Assembly: GCA_031213475.1 (NCBI GenBank)
Contig: JARUPZ010000020.1
Coordinates: forward strand, 806,001 to 870,000
DNA length: 64,000 nucleotides
Source: Nereocystis luetkeana
Lineage: Eukaryota > Sar > Phaeophyceae > Laminariales > Laminariaceae
Direction of reading: 5' to 3'
In this document: one piece after another, positions 1 to 64,000 of the stretch
Layout: every line of letters starts with the position of its first letter
How positions within the stretch are numbered: position 1 is the first letter of the stretch
The notes under the pieces: generated by a model
Seen by the model: only the letters and a program-made list of their open reading frames with translations
What the model was told of the DNA's origin: nothing
Databases searched by the model: none
Made by a program: the position numbers and the translations under genes

Positions 1-345
1 AAAAAAATCACACATCCAAAAGGGAAGAGAGGAAGAAAAATAGTTAAATTCAGGCAAGGAAGCAATAAAAAGCAAGAAATCAAGAAAGGAAACACGCAAG
101 AGAATGCGCAATTTTTCGCAGATTTCAGGCTCGCACGCTTTGGGGAGGGGTGTAGAACAGAGATAAGAACAAGAAAACAAGCATACGCATTCCGCCACTA
201 AAAACACCAGGGAAGCAAAAAAAGATACTATTAATAGTAATAGCAATACGAGCAGAGACAACAAAAATAAAAAATAAGACGAAGCAAAGCAGAGCAAAAA
301 AAAGAAAACGCATGTGACTCCCAAAAAGTTGCTTACTGCGTACTG
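1..345 (-). mobile_element. LINE 3'UTR fragment (family of 29672-34080)
   Basis: The A-rich stretch, with a run like gcaatttttcgcagatttca near 110 and caccagggaagc near 208, matches the 3' untranslated part of the LINE seen at 30040-30260 in the same orientation and at 48860-49120 in reverse. It is a degraded, non-coding fragment in an intron of the USP gene. Confidence 0.65.
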
Positions 346-715
346 CCTTTCAGGCTACGAGTACGCATAATATGACGTTCGAAATTCTAGCGTTCGCCTC
401 ACTATTAATAGTAGAGTACTGTTACATGACTCCTGAAACCGTCGCTTATTGTCTAACGATCTGATAATTAATTTTGAATACATACATACATAAAAAGTTT
501 ACATCAAAAGTTTATTGTTTTGCAACATAACTGGCGTTGTTTGACGTTTTTCGGCCCCTTTTTTTTCGTCGGATCCATGGGAATATCGCCGGAACACGGT
601 ATTAGCTCATCCTGTCCAAACACGTTGCTTATTGGCCCACGCATGACTTTCGAATAAGCTGTTTACTGGCTTACTGTGTGACGCCCGAAATCGTTGCGTA
701 TTGCCCATTGGACAG

Positions 716-1158
716 CAGAGGGGGAAGCGGCGGAATTCCGAAACCCAAGACGGCTGGTGCCCGTGCAGTACGGAATCATGCTGCCCAGATTGGGAGAGGT
801 ACGTTTACTATGCCGTAATGGATTATTTTTTGTAGTCGAGGTTCGCCTTGTACTTGTTCCTTATGGCTGCTTTCATCGTATGATGGTATTCATTGATCAT
901 GATAGTGGTGATGGTGGTGGTGATGGTGATGATAATCATGACGATTGTGATGACGATGTTAATGGTGATAAGTCATGTGATAAGTCATGGTGTTGATGAA
1001 TGTGATGAACGAAACGTTCCTGATGCTGCTGCACACGGCGTTAGGCACAATGACACATACGAGCGATACTGTTCCGGATGCTCTTGTACACAATTCTGAC
1101 GCGACTCTCGTTTCGGCCCCCCTTGCTCTTTGTCTGCCGCTCTTGTTATTGCCGTTTT

Positions 1159-1214
<56 letters not shown>

Positions 1215-4200
1215 CTGCTGCTGCTACTGCTGCTGCTACTGCTGCTGTTGTTGTTGTTGCCTCCGTGATCGGGATCGTTATCGTTGTGCAGGTGAGCGAC
1301 ATTAAGCGGGTACTGTCGGGACTTTGTGGCATTCCACCATCTGCGCTGGTGATTTCTGTGCTGCAACACAATCAGTGAGTACCACTCTGTATGGCTTGCT
1401 TGTATCATTTTCATGACCTGCCGAGAAAACCCCTATCGACATTTTTCTCGTTTGACATACCCTGCATACCCTACATACAGTACTAGCTAGAGTAGCATTA
1501 GCGACGTTATTTTTTCCCTTGGGTCAAGAGTGTCTTTGCTGGCCTTTCTCTCGTCTCGTCTTGAGCGTTGGCTTGGCCTCGCTGACAAAGACTATTGGTC
1601 AAGACTCACCATCTCTAAAGTGTGATTCAAGAAGGGCCTTTTCGGTTTTCACGGGGCTTCAGAGGGTAGCCTCTAGTCTACGGCACACTTGTTCTTCGGT
1701 GTATTATAATGTTATATGTCGTACGTTGTTTATGTACTTTTCGGACTTGAGAAGGAAAAATGGAATATCGCATCATACGGACACCTCCTATCAATACTAT
1801 ACCCTGGTACTATACTAGCAGGTAGTGCTTTAGTGGTTTAGTGGTTTAAGGGTCGTGTGTTCGCACAAAGCGCCCCGGGCTGCCGAGCTTGGTCAAATGA
1901 CCCCACCAAGATGCAACAATGCAAGGATGCAAGGGGATACTCGTACGATGCGAGCGCAGCAAGATGGACGTTTTTTTTCGTAGTCGTCTATACTATTAAT
2001 AGCACCTGCCTTGCTACCAACTCTATCGCCATACTAGCAGCTCTCTTCCGCGGACCAAAGCCTAATGGGTAGGGTACGACGTGTACTGTCGTAATCTGGG
2101 AGACTAGATTTTTTCAATGGTTTAGGAGGTTAAAGTCCTTCACGAGCTGGCCGGTGGAGATATTACCGGCCTGTTGTCTACCCCCCTGTGCTGAACCACA
2201 GTCGTATGGGAAAGCTAGCCGGATGGAGACCGAGAGGTTACCATGAACGCGCACGTGAAAGCTGTATGAGTCTTCATACAATATAAGCGTGGGGACCGAG
2301 ATCTCCCATTCGGTCTTTCGGCCCGAAGAAAGAAGAAAGCAGCTCTCTTGCTGCTAGCTGTCTTGCTTCTGTCTTGCTTCTGTCTTTGCGCGTGCGTGCC
2401 CACGACGTCGTTCTTGTACAGCGGGGAACCCGATTTAAGAGCCCTTCGGAACAAGCCAGTGTTATCGCCACCGCTCTATTCTCCGAACCGCTCGTATCCC
2501 CCGTTTAAGAGCAGTGCTACCCCGGGATAAGAGCAAAAATATCTCTTGAATCGGCTTATACTACTGCTAGAAAAGCGCCAAAGCTCGTGAAGCAAGAACA
2601 TCCCGACAAAGCCTGTTTTGTTTCCGGTTTCCGTGCCCAGCGGAATTCACCGCCCGCAAATCCGTTTTCTGTTGATATGGGCGCTCTCAATCCGGTAACC
2701 CACTGGTGTGTTACAGACAACTAATAAAAACGCTTTCGTCGTTGTGGTGCTATTAATCAAACAATCGGGCCCAAAGGACTCTCGCCTCTTTCGCCTACCT
2801 TTACCTTTGGGAGAAGACCTGTCAAACCGGTCCAGAACTACAACAGTAACAGGTACCAGGTATCAATTGTAGTGACTATTACAGCAACGCCCAAGCGAAG
2901 CAGCCTGGGCTAGCCTGGGCTAGCCTGGGCTGCTGGGTGAGGGGATAGGAGACGTTCTATCAACAAGCGCAGCAAGTGCAACGGATGGAAATGTACGACA
3001 CGCACGCAGCATGATGATACGATGATATATGATGATTGATGCACGCTCTTCCTGTTGTAGACGGCTCATCCATACCACGTTCTTGTCGCTTTTGAGTCGT
3101 TTTGAAATCGCTTTTTTAGTCACTTTTTTATGCCCATGTATTTTAGTCAAGTCGAAAGGACTTTCGTTTTAAAGGCGTCCGCCTAAAAGGGGTGGTTGGT
3201 GCAGCCATGTTACCTACCCTCGGCGTACGTACAGTAATCCATCTCAGCCTTTTCAATATGGCGTTATTCTTGGTAATGGTCTGTTCGCCTGTGCCTGTCC
3301 GCCCCTGCCTACAGTACGCTTCCCCCTGACCCCCTGCCTTGTCCTTGAATCTAGCTTTGCTTCAATGTCTTCCTGTGTTGATGCTTGCGATAGCAGAGTT
3401 GAGATATTGGCGGATTGTCTGCGCCTTACTCTCACCCTGTCCGCTCTCCTGTTCTTGAAGTTGTTTGAAGGTTGCGATAGCAAAGCCAAGCGAGGATATT
3501 GGCGGAGTGTCTGCACCTTCTCCTGATTCTGTCCTGTCCTGTCCTGTCCTGTCCGTAAATATGTGTCGTCCTTTGCTGTGTTATTGTTTGCGATAGCAGA
3601 GTGAGGATATTGGCGGACAAGGACCCGCTATCCGACGTGCGGGAAGACGGCTTCGTTCTAGCGTTTTCGATGGTGAGATCAAACTCCCAACACAGCACCG
3701 TTCACTGCCTCTGCCCACAGCAAATAGTATGCACCAGGTATAGCATGCAGCACTATTGATGGCATTCAACGAAGTTGCATTTAAAGTTGCAGGTGAAAAT
3801 GAAACATAAACTGAATTTGAAATCGGACTTAAAGTTGAAATTAAAATTGAGTTTGAACTTGAAACTTGAAGTGAAAGTTCAGTTTCAAATGCACTTGAAC
3901 TTGAAAAAAATCCAACTGGATTTAAAACCGAGAAGAATTCATCTTTCAACTTCAACTTGAAATTGACCTTGAACCTGAACCTGAACTTGAACTTGAACTA
4001 TGCGTCGTTTGCAGGGGGGCGGTACGCCTAACAAGTACGCCAAGCGAAAGCCCGCGACGGCGTCAAACCTACCCGCAGTCTCGCCGGCGGCACCACTGAA
4101 GGTACCAACACTCACGGTACCCTCGACTGCGCCAACAGCAAAGCCAACAGCAAAGCCAACAGTAAAGCCTGCTGCAGCAGCAAAGCCTGCTGTAGCAGCG

Positions 4201-7200
4201 AAGCCTGCTGTAGCAAAGCCTGCTGGTGGTAGTGCAAGATCACATACTAGCGGTACTAGCGGCTCTCATGGAAACGGAGTCACCTCCGCTCGCCCTGGAG
4301 AAGAGCCAGCCGCTACAGCTAGCGCAGGACCCAGTTTAGGGGGCATAAGCGACGGCCGGGCGCGGGAATCAACGCAGCGCACAGACACTGTTGGCGCGCG
4401 TGTTACGGTGACAGACGAGGAAGGGGAAGGGGTTGGTGTTGGGGTGGGAGGGAGAAGTGCCGATTCTTGGATGGAGCGTGGTCCCTCGCCAGAGGAGGGG
4501 GTGGACAAGCTCGGTGAAGGTGATGGTGATGGTGATGGTGGTGCCGAGAGCCTCTCGGATGGGGGCGAGGAGGATGACTACACCGACCTCGACGATGACA
4601 GGTGCTGCTTTGATTGCTTAATCGATTGATTTGACTGATTTGAACAGCAGTCGATGTTGGTGTCGATACTGCTGTACCAGGCCCTTGGTTTTTTTTTTAA
4701 TTACCCCCTCTCGTAGGATTGACCTTTTACCACAACTCCAACAGGAAAAATGACTGAAGGTACTTGTAACATAAACGCCCGATTGGCCGCAACGGTGTCA
4801 CCGTGTCAGGACGGTACAGTATAATGGTATAATGGTATAATTCTTGGGAGTTGTCAACATAGCGTTTCAGCACTACAGTAATGCCAACAATACAAGACCA
4901 GTAGACGAGTGTAGTGAGAGTATTGATCGTACGAGCGTCTAAAATCAGCAAAGAGTATACAAGTACAAAACAGTGTTCCTGCTTCTCTTGTGTGGTACGT
5001 TCCGATGTGAGATACGAGGTATCATATGGAACCGCCGGGTATGTACGGTAGCAGCAGAAATTATGCCAGTACGTTCTTCTTTACGTGACCCCCGTTCTGC
5101 ATATTGTTGTGCATTTTGGTGTTTTCTATTGCTTATTTCGGGTTAGGTTTACGGTTGTTAATTTGATAAAAACGGCATGTGTTGTACTGTAGTCATGGGA
5201 CATGGAAGGATTGAGTTGGATACCTCATCGATTACCGAAAAACCATCGTTCAATTAATAGCGTGGCAACATGCCGCTATCACACGAACTGGTGCAATGAT
5301 ACCTCGCAAGTTTGATGTAGCAGGTGACGGCACCCACCCCTCCTTATCCTGTACTGGTACGCTTTGCATTACCCACCCCTGGATCGACTCGATTAGGCCT
5401 CCAACGCCCGTGATGGACCGGCGCAGTCCGGACGAGAGATACTGCATGGGCCCTTTCCCCTCTAAACTTGAAGATATCAAGCTTGGCTGGAGATTGGACG
5501 CGCTGGATGGGCAAGGGGGTTGGTATGCTGCTACGGTGGTTGAGGTGAGGGTTAGGGTTAGGGTTGGTGCGTCTGTCGTCTGTGTTGACAGGCTTTAACG
5601 CAATACGCGTAGGGTATAATGATATCTTAGTCAAGCACAGGCATGAACATGAGCACACGCATTACTATGTATTATAATATCCCATGAGCATTAGCATAAT
5701 ATTGTGCACGAGCACAACCATAAACCTAAGCTGCAGCTTAAGCATTAGCTTGAGTATTAGCAGGAGCATAGAAGCACGCAAGATCAGAAGCATCGACACC
5801 AATATAAGCACAGCACCTCGTAGGAATACCGCATCTTCTTCCGTCCGGCGTTGACTCGGTCCTTCAGTGCTGCCCGCCCGCTGAAGAGACCCGTAAGGTG
5901 CACCATCACTCACCACCCGCCCTACACCGTAGTATTTCACTGATCGCAAGGTTTTAGTATTAACACAGTACTTGTGGTGCATTAGTGCATTTTTTTACCC
6001 GTTTTATTTCTTGTAACAAAAAGTGCCGCTGTTGTTTTCCCCGAAATGGTTCGGCAGATCGACCCCCTTGCGATTGTGGCTGTGAGGGAAGGCGACAGGC
6101 CGTTCAAAAACTCGCTTCCGGGCAAGGCCGACGACCAGAAGCGAAAAACAGAGTACCTCATCAAGGTCCACTTCGATAACTTCACGAGCAAGTGGGACGA
6201 GTCTTACGGGGAAAGCGAGTGGAGGGAAAGAAAACTCGTCCCTCTCTACACCAAGGTGCGTCCAGGGCCTCTCTTGTCACACAGGCATTGACTTTTGACT
6301 TTTTGCTCTTGTACTAAAATAGTGCAATATTTGTCCTTCTATGCTACTATCCTCCTCTAGGTTCATGCTTTTTGCAGCAATGATACGCTTAGTGCTTCGT
6401 TTTCTCCTCTGGTGTGTGGTAGGATTGTAAAGCTATCACGGTGAGTGTTGTGTTGGGTGCTTTGTGTTTTGTGTTTAACCTCTGTGTTGCGTGCTCTGTG
6501 CTTTATGGTTAATGGATTATGCTTTTGGCGGGATTACGTCGGCTGTCCCTCATTCTTCAAACTTCTTTTCTCGCCAGTTGCACATGTCGCTTATCTTTGT
6601 CGAATACCGATTTCCCATATTCGCGTATGTTGTCCTTGGCCATCGTATGTTTTGCGCTTTCGAGTCGAGAGTCTCTCACTCGTGAAGTGACACGTCTCTT
6701 CTCCTATCTCTCGTCACTTGTACTTGTCGCTTGCCCGCACCAACGTCTATTGCTCCGGGTGTTTGGCTCGGCCACCGTATGTTTTGGGTCGAGTGGCCCT
6801 CACTCATGGAATACCTCTTGAAGGCATACTGCTGTCCTTGTCGCGTAGTTGGTTGTCCTTGCCCACCGTGTGCTTGGTGGCTTGGTGGCTCTTGTCTCGA
6901 GTACCCCTCGCCCTTTTGAAATGCCGTCAAACGTTAGCCTCGCTTAGCTTGCTCATACTCATATGATGTTTCTTGGGGGTGGTCGCTTGCCGCTTGTCGA
7001 ATGCCCACTGCCGCTCCCGCACATGTTATCTGGTGTTGGCCTCTCTGCCTCTCTGCCCAATGACTGGAATGGTCCGTCTTGCAGAGTCGTCGACAGGAGC
7101 GTGTGTTGGACGTTCCGGTGGTGCACCTTAAGACTGTCAGCATAGCTTCTTCCTCGTCGGGAGCACACCCGAACCACCCCGCGAAGACAGACGGCCCATC

Positions 7201-7482
7201 CGCTCGGTCAGTCTCCCTTGGCCGGTCGCACGTTCGTGCCCACAAAAACAGTACGACTACCAACAGCAGCAGTAGCAACAGCAGCAGTAGCAGTAGCACC
7301 ACCAATAGCAGATAAAAAAAGTAGTAGCACCAGTAGCAGTATTCTGGTATATTGGTGGTAGTAGCAGTAGTACCAATAGTGTCAGTAGCAGTAGTACCAA
7401 TAGCATCAGTAGCAGTACTGCCACCAATAGTTTTTTATAACAGTGGCACCAGCAGCAATAGCGCCACCCGTAGCCGTTTATA

Positions 7483-7516
<34 letters not shown>

Positions 7517-10500
7517 TAGCACCACCAGTAGCACCACCAGTAGCCGTTTATAACAGTAGCAGTCAGAATATTGGTAGCAGCACCAGTATCATTTTATCAC
7601 AGGTGCAGCAGCACTACCCCCACCGGTACACTATAGTAGCAGTCTATAACTGTGTCATACTGGTACTATTAATAGTAGCAGCTTGTAGCAGCTTGTAGCA
7701 GCAGCAAAAACCCCACCAGTACGAATCAGCATATTGTCTTCATAGCAGCTGTAACGGTGGCTCAGGGTGTGTATGTTTTTGTTTTTGTTGTCGGCTGTGT
7801 TACCCTTACCCATGCCCTTTAGGGACGGAGGACGGGCCGAGGCGGACGGGGATGGCCTAGACGCGAAGGAACCGCCAGGAGGCTTGGCAAAGGTGATATC
7901 TGTCGACAAATCAGCTGTCATTGATGTTGACTTTCTGCTGCTGCTACTGCATCTCCTACTAGTAATAAGTCAACCACCGATGTTGGCTTTCTGCTGCTGC
8001 TGCTGCTGCTGCTGCCTGAGATAACCACCTGCTTCATTTCCGACTAAATTAAGCACCGATGTTGGATTTCTGCTGCTGCATCTCTGAGTAGGTCAACCCT
8101 TTAAAGCTACGAGTACGAGTACACCCATCTTCTTTTTTCGAACGAATGATTGGAATTGTGGTGGTATTATATCACTTTTGCAGTCACAAAGGGTGAATGA
8201 AATGTGTTGTACCTCGTATGGATAGATCATCTTGTTTGCGTGCTGGGTTGTACTTACATACCATGGTATGTACTTACGTATGTAGGTGACCAGAGAATGA
8301 ATGCCCACACCAGTATCTTTGAGGTGAGGAGTCAGTAAGGGCGCGGGGTGTGTGCTCGGTGTTGGTGGGTAGGAAAAACGGTTTCATGTGACAACAAGTA
8401 TGGTTTGAATGGCAGTAGGTGTGTTGTGTGACCTTCTGTGTACAGGTATAGCGGTTGCTGTTATTAATAGTAGATGAACCACATGTGTCGATATGTAATG
8501 TGTTTCAGAAGAGGTACGTAGTCGTGGTGAGCTTTCTGATTCATTTACCCGTCGTCTTTGGCCGATCGCCTATCACGGACTGGTTGCTACTGTTTTACCT
8601 CTACTGTCTGCTGGCGTGCCCCGTTGTTTTGGGTTGTGTTGCAGGATCTTTTCGGGCTGCCGTTTCTCGTTCGCTGCCCGCCTGAACGATCGACGAGGTA
8701 CCTCTGGCGGCTGGTGGTGCAGCAAGCCTCCAGATTTGTCGCGGGGTCTTCAGGGGGCAGGAGCTTGAGGACAGGGACTAAGGATAGGATGGCCAAAGCA
8801 GCCGCCGTCGCGAGGTGGGTGCTACGCTATGGGTTGTTTGTTGTACTGTTGTACTGTAGGTCATGTCGTGGCTGGTGTGGTAGTGTGGTATAGACCATGC
8901 CGTGGATGCTTATGATATGGCCATGCCGTGGGTAATATCGTACGGGTCATGCCATGAGTGCTACCAGGTATGATCTAATGATACGGAGCATACAGCGGGT
9001 GCTGTCAATCCAGCCAGCTGGCGATGACTGTATCTATTAATAATATGGATACTCCAAGTATTGTCTTGATCGTAAAGTGCCTTAATAGGATACCACATTG
9101 ATAGAACAGCTAGGAACACGTGGTACGGCCGCTATGACCTCGCCCTCATCGGCGACAGCGGCCTTGGCCAACGCCGTCCAAGGCTCCTCCTGGGGAGCGG
9201 GACAATCAAAATCAGGGGATGCCCGATGGCAACGGGTCGATTCCATTATCATTATACCCCGTGCGAGCACCGGACGAAGGAACAAGGCATGGTCCCGACA
9301 ACACACCTTGTACATGGTATATCATCCACATCAACATTCACAGCAATATTTCGAAGGTGGATGGAACAGAGCGGCTACAGATGTTGTGTGCCGCGCCATA
9401 TTGTAGTTAGAGTGTTCTTGCGTAGTCTTGCACGGTTGGGACCCCCAATAGCAGTAAGCCCTTGCCACACTCCTTGTAAACTCCCAATCGGTGCCAGCCA
9501 ATCGCAAAGAACACTCTAACTACAATATGGTGCGGCACACAACAGCTGTAGCCGCTCTGTTCCATCCACCTTCGAAATATTGCTGTGGATGTTGATGTGG
9601 ATGATATACCATGTACAAGGTATGTTGTCGGGACCATGCCTTGTTCTTTCGTCCGGTGCTCGCACGGGGTATAATGATAATGGAATCGACCCGTTGTCAT
9701 CGGGCATCCCCTGATTTTGATTATCCCGCTCCCCAGGAGGAGCCTTGGACGGCGTTGGCCAAGACCGCTGTCGCCGATGAGGGCGAAGTCATAGCGGCCG
9801 TACCACGTGTTCCTAGCTGTCCTATCAATGCGGCATCCTATTAAGGCACTTTGTGATCGAGACAATACTTGGAGTATCCATATTATTAATACCGGCAACT
9901 ATTAGTCCCATTAAGCACTCTACCCACCTTTTATGGGCCAAAGTACTCAGAGCTACAGTAGTGTGGGGTCATAGTTGCAGTAGCAAGCCCCACCGATGCT
10001 TTTTTTTTTTACATTTCTTTGGTCATCAGCTGTACTTTCCAGCTCATTTCGTCAGACATATTTGCCCTCGTCGGCCTGTTGCCTACCATCACTTGTGCTT
10101 CCGCTCTTTTCGTTCGGTGGTAACATTTTTTCTTGTCTTCGCTGTTTTCTGTGTGTGTTTTTAGCCGAAGCATCGTTTTACTGGTTTCACTGTTTTTTCG
10201 CTCCTTGGTCCGGTGTTGGTCTGGTGGTAACAGTGCTTTGCTGTCTTGGCTGTTATGTTTGTGGTTTGTGTCAACATTTGTTTGCTGTCCCTCCGCTGTT
10301 TTTTTATTTGTTTCGGTGGCAACGTTTGCTTGCTCTTATGCTGTTTTCGCTGTTTTTGTTCCAACGTTGTTTTGCTGATTTCGCGTCTCTGTTTCGCACC
10401 AACATGTTTCGTTGTTTTGGCTGTTTTCGCATTTTTTTTTACCAATTATTCCCGTTTTCGCCGTTTTCTCTGTTTTGTGGCAACAATCAGCAAGCGACCA

Positions 10501-13500
10501 CACATCACCGCCGCCTGGGTGGCGCGTGCTTCGGTGGGCTTAGAAAATGGGATGACGGACGAGAAACTAGCGGAGCTGCTCCCGTTTACGGTGAAGCTGG
10601 TCTTGAAGCAGAACCCTCTCGCACATGTCGGATCGGCACATCTGCTGCCAGAGAGGTGGAGGGCGGCGTCTTCTGTCTTGTGCCCAAAGGTCATTATGGT
10701 GGTACTGTTGGTGTTGTCTGTAATGGTTGCGGTAGTGTTATTGGTTTTGTTGTCGGATCGGCACAGGAGCTGCTGCGAAAGAGGTAGATGCCGGCGCCTT
10801 GTGTCGTGTGCCCAAGGGTCGCCATGTTGTTTGTTGGTGTAGGGAGTGGCATTGTTGTTAATGTTGGTGGTTGTTCTGGTTATTGGTGTGGTTGGTGGAG
10901 TTGGTGGAGTTGGTTAGTGTTGGTGGTGTTGGTGTTGTTGTTGATGGTGTCGCTGCTGTGTTTATTTTTATCAGCTTATCGCGCAATCTATAGTAGTATT
11001 GTTTGTAAAAGAGTAAACATTCACTGTTTGCACTGTCTGACGGTCAACAATAACAATACATTACACATCACACATATCCACTCTACACCTACAATTCATG
11101 TTTCACACCGTATTGCCTTGTGCCGGGCACTGATGTATTGTAATGTGATCTGATGTGCTGTGGTGTAAGGTGATGTGATGTGATGTGATGGGATGTGCTG
11201 TGGTCTGATGCACTCTATTCACCTCAATTTGTGTAGTCCACTTGTGTCGTCAACCCTTGTTTGGCAGGTGATACTGGCACTGGAGTGGAAACATGCTTCC
11301 CGGGACTACCACGATGTGCTCACCTCTGCCTTCGACCACCCGTCCTACTTACAGCTTCAGACCAACAAGCAGGTGAAACATCCAAATACGTTCTTATTCG
11401 TACGTGATGATATACGCAGTACATCAGACGTGGGGATGGCAGTTACGGCAGATGAATTGTTACGGGTAATTGCGGGAAATCAGCTCTTTTTGTTACGTGC
11501 GGCTGTTACGGCAAAACCCGGGGATAAAAAATAGCCACCCCCCGAGTTCACTGTATTCGTGATTAAGTCACGACGTTATTATCGTGATCTGTGGTGCGAT
11601 GTCATGCATACCTCTCTATACCTTGTCGTTGTGCGCAGTCTGTACATTCAGGACTTACCCTGGAGCAATGCTTGGATGCCTACACGAGGGAGGAAACTCT
11701 AGAGGAGGAAGACTCGTGGTATTGCTCCAGCTGCCGAGCGCACAGGAGAGGGGTCATGAAGATCGACCTGTGGAAAATGCCTGACGTGCTGGTAAGGGAG
11801 AGATCCTCCACTCTACCCTCCATCTGCGGATGGATTCTAAAATAAATTATCACAAAAAGGCCTGACGTGTTCGTGAAAGATTGATCTTCCGAAGATATTT
11901 TGTTGTTGAATGTGGTATCTTCGGATTTCCCTTGAACAGGCGTGCTGCTTGCTGCTTGGTGAATCACTCTTCGACTAATGAAATGCAAACTAAAAAACTA
12001 AAATAGAAAATACACGTTTTCGAATTACAAAGTTTCAGGTTCCTCGTTGATACGGGCCCTTCGTTTTTTAATGTATTAATTTCTTGATTTCTTGATCCAT
12101 TTTTTAGTTGATATATCGATGCATCGATTCGTTGGTTGGTTCATAACGCCCAACGGAATGTTAGGCACGCCCTAACATTTGTTTTTATGTCTCTGCACGT
12201 GACGGTATGATATAGGTGATCCACATGAAGCGATTTCAGTGTTCGGCCCGATGGCGAGAGAAGATAAGGACGTTGGTGCTCTTCCCCCACTCAGGCCTGG
12301 ACATGTCCGCCTTTGTCTCCTCCAACTCAGCTCATAGAAAACAGGCAAGTCATACCCTGGTAGGAGATTAGGGTTAGGAGGTATGATATGATGGTATGAT
12401 GGTTGTTGATCTCACATTTACTCATCGCCAAAAATCCCGTCCGTGGTCACAGGACAAGCGCCTAAAAACTCTGGAGTGGAACGATGGTTTGTCATGGTAT
12501 CATACGAGGCTTATGACGGCTACAGGCGGGTCGCCCACACGTTGCCAGCCGGTGTATTCCTCTGCGGGGGTAATTAAGGGCGTCCTATATTTTGTAGCCG
12601 GACAAACTGCACTGTGAGGGCTACTGTAGTGTAGTGGGATGCGACAAGCTTGCAGCACCGCACGCTATTTTTTCGACAGCGAAGAGCACCTCCTCCTTGT
12701 CACCAACTCTTTTGTAAATGCTATGCTGATCCATCGCCTTTTCCATGTCTTACATTACTTGTGGGTGGGTTGCCTCTTTACCGTTCAGCCTCCATGTCCT
12801 CCCCGCCCCTACCCCCAACCCTCATCGTCAAACATGCTCATGCGTCGATCCATGTTCCATGCTCCATGCTCCTCATCACAGGCGGGAGGGGGACAAGCGG
12901 GCATGGTGTATGACCTGTTTGGCGTGGTGAATCACATGGGGGGCATGACAGGAGGGCACTACACCGCCTGCTGCCGGTCTTCTCCGTGCAGCAAGGATGG
13001 CGTGGAGGAGGTCACCGGCTGGGGGCTAGAGCACCCGTGGCTGCACTTCGACGACGAGTTTGTCGAGGTGACCACGGACTAATGTGGCATGATTAAACAA
13101 ATTACCCCCGAAAAGCATCAGACAACAGACTGGAGAGTGAGGGTTAGGGTTAGACCGCCGTCATTATACATTAGGGTAGGCCTTCCTCCATCAACACCAC
13201 CATGTTCAATTCACATTGACCGCCGAGATCAACCATGATGGTTGATAGCGTAATTCACCATGTTACGGATCGATCGTTGCTCGCTACCGCGGCATACAAT
13301 ATGGGCAGTAGTTCAGTCGAAGGTGACCGGTTCAATATGTTCAGGCGGTCCAGCGCGAACTTGTCGTAACATTATCATGCGTACTATATTATTTGTGTTA
13401 TGTTATGTGTACCCTGCCCTGGGTTCGGCTTGAATCGAGGCTCTGTGCGCAGCTCTGCTGAATTCAAAAGGCGACGTGTCCATCGAGCTGAGCTTGATTA

Positions 13501-14504
13501 GTGACCGCAGCTAGATTGCAGGAAAAGTGGCTGGGATTAATGGGAGGATTAATGGGAGAACGTCAGCAGTGTTATCAAACATCCTATTCTGGGTGTGCCG
13601 ACCGCTGTTCTTAGGTTGAGATAATACGTACTGTGTACCTGGTATGATCGTCAAGGCTACTGTAGGGCATTAAGTAAGACACTTTACTGTTGGGACATTA
13701 GAATGCAGTGCTGCAGTTGGACAATAGAGTATCAGGACACGATCTGAGTAAAAGTAGGACATGAGACTGTTACCTGTTAGTGTTTTAGTAGGTAAATCGA
13801 ATCCATCCGTGTTGACCAGGTAGGTATGATAGTTCCTTCCTCAGCTCCTTAGTTGTTTAGTAGTGCTTTGGTTCAGGAGCCCCGCAAGTCAAAGGATGCT
13901 GCACCATGCACAGTATAAGTATGTTTAGTAGGGCCTTAAAGTGGTACAGTAGAGCAGTACCACAGTCCTATCGTAGCAGTTGTCTGAGTTAACCCTGACC
14001 GTCACTCCAACCCTGACCCTATCCTCATTGGCTTATTGGTCTTTTGGCCCACTAATTATAGTGGCCTTGTCGACAATGTTGTATCACGTGTCACTTGTTA
14101 ACATGTGACGCACCTCACCCTTACATAACCTTCCCCTCACACCACTATGCTATCGTGGCGGCTATCGCAGCTTTGGGCCAACCATTGCTAAATTCATGAC
14201 CTCCTATTTTGTCATGCTTCTGTCTGTCGCCGTTGATATCTTGTGCCTTGTCTGTCTGGTAATGTCGTGCCTTGTCTCTCGTCTCGTTCCATCTCTTGTC
14301 TCGTCTCTCTCTCTATCATTTGTTGTCCTGTCGTGCTTTTGTTATCTCATCCATCTGATCTGTTGTCTTGTCATGTTCGTTTCATTGTTTTTCGGCGCTG
14401 GTTAGGAGATGGCGCCGGACAAAATAGTGTCGGAGGCGGCTTACGTGCTCTTCTACCGAAGGAGAAGACTCACCCCCAGCAATGTCATCAACATGACCAT
14501 CTGA
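716..14504 (+). CDS. Ubiquitin-specific protease (USP4/15-like), 5' part outside the window
   Basis: A cysteine peptidase that removes ubiquitin from proteins. Exons I can join in phase: about 716-798, 1292-1374, 3597-3672, 4015-4601, 5397-5544, 6058-6255, 7085-7206, 7823-7892, 8645-8814, 10491-10689, 11268-11372, 11639-11791, 12216-12359 (or a GC donor after 12344), 12882-13067, 14406-14504 (stop TGA). In order these encode a UBL-like segment (RLVPVQYGIMLP, then SDIKRVLSGLCGI and ILADKDPLSDV), an Ala/Pro/Lys then acidic linker, a Tudor/chromo-like insert (LGWRLDALDGQGGWYAATVV; VHFDNFTSKWDE), the FGLPFLVRCPP segment, LALEWKH, a zinc-ribbon half WYCSSCRAHR, VIHMKRF with REKI, the His box GGHYTA, FDDEFVE and SEAAYVLFYRRR. 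The Cys box (normally GNTCFMN-like) must lie left of position 1. Only one CxxC pair of the usual two is visible. About 800 residues are encoded here. The start phase of the first exon is not fixed. Confidence 0.9.
1158..1258 (+). repeat. CTG/CTA microsatellite next to a USP splice acceptor
   Basis: About 100 bases of CTG, with CTA interruptions about every 12 bases and TTG at the end, finish some 30 bases before the acceptor at 1290-1291. All frames stay open (poly-Leu, Cys or Ala on one strand, Ser or Ala on the other), so the ORFs over it are not genes. Confidence 0.9.
3385..3620 (+). repeat. Triplicated intron end and exon start in the USP gene
   Basis: The block TTGCGATAGCA...GATATTGGCGGA occurs at about 3385, 3472 and 3587. 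Only the third copy runs on into coding sequence (ILADKDPLSDV, exon 3597-3672). The two upstream copies keep AG dinucleotides and act at most as decoy acceptors. A (TGTCC)n run lies between copies two and three. Confidence 0.8.
3775..3999 (+). repeat. Degenerate (ACTTGA/AAATTG)n hexamer repeat
   Basis: About 220 bases of imperfect six-base repeats on the ACTTGA theme, giving alternating Lys/Leu in one frame. It fills the end of the intron before the acceptor at 4013-4014 of the USP gene. Confidence 0.75.
5543..5566 (+). repeat. Telomere-like TTAGGG repeat at a splice donor
   Basis: The donor after exon 5397-5544 reads GTGAGGGTTAGGGTTAGGGT, so the 5' end of this intron is itself short telomere-like repeat. 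A similar run, GAGGGTTAGGGTTAGACC, lies near 13138-13155, and another stands at 45111-45146. Confidence 0.8.
7256..7700 (+). repeat. CAG/TAG/CAC trinucleotide-rich intronic tract
   Basis: A long interrupted AGCAGTAGCACC-type repeat in the USP intron between exons 7085-7206 and 7823-7892. It recurs in blocks of roughly 30-60 bases that include tagccgtttataacagt twice. No coding signal is seen in it. Confidence 0.8.
9031..9892. mobile_element. Foldback element, two about 390-base inverted arms
   Basis: The left arm (about 9031-9424) and right arm (about 9505-9892) are reverse complements with few mismatches (for example gggacaatc against gggataatc), separated by an 80-base loop. The outer ends read TATTAATAATATGGATACTC and its complement. 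Both strands keep long open frames through the arms (163 codons on the minus strand crossing the loop). None of the encoded peptides is recognised. It sits in the USP intron between exons 8645-8814 and 10491-10689. A transcript through it would form a long hairpin. No clear target-site duplication was found. Confidence 0.85.
10625..10826 (+). repeat. Partial tandem duplication at a USP exon end
   Basis: GTCGGATCGGCACA...GTGCCCAA occurs at about 10628-10690 (end of the coding exon and its donor) and again, diverged, at about 10752-10815 inside the intron. The second copy has a stop (TAG near 10784) in the matching frame, so it is probably a dead duplicate of the exon end. Confidence 0.6.
11850..12065. 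repeat. Dispersed repeat E in a USP intron
   Basis: gctgcttggtgaatcactct, aatgaaatgcaaac and gatacgggccct recur diverged at 59305-59395. An adjoining small hairpin, cttccgaagata/tatcttcgga, lies at 11885-11925. Non-coding. Confidence 0.5.
12390..12490 (-). mobile_element. Short LINE 3'-end fragment
   Basis: The run ttgttgatctcacatttact, then catcgcc, ccgtccgtggtcacaggac and ctctggagtgga match the LINE 3' terminus at 29700-29800, in the same orientation. A second such fragment lies at 58570-58650. These are typical of heavily 5'-truncated insertions. Confidence 0.65.
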
Positions 14505-15502
14505 CGATTCCAGTCATCAGCATGGCCATCTGACGCCACCATACACTTGCCTGACGCTGCTAGAACACACTTTGCCAGGTGCTGTCAGGTGTGCTAGATG
14601 CAGCTGGTAGACACTGCCAGACGCTGTGAGATGCCACCATGCGCTGTCATACGTTGCCAAGCACTGTCATATGCAGTTAGGCGCTGTCAGATGCTGTTGG
14701 GCGCTGGTAGGCGCTGGTAGGCGCTGGTAGATGTGGTGATGAATGTGGTGATGTAGATGTGGGTATATGTGATGGTGCTATCAGGGGTACGATGGGACCG
14801 TGGCGGCGTGATTTGGTCCACCCTTTGCCTCCTTTGACCTTTTGATCAGGCTGGCTGTGCTATGCTGGCTCTATGCTATGCTGGCTCTATGCTATGCTGG
14901 CTGTGCTAGTCATCATTCGAGTATTCTGTCGTTTGACCATGTGACCAGTTTGCTTGGATGATTTGATCAGTTGTAGTGCCTTACGACCATATACCATTGT
15001 GATGTTTTGGTTATTTGGGCTTTTGGGGTCATTTGGATCAAATTTTTGTTGGTTAAGTTGATTATTTGTAGTGTTTTCCGCCTAATACTACTACTATTAA
15101 TACTACTACTACTATTGTACGTGGAAAACGAGCTCGTCGCCATTCTCGCTTCCGTACTATTGATAGTGTGCCTGCTGGGTTTTTGTCGATTTTTTTCGGG
15201 ATGTTTCCCTACCATTTCTGGTATTGGTATTCTGCAGGCGTACTATCGTAAGGAACCCCCCCCCCCCCCCCCCCGCCCGTGGTTGTATGGTGGTGTCAGG
15301 CTCTCTTGCTTTTTTCACTCTCGACCAGGTGGTCGCTTTTGATTTTGTTTCTTACCTTTTTAGTCTATAGGGTCAAGGAATCCGCTCCTTCTATTAATAA
15401 TAGTTTCGCAGGCAGAAAAAAAAAATACCTCGCACATCTCACGGGTTACGGGGTGGTATATACTGTACATGGAGGGGGAATCGATAGGAGCGAAGCGTCT
15501 GT

Positions 15503-15542
<40 letters not shown>

Positions 15543-18302
15543 GTTAGTTGTCGTGCGGTGTTTTTTTCGCTTGTTTCTGTGTTGTACTCTGGGCATATAC
15601 TGTGTGTGCGTCTGTGTGCGCTTATTGCGTGCGCACATTATCTATCCCTGGTACTTGGTGCGCACCCCTGCTCTTTTGCCGGTGTTCTTTTAGGTGGCGA
15701 GCACGGTTTTTGACGGCGAGATAGATTTTGCCCGCCGTAGAAAACGTCTTTTTGTTTCATTTTTTTACGTGGCGCGTTACGTGGCTTACATCTCTTACAT
15801 CTCTTGCTTGCCATGGCGTCGGGCCGAGACGTTGAAACGAAAGAGGCTAAAGCGGAAGAGGGTACCGCTTGTTCCCCTTTCCCTTTCCTCCCCTCGCTCT
15901 CCCCTCTCCTGCGCTTGCCAACGACACCGCCCGCTTTGCTCATCCCCACACTCTGCTCTTAATCTCTATGTTTATCTTGGCCCGACATACTTCTAGGTTT
16001 ACTATTAATATCGCAGTGATGATTTCATTGTGAAAGCATCGTTGTTGATAATATCATTGTGATGATGTCATAGTGATAACCATAGTAACCATAGTGATTA
16101 TATCATAGTGAATAGGAGGGCAGGAAACGTACCGTTATGCTACGTTACGTAAGGGCTGAATCAAAGCGCGGGTTTTGCTCCGGACGCGCGACTCGAAAGT
16201 TCTCGTTTCAGTGTACTTTTACTATTAATAGACGCCTCCGTGAGTGTGCGCTGTGCACTGCGTGGGTGTGTGTGGTAGTTTCGGCGTTGCATAGATGATG
16301 AGCATCAACTCGTAGTGAGATCATACCGTATTGAGACCAGGGTAAGACCAGCTGCAAACATACCCTATCTGGGAGGGAGATAAGCAGCGGCTCCTGCGGT
16401 CTAAGCGTCCCTTGTCTTGCCTTCGGAGTGCCTTGTTTCGTGCATCTAAGAGGCGTAGCTACTGTAGCTACCGTGGCTTGAGCGTATTCTGGACCACGCC
16501 TCCGGTGGCGCGTGGTCGGGGCGCGGCGCGAGTAGTTCGTTCCGGTCGGTTTGCCTACTCGTATGGTATTTCTGTATTTGCGGTGTTTTTTTGTCGACAC
16601 TATATTCGCAGACACGTTTGAGTCGGGGTTTGAGGCCGCGTGGCGCGAGTGGCGAGTGGTTGGTGTGAGCATGAGAGGGTTGGGCGTATTGCAGCAGGAG
16701 AGGAGATTTAATCAGCGCCCCGATGTTTCAATTTGAAAAATACGCAATCTGACGTCAACTAAACTCACGGCCAACTCCAATGTGCGTCATCAACTGCAGT
16801 GTCTACCGACTTCAATGTAAGCCAACTTTAATGTGTCTACAACACTTCAATGCGTGTAAATTTACAGTACTGTACAATAGACTGCGCAGGGTGATATAGA
16901 GACCGCGCGCTGTTTCCCACTGTAAGATTGTTTTTGTTTGTCGATATAGTAAGCTCGCACTGTCGCTGGAGCCGATGAGTGTCGAGGTCGAGATGGTACT
17001 ATTAATAGCTGGCGCTACTGTAGATGCAGTAGTAGTTCAGATTTGTGGTGGTTGTATGCGTAGTAGTGACGCCTTCCACGATAGGAGTGTACCATTTTTT
17101 GGGCATGTTTTTTTTTGTGACTATCGTATTAATAAGCTTCTCGACTAAACAAGTACCCAACAGTGGTTGTTTTTACATTATATACAGTCCTGTACTTTTC
17201 GTTACAGACCTACAGTAGCCCATAAGATTGATGGCTGATAGCATTGCTCATTTCATTGCTGCGGTGCTGCTCATCGGGCTAAGTGCGCATTTTTTTTTTC
17301 TAAAGCCAGTTTTGGGGGGGGGGGTGATACCGTGATACAGAGCTCAAGTGAGGACCCCCAGAAAAGCTTACTGGTATACACCACCGCAGGTACACCGCTA
17401 CCGCAGCATGAGAGCTATTCAAAACTACTGTAGATACTTTTGATTCTACAGTAGATGCTACTCGCCTGTAGGTCGCGCCTCTCGAGGTTGCCGCGAAACC
17501 CTCGCACCGACACTCGTATCGATTATGGCGACGAGGTCGGCGTACCAGTGTGAATCATTACTATATTCCAACCTACGAATGGAAACCTAGATTCCAATGG
17601 GTGTCAACTTGGACGTTTGTGTATATGCTTCTTGGAAAGGTGTGTAAACTCCAATAATGTTGTACTCGTATACGGACACCGTTTTCAGCAACATTTTTTT
17701 AATCTATCAGCAGTGTACATGTATACCTGGTGCAGTAAAAAACTTTGACGCCTTGCAGTGGGTTCGGCTTATCATTCCCCACGAGAGCACTTCGTACTGC
17801 TTGGGTGAAATAGTCCTGTCATCGATCGCATGGATATCGATCACAGCCTGTCCTCCTTGTCCTCTAAGCCCAGTCCCTTGCCTACACATGCTACATCGAA
17901 AAAAACAGCTTTGGTCTCTACCCTTCTAGAGCGTCCGGACTACAGGCGTACTGTATCACATCATAACGTTATAATAACTGCCTATTATTAGTCTGAACAC
18001 CACGCCTTTTTGCCGATTACACACCAAGCAAAAGGCAATAACGCCCGAAAAAAAAAAAAAAAAAACGCAAGGCGCAAAGCTTTTCCTTCGAACTTTCCCC
18101 CGCGTGTGATCCTTTGGTACACATAATCTGGAAATGTGGCGTCTGGGACGAAGGCCATCAGCGTGTGTTCCTGTTCATATTACTGTTGTAGTGCCAGGTC
18201 TCATTCTGAACGGAAGTAACAGGACCGTTGGGGTGCACCAGTCCTAGTAACGGTCCTTAAATTTCCATCCAGCATGCTACAGCAGTATGAAAGGAAGAAG
18301 CG
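14505..18302. other. Gene-poor spacer between convergent USP and SAS6L genes
   Basis: I see no supportable gene. It holds degenerate GCTG-rich repeats at 14570-14740 (including gtaggcgctg repeated three times), a C run at 15257-15274, a G run at 15507-15539, several TATTAATA motifs and an A run at 18049-18064. Open frames at 15007-15342 and 15694-15996 contain hydrophobic stretches, but they are short, have repeats on both sides and join to nothing. Confidence 0.6.
15507..15539 (+). repeat. Uninterrupted G run of about 33 bases
   Basis: A homopolymer G tract. Other G or C tracts in the window are at about 15257-15274 (C), 17327-17336 (G), 21170-21187 (G), 23109-23120 (G), and C-rich runs at 30600-30660. 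Long G tracts are uncommon in most genomes and may be error-prone in assembly. Confidence 0.95.
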
Positions 18303-20119
18303 TCACCGCGACTGTAACTGCAGCAAGAGGGACGGGTTTTTGAGCTTGACGAGGTTGTTCACCTCCTGCAACCGGGCCTGCATCAAAGCCAGTCGAGACT
18401 GCAGTAAGTGCGCGCAAACCATGAACAAGGAGCAACCACAATGGGAGGAGCCACAGCGGCAGCGAAAGCGACAGCGATGACGAAGCGAGTCGCACGCGAT
18501 ACAGAGCGACAGACGCGCCGGAGAGGGAGGGGGGAGGGGAGGGAGGGAGGGAGGGAGGGAGGGAGGGAGGAGATGTAAAGCTCGAGTCTTCGAGGGCACA
18601 AGCGACCGTTCGTTGTTTGTGGGCATTTACATATTTCTACACTGCATATTGAAGGTGTGGGGTGTGGGTGGACAACCTTATCAAGCATAACCATTAATAA
18701 TTGCGCAACTGGCTGTCGATACCTGTTGATGCGACTTTTTCCTTGTGATGTTATAAGGATTACCCTGGGCTGGGTAGTCGATCGATCTTTTACCCCTATA
18801 GCTCAGTAGGTAACACCTCTCACATTTACCGTCGTCCAGGTCACGGGTTCGAATCTCACTTCGAGCGTTTCCTTGATAGAAACGCTTGCGCGTGTGCCAC
18901 TAAAACACATCTCCCTGGTTCCCCAGGTAATGAAACGAAGCGGGTAGGTCAGCGTACGGACGTACACGGTTCCGACGCCCCAAAAATCCCGCCGTTCAGA
19001 GGGGGGGAGAGCGTTCTAAGGATTACCCTGGGCTGGGTAATCGATCGATATTTTCCCCCTATAGCTCTGTAGGTAACACCTTCACAGCAGTGACTACTAT
19101 TAATACTACTACTATTAATACGATACCCTACGTATGCGGATAGTCTATGTATGCGGTGAAGTTTGGCCCATAATTTAATATACCTGGTATATGGTACCCC
19201 TTAACTCATCACGCGACCCCATGCACCGTCGGGTGGACTGGGCGCGCCTGCTGCGTCGAAAAAGTTAGCCATACCACAGACCCGTCAGTCAGTGCAGATT
19301 CTGTGATACGACTATTACTATTACTATTACTATTATTATACAGGAAATAAAGTTATGCTAAACATACCATCATCGTAATAACATACTCAAGAGATAACAT
19401 CAGCCACCGAAGCGAACCCAGCAAGACTAGCACCACCACTACTACTAAGTAACTGTTGGACTACCCTAAGAACTGCTCTAAGAACATGTTGATTTGATTT
19501 CCAGACACTCGCTACACACACCACACTGAACAGCAAGAAGGCGAGAACGCGCGGCACGGCTCTCTTGGCATAGAGCATACAACATACAGTTTGGCATACA
19601 GTTTGGCGTATACAGTTTGGCACACGGTCTGGCATAGACTACTCGTATGATTCGAAGGACATCACCTTCATGGCGTTGTAACGGTATGTGATTTGATGCT
19701 GAACCGTGTCTTCTGGCGATCTTGTGTATTCCAACGACATCAACTCCACGAATTTGTACTCCATATTCTGCATCCCGGTGGAACGAATGATGGATGGGCA
19801 ATGTTTGCAACATAACGCAGTGGGGGAGAGCAAGGGTAACGGTTTGGGGCATAAGCAGGAGGGATGCATGGTGATGTTGAGGCTGAGGGTTGCAATTTGG
19901 CGGTGGAAGAATCACCGGTAGACAATTTGTAAGAGCACTTCTCGTGGTAGCTTTCGAGTCCATAGAGTCCATACAATACTACGGTGACGACGTTTAGGCT
20001 TAAGCTTTTCCGACGCAGGATTCGTCTGACCGCTAAAACACGGGCATACATGCTGCCATCTCGACAATCGCAGAGATTCACAGAGGCTCGTATATAGTCT
20101 CAGTCCTGTTTGCTACCTA

Positions 20120-20163
<44 letters not shown>

Positions 20164-23100
20164 GATGATGCCGACCGCGGATGGAAATCTTGCCGGCCAT
20201 AAACGTCTAAAGAGCGAATCAAACCCAGCTACAGTACGGCGGCAACAAAATAATACCGTTTTTTTATCAAGAGCATTGTGAGTGCGTCTTAGCAGTGCGA
20301 GTGCTAGTCGTATCATTCCGCGCAGGTGTCTTAAACGTTTTTGTTTCCTAGATACTACCAGTACATATATATATTATATATATATATATAATTATAGTAC
20401 GAAGTGACAGCACTGCTCTAATCTAACACTGCAAATAGTGTTCATACTTGACATCCTTATCTTACAGCCGAGGCTGCGTTCATGCTACTTTGCTTCGTTT
20501 GGGCGACTATGATGCCGTCCGATCGTCATACATTCCCATCGCCTTTGGCCCCTTAAGCCCCAGCCTGACTAACTTGAACCAAGTGATAGAAAATGCCAGG
20601 GTACTCGACCAGTTCAACTCTTCTTGCTGCGATAATGATTAATTTCCTTCAACGAACGAACCTGTATAAAGTCTAGGCGGGCGTTGACATCATGCTGCAT
20701 CACGAAGACGGCTAGGTGGCTGTGGGGCTCCTTGATGCAGTTGTTCAACATTCGAATGAGAACATTCGGGTAATCCTGGAACTCCACCATGAGCTTTTGG
20801 TCATCTTGCATAACCTTCAGTGGCCAGGAAGAGTGTAACAGAAGAGAGTAACACATGAAAATGAGGTTCAAGCGTAAGCAGCGGTTTGGTTTGGCAACTC
20901 CAGAGGAAAGGGAGGGACGTAGTCCTCGAGCATACGTGCGAGCGGTACGTACACGAGGATAATAGAGATGAATATCCCCAAATCCGGTGCTGAGGAACCT
21001 ATTGATACTACACTACCAGTACACATCAGGTACTCTGGTAGCAGTTTCTCGGACCTCGAAGCTTCAATTTCTAATATCCAAATTCATGTCTCGACTATAT
21101 CTAAAGTTGCCATGCACAAGGTACAAGGGGTGGGGTGTGTATTCATGTCATGCATGGCCGTCGTCATGGGGGGGGGGGGGGGGGGGCGTACTCATTTGTT
21201 GCTTGCCTTAGTCATTTGACCATTGACCACGCATCCCTTTCGAGACGGAGCACCGGTCCTACTCCTAATAGAGACACCTCCAACAATTGGGCGCTCATTA
21301 CGTTGTTTCCATATATTACATAGAAACTTTTGCTAATCTTATCCCCTTCCTGCTTGGCCGCCAGTGGCCCCCATCTATCTCCTAAGATAGCGATCGTTTT
21401 CTCGCTGCTATCTAGTGTGTCAAACTCCTCCATGTCACATTCGGCTATTTCCCTCATCTCCTCTTTTAACACATCCCGTTCCTCCTTATACATTTCACAT
21501 TCTCCTACTATGTGAGTTCTACTCTATTGCTTTGCCACACGGGCACATCTGAGCATATATTTCTTCCTCCTCCCGGCTACTGGTATACCTCTTTCTTCTT
21601 TCTGGCAGGTCCAGGTCACCTACACGAAAGCGCAGCTTCAGCGTTTTCGCGAAGTCCATTGGGCCGTGCAGATACGTTTTCATTCCTATTCCTTCCCTCA
21701 ATCCCCCGTATATCTCTAGGCGTTTTTCCGATTCCACCTTGTTTCGTAGCGCTAGCCTTTCCCTTCTTTCTATCCTTTCTTCTACTTCTGCCTTGTACTT
21801 CCCAAAGTTCCCGGCGGACATCACCTCTTCTTGGTTCCCCCCTATATCCTTCCATACTTTCTCAACTACGCTATCCCACCTTGTTCCAGCTCGCCCTTTT
21901 GTTACTTTCTCCCATACAGCTCTATCAACTACGGCCGGCAACCTTTTTTTGGCAGGTTCCTTACTTTATGTTGCCAATTCAACTTTCTCATATCCCTGTT
22001 TGTCTTGAGCGGGTGCATTCCCAGTTCTGCTCTTAATACTGTATTACTCGTCGTACTTGAGCATCCTACGGTAGGATTGTTTTAGCTGCTGTCCTCTGTA
22101 CTGTTCCAACTGTTTTACGTTTCGCATACCCTCCCCACACTTCTCCTGCATATTCTAGCTTTGGTGCTATCACATTCATGAGGATACATCTCTCAATCCT
22201 GGTGTCAAGGTGCTAGTCTGTTAGGATCGCATCCATCTTGCCTATGTGCGCTTTACCCTTTCCTATTACTTTTGCTATATGTGTATCCCAAGAGCAGTCT
22301 TTTGAGATTTCTACGCCAAGGTACGTATACTGGTCTACGATCGGCAATTCATCTTCTCCCCACTTCCAGCTGAAATTTATCGGGTTCACCTTATCTTCGT
22401 TACAAACAACTACTGCGCATTTCTTGACGTTCGCCGTCACCCTCCATTTCCTAGTGTATTCTAGCGCCTTCTCTATTTGTTTCTGCAATCCTTCGGGTGT
22501 TTCTGATATCCCCACGAAGTCGTCCGCAAACAAACATCAATCCCGACACCGTATCTTCCCCTACTGTGACTCCCTGCCTTGCTGCTTCGACTGTTACTAT
22601 CAGGTCGTCAATACAGATCTTGAATAGGTTGGGTGACAACGTACATCCCTGTGCAACTCCTTGTAAAATATAAACGTACTTCGATATTTCCTCGTCCAGC
22701 ATCACAGCACCTCTCGCACATTCCGTCATATTTTTAATCATTCTCCACACCTTTCCTCTGATTCCTATTAAATTTTCCCATAGTTTTTTCCACAATCCAT
22801 TTCTCCATACTAGCTGTGTCGTAGGCTTTCTGTGCATCTAGAAAGAAACAGTACGTTGTTAGTCCCGCGTCTTTCCTACCTTGGATTATCTTACCTAGAG
22901 TGTACACATGGTCTACGCAACTACGGTTAGGCCTAAACCCTGCTTGCCCTTCACTTATTTTGTCTTCCTTCTCCATCATCGTTCCCATTCTATCGTTCAG
23001 AATCTTACAAAATGTTTTGCCTACTGTGCCTAGCAGCGTTATCCCTCTACAGTTCCCCGGGTCAGCCTCATCTCCTTTCTTGAATAAGTTTACTGCTACT

Positions 23101-26100
23101 CCGTCATGCGGGGGGGGGGGGGTCAGATTAAATAGTAGTATATGTATGCTTTGCGGTGTATGGTACTTGCCTGCTACCTATACTACTGCAGTAATACTTG
23201 CGTTAAGGCTCAAAGCTTGTTATGACCAGGTATTTTCGCGGGTCACGGGGTGTTCAAAATGTCACGGGTCGGGTCGGGTCGGGTCGGATCAAGAGCTTTT
23301 CAAATCTCGTGGGTCGGGTCAGGTCGGGTCAAGAGTTTTTCAAATCTCGTGGGTCGCGTCAGGTCGGGTCAAGAAGTTCTCAAATCTCACGGGTCGGGTC
23401 AGGTCGGGTCAAGAGGTGTGATGAAAAGCAGACGGGTCGGGTCAGGTTATGACCCGTGAAAAACGGGTCACTCGCGGGTCGGGTTAGCATGACCCGCGAG
23501 TTGTGTTTTGCTGACCCACGGGTCGGACCCGCGCATCCGGGTCGCGGATCCGACCCTTGAAACTCCCCGCTGTCTTGCACAAAGGGTTCTCTCGTACCAA
23601 TGCTTGATAATACTCCTTTGGTATCATGTTCAAACATTCAAGCACAGCCAAATCCTTATACGCATGCCCGCATCCACCCATATCCTCTACTTCAACCAAG
23701 CCACACATCGCTGCGGGGCACAAAAATGACTGTTAACTTGTTTTTGACTTGTCCACCCACGGGCCAGATCCGCAGATCAAACCTGCGTCAAGATAAGCTG
23801 TCTCGCGGGTCAAGGTGACACGACCCGCATATTTCCCGTAGCTCACGGGTCAATCGGAAGATAGTGGGTCGGGTCGGGTCGGGTCAGGAGGTTTTGAAAT
23901 CTCGCGGGTCGGGTCGCGTCGGGTCGAGTCAGGAGATTTTCAAATCTCACGGGTCGGGTCGGATCGGGTCAACAGTTTTTTAAATCTCGCGGGTCGGGTC
24001 GGGTCGGGTCGGGTCAAGAGACTTTCAAAAACCCGCGGGTCGGGTCAGGTCAAGTCAACATAACCATTTTATTTTTTTTCGCGGGGTCGGGTCGTGTCAG
24101 CTTACCCGACCCGACCCGACCCGACCCGACCCGACCCGACCCGACCCGACCCGACCCGACCAGGCCCGTAAGGTTTGACCTGACCCGCGAAAAGCGCTGA
24201 TTACAACCGACCTCCCCTATCATCACGGGACGAGTATTTTATTCTTCAAATCCGAGATTCAAGTTTTGAGAACGACTACAGTATACACGCCGAACAGGCC
24301 TCCAGCTCATGATTATTACTGACTACGAATCAGGTTCGTAAGTAATACCAGATTGCTGTACTCGTAGTAGCAACTTGACGTGCCAGGATCTGAAGCGAAA
24401 CTCCAACAATGAACTTTATCCATTGCCAATCACGCACAGAGAAGCACTACAGCTAACAGCGCTTATCGACTTCCATACCGCGCTTTGCGCAAGTTGTTCA
24501 CTATCTATCTACCGTGCCACCCTGTCTCGTACGAACGTACCAGTACCGCCAGTACCTACGTACGTACTAGTGGTGGACAGTTTAATCTGCGGTATGCATT
24601 TCCGGCGTGTAAGGCAGCAGTGACATTTTTTTTTTCCCCGATTATCCTAAAGATGGGCACAATGAATGGGTGTATCGCTCGGCAAGGGTCCACACTCGCC
24701 TGTGCTTCTCGTTAGTAACCCTAGGTATGGTTGCTGTCATGCCTGACCTGGAAGGAAGGTTGGTCTGTGAGGTGTGTGTAGTGGTAAAACAGATCCGCCT
24801 CGCTAGAGAGCTCCACTCTCACAGATTGAGGTGCCGTGTCGTCCCCCTGTCAAGTAGCAGATGCAAGCGCGTGCCGACAGCGGTGAGCGTCACAGGGAGA
24901 TTACGAGCACACTTCGTACTACGAGTACATTACACAGGAATGTAAAATAGATTGCGCATGAGTATCGTAGTGTATGCGTTCGGATCTTGTACGGCGCTTT
25001 GGTCTTGTGCCCAATTGAATATTGCTGAGCATGATTCGGTGTGCATAAACTAAAGACGGGATCGGGATAGGCGAGATTGTATTTCTTTGACGACCACTCT
25101 ATATGGGCGACTTCCACACACAGCAGCAGCACTACTGTAGCTTACCCGATGGTACTCCTACTACAGCACCAGGTATTATTGAAGGTACTTTTTGCGTTAG
25201 CTTCAAGCTCTACTATTGATAGTAAGAACTGCAGTGATATTGCTCTACGCAGCTCTACAAAAAGGGCTACACCGAGTACCTGGTATATTTTTATACAGTA
25301 GAAAAGCTGCTCCAACTGAAGGGCCATTCTTATCGGAGAACTTTTTTTTTCCGTATTTTCCATGTTTTTTTCGCGCAATGTTTTCATCTTCCAGGTTTTC
25401 CCGTTTTATTTTCCAAATATGTTATAAAAACCTGATTTTTTTGTTTCTGGATAATTTTCACGAATGAATAGTGACAGAACGTCTGCGTATGAAAGATGTA
25501 CTCATGACATCACTATCCTTGTGACAGCAGTATTAATAGTAGTTCTTCGGAGATTTGGTACGGAGATTTGGATCTGGTACGGAGATCTGGCGTGACATTG
25601 CGGGAATATTGGGAGATACGTGAGGGAACATGGCTTTGAGTTCTGGTTTCACTTGACCAAGGTGGTTCACTTTTAAAATTTCGCGTTGGTATGGGCTCGC
25701 GCCGAGCCCCCTTCCACTTCCCCAACTACTTCGAGAACTACTTCTTCTTATCCTCAACGTGCACGATAATACACATTAACTAACAGGCCGGTCTAGGCCG
25801 CCTGCCTTCATTCTGAGAGCCCCGTCAACTGGGCCGACAGCACCATTCATGATTTATTTACCTATTATTAGCGTATATTGATACCAGGTACATACCGGTA
25901 TCTTGTACGTAGGAGAGGCGCTTCTACTGTATAATAAGTACGTTAGTACAAGTACTACTGTTGTAGTTCCGGCTGGTCAAGTATTCTGTTATTGCTCATG
26001 TAAAGCGATGTCGAAATTATTTCGCCCGATAGGCTGGCGTCCCCGGTGGCTTGGTAGGTGGTCCGCGTGCCTATCAATATCAATTTCGTGGGTTCAAGTC

Positions 26101-28151
26101 TCACCGAGTGCATGTGCTCGTAGGGACTTTTTCTTGCACAAAAAATTGATCATCAGCGGAAAGCGCGAGAGCGTGAGTTAGCTACATTCGGTGAAATCGA
26201 CGAGCAGTGGGAATGCTGAACCAACCCTATGCGCGACAAAAATAAAGGCACGTGCCGGGGGGGAGAAGGGACGATACCTGTGACCACGGCTTGTCCAGAA
26301 GATCGCTGAGGGTAAAACCTCCGACGAGTTAGGCTGGAAAGTAAAAGTGATGATTGAAAAAAAAAAAAAATGCGATACGTAGCCGAGCCTTCGAGCCAAA
26401 AGCAAACATGCCAACTACCCGAAGCCACATGTATGCTGTCCTGCGTCCTGCTCCTCACCAGCAGAAGTACCTTGACCTTAATCGCCTCGAGAGTGCCGAC
26501 CTGCTGCGGGCCATCAGCTGACTCCTGCACCCTCAGCTCAAAGGGGACTTCACGGTCATAGATGACGCGAAATCCGTCCGCTGGTAACATGCATGATACA
26601 GGTATTCACGTATAAATAATGAGAACCAAACCGGAGAGGGGAACAGGGATACCGCCCACATGAATAACTTGCATACAGTACGAGTACACGGTTAGTTTTT
26701 TTCAAGTTGTTAGCAAAGGCCTATCCGTAGTGTGAGCTACAGCTGTAGTGCAAACACTGCGACGACACAAACAAGAGGAGCGCAAGCTTGCTTGTGGTAT
26801 ATAATGGGATTCCCCCTCACGTACGTGTCTGCGCATCGAGTGAGTGGGAATCACGATCTATTGACGAAAAATCACGAGCTGGCGAAAATTTAATGACGAA
26901 ATGGCATTATTAGTCAACGAAAGTGCAGCAGCAGTCGAGGAGGCGTACAGGTAGTCAAGTACTACAGGTATACCAGGTATACCCGATTGATGTCAGGGAC
27001 AGACTTCTGCTATTATACATCTCTCTTCGAGAAGTGAACTATTAGTGTACTCGAAGTTGTTTGGTGCACCACATGTCAAACGGCATTCGCATAAATACAC
27101 AATGTGGCCCAATATGAAACGGCGTCCCCGGTGGGTATATAGTAGATGGTCCGCGAGCCTACTAAATTTTGTGAATTTTGTGGGTCTCACCGAGTGCATA
27201 CATACATACTCGTACGGACTTTTTCTTGCATAAACAAAAAATGATTAGCGGAAAGCGCGAAAGCGTGAGTTTAGCTACATTCAATGAAAAACATCGACGA
27301 GCAGTGGGAATGCTGAACCCTATGCGCGAAAAAAAATGAAGGCACGTACCGGGGGGGAAAAGGGACGACAGCTACCTACGTGTGACCACACGGGCTGTCA
27401 AGAAGAAGACCGCTGAGGGTAAAACCTACTACGAAAGTGGAAGTAAAAGTGATGATTAAAAAAGCTAAAACAAAAGACAACCTCCACGTGTGTGATGGGT
27501 GGACATCTTGGTTGGAGTGTACGACCTCAAGCGCACAGGCATAATATCGTATACGACACGTATACCAGATATAAGGTGCCAGGCATACAGCAGTGTCGGG
27601 TACCGGTACACACCTGGTACGCACATGATTTATTTGTTTGTTGTATCTGCTACTGCTGTACTGTACGGTACAACTGTAGTAGTACCTCGATGGCATGGAC
27701 GTTGTATTCTTGCGACACGGGTGTCATTGTCGCTCGAAAGGAGGGACTATAGAAGGCAGGGCGAGCCATCCTCGTTGCGAATGCAACGCTACTGCTGTTG
27801 TAGTACTTGGAGCTTCGAAAACGTTGCTTTCCGCGATATGGACATAGCAACCTGTCTGTCCGTTTCATACAGGAGTCAGTGCACTACGAGTACATACTGC
27901 TGCACCCTGCCCGGCATGTATTATATGAACACAGTGTCCTGTTCCAGAAGAAGAGTCGGGCGGCTACCCCTCCATTGCTGAATGAATCGAGTGACTAGAA
28001 CACCTACGAAGTAAGCAGCTCACCGACTGATGGATCCATCTCCTCAATGGACCCGAAGTCGAAGGTTTGGACCATGTCGCCACCCTCGGATCCCATCCTA
28101 CGACGACGATACTGTACTACGTCCGCCTTGGCTTCCGGTGGTATTTGGCAA
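18303..28151 (-). CDS. SAS-6-like (SAS6L-type) protein
   Basis: SAS-6 proteins build the ninefold cartwheel of centrioles. SAS6L proteins share the SAS-6 N-terminal fold but lack the long coiled coil, and are known from basal bodies or the apical/flagellar apparatus of protists. Exons, 5' to 3': 28151-28024, 26580-26459, 24846-24748, 20814-20662, 19767-19666, 18398-18303 (TGA). All joints agree in phase. Landmarks: FDFGSIEEMDPSV; GFRVIYDREVPFEL; VRVELSSEADLFYHYTH; DDQKLMVEFQDYPNVLIRML; ARLDFIQ joined to NMEYKFVELMSLEY; ITYRYNAMK; then a helical tail SRLALMQARLQEVNNLV ending KNPSLLLQLQ. The pattern VEF..YP...IRMLNNC plus N.EYKFVELMSL mirrors the SAS-6 head. The first coding exon upstream of 28151 was not found. 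The assignment is from motif memory, not a search. The 20815-24747 intron holds a LINE and a hAT-like element; 24847-26458 holds a SINE. Confidence 0.8.
18525..18572 (+). repeat. (GGGA)n purine tract
   Basis: Roughly 48 bases of GGGAGGGAGGG repeat in the last SAS6L intron; the minus-strand transcript carries a pyrimidine (CCCT)n tract about 130 bases before the final acceptor. Confidence 0.85.
18757..19085 (+). mobile_element. tRNA-derived SINE in partial tandem (family 3)
   Basis: The unit starts AAGGATTACCCTGGGCTGGG, then has an A-box-like TAGCTCAGTAGGTAACACC and a B-box GGGTTCGAATC at 18845-18855. A second head copy begins 260 bases later, at about 19017, and stops soon after its A box. 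Between them lies a short tail ending gagggggggagagcgttct. It has tRNA promoter boxes but no credible cloverleaf, so I call it a SINE rather than a tRNA gene. Confidence 0.7.
20116..20161 (+). repeat. (CTA)n microsatellite
   Basis: About 15 perfect CTA/ACT units inside the SAS6L intron between exons 20814-20662 and 19767-19666. Confidence 0.95.
21190..23105 (-). mobile_element. Non-LTR retrotransposon (LINE A), 5'-truncated, frame-broken
   Basis: The minus strand carries reverse transcriptase pieces in changing frames: KKGDEAD and GQAGFRPNRSCVDHVYTLG (23100-22870), FFLDAQKAYDTA (about 22850), GVAQGCTLSPNLF (about 22650), FADDFVGISETPEG with the catalytic FADD (22533-22480), then YTYLGVEISKDCSWDTHI and a C-terminal Cys-containing end MCPCGK near 21530. 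At least three frame shifts make it inactive. Its 5' end stops mid-RT at a G tract (23109) and its 3' end lies near another G tract (21170). Both junctions show a CATGAC-like word, which may be a target duplication. It lies in the SAS6L intron. Confidence 0.85.
23227..24199. mobile_element. Non-autonomous hAT-like element with GGGTC arrays, older copy
   Basis: The ends are CAGGTATTTTCGCGGGTCA and, reverse-complemented, CAGCGCTTTTCGCGGGTCA. The flanking octamers GTTATGAC and ATTACAAC match at 5 of 8 bases. Inside are arrays of GGGTC broken by units such as aagagttttcaaatctc, around a unique core at 23560-23750. It is in inverted orientation to the better preserved copy at 34658-35573. It encodes only repeat peptides (VGSGRVGSG type) and no transposase. 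Confidence 0.8.
26036..26369 (+). mobile_element. tRNA-derived SINE family 1, complete with poly(A)
   Basis: The head is GGCGTCCCCGGTGGCTTGG with a B-box GGGTTCAAGTCTCACC, followed by a body (gcggaaagcgcgagagcgtg; gcagtgggaatgctgaac; aaggcacgtgccggggggg) and a run of 13 A at 26357-26369. Copies: 27121-27466 (+), 40012-40354 (-), and a broken copy at 42430-45326 (-). Confidence 0.85.
27121..27466 (+). mobile_element. tRNA-derived SINE family 1, second copy
   Basis: Same head and body as the copy at 26036, with small indels (an extra tatatagta in the A-box region, and the B box damaged to TGGGTCTCACC). The A tail is short. It lies about 0.5 kb upstream of the SAS6L exon 26580-26459, inside the intron that precedes it. 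Confidence 0.85.
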
Positions 28152-29189
28152 CTGGCCGTGTACCTGGTATGTATTTTGTGGTCTCCCTCCGTGTCTCTCA
28201 ACGGCCCCCCGGCGTCGCTCGTAGCGTGAAGGCTGCCCAAATATGCCCAAATATGTTCGTATTGACTCAACGTTGGCGAAGCAAAAAGCTCATCCCTCAC
28301 CGGCCGGTAAATAAAGTGTCGATCGCTGCATTATTGTCGATGCATCACCATCATCGATGGCGCCTCATCGATGCATGTTTTCTTCGAAGTGCAAGCGTTA
28401 CAAAAATGCCTTCTGCCGTCTGGAAACCCTGTGAGGAGTTTGAATTTGAATTTTGAATCTTGAATCAATAATGAATGGGGGATCACTCCCCTGTCTTGAA
28501 TTTCGGAATTTCTTGGAAAATACGAAATATACCTCCTCGTATATCATACTATACTGGTACCTGGTACTGGCTGTAAAGCGTTGTCTTACCGATGTACTAC
28601 TACTACTGTAGCTACCGTTCACTCTTAAAGCTCTGCTGCAGTGTATAGTTAGTTAGATGCACATACTGTAAAATGCCATGTTATAAGATACGGCAGCAGA
28701 AGATACGCGTACTGCAACAAAGGAACGTGTACTGCTGTGTTTTTTCAACTGGCGCTAGGACCTATCGGTCAGCAGTGTAGGACACACAGCAGTCAGTAAC
28801 TACTATTGTAAGTAATTCTGTACCAATGCTGCTGTGCACGATGCTCGTACGACCGATTGATTGTGAATGCACACGATCCCGAGATGATCGGTACGGAGCA
28901 AAAAAAGCGGGTCACACACAGGTAGGTGTGTATGTACCAGGTATGTGCATAGATAGGCCAATGCCGACGACAACAACAAACATTACTGCTTGCTGTAGTA
29001 CTGAGAGTGCAGCGCGCATCTGGCGCATGCGCATAGTATGCTACCTGCTTCTGCTGTTGGCGCTGCCTGCTTCTGCTGTTGGCGCACTGTGCCGAGCACA
29101 GCTGGAGCAGTGGCATTGTTGGATCACACACAGGAATACGCAGAAGAAGCAGCAAGGAGAGAGGTAGGTAGGTGATGATACAGGTACGC

Positions 29190-29665
29190 CAGCCTGGATT
29201 TGTACGTAAAAAAGTATGAAAAAAAATCTGGTAGGCAGGTAGATGGTGAAATACGGACGGCAGGCTCCGACAAACACAACGAGCCACAGCTATACTGCGC
29301 AGATGGGTGTGTCGCGCACGCACGGCGTGTGGGCGGCAGCGTTGGACCGATGGGAGCTATCTGTGATTGTCTGTTGCGTACCTAGTGTGAGGAAAACAGA
29401 CACATAGATAGACCTGTACATCAATTTACCGATATTAATGCCTCTCGTGCTGAAAGCAGGGAAATCGTCTTATCCACTCCCGCCGGGAAAAAAACTTTGA
29501 GCGCTCGCCACGCGCCCCAGAGTGCACGGATCGCGCCGAGACCTCGACCAATGTGTCCGGCCGGGCTTCCCGTGTCCAAGCATTTGCTGTTTTGCCGAAA
29601 AGTGCTGTGTACAAAGAGAAAAGTTGGCAAAAGTACGAAAATTTGACAAACATACGTATACATAA
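29190..29665 (+). repeat. Dispersed repeat D, copy 1
   Basis: Segments such as acggacggcaggctccga, gcgctcgccacgcgcc and gaccaatgtgtccg recur at 56690-57220 in the same order and orientation, and in part at 56440-56580. No coding function is recognised. It ends where the (TTG)n tail of LINE B starts. Confidence 0.7.
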
Positions 29666-29671
29666 CACTGA

Positions 29672-29708
<37 letters not shown>

Positions 29709-30925
29709 ATAGTTGTTCTCACATTAACTCATCGCCACAATACAATGCAGTCCGTGGTCGCAGGACAGGCTCCAATAATACCTCTGGAGTGGAAGACATA
29801 ACAAGCAAATAATAGTACAAGCAAAAAGTAGTACACACAAAAATAACTGAAGCACATCTACACTTCAGACAAAAACATGAAACAAGGAGGTCCGCGCGCG
29901 TAGGTATCAGATACATGCGGTGCGCTGTACAAGTCGCCACCGAAACCGAGAGGACCACATACTACCCAGAAATAATAGACCGGATGAAAACAACAACTCG
30001 ACGTCGAAAAATCGAAATCAAAAATCGAAAAAAAACACACACACATATGTCATCCAAGAGGGAAGAGAGAGAAAAAAAGTTCAAGTCAGGCAAGGACGCG
30101 ATATAAAGCAAGAAATCAAGAAAGGACACACAAGAGAATGGGCAATTTTTCGCAGATTTCAGGCTCGCACGCATCGCGAGGGGTGTAAAACAGAGGCAAA
30201 AAACAAAAAAACAAGCATATGCACTCCACCACTAAGGACCCCAGGGAAGCGAAAAGAGACTCCCAATAGCAGACCAAAAAAACTAAAAAAGAAGATGAAG
30301 CGAAGCAAAAAAAAAAGCAAAAAAACAAGGGCGGACAGCGAAAAGGACAAAAGCAAAACGGAAGATACGAACAGAGACACAAAGAGGTACAAACGGGAAA
30401 GAAAGAAAGATAAAACAGAAGGGACAAAAAGGGACAAACACGGGCGGGGGGGAAAGAAAATACGAAAGGCAGGCACTGGAGCATACAGACACGCAAAGTT
30501 GCCCAGGTGGCACCATGCTAGCTACTTGGGTCCCAAAGAAGGGAGTGTATCATGACGTTGATGGCCATACCCAGGCTTCAGTCTGTGGGGCAGACCGCCT
30601 CCCCCCCCCTCCCCTCCCCCCCCCCCCCCCCATTCCCCCTCGTCCCCCTTTCGCCCCCCCCCTCTTCCCTGCCATTCTGCGCACGCGTGTAGGCGTCAAC
30701 GGTTGTGGTCGTGGTTGCAGCTGTCCTATGCCGTTCTGCCGATGCCTCCTTCTCATCCTTATGCCATTTCCGCATGAAGGCCTCCGCCCCTTCCTCGACC
30801 CGTCGCAACCATCTGCCGGCTTTCTGTGCTGCCTCGCGCCACCCTTCCAGCTTGATGCCGAACTCCTTGAGGTCCTCCTCAAGGTACCTCATCCAGTCCC
30901 ACTCCTGTCCTCCGGAGTAACCCTT
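29672..30925 (-). mobile_element. LINE B 3' part: C-terminus, 3'UTR and (CAA)n tail
   Basis: On the minus strand this continues the LINE B protein (SGGQEWDWMRYLEEDLKE..., EEGAEAFMRKWH), then an about 0.85-kb A/T-biased 3'UTR, ending in a CAA repeat (TTG at 29672-29709 on the plus strand). The copy at 48114-49245 shows the same order without the insertion found here at 30926-32124. Confidence 0.85.
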
Positions 30926-30944
30926 GCACACCTCGGACAGATCA

Positions 30945-31425
30945 GCTCACCGTAGCTCGAGCTAGCTCTTTTCGGGGGTAGCTCACCAGTGAGCTATATG
31001 AGCTACATGAGCTAGCTCGTCCGCCCCCGGCTTGAGCTATAGGCGGTAGCTCATCTGCGCATGTTTTCAAAGCTTGAGCTCTAGAGGACAGCTCATCTGC
31101 ACATAAATGCCCAGTGTGAGCTATAGGAGCTACATGAGCTAGCTCGTCTGCCCCCGAGATGAGCTATAGGCGGTAGCTCATCTGCACATGTTTCGAAGGC
31201 TTGAGCTATAGGCGGTAGCTCATCTGCACATGTTTTCAAAGCTTGAGCTATAGGCGGTAGCTCATCTGCCCATGTTTTCAAAGCTTGAGCTATAGGCGAT
31301 AGCTTATCTGGACATGTTTTCAAAGCTTGAGCTATAGGCGGTAGCTCATCTGCACCTGTTTTCAAAGCATGAGCTATAGGCAATAGCTCATCTGCACACA
31401 TTTTCAAGGTTTGAGCTCCTCTGCT
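30945..31425 (+). repeat. 42-base minisatellite (GAGCTATAGGCGGTAGCTCA)
   Basis: Around eight units of roughly 42 bases, each with GAGCTATAGGCGGTAGCTCA then TCTGCACATGTTTTCAAAGC. Each unit contains a short inverted repeat (TGAGCTA/TAGCTCA). The minus strand is open through it as a 14-residue repeat, which is a consequence of unit length rather than evidence of a gene. Confidence 0.9.
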
Positions 31426-31650
31426 TGTATTTTTTGGCGATGTAGATGGTTTTCTGTTTCTGCCTCTCTCTGTCTCTTCTTCCTTGCACCGTATGGTAGG
31501 CTGTAGCCACGAAAGCCATGTTTAAGGAACGGTGTGTACGGATTGAGATGATGCTGATATTCAATATAGCCTTATTAACGGGCGGTGGGCGGGTTGGACG
31601 GGTTGACTTTTCGCTGGCGTTGCAGCGTACCACTAGTAGTAGCCTTGTTA

Positions 31651-31848
31651 TTACGGGGTACCATAGTTAACAGGACCTATGGTATACATAAAAACCTATT
31701 ATGTGTTTAACCATTTTTGCTAACAATATTTGGTCATTACGGGGGGCCATAGTTAACAGGACCAAATATTGTTGGCAAAAATGGTTAAACATATACCAGG
31801 TAGGTTTTTAAGTGTACCATAGGTCCTGTTAACTATGGTCCCCCGTAA
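31651..31848. mobile_element. Hairpin MITE flanked by TA (Tc1/mariner-like)
   Basis: The 198-base element begins TTACGGGGTACCATAGTTAA and ends with its near complement, flanked on each side by TA (31649-31650 and 31849-31850). The two halves pair over most of their length. A third copy of the terminal word sits near the centre (attacggggggccatag, about 31736). A TA target duplication is the Tc1/mariner signature. Non-coding. Confidence 0.8.
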
Positions 31849-32124
31849 TAGTCATATATTGTATTTTTAGAAGTCAAGTATGAGTATGCGAATAAATGCT
31901 AATAATAACATTAATAAAGATTATTTTTTAATACTGATAGCCTCTAAACTTAAACTTACCTTTAACCTCGGACAGATCATGAGCTAGCTCATCTGCATGG
32001 TAAGCTCTCCAACCGATTTGTAGATAATGTTAATGCTATTCCTATACATACACATACTCGTATACAATCGCACTTGCCCCCAAGGGCGGGCTTTGTCGGC
32101 TACTCAACTTATATGCATACGTTG

Positions 32125-34080
32125 ACCCTTACCCCCAACCATCTCCCCAAACATCACCCTCTTTGGCAGACCCTCCTCTCCCATGCGTGTCACAAAGCCC
32201 GCAAACAAGAGCCTACGTCTGCGTACCGTCGTCTCAACGCCCTCAGAGTTTGTCCTGAGAAGCGCGCTAGCATAGGATAGAATGTGGTCTTCGCGCTTTC
32301 GTTTTCGCCAGCCGATGCATCGGAGGAGCCGATGCATCGGAGGAGCATCTTGTGGTGGACCTCTCGTAGCCTACCGTAATCGGTCTTGCTCGGGCTCCAA
32401 GTAACGCAACCGTAGAGCAACGTTTCGATCACCTCGGCTCTCAGTATTCGCACCTTCAGGCGTAGGCGCACACACGGGCGGTCATAGATTTCCATCTTAT
32501 ACCGGCCGAGGCATGCCCATACCCTCTGGAGCCGACGCGTTACCTCGACACTTCTGCTCGTCCAATCTGCGCTGATAGCCCCGCCCAAATATACAAACTC
32601 AGTATTTTGTTGGTACCCTTGGCCGGCTGCGGTGACGGTGAACGGCACGTTCCCCCCATCTTTCGTTTGCAGACACATTATCTCCGTCTTGGCCTCCGAG
32701 ACCGTCAGGCCGAAAGCGGCACATGTAGACACGATCACCGTCATCATCCTCTCCAGGCCGTTAGGTGATCTCGATATTATGCCCGCATCGTCAGCATACA
32801 GCATAGCCCACAGTGTCTGGGCCTCTTTATCATTCGCCTGTCCGTCGGCGTGCCCGGCCCGTGCGATCCCCCTCTTCTTTTTCTTCTTCTCCTGCTTTCG
32901 TTGGAGTTGCACCAAGCTGTCCGTGATGGCTTTATCAGCAGCGAAATGTTCCTCCGCCACACGCAGCACCGCTGTGAAAAACATGTTGAACAACAATGGC
33001 GCGAGCACACACCCTTACCGTAGGCCCTGTTTCAGGTCGAACATATCTGAGCACTCACCGTCATCCAGCCGCACGCATGCTCGCATGCCGTCGTAGAATT
33101 GGCGGATAATGGTGAGCATTCTAGGTAGCACGCCAAAGCGAGCGAAGACAGCCCACATGAGGGTTCGGTCGACGGAGTCATAGGCTTTGAAGAGGTCGAC
33201 AAAGTACATGAACTGCGGAGTGTCCTTCGTCCTTGCCAATTCCTGCAAGCGTCGCACCACGAACATCATGTCGACCGTCGACCGTTCGGGCCTAAAGCCA
33301 CACTGCTCCTCTGGCAGGATGCCTTCCCGTTCGCAGTAGTCGCTGAGGCGGCGCGCAATGACTTTGAGGAGTACTTTGTCGGCATGCGCGACAAGGGAAA
33401 TGCCACGATAGTTACCACATTCCGTCCTGTCTTTCTTCTTGTGCAACACCTTAATCGTTGCATCCTTCCATTGCTGCGGCACGACCCATCCCCTCCACAC
33501 AGCGACGATAATCTCGTAGAAGCTTCCCAAGGTGTTCGAGTCTCCTTCGTCGGCCAGGACCTTCAGAAGTTCAGTTGCGAGACCATCAGGCCCAACCGCC
33601 TTGCGGTTCGCCATCGCCCTGATTGCGTCTTCCACCTCGTATCTAGACGGCACGTCGTCCAGCGGACTGCACGAGGGCCAGACCTTGAGCTCGTCGACGA
33701 TAGTCGGGTCGAGGGTCGATGACTTGGTGTTTAGCAGCTTATGGAACCACCTTACCCATCGTTCCCGGATGAAGCCTGTCTCGCAGTAATCTACCTTCCT
33801 CGTCCCTGATGTACTGAGAATGGGAAATCCTCTTCCCTTCCACATCCATCCCCTTAAGGTGCTTGTAGAACCCAAATTGATCGCCTTCTTGGATACGCCT
33901 TTCGAGTTGACGGACGTATTATTCGAAGAACTTCTGCACTCCGTCCGTCCTCGCACGTTTGAGCTGTTTAGTGGCACAATCTTCACAGTTTTTCGCAGAT
34001 TTTTGTCTTTCGGGTTAGCACGTAGTTGCGTCCTCGCATATTCCTTCACATAACTTATACCTTCTTCGTACCATTCACGA
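32125..34080 (-). mobile_element. LINE B reverse transcriptase region
   Basis: Minus-strand non-LTR reverse transcriptase, nearly intact: [73 protein letters not shown], the catalytic YADDAGII near 32790, and the thumb region TEFVYLGGAIS and LLYGCVTWSPSK. It is inactivated by a TAA stop at 33015-33017 just before GCVLAPLLF, by a 17-base tandem duplication near 32313-32345 that shifts frame, and by a break near 33840. The 5' part, including any endonuclease domain, is missing. Confidence 0.9.
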
Positions 34081-34657
34081 CTTTCCCGGCATAAAAACTA
34101 TATTCCTTACCATTCAGAGATCCATACCCAGTGATAAACGATACATATCCTATATATCATGTACCTGGTACCACTTACCCAGGAAGAACGATATAACTAC
34201 CATATAATTTGGTACTCCCTTACACGTCCCCAACAGTAGTATGTATGATATACGACTTTCTTTACCCGGAACGAATAAAAAAAATCCAGTCGAACATGAA
34301 CATATCTCCATTTGTACGATTAATAACGTATTTCGACCGACAGGTGCATCCAATTGCAAGAAGAGAAAACTAATCCTCCTACAAATACCTTCCACAAACA
34401 CTCCACATAACCTCCCGCCCGCCAAGTAGCCGCCTCACTAAAAAGCTCCATCGGACGAGATACCTGTCTGTCAACTTCACGACATTCTCGCAACATAAAT
34501 ACACCCTAGACCCCGACTCCCTCCAAACCGTTGAAATAAGCGGTATTCATATACTCGTATATATATGGTATTTGTCCAGTTGCTCTTCTGGGCATGCCTA
34601 CATCGAACACGGAGCGCAACGAAGCGTAGTGGGTGTCGTATTCGGCGGTAATATTTC

Positions 34658-35573
34658 CAGGGCTTTTCGCGGGTCAGGTCAAACCTCTCGGGTCGGGTCG
34701 GGTCGGGTCGGGTCAGCTGACCCGACCCGACCCGCGAAATTTTTGAGGCATGTTGACTTGACCCGACCCGACCCGCGAGATTTTGAAAGCCTCTTGACCC
34801 GACCCGACCCGACCCGTGAGTTTTGAAAATCTCCTGACCCGGCCCGACCCGACCCGTGAGATTTCAAAACTTCCTGACCCGACCCGACCCGACCCGCCAC
34901 CTTCCGATTGACCCGTGAGACACGGGTTTCATGCGGGTCGGGTCACCTTGACCCGCGAGACCATTTATCTTGACCCGCAGGTTCGACCCGCGGATGTGGC
35001 CCATGGGTCGGGACTTCAAAAACCATTTAGTGTTCATTTTAGTGCCTCGCAGCGATATATAACCTGGCTGTAGTGGGTATAGATGGATGCGGGCATGCGT
35101 ATACGAATTTGACGGTGTTTTAATGTTTTAATGTGATACCAAAGGAGTATTATAGAGTATTGGTACGAGAGAAGCCGTTGGGTAAGAGAGCGGGAAATGA
35201 TTCAAGTGTCGGATCCGCGAGCCGAATGCGCGGGTCCGACTCGCGGGTCAGTAGAAAACAACTCGCGGCTCATGCTGGCCCGACACGCGAGAGACCCGCT
35301 TCTCGCGGGTCGTGACCTGACCCGACACGTGAGATTTTCATCACCTCTTGACCCGACCCGACCCGACCCGACCCGACCCGACCCGACCCGTGAGATTTGA
35401 AAAACTCTTGACCCGACCTGACCCGACCCACGAGATTTGAAAACCTCTTGACCCGACCCGACCCGACCCGTGAGATTTTGAACACTTGCTGACCCGACCC
35501 GACCCGACCCGTGACATTTTGAAGACCACGTGACCCGACCCGCGGGTCGGGTCATGACCCGCGAAAAGCCCTG
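34658..35573. mobile_element. Non-autonomous hAT-like element with GGGTC arrays
   Basis: The terminal inverted repeats CAGGGCTTTTCGCGGGTCA are perfect at both ends, flanked by an exact 8-base duplication AATATTTC (34650-34657 and 35574-35581). Eight-base duplications and CAGGG ends are the mark of hAT transposons. About three quarters of the 916 bases are GACCC arrays broken by short spacers around a unique core of about 200 bases (35000-35210) shared with the copy at 23227-24199. No transposase is encoded. Confidence 0.88.
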
Positions 35574-35952
35574 AATATTTCTAACCAAAACACAAAAATA
35601 CGACTTTCAACTATTAAAAATACCAGGTGGGGGGCGGGGGGGTGGTATTCACATATATCATCCAGAAAAAACAAAACAATACCTGGTACCAGGTACTCGC
35701 GTACTCGTACGTATCGTCCAGTATGAACCTCACTACCGCATATTTCGCGCGTACTCGTACGTACCTGTAATATGAACCAATTCACGAATTTCTACCCTCG
35801 TCGTGGAAAGAAACAAGCTTCACATTGTAAATAATAGTGGATCGAACACCTACCATCACGAGTGCAAATGCTATCTCCTCGCCCCGCGTGTTGCCGGACC
35901 CAAAAAGGGGTCCAGCGGACGATCCAACCACGCCTGCCCCATCCACGACCTC

Positions 35953-35955
<3 letters not shown>

Positions 35956-35984
<29 letters not shown>

Positions 35985-35999
35985 CTTCCGCGGCTGCTG

Positions 36000-36039
<40 letters not shown>

Positions 36040-36040
36040 C
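35956..36040 (+). repeat. CTG repeats inside an open but unassigned region
   Basis: Two CTG runs (about 35956-35982 and 36003-36039) separated by gccttccgcggctgctgctc. Long open frames cover 35792-36343 on both strands because of the triplets (poly-Gln/Ser on the minus strand, poly-Ala/Leu/Cys on the plus). A polyglutamine exon on the minus strand is possible, but I see no partner exon or known domain. Confidence 0.6.
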
Positions 36041-36410
36041 GTCGTGTGCACGCGACTGCTGTGTCACGCAACTTGTTGCCGATGCAGACGTGTGTCCCCT
36101 TCGTTGATACGTAGCACTGCTGCAGCAGCACCCGATTTCTCCTACGTCCGCTCCCTCGACCACTACCACACCGTAGTCGAGTGCGCGCATCTCGTACGCG
36201 GCTTTTCCGGCCATGCCACATGGGTGGCCGGGTGCACACGGCCTGGCTCACCGTGCGACTTCACGCGAAAATGTGCAGATATGACCCCCATCCCCACAGT
36301 TCCTAGCCCCACCACAATCTCCCTGAGTGGGGTGCGCACGTAAAATTTCGCACGACTTGTTGAGGCGTTCTACGATATAGAGGTTCATGGGTTGTTGAGG
36401 CGTTCTACGG

Positions 36411-36530
36411 AAGGGAGGTAGACTTGGTGCATGGGTTTCCTTTTGTTTCCGAGGTTTTCTTCTTTCGGGAAAGTTATGAGTGATCCATGTTGAAGATCAT
36501 GCTGCACATTGTCGGATGGCAAAATAAATA
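36411..36530 (+). mobile_element. 3'-end fragment of the retroelement at 38200-39335
   Basis: ggaagggaggtagacttggt through cattgtcggatggcaaaata is nearly identical to 39150-39265. It keeps only the 3' end of the element, as in 5'-truncated retroposition. Confidence 0.75.
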
Positions 36531-36771
36531 ATAATATAGAGGTTCACCCTGAATTTTCTGGAGCTCCTCACTTAAGGACCTCCACACCTCACCCGAACAC
36601 TGACTTCAGAAACATAAACCTGCATCCCGAGGAATAATCCCATGGCCCAAGTATGCAACTACGCCAATTTTCGACACAAGCTTGCCATTCCGACGATTTT
36701 GGGTTGAGGAGCCCCGTCGTTCAGAAAACGTTTTAACGGAAATGTGCTACCTCTATCGTAGAACGCGTCTT

Positions 36772-37175
36772 TTATCCTCCGTCCCACTCTCCATGGAGGC
36801 GCCTACGGTTTTTCTCCCATCGCAGGGCTTTTTCTTCTCTTTTTAGAACGCCGCCGTATCTCCGGCATACTCCAAGAGCACCAACACAGCTTCCGCTCCC
36901 TTTTCCACCGAGGCGGCCATCTTCCGCGGAAACGCGTTTACCCTCCCGGCTCCCGTTGCCACCTTCCGAATATTCCGACGAGCGTTGCAGCACCTCTCCC
37001 TGCTCCAACTACGGTAGACAGCGGCTGCCCTCTACCGGACCCAATCTGTGCCATCACCTCGAGAAGCTAGGCGTGCTTTTGACGGTCCTCTGCGTCTGTG
37101 GCCGCCCGCTGCAGCCCCTCGAGGGCGAGACCCTGCCTAAATACCTCTACTTCGTCACTCATGTCAATGAGCCTA
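36772..37175 (-). pseudogene. Possible broken coding remnant, unassigned
   Basis: The minus strand reads MSDEVEVFRQGLALEGLQRA with a stop some 30 codons in. Another frame then carries a charged Arg/Glu/Gly-rich stretch (36772-37008). The codon-like texture hints at an old retroelement ORF, but no domain is recognised. Confidence 0.25.
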
Positions 37176-38199
37176 GCTAGGTTGCCAACGTTGAGAATGA
37201 CTATTATTAATAATAGAGTGTTGATAAATCCCCGGCGAAGAACGAAGATGATTCAGGTTGTTAGTATTGTTCTCCCGGCAGGGTAGAGACAGAATGAGTG
37301 GCGTGTGGGTATCACGTACACCCACAGAAGCAACCACCAAGTGACCCATAGTAAGCCAATATCCCCAATAGTCATGGAACCGTGAAAATACTGAACAAGC
37401 ACATTCGAACATCAGCGACTCGGTCTAGGCTCGGTCTAGGCTACTGGCTAATGCTGGGTAGCATGATAGCTATCCTCAATACACCCCCTCGATGGAGGTG
37501 AGATAGTCAAACGTGCGACATTTTGGATTACCCAATAACTACAGGCGGCTATGTTATACCGATCAGCGACCCGGTAACTGTTGGCCATTATTGTAGCTAT
37601 CCTTAATGCACCCACCACTGCTGTAATTTACCACTACAATCGGGGCGTAATACTGTTGAGGCTAGGAGTGAGGAGTGGTTGAGGCATCTACATATTTCAA
37701 GTGAAAAAGAGCGGAGAAAAAAACCAAAAACATTGCAGGACCTTTCCATCTCGCGGATCTCCATTTTTTGTGTTCGCGCAGGCGCACCATGTAACACTCC
37801 TTGCTGCCGAGCCATCAACAGACAGCGAAATGTCCTAGCACTATTAATAGGCACATAGGTAGGTACATATAGGCGCCCTAAATTTTACCTGGAGGAGGTA
37901 TATGTTTCAACCGTTGGTGCACTAATACACGAAAAACATTCACCAACGCATGGTGTTGGTGTCCATTTTCTTTGTCGGACTGCACTCCAGCCAACTGATT
38001 TCAAACGTGGAACGCATTAGAAAGAGGCGTCTAAGAGGAGTAGAATAGGCAGTAAACGTATGCGTAGCCACACGGAGTCTCTACGTTTTACGGCAACATC
38101 AACAAAATCAAAGGAGAAAAAACATGCATGTTCTCAGAACCCACGCAAAAGATCCAAACAGTTTTAAAAATAATAGCGAGAATACGAACACAACAACAA

Positions 38200-39299
38200 G
38201 GTAAGCTTTGAAGAAATCAATACCGTGGGTATTACAAGGAGCAGGAGCCACTGCTTGCCTTCGGGGGAGGCCAACAGACTCGCTCCGTGTCATACCAGCA
38301 GCGGAGTTCGTGGGCATGGGAAGGCGCTTCATGGGCATCGAGGAGCACGTGGCAGTGAGGTGCCTCTGCTGCGACGTAGTCGACATAGACACACGCCACG
38401 CACGCATCTGTCCCAGAGCAGGGGCACAGGATAACCGGCATCAACCGTTGGTTCACGCGATCTCCCGCACGCTGAAGCGGCTGGGAATCCCACACCAAGT
38501 GGAGAGCGGCGAACCGTTCACTGCAGACTGGAACCTGCGGATGGGCATCGTTGTCAGGAGAGGAGGTCTTCGGGATGCTTCTAACAGGGAATACACAGGG
38601 AATACAGGGAAAAGCCCATCCTGTTGGACGTCACCCATGTAGACCCGCAAGCGCAGGTCCACCTGCGAGGAGGCAGCGCTGATCATGATGGATCAGCTGC
38701 CTCTACCTCCGAGGCGCGCAAGCGCCAACACTACGCGCGTCCGGGACATGTATCCTTCGACGAGCGGAGCCACAAACTAGCCACCTTAGCGGTGGAAAGC
38801 TTTGGGCGCCTCGGGGTAGAGGGCAGCAATTTCATCGGTTAGCTGGCAGCTAGCGTCGTGGGGGGGAGGGATGGTGGGTCGATGGCAAGGAAGGGGGTGG
38901 TGAAGGAACGCCTGCTCTAAATCGTCTCGGTGACCACACAGGTCGCCATTTCGAGGAGGGTGTCGAGGTTCAACCTCCAGCTTAGGGACCGCCAAGAAGG
39001 AAGAAGGAACAGGGGGGGGACGGACGACAGACCCACACCGATGGCGTGGGGATGGAGCTTGGATGCAGCTTAGGATTTAAGAATATAACGTAATGAGAAG
39101 GAAGGAGCAAGGACAGCAAATGGAGTAGACAAGCCGAAAGTTGGCACAGAAGGGAGGTAGACTTGGTGCGTGGATTTCCTTTTGTTTCCGAGGTTTTCTT
39201 CTTTCGGGAAAGTTATGAGGGATCAATGTTGAAGATCATGCTGCACATTGTCGGATGGCAAGATAAATGATACCTGGTAGTAATAATAATAATGATATT

Positions 39300-39334
<35 letters not shown>

Positions 39335-39335
39335 C
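38200..39335 (+). mobile_element. Retroelement C-terminal region with Cys/His and nuclease-like motifs
   Basis: The plus strand encodes a Cys/His motif (RCLCCDVVDIDTRHARICPR), then HAISRTLKRLGIPHQVESGE, RMGIVVRRGGLRDAS, and in another frame after about 38600 LLDVTHVDPQAQVH, HYARPGHVSFDERSHKLATL and AVESFGRLG. A Cys/His knuckle followed by an acidic/LDVT motif matches the C-terminal restriction-like endonuclease layout of some non-LTR retrotransposons. A frame change near 38600 breaks it. The reverse transcriptase part is absent. The 3' end carries a (TAA)n tail at 39295-39333. Confidence 0.6.
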
Positions 39336-39487
39336 GTGGGTATTGTTCGTTCATTCATATTATTATCATGCTTGTCATCCGACAATGTGTAGTGTTGTTC
39401 TAATAAACGACTAACATAAAGTGAAGCACTCTCCAGAACAAAAGCGCGGCAGTATCCTATCATGTTATTTCACGCGTCTGTTATTAT

Positions 39488-39840
39488 GAGGCTTAGATTG
39501 GGTAGGCGATTGGTTAACCTTTTACCTTTAGCCCAACGGACTATTAATAAGACCTTCACAAATGGCGACGACGGCAGAACATTATTGGGTTGTTGGTCGT
39601 GAGTTCGAGTCTCACACGTCCACCATGAAATCGTTTTTTCAAAGATCAAGTGAGTTTCCTCATCATGTCAAGAACCTTAAAAATGCTTCTGGATCCCCAG
39701 AAATTGGAACCGCGTGTGGTGGCGCGTCGACCCGTTGAAATCCGGTCTGTTCCAGGGGGGGAGAGTGTTTTGAGGCTTAGATTGGGTAGGCGATTGGTTA
39801 TCCTTTAACCTTTAGCCCAACGGACCAAGACCCTCACACG
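39488..39840 (+). mobile_element. tRNA-derived SINE in partial tandem (family 4)
   Basis: The head GAGGCTTAGATTGGGTAGGC is repeated at about 39487 and 39771. The first unit continues through a B-box-like GAGTTCGAGTCTCAC (39600-39614) to a tail ending gggggggagagtgttttgag; the second stops after about 70 bases. Architecture (head, B box, ggggggagagcgtt-type joint, partial second head) parallels the element at 18757. Confidence 0.7.
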
Positions 39841-40011
39841 TCCACGAGGGGATAACCTATCTATGGTACATATCATCTGATAACAAAACATGTGTGATAC
39901 GCTCATCGTGTATTATATCCATCGAACACAGCAGTACCATAACGCACAGAGCACGACGATGGGATTACAGCCGTACTACAGACCAGCACGGCATCTGGCA
40001 CATCGTACGAG

Positions 40012-40354
40012 TTTTTTTTTTTTTTTTTTTTAATCATCACTTGACTTCCACTTATTTCCAGCCTAACTCGTAATAGGTTTTACCCTCGACGACCTTCTGG
40101 ACAAGCCGTGGTCACAGGTGTCTACCCTTCTCCCCCCCGGTACGTGCCTTTATTTTTTGTCGCGCATAGGGTTCAGCATTCCCACTGCTCGTCGATTTTC
40201 ATCGAATGTAGCTAACTCACGCTCTCGCGCTTTCCGCTAATCAATTTATTTCATGCAAGAAAAAGGCCCTACGAGCATTCACTCGGTGGGACTTGAACCC
40301 ACGCAATTGATCTTGATAGGCACGCGGACCACACCTACCAAGCCACCGGGGGCG
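40012..40354 (-). mobile_element. tRNA-derived SINE family 1, minus-strand copy
   Basis: It starts with a T run (40012-40032, the A tail in reverse) and runs through the family 1 body to the head ending gccaccgggggcgc. The B box is seen as ggtgggacttgaaccc. Confidence 0.85.
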
Positions 40355-41017
40355 CATGCATGGGTACAATCTTGTATTCACGTTTACTCTGCAGTAGTTA
40401 TGTATGCACCTATCTCTTCCCAAGACTGCTGTACATATCGTATGAACGCTCTTCTTACTTACCTGGTATTATTATTAGCATTCCTTCGTACCAGGTATTC
40501 TTCTTTTATCGGATGAGAACGACGAGTGAGAGTATGAAGTTTCTTGCGTAACAGCATGGGAACTTGAGAGTTCGCACCTTTTACACCCTGCAAGCATCTT
40601 CGGCACGCTGCATGCTGCATCCTCACGGCCACGACTATTGGTAGTTGTACGAGTAGCCGCTCATACTGCCGTGCTACACAACAAAATCAGTACCACCTGG
40701 TACCAGGTATATGATTTGATCGGTTGCAAAAGCGGCCAAAAGAGCCGTATTTATTATTCATTGTTTTACCTGGCACGAACGATACATCATGATGAGCCCA
40801 TAGCACAGCCGCATCTATCCACGTAGTTTTATGTTTGCCGCGAGAGAACCATCGTAATATCAATAGTAAGAGACCCAGAGACTTGTGCTGCTGTGCACGG
40901 AGTTGTGCATCTGAACCACGTAGCAGTATGTACATCAGTACAACACAGCATCAACAACAGCATACATACCAGGTATAGACCAAGAGCGTGTGCTTGTAAC
41001 TTGTAATAAACGTACGG

Positions 41018-41021
<4 letters not shown>

Positions 41022-41055
<34 letters not shown>

Positions 41056-41375
41056 CATCCCATTCATTATCTTCGCACATCTTCTTCTCTCTCTCCTTCC
41101 AACTCGTAACTCAGATCCGGGGGCACATAGCAGGCTCTTCTACCCCCTTCCCACTACGGTACGTGCCTTCATTTTTATCGCGAGAAGATTTCAGCCTTTT
41201 CTTCCCTCGTCGACTCGCATCGAATTGTGCCTACCCACGCTGCAAGGCGCTCTCAACAATTGAATCCCTTTTTTTATTTTTGCAAATAAAGTCAAAGTCC
41301 GACCCTCCTGGGGCTCGAACCCAGGACTCAAACAAGTAGAATTCGAGGTTAACCACTTGAACCACCGGGGCGACC
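41022..41375 (-). mobile_element. tRNA-derived SINE family 2, minus-strand copy
   Basis: A T run of about 34 (41022-41055), then a body with tacggtacgtgccttcattt, and a tRNA-like head whose B box reads ggggctcgaacccagga. It is the reverse complement of 49505-49835. Confidence 0.85.
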
Positions 41376-41772
41376 GGCTACTGCTGGATGGATCAAGGAT
41401 GGATACCTTGATATATATCAGACCTGCGCAAGCTTAAGCTCGCAAACGCTGAAGAGCTTCATTGTAGCATACCTTTCCGATGAGATCACGCAACGGCCGT
41501 GTGTTACATCGCGAACTGCTTCGCCGGGAGTGTACGAGGAGCGTGCGTGATGGTATTTCCAGTTCTCTCGCGGCTGTGCATCATGCATACAAACTCCGAA
41601 AATCTTGTCCGGGCTCCGGTGTCTATTACGCCGCAAACACAAAAAAACATTGGTATGTAAACCCGGGGACAATCTTCACTCCCCCCGAGGTCAATTGCGG
41701 CACTACTCACTGCTGTTGTACAGCTGTACGTATTAGAGCTGTGGAGCGAGAGAGTAAAATATAAGGACGACC

Positions 41773-41963
41773 ATGAGAGCTGCTCTGGCGGCCTCGGTAC
41801 TCTTTGTTCCCGCGCATAGCCTTATCTACCAGATTGATAACACGTTCAACCTGACAAGCCATGCGAGTTATTCGGAAGGATGGATGTACGGGAGCAACGA
41901 CGGACCGAAAGGAGCCCCTCAAGGCGAAAGCTATGTCGACGTCGACTTCGAGGTCACGGTCAT
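41773..41963 (+). CDS. Probable first exon of the GOST-family membrane protein
   Basis: Begins ATG with a signal-peptide-like start (MRAALAASVLFVPAHS) and continues YQIDNTFNLTSH, SEGWMYGSNDGP and ESYVDVDFEVTV, ending at the donor GTGAGA in phase 2. The next exon, 60041-60173, starts in phase 2. In plant and animal family members a short SEGxYxS-type motif followed by a beta strand sits at this place before the exported GOLD-like domain. The 18-kb intron needed is long, so a different mate for this exon remains possible. Confidence 0.6.
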
Positions 41964-42655
41964 GTGAGACCACTCACCTTGTTGCCTTGGTGCAGCATTG
42001 CAGTAGAGGGTCTTGTTGGGCGCTTTCGATATGCGCCTTTGTGCAGCTTTACTACTTTTACTGCTACTTACCAACTCTGAGAATATCAAATACCTGGTAA
42101 CAAACAGCTCGAATGCTTGGTCGAGCCTTGTACGTGCATACCACCAGGTACCTGGTATAATATTACGATTAATGTTATTAATAAGCACAATTACTGCTGT
42201 TCAAATGATTGCACAAGCGGTGCGGTAGTCTGTAAAAGCGTCCGTACAAGTGTACTATTAATATTAATATTTTAGTAGGAGTAATGTGCGTTGTACCAGC
42301 ATCATTGCTCCGCCCTTGGCGCTGGCCCTGCGCTGCCAAGTGCAGTGCGGTCACGGCCCCGTGCGTACGTATGTATGTATGCGGTATACCTGGTATAGCA
42401 GTAGTACTACAGCAGTACTCTGTACCAGTTTTTTTTTTTTAATCATCACTTTTACTATCCACCCGAAAAACTCGTATTAATATTAATAGCAGATTTTACC
42501 CTAGCGATTTTCTGGACAAGCCGGGGTCACAGGTGTCCTCCCTTCTCCCCCCCGGTACGTGCCTTTATTTTTTGTCGCGCGTAGGGTTCAGCATTCCCAC
42601 TGCTCGTCGATTTTCATCGAATGCAGCCAACTCACGCTCTCTCGCTTTCCGCTAA

Positions 42656-44883
42656 GGGTCGTTTCTAACGACCGAATGACATAGCAAAAAACTTGCTATT
42701 TTGGCAAGACATCCTTTCCATAAAGTTGCCAAAACCTTCTATCGTGAAACACCGTGAAACTCAGCATATGTGGCAATACGCTGTTGATAGTTGTAGAGTA
42801 AATCGAGAGTGGATAACGCCTTCGAAGTCGGTTAGGGAGAAAGCTTTTGCTATTCGTGGAAACCCTTCTTACTTTTTTCCCACCACTTTATAGAGAAAAT
42901 ATAACAATGAAAATTCCGAGAAAACAGGGATCAGGGATTTTCCACGAAAGTTCTTGCCCGAAGTTTACCTGAAATTTCAATGATTTTTCCAACAAAATTA
43001 TTTGAAAAAAAGCCAGCACACAGAGCTGAATCTACGTCTTCTTCGTAGAATGGGTTGCTAAGTCTCCCGAAAAAAATGTAGACAGCCGGCATTGGTTGCG
43101 GACGAGGGCCACGCCGGACATGCGATGTGAAGTGCCATGTGCGCACGCAAATCTTGAGAAGGACAGTGCCTAGCGGGCCCTCAGCCGCACTGAGCGGCAG
43201 CCTGTCGCAATAGGTCGGCTGTCTGCTGCTAGAGGAGGACGCGCGCTTCACTACATGCGCTGCCAGCTGCTGCTCATCATCATGGAGGGCGTGACGAGAA
43301 AGAAAGAAACACACGAAAAGTCTGGGCGAAACACGGACCGGGACAGACGATGTGTGTGTGTGGCATGCGGCGACAGGCACGAATGAGGAAGATAGCAGCA
43401 GCGTGATGGAATGGTTCCGGTTTAATTTTAATATTTATTTGGCAAATGTTCGCATCATAAGACCTATGCCAATGGAAACGCGAAGTTCAAAAGTTTTTTT
43501 TCAAATATATCGCTTTAAAAAAACAGCCGAAATTTTTCTCGTACCGCCGCTGTGGGAAAAAAAGAGAAAAATGTTTGATTTTTTTTTTTTTTCCCCCCAA
43601 CGGCTGCAGGCGGCGCAATTTGTGTTTTTCTGGTCGCAATTTTTCAACACGGTGATCGAAACCAGCTCGTGCGACGGTCGACGCTCGATCTCGACATAGA
43701 CTCAGCCCACGGCCAACCCACTCGGTATCTGGCAAGCCCAACGAGTATAGATGACGGCCTCGAAGATATCAGGTGGATCCATGGTCTAGGGGGCGAGAGC
43801 TTGCCGACGGCGTCCTACGGTATCCTCCCAAACCTGAAAAAAAGTCTATTTTTTGCCATTCGAGACGGATGGAGAAGTTTTGTCTTCTGTTTTGTGCAAA
43901 CCAGCGGCCAAATGTTTTTTTATCACACGCCTGGTTAGCTCCCGCCACATGACACCCGCTATGGTGTGAAGACGGTGACCCTAGGGTGGGTCGGAACCCC
44001 TAACGAGCGCCCTCCGTTCAGAATCCATGACGCAATCGTTGGTTTTGTTGATCGATGTCTGTCGAGGACTCGGAATCTCGCCGCTTCGAACCAAAGACCG
44101 GCCTGAGTTTTTCTCAAGCCGATGTTGGCCCAACATCGGCCCCAGACTTGCTTTTTTTGGGCTTTTCCAAAAGTTGAACACTTTTTTTTTGTTTTAGGTG
44201 GCCCATAGGAAGCGTGTTCTGATCTTTTTTGGCGGGTATCTTTGAAATTCAAACTTTTTATTGCAACTTCGGTGTACCATTGGCATAGGTCTAACGCCCT
44301 AATATTTTTCGACAAACCCCTTACAGCAGCAGCAGCAGGTAGCCGACGGCACGCCGACGCGCTCTATGGAGTAAATGCTGCCGCGGAAAGGACTCCAGGC
44401 GCAGCCCACGTACCTCAGAGGTCGGCAGCTCTTCCAGCCCGGCCAAAAACCCCTGAGAGAAGCTGGGACGGCTGGGAAAAGCTGGGGCGGCTGCTGTTTG
44501 TGATGCTGTTTTAGCCCCCGCACAAAACGATACGTCCCATCCACCCGGGGCTGGCGGCCGGTGTCGCTAGCCCTATCATCGCTGTGATCAATGCCACCGG
44601 GTATCCTTCGTATCTCCCTCTATTTCACAAGTTAGAGCGAGTCTAGCGTGGGGCGTCGTGGGGTGGTCTGGTTTGTCCAACCTTGCGTAAGCGTTATTGG
44701 GCTAAAATAGCTTATAAATACCCTGGTAGCAAATATCACTTTCCATAAACTTGGCAACGAAGCAGAACGGAAATATCCCAAAAAAACTTCGGCAAGTTTT
44801 TTGCTATTTTGGCAAGTCCACATTTCCATAAACTTGCTATTTTGGCAAATAATTTGCCAAATATGTGTCGTTAGAAATGCCCC
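42656..44883. mobile_element. PIF/Harbinger-like transposon, 2.2 kb, in a SINE
   Basis: The ends GGGTCGTTTCTAACGAC and (reverse complement) GGGGCATTTCTAACGAC match at 15 of 17 bases and are flanked by TAA on both sides (42653-42655 and 44884-44886), the three-base duplication typical of PIF/Harbinger. Subterminal words cttgctattttggcaa recur near both ends (about 42692, 44796 and 44833). I recognise no DDE transposase, so it is either non-autonomous or strongly diverged. Confidence 0.8.
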
Positions 44884-44933
44884 TAATCAATTTTTTTATG
44901 CAAGAAAAAGTCCCTACGGGCATGCACTCGGTG

Positions 44934-45254
44934 GAGTAGGTTTAGCAGTCTGGGAGAAGGGATCTTTAGGGTTTTTTTTACTTGAAAAATGTGTAGCGTG
45001 GTCTGCACTTCGGAATCGTCGTCCGCATCTGAGGAAGTTCCTGGTTCGATGCAAACTCGGCGTAGCCTCGTTTATGGCGAGTTTTGGCCCGTTTCGGCTG
45101 CGGTTTGGGGTCAGGGTTAGGGTTAGGGTTAGGGTTAGGGTTAGAGTCAGGGGTTGGGTTGGGTCTTCGCCCGTGCCTTGATCCCAACAGGAACCAAAAC
45201 ATCCGAACAGCCAACCAACCTAAAGATCCCTTCTCCCAGATTGTTAAAGGTCTT
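44934..45254. mobile_element. 321-base MITE with 9-base duplication (Mutator-like)
   Basis: The 25-base inverted repeats CAGTCTGGGAGAAGGGATCT...AGG and its complement have one mismatch, with weaker pairing outside them. CACTCGGTG is present at 44925-44933 and 45255-45263, a 9-base duplication as left by Mutator-like elements. The middle holds a TTAGGG array at 45111-45146. Confidence 0.7.
45111..45146 (+). repeat. Internal telomere-like (TTAGGG)n
   Basis: Five tandem GGGTTA units followed by degenerate ones, inside the 321-base MITE rather than at a chromosome end. Confidence 0.9.
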
Positions 45255-45364
45255 CACTCGGTGAGACTTGAACCCACGAAATTGATCTTGATCGGCACGC
45301 GGACCACGTATCAAGCCACCGGGTATGTATGTCAGCTAATACTGATGATATAATCACAATACAT

Positions 45365-45875
45365 TTGTATACAAGGTTCTGCAGCTGACGTCGCCCGCAT
45401 CATCGAAGCGAACGCAAGACCTTGGCAGCAGTGGAGACGCGAAACACTCAAACCCACGAGAACCGTTTCAACCCTTGCCTTTTGGGATTGTAGTCCCGTT
45501 TGGGGGACAGACTACTTGGACTTTGACTGTTTTGTACCCCAAACGGGACTGCAGTATATACTAACAGCACTAACAGTACTCGAAGTTTTGTGTCAAGATA
45601 ATATTGACGGTACGGCAGAGTAACGCACCAACCCGCGCAGGAAGAGTCCAAGTGTTTTGTATTGTATTGTATTGAGACGATAGTTCACGAACGCGGTTAG
45701 TTGAAGATCGCGGTTGCACCACAAAACACGGCTAGCCGATGCCCAACTCTTTTGAACTCCGTGAAGCACCTCAAAATGATCCTCTGATGCTCGAACCAAC
45801 GAACAGAACTGAATAGACACGAAGCCAACGCCACTCGGCCGATTACATGAAGAATGCACGGGTTATAGTTCAGGG
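45365..45875. repeat. Dispersed repeat A, copy 1 with a small hairpin insert
   Basis: Shares ordered segments (cgcccgcatcatcgaagcga; atattgacggtacggcag; gaagcacctcaaaatg; gaatagacacgaagcca) with 57221-57640 and, for its right part, with 47783-47935. Relative to the copy at 57221 it holds an extra segment with the hairpin GTCCCGTTTGGGG (45493-45505) and its complement (45537-45549). Confidence 0.75.
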
Positions 45876-46547
45876 CATGCATCGCACACGCACTTATCGC
45901 CCACAAAAATACTCCTGTAGACGAAGCCAAGGCTACCCACCCGAATAAATCAGCAATGGACGGGTTGCCAGTGCTCCTTTAAGGGGACGCTATTACTAGC
46001 ACCCTCAGGAATTCGTCGTCGAGTACCCGCGCGTAGGCGTTTCGGCAATACATACACCCGACTTAGAATTAGAGTTAGAGGTATGCAACCAAGATCCGTA
46101 TTTCGTAGTTGAAGAATAGTTTCTGCAAATGTTCAAGCATATCGAACTTTTTAGCCTTTTTTTGACCTTTTTTGGGCCCACTAACTTACTATTATCCCCG
46201 TCATGGGAACGTAGTTTTGCCTCCCGCAGCATCTTCGACGACGACCCTCTAATAGAGACATAGTCATCCGCCTGTAGAACAGCCATACTTTAGTGGAGGC
46301 CATTTGATCATCGGCGGTGGAGCCATTGTGCTATGCTCCATTGCGTGAAATGAAACATTTTAGAGTTTTTGCGAGCTTTTCGTGCTACTCGCACGCAACT
46401 TCGAGTACTAGAAAACACATCGTGAGTCGTTTCTGGCTGCTCACGACTGTCGTCCGGCGCACACGACGCGCTCACACCCCCCCCCATCAGGAGCCTCCAT
46501 CAATTCCGCCGGCTGCAGTTTCCACTGAGGAGCTGTAGGTGTCCGCA

Positions 46548-46590
46548 AGTGACAAGTGACAAGTGACAAGTGACAAGTGAGAAGTGAGAG
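46548..46590 (+). repeat. Short GTGACAA tandem repeat
   Basis: Seven-base unit gtgacaa repeated about five times, grading into gtgagaagtgagag. Non-coding, in the first GOST intron. Confidence 0.85.
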
Positions 46591-47782
46591 AGGTAGAGGT
46601 AAAAACGGCCAGTTGGGGGTTGTTTTTAGTCTCATTTCGTGCACCCCAAATTCCGATCAATTTCGACCACTGCAGCACCTCTAAGTCGAGGTGTAGGCCT
46701 CTACTCTGTTGAGAACCTGCGGGAGATCAATCTCGAGAGAAACAGAAGCTGCTGTGATGAACCTCTTTCAAGTCACCGTCGCTCTCCGGTAAGCACGAAC
46801 CAGCCTAAGTTCTAAACGCCGCGCGTTTGAAATAGCGATGTGTATTTTCTGTTCCGTTAAACATCTAGATATTAGAGTGACCGGAAACCCGGGGACCAGG
46901 GGACGCTTGGGTGCCAGCGTGGCCTTAATGTCCCTTCCACCCTTGTCAGAGACAGAGCCTTGATACTGGATACCATCGCTTGTTATATGTACTACTGCTG
47001 TACGTACTGTAAGCATATTGAACTCAATCAACTACGGCAGTAGCTGCTTCTTCTGTGAATTGACGGTGAACTGCTGTAAACCTCTGTAAACGAAGCCGCC
47101 CTATAGTTTAATCTCTCATCGATAGTTTCAGCGTGTCAGTCCGTAGCTGGCTCTATCGTGGTATCATATGCCAAGGTATCCGCATGGCTGTGCCGAGTCT
47201 CCTTGCTACGGAAGATGGAGTTTTCGTGGCAAAAAGCCCCTGAACTCCTTTTGAATGATACTGATCGAAAATATAAGAACCATATACATACATATTATTG
47301 TTGACATAAAGACCTACTGGTGTAGATGCACTTACATATTCATCCATAGGGGTAGGGTACCTATGAATTCGTAAGCGAATGCATGACAACAGGTACGAAA
47401 GTTTATTTTTGCTCATGAGATCACCAAAAAGCCTGGACATCTGTGCCGCCATGCCACCATGCTGTACCGGTATGCTTCATTTGACATGTCTTGTGTTTCT
47501 CTTCGTGTGCGCGGTGTACAACAGACTGCATGTCGTAGAGATGCCTGGTTCATGCGTGTACTGCTGTTTGTCCGCAGTATCAAGTGCGGGTCGAGTTTTT
47601 TCCCTAGTTGTTGCCTTGGGTTGTACTAGTTGGACAGTAGCAGTAGTACTCGTACACCGGGGGATACAAAATTCGCCCGCCGATATCTCGACCCGTGTGT
47701 ATCGTCCCTTTTCTACGTACGTGCGTCATCACGGACGGATTGCCGATGTTTTGTGCTGTCCGACGCCCGACTCATTCTAGCT

Positions 47783-47935
47783 CCTTGAAGCACCTAAAAA
47801 TACTCCTGTGATGCTCAAGCCAACGAACAGCCCTTAATAGACACAAACCCAATGCCAGGCGGCCTACTACATCAAGAACGCACGGGTTATGCACAATACT
47901 CCATTCAATACATCAAACACTGCACCAGTGTCCCA
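47783..47935 (+). repeat. Dispersed repeat A, 3' part only
   Basis: ctccttgaagcaccta through catcaaacactgcaccagtg aligns with 57480-57630. It is truncated on the left. Confidence 0.75.
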
Positions 47936-48113
47936 ACAGGGGAATCGATCATGAACGGGTGAATCATGTCGCAACACAAAAAACAACAAATGGCAATTAC
48001 AATGGATCATCTGATCATGAACAACTTGCAACGCGAGCCGCCTGATGTAAACCTATCTATCGCCGTGGAGGGGCCCGAAATATCTCCAACAAATATATGC
48101 TACTGGTACATAC

Positions 48114-49245
48114 CAGAAGGTGCGAATGCTGAGAGCCGAGGTGATCGAAACGTTGCTCTACGGTTGCGTTACTTGGAGCCCGAGCAAGACTGATTACGGT
48201 AGGCTACGGGAGGTCCACCACAAGATGCTCCTCCGATGCATCGGCTGGCGGAAACGAAAGCGCGAAGACCACATTCTATCCTATGCTAGCGCGCTTCTCA
48301 GGACAAAATCTGAAAGCGTTGAGACGACGGTACGCAGACGTAGGCTCTTGTTTGCGGGCTTTGTGACACGCATGGGAGAGGAGCGTCTGCCGAAGAGGGT
48401 GATGTTTGGGGAGATGGTTGGGGGTAAGGGTTACTCCGGAGGACAGGAGTGGGACTGGATGAGGTACCTTGAGGAGGACCTCAAGGAGTTGGGCATCAAG
48501 CTCGAAGGGTGGCGCGAGGCAGCACAGAAAGCAGACAGATGGTTCCGACGGGTCGAGGAAGGGGCGGAGGCCTTCATACGGAAATGGCATACAGATGAGA
48601 AGGAGGCATCGGCAGAACGGCATAGAATAGCTGCAACCACGACCACAGCCGTTGACGCCAACGCGAGTGCGCAGAATGGCAGGGAAGAGGGGGGGGGCGA
48701 AAGGGGGACGAGGGGGAATGGGGGGGGGAGGGGGGTGGGGCGGTCTGCCCAACAGACTGAAGCCTGATTATGGCCATCATCGTCATGATGCACTCCCTTC
48801 TTTGGGACCCAAGTAACTAGCATGGTGCCACCTGGGCAACTTTGCGTGTCTGTATGCTCCAGTGCCTGCCTTTCGTATTTTCTTTCCCCCCCGCCCGTGA
48901 TTATCGCTTTTTTGTCCCTTCTTTTTTTCATTTTCCTTTCATTCCCGTTTGTACCTCTTTGTGTCTTTGTTAGTATTGTCCGTTTTGCTATCTGCTTCTG
49001 TTTTTGTTTTGTTTTGTTTTTTTTGCTTCGCTTCATCTTCTTTTTCAGGTTTTTGTCTGCTATTAGTAGTCTCCTTTTTGCTTCCCTGGTGTCCGCCATG
49101 GTGGAGTGCGTATGCTTGTTTTTTGTTTTTCGCCTCTGTTTTACTTGAGGTATTTCTTCCACTCCAGAGTTATTGGAGCCTGTCCTGCGACCACGGACTG
49201 CATTGTATTGTGAGTTAATGTGAGAACAACAACAACAACAAACAG
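48114..49245 (+). mobile_element. LINE B, 5'-truncated copy with (AAC)n tail
   Basis: The plus strand is open for about 215 codons (48120-48767): LRAEVIETLLYGCVTWSPSK, HKMLLRCIGWRKRKREDHIL, RRRLLFAGFVTRMGEERLPK, QEWDWMRYLEEDLKELGIK, ending at TGA after a Gly/Arg tail. The roughly 0.45-kb 3'UTR ends in aacaacaacaacaac (49226-49240). It lacks all reverse transcriptase motifs. This uninterrupted copy defines the insertion sites in LINE B at 29672-34080. Confidence 0.88.
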
Positions 49246-49504
49246 GTATCATTAATTTATTTCGTCGAGTTGTGGTACGTACTATTAATACTCCGTAAGT
49301 GAAGAGTCGTTACGGTGCAGGGCACTGGTTGTGCTGGATGCCTACGGGTAGAAAAATAACGGTTTAAAGTGAAGTTACACGCAGGTTTATATACTGTAGT
49401 CAGCTACTACACAACGATTCTCGGAGATTTTGTGTGTGAGAGGAAAGAAATAACGATGTTACGTCACGGAAGAGTCGAATCGTACTGCGTACTGTGCGCA
49501 GGGT

Positions 49505-49835
49505 AGCTGGTGGTCTGCACAGTGGTTAACCTCGAATTCTACTTGTTTGAGTCCTGGGTTCGAGCCCCAGGTGGGTCGGACTTTGACTTTATTTGCAAAA
49601 ATAAAAAAGGATTCAATTATTGAGAGCGCCTTGCAGCGTGGGTAGGCACAATTCGATGCGAGTCGACGAGGGAAGAAAAGGCTGAAATCTTCTCGCGATA
49701 AAAATGAAGGCACGTACCGTAGCGGGAAGGGGGGAGAAGAGCCTGCTATGTGACCCCGGATCTGAGTTACGAGTTGGAAGGAGAGAGAGAAGATGTGCGA
49801 ATATAATGAATGGGATGAGAAAAAAAAAAAAAAAA
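49505..49835 (+). mobile_element. tRNA-derived SINE family 2, plus-strand copy
   Basis: The head gctggtggtctgcacagtgg, B box GGGTTCGAGCCCCAGG (49557-49572), a body with gcgataaaaatgaaggcacg, and a 15-16-base A run at 49820-49835. The body resembles that of family 1 while the tRNA head differs. Confidence 0.85.
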
Positions 49836-50394
49836 CAGTCTGCGAAGCTATTACAGATGCTCTGAACGAATTGTCACACGGCCACGTATCGGTATGACGG
49901 AATTCAAGCAGCACACAGAGAAGGAATTCAAGCAGCACACAGAGCTGTACCCCGGATGATCGAAACCCGGGTAACCCGGCGGGTACAACCCGGATGGGGA
50001 AAACCCGTGACGGGTGCGGGTTTGACTTGAAGACCGCGGGTTCTGAGGGCGACCAAAACCCGGGTCCTCGGCGGCTTCGAGCACCCGGGTACCGGTAGGT
50101 TTGACGTACCCCCCGTTTAGAATGCCTCACAATATCTCTAGAAACCTTTCAAATTTACAGAAAACGGAAAACGGGGTCCCTGACCTGTCCATAGAGATTT
50201 CTACTCTTTTTTTTGTACGTGCGCGTGGCTGTCATGTCATGTTGATGTTCGATATCCATGGGGTCAAGAGGGGCATACCTTTCTTTTACTCGAGCCGTGA
50301 CACCTGTCCGATATGGAGACCTAGGAACGCCACCTACTCAGGCGCACGTCAGGTCAATCTGTCTTTCGCTATATACCTGAATGTGCTCAGGGGC

Positions 50395-50480
50395 GTAAGT
50401 GCGGGTATCTGCTTTTTCGTGTGCAACCATAGACTACATAGTGTGGGTGTCTACGTTTTCGTATGCAACCATAGACTATA
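50395..50480 (+). repeat. Tandem duplication of about 54 bases
   Basis: The words tgcaaccatagactacat and tgcaaccatagactatac, each preceded by a tttttcgt/ttttcgta run, mark two adjacent diverged copies. A perfect small palindrome, catgccgcac...gtgcggcatg, follows at 50480-50510. Confidence 0.65.
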
Positions 50481-51359
50481 CATGCCGCACGCTACTACTC
50501 GTGCGGCATGCCTCTATATTTGTACATATTCTCATGATGCTGGCAGCTGCGCAAAACAATACCAGGTACTCTGTAGTGTATGTATATCATGAAAAACACA
50601 AAAAACAAGGCAAGCTGATTTCGTTTTGTTGTAGTTACTTGTTCCGCTTTGTTATTGCTGTTTAATGGCTATAGTTCTCGTTTCGGCATCAAATCGTAGG
50701 ACGACCTGTCCTCCGCTTGTGGTACACCTTGATGACCGTAAACGAAAACGGGTTGTCCGAGTACCCGGGTATACCCAAGCACTCGTTGAACCCGTTTGAT
50801 TTCATCTCAAAACCCGGGTTACCCGCGACGGGTTCGAGTTTCACTTTCAGATTTATCCGAGTACATAGCCACCCGCTTGTGACGGGTACTCGCCGAAGTA
50901 CGCCTTTACAGCACGAGTACTCTGTACAACAGCAGTATTAATCCTGTACAAATGTGTGTCGTACCAGCAGCATTGATCCGCCCTTGGCGCTGGCCCTGCC
51001 AATTGCAGTGCAGCCACGGCTCCGTGCGTACGTATGTATGTGTGTTCTTCACATTAAACCATTCTTTCTACCCGTCGACATCCAGCACAACCAGTGTCCG
51101 TGCCGATTCTTCAAGCCTAGAGAGTTACAAGTTATGTGGTCAAAAAACTATGCCACAGATATACTACGTTGTTAAGCAGTAAGCAGAGTAGACGACGCTA
51201 GGCCATATCATCATACTGGACACGACAGACGCGACATACACATTATATGAAAGAGAGATAACAAAAGGAAGCGAACAAAATACCAAAAAACAAAACAAAT
51301 GCAAACAAAGAACAAAGACACAAATCAACGAAAAAAAGGAAAAGGAAAAACAAAACAAA

Positions 51360-53470
51360 AAATCTGTCGTGTCTCCCCTATGGAGAGGTGGCAGACACTT
51401 GAAAAGAGCGAACTAAAGAAACAGCACCGCTACATACAACATAAAAGAGAGTAAGACTAAGAACCAAGGGAAATAACAGGCAAACCGAAGAACAAAGCAC
51501 CCTGCAGGTAGCCGCAGCAGTTTGTGCTACGAGTAGCAGAGCCAGGTTCTCCGTACTAGGCTGTCTGGTACCTTGCTACCCTGTGTACCGTTTCCGTTCT
51601 GCGTTCGTCAACTATGCCCCACCCCCGGAGAGGATGTGTCAGACAATACGAAACAAGCAAAGCAGGCTCTTCATCCGCCCACGCCACTCGACTCCTTTCG
51701 TAAGGACAAGAGGAAAGAAAGACAAGGTAACAAAATGAAAATCACACAGGATCAAGCCCAAAATAAAAAAGAGGACAAAGGAAGACCACGTTCGAACCAG
51801 CTACCGCAGTTGGCGGCACGAGTAGCGTAGACATGTTGCTCTTACTACTCGGCCTGGTGCCTTGCTACCCTGTCTGCCATCGCCTTCCTACTTTCGTCTA
51901 CCGCAGTTTCCTTTCTACTCCTCCTGTTGCCCTCCCTCCCCCCATTCACTTGGGCACCACCCACGGCAGATTCCCGGCGCTTTCTACTCAGTTGTGCCTC
52001 ATCCTCGTGTCACCCCACCATGAACCGTTCGGCTGCTTCAAGGACCCCCGGTACCACTTCCCCGCCTTTTTTCTGCTGTGGACCACAGCGTGGTCTCAAC
52101 TCCAAAGACCAAGGGAGAGTGTTCCGACCCTTCGGTGGCTCGGAACTCTCTTGGCACTCCCTAAGATCTTGGACTATGCATCTATGCCAAGTCTTGAACT
52201 GTCCGCCAGGTCTCGGGTTCTCCCCGCCAGCCATCGTCCCGAACATTACCCGACTGGGTTGTCGCTCCTTGCTTTGCCGTGCCACGGCCCCGCGAAAAAG
52301 AGCCGCCGTTTACGGATGGTCGTGTTGATGCTCTCGCAACGTGTCATCTTGAGGGCCTTCGTGTACGAGAGGGTGGCATGGTCAGTACGAAGTCGGCGCT
52401 GGAAGCCAATGACTCGCAACAGGACATGGTGGTGAGCCGTTCGAAGCTTGGCAAAGTGTTCCGCTCTCAGGGTCCACGTCACACGCCCGTACAGCAGTGT
52501 CCCCATCACCTCGGCCTTCAGCATTCGGACTTTCAAGCTAAGCGGGGCAGTTGTCCTATCATACAATACCGTACCAAACCGTTTGAGGCATGCCCACATG
52601 AGACGGATCTGTCTGTCGATTTCGAGCGAGAGGTCAGCGTTTTCGTGGATGAAGCCGCTTCGGTATAAGAACTGGGCCGTCTGTTTATACTTCTGGCCTG
52701 CTGGTTCGATGACGAGCGATGGGGCGAGTGTTGTCTAGTCTGGTGTTCGTAGAAGCATTGTGAGGCCTTCTGCTTCGAAGACAGTCACGATGACTGTCAT
52801 CATTTTCGTGAGCCCTTCAGCCGACTTGGAGAAAATTCCTGCGTCATCGTCGTACAACATGCTGCATACAGCCCTTCGCACGCATGCCAACGGCTCCTGC
52901 CCCTCTGTTCCGACTACTCAAGCATCATTGAGTTGAACCAAATCCCTGACGATGGTTTCGTCTTTGCTGAAGCGCACCCGTACGACGTGTAACGAAGCAG
53001 CGAAGAACACGTTGAACAGTAACGGGGGTAGCACGCAGCCTTATCCCTGCGTGACTTCAAACCATTCCAAGTTTCTGCGATTTCGTGTTCAAGAGTTTGT
53101 GGTAGAGCCCCGCCCATCGTTCACAAATTCGCACCGTATCCCGCAACAGCGTGCCATCCTCTCCCCCAAAAAACTGCTCGCTCCTCGCTTCAGCACCTTC
53201 CAATCCCACCCTACTTTTCATTGAGGTGCTTATAAATTCCCCTCTGGTCATTGTCCCGCTCTGGTCATTGTCCGCTACTAGTACAGTACAAGTCAGTCGG
53301 TTTCGGCGAGGTACTCTTCGAAGTAGTCCTGCGGCGATCACCTCCTGCAGGTTCGCGCACACAGATTTCAGTGTATTCCACGCGCTTCTATCCGGGGGGT
53401 GGGCACGCAAGAATTGTTGTGCATCCTCCCTCGCTGTCCATGCTATTAATAACATGAATGCAGCCAAGGT
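51360..53470 (-). mobile_element. LINE C remnant, decayed, with internal deletion
   Basis: The minus strand carries [15 protein letters not shown] (about 53070), a GCVLPPLLF-like piece (about 53030), MLKAEVMGTLLYGRVTWTLR (52520), RKRRLFFAGPWHGKARS (52300), and SRVMFGTMAGGENPRPGG (52240). It is related to but distinct from LINE B. The palm region between KLLNTK and the GCVL motif is deleted and several frames are shifted. The stretch 51360-51910 is probably its 3'UTR; it holds a diverged direct repeat (about 51500-51600 and 51800-51905). Confidence 0.75.
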
Positions 53471-54250
53471 TTCGGCAAAGTCACACCATCCATGTCTGCG
53501 GTGACGACGTGGATGGGGTCGTACCTCTTACCTCGACCGTATCAATACTAGCCGCAGTGAAAAAATCAACTATGCCAAACGTATTACGGGGCTGGATAAG
53601 CTGGTTGAAAGTGGACACAACCCTCGCGAGTACTCGTTGACAGCACTTTTCATCGGACATAAAAAAACTACCTGTCGTACTCTCGGCGTTTTCGGAGTTT
53701 TCGTGTTTGCCTGTTGGGTGCAATAGACCACTGAGTCGGGCTTTGATATACAATATGTTGTGGTCTAGATCGGCCTTAGCTGGGGGCGGAGACGACTTTA
53801 GCATCATGTACTCTAGGCCGATGGGCTTGACGGGTTAGGATGTAGCCAATCCGCTTACGGTCATTCCGGCTGGTCCCGTTGTGTGTATGCGATATTCCAC
53901 CTTTGCACGTGCTGGAAAACGTGTTGGTGAGAGCTAACTTGGCTGTACCAGGCATGTACATGAGCTGACAATGATAATGATAATAAACACCTGGTACCAA
54001 AGACAAGGTTCCCCTCCGGGACGTGTCTAAGGGAGTGGCGCAAGAACGAATTGACGACCAAACTTGTACAACATGCGATACTGCTGTCTCATGCTCATAT
54101 CATATGTGATATATGCAATACTACGACTTCATGATATATCTGCATATTACTACTATTATATGTACATACAAACATGTACAGCAGACCCTTTTAGAACTAA
54201 AACTTCATTTTTAGGAATAAAACAAACCTGGTACTTGGAAATAGTGTTAA

Positions 54251-54681
54251 GGCTGTTTCCTATGCGGTTCGATTTCGAGTTCCAGATTTGTATTTTTCGA
54301 TCTCAAGAATGAATGCCCCTGCTTATGCAGTCCAAATATGCAAAATCCGACAGGATTTTTTTCGATTCGATAATCCGATGACCCAAGTCGTCGGACTTCG
54401 GCCAAAATCAGGCGACTTGGGTCATCAGATTTTCAAATCGAAAAATGGCATGCTCTCTAAATTCAAGATGTTATCCACGACAAAAAACAGCAGCAGAACG
54501 ATCGATGAGTTGGATGGTGACAGCTGTATAGCGACGTTGCTTCGCGCCCGACGCGCGGTCGGCGCGTCTCTCCGTGGCCAGACTACAGTCGGCAGGCGCG
54601 GGCTCGGGCCTAGAAACCAAGAGCAGCGCACTTGGCCCACCTCTCCGTGGATACATACTCGTAGACTACACTGCTATACAT

Positions 54682-54717
<36 letters not shown>

Positions 54718-55045
54718 CAGTCAGCCACATTTTGAAACTCAAAATACCAAGACAGGTTGACTCTAGTAGTGCACTCGGCACGTCTCTTCGCCGCCAGACC
54801 AGAGGCAGTCAGCGTTGGCTCGGACGCTTGGGTCCGACGCGCAGTGCAGCGCACCCAGCGCGTCTCTTCGCGGCGCCAGACCACAACAACAGCAGTTGAT
54901 CTCGGCGTTTGCTCGAATCTCTGCACGCACAATAAATCTGATTTTTCCGCATAGGAAAACTGTTTTGATTTGCCAAGTTCACATCTGAAAAAGAAACCGG
55001 GTTAAAACCTGAAGCTCAAAAATCGAACCGCATAGGAAACGGTCC
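54251..55045. mobile_element. PIF/Harbinger-like MITE 1 (TAA-flanked)
   Basis: The ends GGCTGTTTCCTATGCGGTTC and (complement) GGACCGTTTCCTATGCGGTT pair, and TAA flanks both sides (54248-54250 and 55046-55048). Inside are a (CAG)n run (54680-54714), a hairpin around gacccaagtcgtcgg (54380-54430) and diverged repeats of cgcgtctcttcgc. No transposase is encoded. Confidence 0.75.
54680..54720 (+). repeat. (CAG)n microsatellite
   Basis: About 12 CAG units inside the TAA-flanked MITE at 54251-55045. Confidence 0.9.
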
Positions 55046-55048
55046 TAA

Positions 55049-55552
55049 GGCCACTTCTTATGCAGTCGGATTTGCAGTCAGTTGGATATGGTGCTATCGA
55101 CACGTTCGCACGATATTTTGCCCCAAAAATGTGCGAAACTGCTGTTTCTTGCCTCAGAATGACTTGGACTTTTCTCCAAGACCTATCTAGAGCTGTTTCC
55201 CGCTTCTCCAGGTGGCCAGTTGCAGGAAATCACCTCCGGTACTTTTCCGATCCAACTGGGTCAAATACGACTACAATCCCCGATTGGATCGGAAAAAACG
55301 TTTTTTCCGATCCGATCCCTGATCGTAATCGTATTTGACCCAGTTGAATCGGAAAAGTACCGAAGGTGATTTCCTGCAACTGGGCGCGCATGGAGAAGCG
55401 GGAAACAGTTCTAGATAGGTCTTGGAGAAAAGTCCAAGTCATTCTGAGGCGAGAAACAGCAGTTTCGCACATTTTCGGGGCAAAAGCTCTTGCGAACGTG
55501 CTGATTACGCCATTTCCAACTGACTGCAAATCCGACTGCATAAGGAGTGGCC
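55049..55552. mobile_element. PIF/Harbinger-like foldback MITE 2 (TAA-flanked)
   Basis: Almost the whole 504 bases fold back: GGCCACTTCTTATGCAGTCG at the left pairs with its complement at the right, and the arms meet at about 55300. TAA stands at 55046-55048 and 55553-55555, so it shares its left TAA with the adjoining element at 54251-55045. The small central palindrome reads tcggaaaaaacgttttttcc. Confidence 0.85.
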
Positions 55553-56439
55553 TAAAGTGTTATTATTGACTGAATCGCTTTTATCGTTTTTTTCAAATTA
55601 TTCTGCCAAACATTGTACTGATATCGTACTTGTCAGTATGTTGATATATGTCTTTGGTGTGGCACTCACGGCGCAAAAGGCCTCTCCCGCATAGCACAAA
55701 ACCGAGGACTTCCGACGAAAAAAAAAACACTCCGCGCGTGACACACGGCACACACCGCACACACACGCGACCCACGGAACACAGAGGTACAGTAGTGGGA
55801 TAATATTAACAGAAACCGCAACAGAATAGAAAGGGATGCACCGAAGAAGGGGCTGGAACTTTCGACCACAATCGGTTACCCACGAAAATCACACAGCAGC
55901 AGCAGCAGCAGTGCTGTTGTTGTACCTGTGGCAGCATGCATGTCAATATCACAAAACAACAGCAGCAGAGACCACCTGTTGTTCAGATCGCTGGTCCGAT
56001 AAAAAAGCAACCACGAGTATTACCAGGAAGCCACAGCAATACAACGTGGAGAAACTACCGCACACGCGTGATGTTGCTTCCTGCTCTGCTGGCGGGCGGC
56101 AGGCGTGTATAGCGCTGTAGCCAGCTGGTTGTAGAACGCACCCTGCTCTGCTCAGTAGTGCTGCTTGTTGTCTGTGTAGTGTCTGAAATACGTTCTGTAC
56201 ATAATAATACAAACAAAATAGTTGAAAACAAGAGGAGAAAAAAAACACATTGTCTCTGCATTGTCTCGAGAATCGAGTTCCCGCCAAAATCGAGCATGGT
56301 GACCATTTGATCATGTTACCAAAGATCCGTATTATTATTTTCGCGGCGCACGCGAAACTCCCTACACACCGCACGCACATGCGCAGCAGCAGCAGCACAG
56401 CAGCACAGTAGCAGCACAGCAGAAGAGAGAGAGACGTGG

Positions 56440-57220
56440 TGATGACCGATGACGGACCGCAGCGTTCGATAAAGCAACCAGCCAAAGAAGTAGACTGTAC
56501 CACGGACCTGCGACACACACGCGCGTGGTGTGGCCTGCTGTTGCTTAGGCGAGGTTGCAACGTTTTATGTGCTCTTTGCATAATGCCTCATGTCTAAAAA
56601 AGAAATGTGCCTGGGGCAAGACACACTAAACGTCGGAATTATAAGAACAGTTGAGACTATCATATTCAATCCAAACGGTCCTTACATTTCCGTCCAGAGT
56701 GTTCGTGTCATAGGTCTGTCACACAGCAGCAGCAAAGACAGATAGATGATGGATTACGGACCGCAGGCTCCGATAAACACAACAGCCAAACCAGTGCAGG
56801 GCAGATTGTTGTCACACACGCACGGCGTTGCCTGCTGGTGCTTTTGGGCAGCAGCGTTGCAACGTTGTGCTCTGTGCATGTTGTCTGTTGTCCACCTGGT
56901 ACATGACTGGGCTGCGTGCCCATGATGGGGCACAAAAACAGACAACATTTTACCGGCACGTACGTACAAAACAAGTCCGCTCGTACTGAAACCACGGAAA
57001 TCGTCGTAGCCACTCCCACTGAAAATTAACTTTGAGCGCCCGCCACGCGCTTCACACTGCACCGATCGCACCCGAACCTCGACCAATGTGTCCGCCAGGG
57101 CTTCCCGTGTCGAGGTACTTATGATAGCTATGATAGCGTTTAGCTGAAAAGTTCTCGTATGTTCGCAGAGAAAAGCTAGAAAAAAAAGGAGAATCACAAA
57201 AATAAGTACACATATGTATA
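56440..57220 (+). repeat. Dispersed repeat D, copies 2 and 3
   Basis: 56690-57220 aligns over its length with 29190-29665 (gcaggctccgataaacacaa; ctcgaccaatgtgtccg). The part near 56440-56580 (cggaccgcagcgttcgataa) is a further diverged partial copy in tandem. Confidence 0.7.
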
Positions 57221-57640
57221 CAAGGTTCTGGGGCTGACGCCGCCCGCATCATCGAAGCGAATCCAAGACCTTGACAGGGGAGACGCGAAACACATTAACC
57301 CACAAGAAGCTTTTCAAGAGCGTTTTTTATCAAAAGATGATATTGACGGTACGGCAGCGCACCAACCCACACAGGAAGAATTCAAGAGTGTTTTGTATTG
57401 AGACGATAGTTTACGCTTGAAGATCGTGGTTGCACCACAAAACACACAAAAAAAAAAATGTCGACGCCCAACTCATTAAAACTCCTTGAAGCACCTCGAA
57501 ACACTCCTGTAATACTCAAGCCAACGAGCAGACCAGAATAGACACGAAGCCAAGACAACCCGGCCTACTTCATCAAGAATGCACGAGTTCTGCACAACAC
57601 TCTAATCAATACATCAAACACTGCACCAGTGTTCCGGGGA
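57221..57640. repeat. Dispersed repeat A, copy 2
   Basis: Aligns with 45365-45875 and 47783-47935 (gaccttgacaggggagacgc; gcatcatcgaagcgaatcca). It begins right at the end of repeat D copy 2, so the two may belong to one larger element. Confidence 0.7.
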
Positions 57641-58097
57641 TGAGACCCCACCCTTCCCCGGGTGGCGCTAGCGCCATGAACCCCATCCAATCGTCAATCA
57701 GCCAGACGGGTCGGGTTTCTACATCGTGCGGGGCGGTATCGACCCGGGGGGTCGCCGCTTTCGTCCCCGGTTTGTTGGAGTCAAGTATGGAAGGAAATAT
57801 GATCCGGGGATGAGACTCTATCCTTCCCGGGTTGCGCTGGCTCATGCTGACTCTACAGGTGGAATAACCCCGTTCGGTACCAACCTTCTGGAAAAACCCA
57901 TCAGCCTTTGGCGCGGAGTTGGGCAATGGGTAGAAGTGGAATCGGCTGATAGAATGCCCCGGGGTGGGGGGTTATGTAAAGCCAGCAGCAATGCTATAAC
58001 AGTAGCTTTATGGCTCCGGGACAGCCTCGGGATTGTCGGCAATGCTCAGTACGCGACGGTCACGACGCGGCGCGGCCCAATGTTGCACTGGCAATGA
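57630..58097. other. Unassigned open region with an internal duplication
   Basis: Open frames of about 105-123 codons exist on both strands. The words tccggggatgaga and cttccccgggtggcgct recur diverged about 160 bases apart (57636 and 57801). No protein family is recognised. Its place in the GOST intron between dispersed repeats suggests mobile or captured DNA. Confidence 0.35.
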
Positions 58098-58569
58098 TAC
58101 CCAGCCTCTCTAGTTAATAGTCTTGAGCCATGGGGCAAGGTGGGGCTGAAACGCTCTGGATCGCGAGATCGTGTTGACAGACAGACTATTAATACCAGCA
58201 TTTCCTAGTAAGGAATGAATTATTGTTAGCGAATGGTGTTTTTTTTCCAATCGATACTGCTGTACGCAGAATGATGCGCGGCATGATGACAACGACAGCT
58301 TCATACATGGAGGTTGCCCTGCCCCAAAGTAACAGCTACACTGCTGATGTATACCTGGTACCTGGTGATATGTACGGCAGTCTACCGCTGGATAGGGCGT
58401 TGTGCTCTATTTGCTTTCTTTGCTTGCACACTTTCGCTCCAGTGTAAATCTACGTAACTTTGTGCGTGAAATCCATGTACCAACATTTCGTACCAGGCAA
58501 TACTTGCATTGCCTCTTCTGCACTCGACCAATCACTCTTACTCGTACCTGGTTCCTGTTATACAGCAGT

Positions 58570-58650
58570 AGCAGTTGTTGTTCTCTCATCGCCAGAGTCG
58601 AGTGCGTGGTCGCAGGACAGGCTCCAATAATTCTGGAGTGTGGAAGAATA
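58570..58650 (-). mobile_element. LINE B 3'-terminal fragment
   Basis: gttgttgttctctcatcgcc through cgtggtcgcaggacaggctc and aataattctggagtg matches the LINE B 3' terminus at 29700-29790. Confidence 0.7.
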
Positions 58651-60040
58651 AATACCTCAGCTATCTGCACACTCCTAAGCGTGTTAGGGCCCGTATTAAC
58701 GAGGAGCAAAACCTTTCGTAATTGAATCGAGTTCCGTTAAAAGTACGAGTTTGGGCCGTATCGAGAAATGGCGTATTGTGGTGAAAAAAACGAACAACGC
58801 ACAAGGGTCGACGAAAACCCGTGGGCAACCAACGAGGCGAGCAACGGCCCGCGTCCTTATTTCTGCCGACACCGGCTAAGAGACTATCGCTCTTGGCATG
58901 TCTTGGGTGGCTGGCGCAGCCCCGAAGCCCCACGCGGGCAACAGCGACGGGGATGCAGCGATCGTGATCTGGGCTGTGCTCATGTGGTTTGAGAGGTAAA
59001 CAGGGATGAAAAGCTGGGTTTGCGGCGGCCTTGTCATTTTTTTGGGCGCCGTGGGTGGCATACTATACTCTGTGCTAGGGGCCGTCGGACCTCGCGCTGC
59101 GGCTTCTCCGTTGGCGCTGCCTCTCGGGATGGCTCTCGCCTCTGAAGCAGTGGATGACATGCCTCAAATTTGCTTAGCTTGCTTTGGTTTCATGGAACAT
59201 TCTACCTCGATTTGGACGAACTCCCCAAGTTGAATAACGCCAAGAACAGAATAAATCCCAAAAGATGCCCTGATGAATTTGGTGTTTTCGTTTTTCACTC
59301 GGAAATGCCTGCTTGGTGATTTACTTTTCGACCGATGAGATGCAAATCAAGTAAAAAAAAAATCACAAAACCCTCGTTTATACGGGCCCTCATATTACAA
59401 AGTACCAGGTAGATGCGATCATGTTGAATCTTGACTTGTGACACGTATGTGTTTTATGATGCATACGTCAGTAAAGCTCACCACTTATTCGACACTACGT
59501 AAGCATTCATTGGTCAAGTAGTGTGGTTTCGGGGATGTTTCATTGGTCAACACACACATACACATATTTGATCGTGACGCTCAAGTCTGTGATATGTTAT
59601 GCTTCCTTCAGTAGAGCTTACCACTGATTTGACACTACCCCATTAATTGCTCAACACACACATGTGTACACCATTACACCCTGCTCCCGCTTGGCACCCT
59701 GACCCCACCCGGACCTGAGTCCTCCAAACTGACCCTGGGGACATCATTATCCGCCGGCAGGACGTACCAAGCACCCCGACCAGAACCGAGCTACTCGTAC
59801 TGTACTGCAGCAAGCAGCACCCCACACAACGTACCAGCATACGGCAGCCACAGTGTGTAATATCCGTATCCTACTACTGTACTGTAAGTGGTAAGCTGCC
59901 ATGGCGTACTTGTTACTTCGTTCCGATGGTGCTGCACGTCTCATACCACCTGCAACTGCTGTACCTCGCGTGTGTATGTGTCTGTCTGTCTGTCTGTCTG
60001 TCTGCGTCTGTCTCTAAACGCCTTGAAAATTGCCCCGCAG

Positions 60041-63000
60041 CCCCCTTCGCAAGTCAAGTACAGGCATCGACGTCAACATTATTTTCTACCGGTCTAACGT
60101 GCTAGACTTCGGCGTCGAGGACAACCTCAACGTTTGTTCGGAATCACCGTATTACCCCAGCTCCTTGTTGGATGTGAGAGGCAGAACTTTACTACTTAAA
60201 ACTTGAAATTTGCGAAGGCTGCTACTGCTCTGCTACTCTACTGCTATTCTCTGTACTACTGACTTGACTGACTTGCTTCGTGCTCTCTACATGTGACGTG
60301 TAATTTGTATCAAGTATCGTCTACCAGGTAACAAGTGCTGGTAACGTGTAATCCACCTTCCGAACCATTCCGTTTGTTGTTCGGTTGTCGTGCGGTCTCT
60401 CCGTCCTTCGCTTATCATGCAATTTACCTTGCATTTAACCTTTATTTTCCTTGTACTGCAGGTTGAAAGAAGTTCCTTCCCGGCAACCGGAAACGGGCAA
60501 GATACGGATCAATCCTACACGGCCAAAGTTGCCGCACGTCGTGAAGTCTCGGAATCGGGACTTCAGCACGCCTTCATCCAAGTGTGCCCCGCCGAGGTGG
60601 GCACCTCGGCGCTGACACTAAACGGAGACCTGACGTTTCGCAACCCCTACGGGTATCTTCCGGTGAGCTACGTCTGATATTATTGTCATTGCGGGTATCT
60701 GGAGCATTTTGGCTCCTCTTGTGGGCTACGTCTGATGACCCCCATCCTTCGCCACAACGGCAACATTTTGGGCATCACGCAAGCCAGCGGCCGGCCAGGC
60801 CGCCGGCGAAGCCCCCTTGTAAGTGACGATGGCGATCGTAATCAGGACTGCTGTATGCTGTACTGTATCCCATGCCTTATGCTGATGCTCCTTGCTCCGT
60901 ACCTCGAATAATTGAATGATGTACAGGGTATGGACTTCGGCTGCCTTCCGTTTGAGCTGTTTCGTTTCCTGGCTTCGATAGCATTAGGCGTACTCTTCAG
61001 CTCTGCCATGTGGCGCCACCGCGCAACTCTGCTACCTGTGCACAAAATGATATTCGGAGTGGTTGTGCTGGGGACAGTGGAATCGTTGTCATGGCTGGCA
61101 GCGTACAGCTACATGAATAGCACAGGTGAGAGATGTGATAAGATGGTGGTGAGACATGTGACCTGTTGGTAGAAATTCCACAAGCGAAACATTTGGCTTT
61201 CAGTCTATTAATAGGATCGTCGTACGATAGCGCGTGTATCACGTTGACCCGATTTTTCGAGAGTAATCATCCCAATCCAGCGTGTTCGGCCTACCTTACT
61301 CGACGCGACGCTATCCTTTCCCACCGTATACCCTGCGCTGCCTACCCTGCCCTGCCCTGGTTGAATCGTGGGAAGACTCTAAGAAAGGTAAATGTGTGAC
61401 AGCCGAATAATTATGAGCAACCACCCTAGACGAAGCAATACTGACTTGCGCCTCCCACACGATATACCCATTTAATCACACGCGACCTTCGTTATTTTTA
61501 CGGGGCGAGGGATACGGTCGTCATACAAATCGATATCCGTGCCGCTCAATGGACGCACACGACGAGTTAGATAACAGCAGTCCATATTGCTGATCCCTCC
61601 TGACAAATATTCCCCTCTTCCTGTTCACATGCATCCCCTCAGGAAAGCCGTACTGCTGCCCTTATCCGGGCACTGTTATCCTGGCAATGATCATGGAGGT
61701 ATTAAGGAGAACAACCAGCCGATTTATGCTCCTCATGATATGCCTCGGCTATGGCATCACCCGGGTGCAGTGAGTGCAGTGACTGGTGCCGGTATTCGTC
61801 AGGGTTTTGAACATCCATTCTATTAATATGAATAGTAATAGTTGCCACAGCTTCCGTGCTTTTCCGAACATGGTACATAGCAGTTTGTCGTTTATCGCAC
61901 ATGTGTGGGCTATTTTGTCTGGATGCCTTTCGTGGCTTTTTGTGTCGCCTATTTGAAGCTTGCTTATGGGTAGGATCAGGAGTGCATGCAAATCAGTAAA
62001 TGCCAATACAGTAGTTTCGGCAGAATTATCGTGTTTGACGGTTGGAGTGCGGTTGGTGGTCTCCCGTTGTGCCAGGCATGCGTTATCAACATCGCAAAGG
62101 TAGCCTTTGAGAAGAGCCCTAAGCTAAACCTTAACCACCATGTTGCCGCCCGAACAATTTCAGAGGATTCCATAAGATCTCATAATATCACGATACGAAG
62201 GGTTGCAGTAACCGGAGCATTAATACCATTCGCATTCATTAGACACGCTTTGTGCTCACTTGCCGTCCGATCGAATCATTGAATGGTTGAGTCATTGCTT
62301 GGTTGAATGGCAACCCACCCGTGTTGCCTCTTGCAGGTTGGAGAAGCGGGAGATGATTTCGGTGGTTACCCTCACGGCCATCTTTTTGGTGTCAGGTAAC
62401 TTGGGTTCACTCTGAGTACGTCTGTCGAAAAGTACCGCGTCAAACCACGAGTAGTATGGCTTTTCGGATGAGAATCCATAGTTCGAAAGTTTTTCTTTCT
62501 TCGTTTTCAAGAGAGGTATTTTCGCTCGCTGTCGAAATATATTCAATAAGATCTATTAATAGCGGTAAATATTAGTGGCGACGGAAAATAAAGAGGGAGT
62601 GAACTCTCAGGAATTGACGATAGACATCGATTGCACTAAACAAAATAAAACAACTTGATCTATAGGGTCGTAAAACAGCGGATAAAAAAAATGCCTTGGT
62701 GGGTATTTAAGGGGCAGGTGCCTCCCCATAAATACCATTTTTTTTATCATCGACATCTCCAGAATGGCATTGCTCACTTAGGTTTTTATTGGTGGTTTCG
62801 GAAATCGACAGCGGTCACAACTGACTACCTGGACATATCGTGTAGCTATTGACTTTTACAGGAAAGATATCTCTTCGAAATACACACAAAAAAACGATTA
62901 TCAATTATCATCGGGAAGACAATTATTAGTTTGGAAAAGCGGCTCTTTCTTTACATCACCTGGTACCAGGAGATACACTTATCTTGAGCTGAGTTTTTTT

Positions 63001-63760
63001 ACCGCTGCTGGATGTAGCTGGCAGTCTGCAGCGGTATGATAGTAGCGCAGAGTAGTTGTGTACCGAGTTTTTGTGTATCTATAGTACTTTTGCATCGAAC
63101 ACGTGTGATAAAAACTATTATTAATATTACTATACAGTCGTACTGTAGCTCTTTGGGGTGCAGATGGAGATGCAGATGCAGATGTAGATGTAGATGTTGC
63201 TCTCCAACCCTCCCCCTCGAACTAGGCGCTTTATCGCCCTTCTCGGTGCTGTGTGCTTGCGCCGCCCTTGGCAGGGTTCGTGCAGCTGGCCTCCTCTGTT
63301 GCTTCTGCTTCGCGCGTCCGGAATGGAGAGCGGTATGGAAACTACGACTCCATGCTGGCAGTTCCAGCCCTGCTCACGGACATGGTGTTCCTCATGTGGA
63401 TATGTGAGAAAGCTCAGTACGTTCCTTTTGCAGCATCGAGTACATGAGTCTATACCAACACTATACCACAGGACCTATGATGGCGCTAAGCATGATCCTA
63501 TCGTACCAATTGACTACAAGTAACAGTAGCAGTGTCTAGAGTCTAGAATCTAGAGTTGCAGGGGTGTCCTACACCGGATGCCATGCCATGCGTGATGCGT
63601 GAAAGACCGCATGTGGGCATGTGTGGGTGCGAAGGAACAATGGGACTCAAAGAATTCTCGATACCGTACCGATGCGGCCTGACCTAATCTGACCTCATCA
63701 TCTCCCTCCCCCGCCGCGCTGCTGTTTTTTGCAGATGGGACGCTCGCGAACATGATAAAG
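60041..63760 (+). CDS. GOST-family (GPR107/TMEM87-like) seven-transmembrane protein, main exons
   Basis: Membrane proteins with an exported GOLD-like domain and seven helices; family members act at the Golgi and in trafficking or as sensors. Exons joining in phase: 60041-60173, 60462-60662, 60927-61125, 61643-61769, 62337-62395, 63275-63403, 63735-63760 and on past the window. Landmarks: DVNIIFYRSNVLDFG and an extracellular Cys; GDLTFRNPYGYLP (family hallmark before helix 1); PFELFRFLASIALGVLFSSA; MIFGVVVLGTVESLSWLAAY; NSTGKPYCCPYP; RTTSRFMLLMICLGYGITR; MISVVTLTAIFLVSG joined to FVQLASSV; ALLTDMVFLMWIYGTLANMI. The probable first exon is 41773-41963. The C-terminal helix end and tail are missing at the right edge. 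No known partner gene adjoins. Confidence 0.88.
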
Positions 63761-64000
63761 GTTAGTGCTAAGTTCTGAAATCATTATGTTGAGTTGAAAG
63801 CTTACGTATCGTCATTGGTACGGGGGGATATGCATGACGCATCCAAACAGACAGCCGGTATGGGTATATCATACAGTAGCTTGCATTTTTCGCGGCTCGG
63901 GGTGGTGGTCTTCTATTTGGGGTATTCCTCCCCAGCTCAACGGCGCTTAGAGAAGTGTGGGGTATGCTCCGATCTGCCCTTTTAATTGCTAAAACAATAA

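Follow-up and report, generated by a model that had tools for sequence, protein, structure and literature searches.

An array-rich element bounded by perfect inverted repeats

We analyzed a 64,000-nucleotide stretch of the Nereocystis luetkeana genome (the window) and identified a 916-bp non-autonomous hAT-like element, copy A, on its forward strand at 34658..35573, recognized by its ends, an end-to-end alignment with a second copy, further copies in the genome and empty sites. The element is delimited by 19-bp terminal inverted repeats (34658..34676 on the forward strand and 35555..35573 on the reverse strand), which consist of CAGGGCTTTTCGCGGGTCA and its reverse complement and match at 19 of 19 positions. 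By chance, an exact inverted 19-bp pair less than 2 kb apart would be expected ~0.0005 times per random 64-kb window. The 8-bp sequence AATATTTC directly flanked copy A on both sides (34650..34657 and 35574..35581), the match being exact over 8 bases and failing at the ninth. The perfect ends and exact 8-base duplication described in a first-pass annotation of this DNA were thus borne out.

Inside the left end, a subterminal array (34690..34895) begins with (GGGTC)5 and continues with runs of GACCC in units of ~40 bp, while a right subterminal array of ~40-bp units occupies 35314..35553 and a motif-free centre lies at 35010..35231. The motif also forms two perfect palindromes, one of 36 bp inside the left end (34699..34734, with CAGCTG at its centre) and one of 24 bp adjoining the right end (35531..35554). 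Tandem GGGTCGGGTC did not occur in the window outside copy A and the second copy, copy B. The earlier description of the element as built mostly of (GGGTC)n was an overstatement, since exact GGGTC/GACCC letters made up 32% of copy A (29% of copy B) and arrays detected by TRF summed to ~47% of copy A.

Copy B is 973 bp long and lies at 23227..24199 on the reverse strand, inverted relative to copy A. It was recognized by its ends, which differed from the end of copy A by 1 and 2 mismatches, and by alignment to copy A over the full length, end to end. The 8-mers flanking it (23219..23226 and 24200..24207) were identical at 5 of 8 positions, as in a decayed duplication (chance of at least five, 0.027). 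On one side of copy B, SAS-6_N was matched at 20614-21012 (reverse strand, E 2.3e-17); on the other, the beginning of this domain was matched weakly at 26153-26605 (reverse strand, E 0.014, under the Pfam cut-off). Since these matches lie on both sides of copy B, its placement in an intron is supported, in agreement with the earlier proposal of an older, oppositely oriented copy in the SAS6L intron. We found no recognisable transposase fragment in copy A or copy B, and an 82-aa frame that is open in the centre of copy B had no relative in Pfam, PDB or viral contigs. The SAS-6 intron also contains fragments of a LINE reverse transcriptase that adjoin copy B (window 22213-23177, reverse strand), and one long copy of the family described below (L028) was inserted in a relative of window 21711-21806.

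The window contained several other repeats. An insertion of ~1.2 kb at 30926-32124, with ACCCTT at both edges, interrupts a LINE copy that has an uninterrupted relative at 48113-49144. Inside this insertion, a 42-bp-period array of paired GAGCTA/TAGCTC motifs was detected at 31030-31417; the AGCTC array was considered as hAT-like and rejected because its host insertion has a 6-bp edge repeat and no matching ends. A near-palindromic repeated element with many copies (TTACGGGGGRCCATAG...) lies at 31649-31850; its relatives were seen at L042, L057, L076, L084, L121 and L134, and two members of the copy A family, L016 and L019, were inserted in it. Large inverted repeats were located at 9035-9891 (385-bp arms, 96% complementary) and at 55048-55553 (163-bp arms, 92% complementary, and a second pair of arms inside them). 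An interstitial GGGTTA array at 45108-45165 is one that we take to be like the telomere repeat.

Copies, target-site duplications and empty sites in the genome

The first-pass annotation had suggested searching the genome for the 19-base end. This search, which covered 465 Mb in 1,987 contigs, returned 798 exact copies (392 + 406) and none of the reversed pattern used as a control. With up to 3 mismatches allowed, the numbers were 3,650 (1,837 + 1,813) for the end and 52 (28 + 24) for the control. From 100 listed exact ends on contigs C1-C4, we paired those that faced each other less than 1.5 kb apart and obtained 19 copies of 789-1462 bp, 12 of them short (789-916 bp) and 7 long (1258-1462 bp). 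The long copies had the ends and arrays common to the short copies and a different centre. The sole exact 19-mer match in viral contigs (L001) and two bacterial genome contigs matching the pattern of end plus array (L002 and L003) had their hits in apparent ordinary coding sequence and were taken as chance. At three places on one contig, 13-15 kb apart (G000:C3 15736949, 15749990 and 15764575), two exact family ends stand back to back, perhaps within a duplicated stretch.

The 8-mers flanking the 19 paired copies were identical at 8 of 8 positions in 12 copies, at 7 in four, at 6 in two and at 1 in one. When flanks from different elements were combined as a control, full identity was seen in 1 of 342 combinations and 7/8 agreement in 11, the latter because the insertion sites are AT-rich. 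We then tabulated the base composition of 19 duplications, namely those of copy A and of 18 paired copies, leaving out the copy with 1/8 agreement. The inner positions (2-7) held A or T in 89-100% of cases, compared with 47% at the two outer positions (1 and 8), which indicates a target preference. One member of the family (L020) had inserted into the middle of another family member.

The site into which copy A inserted is itself a repeat. When joined, the flanks of copy A gave 38 junction-spanning matches of 80-86% identity in addition to its own two flanks (the best 40 of 85 candidates). Empty sites were a check named in the first-pass annotation; six were cut out, and in each the 8 bp occurred once, unchanged or in variant form, with a letter-perfect version in L138. 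Among 17 other elements (one row, L014, was left out as the same locus), 8 had a junction-spanning relative among the sequences in hand, some with small gaps nearby, such as one of 16 bp for L018. The empty relative of L027, found in L052, showed no difference for ~20 bases across the junction. Because of the shared ends, the 8-bp duplications and the empty sites, we consider these copies a non-autonomous hAT-like family.

Anatomy of the subterminal arrays

The array unit is mostly 40-41 bp long and usually consists of four GACCC pentamers (20 bp) and a 20-21-bp spacer near GTGAGATTTTGAAAACCTCTT. Across 21 copies (A, B and the 19 others), 118 of 232 pentamer runs contained four pentamers, 149 of 190 spacers were 20-21 bp long and 103 of 190 periods measured 40-41 bp. 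Counted per tenth of length, the motif occurred 9, 8, 7, 6, 0, 0, 3, 10, 7 and 9 times in copy A and 11, 7, 8, 7, 0, 0, 4, 7, 6 and 7 times in copy B, a distribution that corresponds to the layout of subterminal repeats. The central gap between motifs, from start to start, was 227 bp in copy A and 255 bp in copy B, and in the 19 other copies the motif was much rarer in the centre than in the outer parts. Most array units open with TGACCC. This hexamer and its complement reached 22.9 per kb in copy A and 18.5 in copy B as against 0.47 outside, while AAACCC was not enriched (0+1 in copy A and 0+1 in copy B).

Individual spacers can be told apart by marks of their own, and their order was compared between copies A and B. 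For 6 of the 9 spacers of copy A, the positional partner was among the best matches, and a summed distance as small was seen in 1 of 20,000 permutations. Copy B has one unit more than copy A, and several runs differ by whole pentamers. The arrays of both copies lie between transposon ends; satellite DNA would be a long head-to-tail array without such bounds, and ~1,135 long pure tracts are present elsewhere in the genome (see below). The earlier view that a satellite-like array moves as a DNA transposon therefore held as regards the transposon, with its shared ends, duplications and empty sites, but the unit order common to the two copies argues against a satellite that happens to move.

hAT genes in the genome

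The genome contained at least 105 matches to the hAT dimerisation domain (best 150 of 169 candidates). We examined the flanks of 98 of these, 20 with 1.5 kb on each side and 78 with 2 kb downstream, and left out 7 whose scores duplicate those of others. The autonomous hAT with the same ends that the first-pass annotation had proposed to look for was not found beside these 98, and none of them belonged to a hAT element with GGGTC arrays. None of the 23 listed hAT matches on C1-C4 was within 95 kb of an exact end (100 ends listed), and facing exact-end pairs that span 9.8 kb on C3 (7496248-7506079) and 30 kb on C4 had no hAT match inside among the matches listed. A short family copy neighbours a hAT match at L036/L052 and at L088. 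Several loci were considered as autonomous elements and rejected: L052 is a short copy ~1 kb from an unrelated hAT gene, L088 is a short copy beside a hAT match, L031 has 9.4 kb between its ends with flanking 8-mers that agree at 4 of 8 positions and motifs concentrated at one end, and L132 and L135 carry no array.

Since none of the 98 examined matches (of 105 listed) provided a transposase that shares these ends, the assignment to class rests on the ends, the length of the duplication and the likeness to a hAT family. The P and Merlin superfamilies also duplicate 8 bp, and a DNA transposon of such a superfamily could leave the same footprint. We regard this as very improbable, given the CAGGG end, the dense subterminal repeats that accompany the 8-bp duplication, and the related end of a hAT gene family of this genome.

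This gene family has an array of CCGTCC close downstream of its hAT matches at three loci (L117, L119 and L124; period 31), and its open frame contains a hAT domain over the cut-off. A transposase gene of this family lies at C8:1429710-1431023, with further exons upstream. The family end reads ...AGTACCGTGATAAGCCTTG, and the three copies diverge beyond it. Read inward, the end was identical to that of copy A at 13 of 19 positions, a level reached by 44 of 100,000 shuffles in what was a post hoc comparison. Like the GGGTC family, the CCGTCC family (with its relative L134) has a pentamer array, of CCCGT there and CCCGA here, as well as AT-rich spacers and a related end; it differs in having hAT genes, in an end that agrees at 13 of 19 positions, and in a unit of ~31 bp (41-42 bp, weakly, in L134). 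Its transposase is only a candidate for the mover of the GGGTC family. The relative L134, 70% identical to the CCGTCC family, had the same motif, a weak 41-42 period and an end that matched that of copy A at 10 of 19 positions, and L133, 42% identical, had an ACCGCC-rich stretch and an end with 11 of 19. The flanks of two further relatives, L132 and L135, had no array.

Arrays of other motifs were detected downstream of further hAT matches. A CAACTA array of period 42 occurred at eight loci (L053, L055, L061, L065, L066, L067, L093 and L100), and close downstream of single hAT matches we found a CAAATA array (L054, period 42) and a CGGTAC array (L084, period 41). The CAACTA and CAAATA units agreed at 28 of 42 positions, which none of 5,000 shuffles reached, indicating one frame with two motifs. 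Dense CAGATC (L102) and CGAGCA (L034) motifs near hAT matches had no such period, and most of the 98 hAT loci lacked a dense-motif array of this kind. TRF arrays with a period of 24-50 and at least 3 copies were present at 17 of the 98 loci and twice in the ~62 kb of the window outside copies A and B. These 17 loci comprised 13 motif arrays of four families, 1 neighbouring GGGTC-family copy and 3 unrelated arrays. The excess is modest in number, and the argument depends on where the arrays lie and on their repeated occurrence.

The arrays might act through DNA structure, such as a G-quadruplex or a hairpin, and not as protein sites. GGGTC repeats fit a G3N2 quadruplex pattern, with 7 matches in copy A and 4 in copy B on both strands against 12 in the ~62 kb outside, and copy A has its palindromes of 36 and 24 bp. 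However, copy B contained no perfect palindrome as long as 18 bp, and CAACTA, CAAATA and CGGTAC beside other hAT genes have no G-runs and yet similar unit lengths. We would therefore give hardly any credence to structure as the way in which the arrays work. The first-pass annotation had named both unusual structures and protein binding; unusual DNA structure of the arrays is possible, judging by the motif, and protein binding, as predicted from the motifs, is likely.

From arrays to long (GGGTC)n tracts

Pure (GGGTC)8 occurred 22,865 times in the genome, counted in 5-bp steps (control 52), and pure (GGGTC)9 occurred 21,730 times (control 44). The difference corresponds to ~1,135 tracts of at least 8 pentamers, with a mean of 27 and ~154 kb altogether. 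The longest pure run in the 21 copies had 10 pentamers. We also searched for the left leader with eight pentamers behind it, tolerating at most 3 mismatches over the whole pattern, and identified 98 places (control 0), among them copy A, at a spacer of the right array, and copy B. Because the mismatches may fall in the pentamers, 98 is not to be read as a fraction of the ~1,135 tracts. At C2:18307185, a tract begins directly behind an exact family end. Some tracts, then, grew inside elements, and the suggestion that the arrays could seed satellites was sustained to that extent; the link covers some of the ~1,135 tracts. Two pure tracts, one of 53 and one of 51 GGGTC pentamers (G000:C1:5093520-5093784 and 15380649-15380903) had no exact family end within 38 kb (100 ends listed).

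Conservation of pentamers and spacers

Between copies A and B, pentamers differed at 5.5%, spacers at 19% and the core at 18%. A strict test on matched positions, with only runs and spacers of equal length, gave 4 of 90 for pentamers and 12 of 122 for spacers, which was not significant (p 0.19). Among 14 short copies, compared over gap-free columns, pentamers had a mean pairwise difference of 2.8%, spacers one of 11.3% and the centre one of 8.9%, so that pentamers were 3-4 times less variable than spacers. The ends of these copies differed by 1.4%, a low value that is uninformative because 12 of the 14 were selected by exact ends. Constraint on a source element would explain the low variation of the pentamers, but slippage that rewrites them could do so too.

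If slippage were the whole cause, the pentamer tracts would be hitchhiking micro- or minisatellites, uniform for that reason and without a role in transposition. Run lengths that differ by whole pentamers and the presence of long (GGGTC)n tracts are consistent with such passive cargo, and a review of MITEs (PMC9659126) describes, in the part that concerns us, tandem repeats within MITEs that become satellites. Against it, the array is present on both sides and is missing from the centre of copies A and B and much rarer there in the 19 others, the spacers hold 20-21 bp in 149 of 190 cases, and further hAT genes of this genome carry, at the corresponding position, arrays of different motifs. We consider passive cargo unlikely. 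The best reading of the arrays is as amplified subterminal sites predicted to bind a transposase.

Discussion

The family described here has several features of a hAT transposon, namely an 8-bp target-site duplication (8/8 in 12 of 19 copies, 1 of 342 in mixed pairs), short inverted ends that begin C/TAGGG, as does CAGGGCTTTTCGCGGGTCA (19/19 in copy A), and subterminal repeats near both ends. As in a MITE, the copies are short and numerous, have shared ends and contain no transposase gene, the 82-aa frame being without a Pfam match. The ends may resemble those of Tag1. Placement in the Tag1 group would call for both motifs of that group, of which TGACCC was enriched and AAACCC was not, and we do not assign the family to it.

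Subterminal repeats are given as a defining hAT feature in the cited text on Tgf2, whose zinc finger is required for binding to the ends (PMC4890040). The transposase of Ac recognizes AAACGG repeats that lie no more than 200 bp from the ends, three copies being needed, and Ac/Ds ends start with C/TAGGG (PMC3260210). The transposase motif of Arabidopsis Tag1 is TGACCC at the right end and AAACCC at the left (cited in PMC3143072), the Herves transposase binds CGATTCAT repeats (PMC3143072) and the Kat1 element has repeated TGAATT (PMC4763223). Given such published motifs and the enrichment of TGACCC here, we interpret the arrays as transposase sites that have multiplied.

Compared with these systems as their cited passages describe them, the GGGTC family shares with maize Ac/Ds the non-autonomous copies, short C/TAGGG inverted ends, 8-bp duplications and repeats near the ends (PMC3260210), but has GGGTC/TGACCC in regular tandem units instead of AAACGG and no autonomous partner among the hAT matches examined. 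Tag1 is alike in that its TGACCC opens most units here and unlike in its left motif AAACCC, which is not enriched; this comparison is one of motifs, not of transposases. The BED domains of Hermes bind the first two left-end sites cooperatively owing to their palindromic arrangement, and several subterminal sites are read by the BED domains of the multimer (PMC10368747). The likeness lies in several subterminal sites, the first of them in palindromic arrangement, for which binding by a transposase is predicted in the GGGTC family; the Hermes sites are short and scattered, whereas those of the GGGTC family are tandem and evenly spaced. MITEs with internal tandem repeats, as treated in the relevant part of a review (PMC9659126), are likewise small transposons whose tandem repeats can expand, but the repeat of the GGGTC family occupies both subterminal regions, is conserved and resembles transposase sites. 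A search by title of the open-licence literature returned no description of a hAT element with such an array layout.

Taken together, the family is probably a high-copy, non-autonomous (MITE-like) hAT transposon that is served in trans by a hAT transposase and whose GGGTC/GACCC arrays are amplified, putative transposase-binding subterminal repeats. A hAT transposase would cut at the CAGGG...CCCTG ends, and insertion would create the 8-bp duplication. The arrays may dock several DNA-binding domains of the transposase per end and so help to assemble the transposition complex, which would be the benefit of repetition. Runs of pentamers would lengthen and shorten, and some would grow into long (GGGTC)n tracts, a step in part observed here. 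Against this reading count the lack of a transposase with these ends beside the 98 hAT matches examined and of a transposase remnant in copies A and B, the non-significant strict test between the two copies, slippage as another possible cause of uniform pentamers, and the missing arrays at L132, L135 and most of the 98 hAT loci.

A broader proposal is more tentative, and we hold it to be possible though somewhat doubtful. Several hAT families of this genome may each have amplified their own motif in ~31- or 40-42-bp units just inside the ends, with a change of motif across the whole array when families diverge. CAACTA and CAAATA in one frame, and CCCGT and CCCGA with related ends, are as expected under co-evolution of transposase and array. 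These unit lengths are near 3 or 4 helical turns, although helical spacing of the units is only an idea. On this proposal, leakage of arrays into (GGGTC)n tracts would tie the origin of microsatellites to the multiplication of transposase sites.

The way in which hAT transposases recognize their many subterminal sites is still an open question of mechanism. Tandem, regularly spaced sites that differ in sequence within one genome would allow spacing and sequence to be tested separately. The finding also carries a warning for annotation. The pipeline applied to Ectocarpus (PMC12477816) moves a family to the tandem repeats once TRF arrays cover over 60% of its length, and such a rule could hide array-rich transposons, although copy A at ~47% would escape it. 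Finally, the family offers a concrete route by which transposase sites may give rise to microsatellites.
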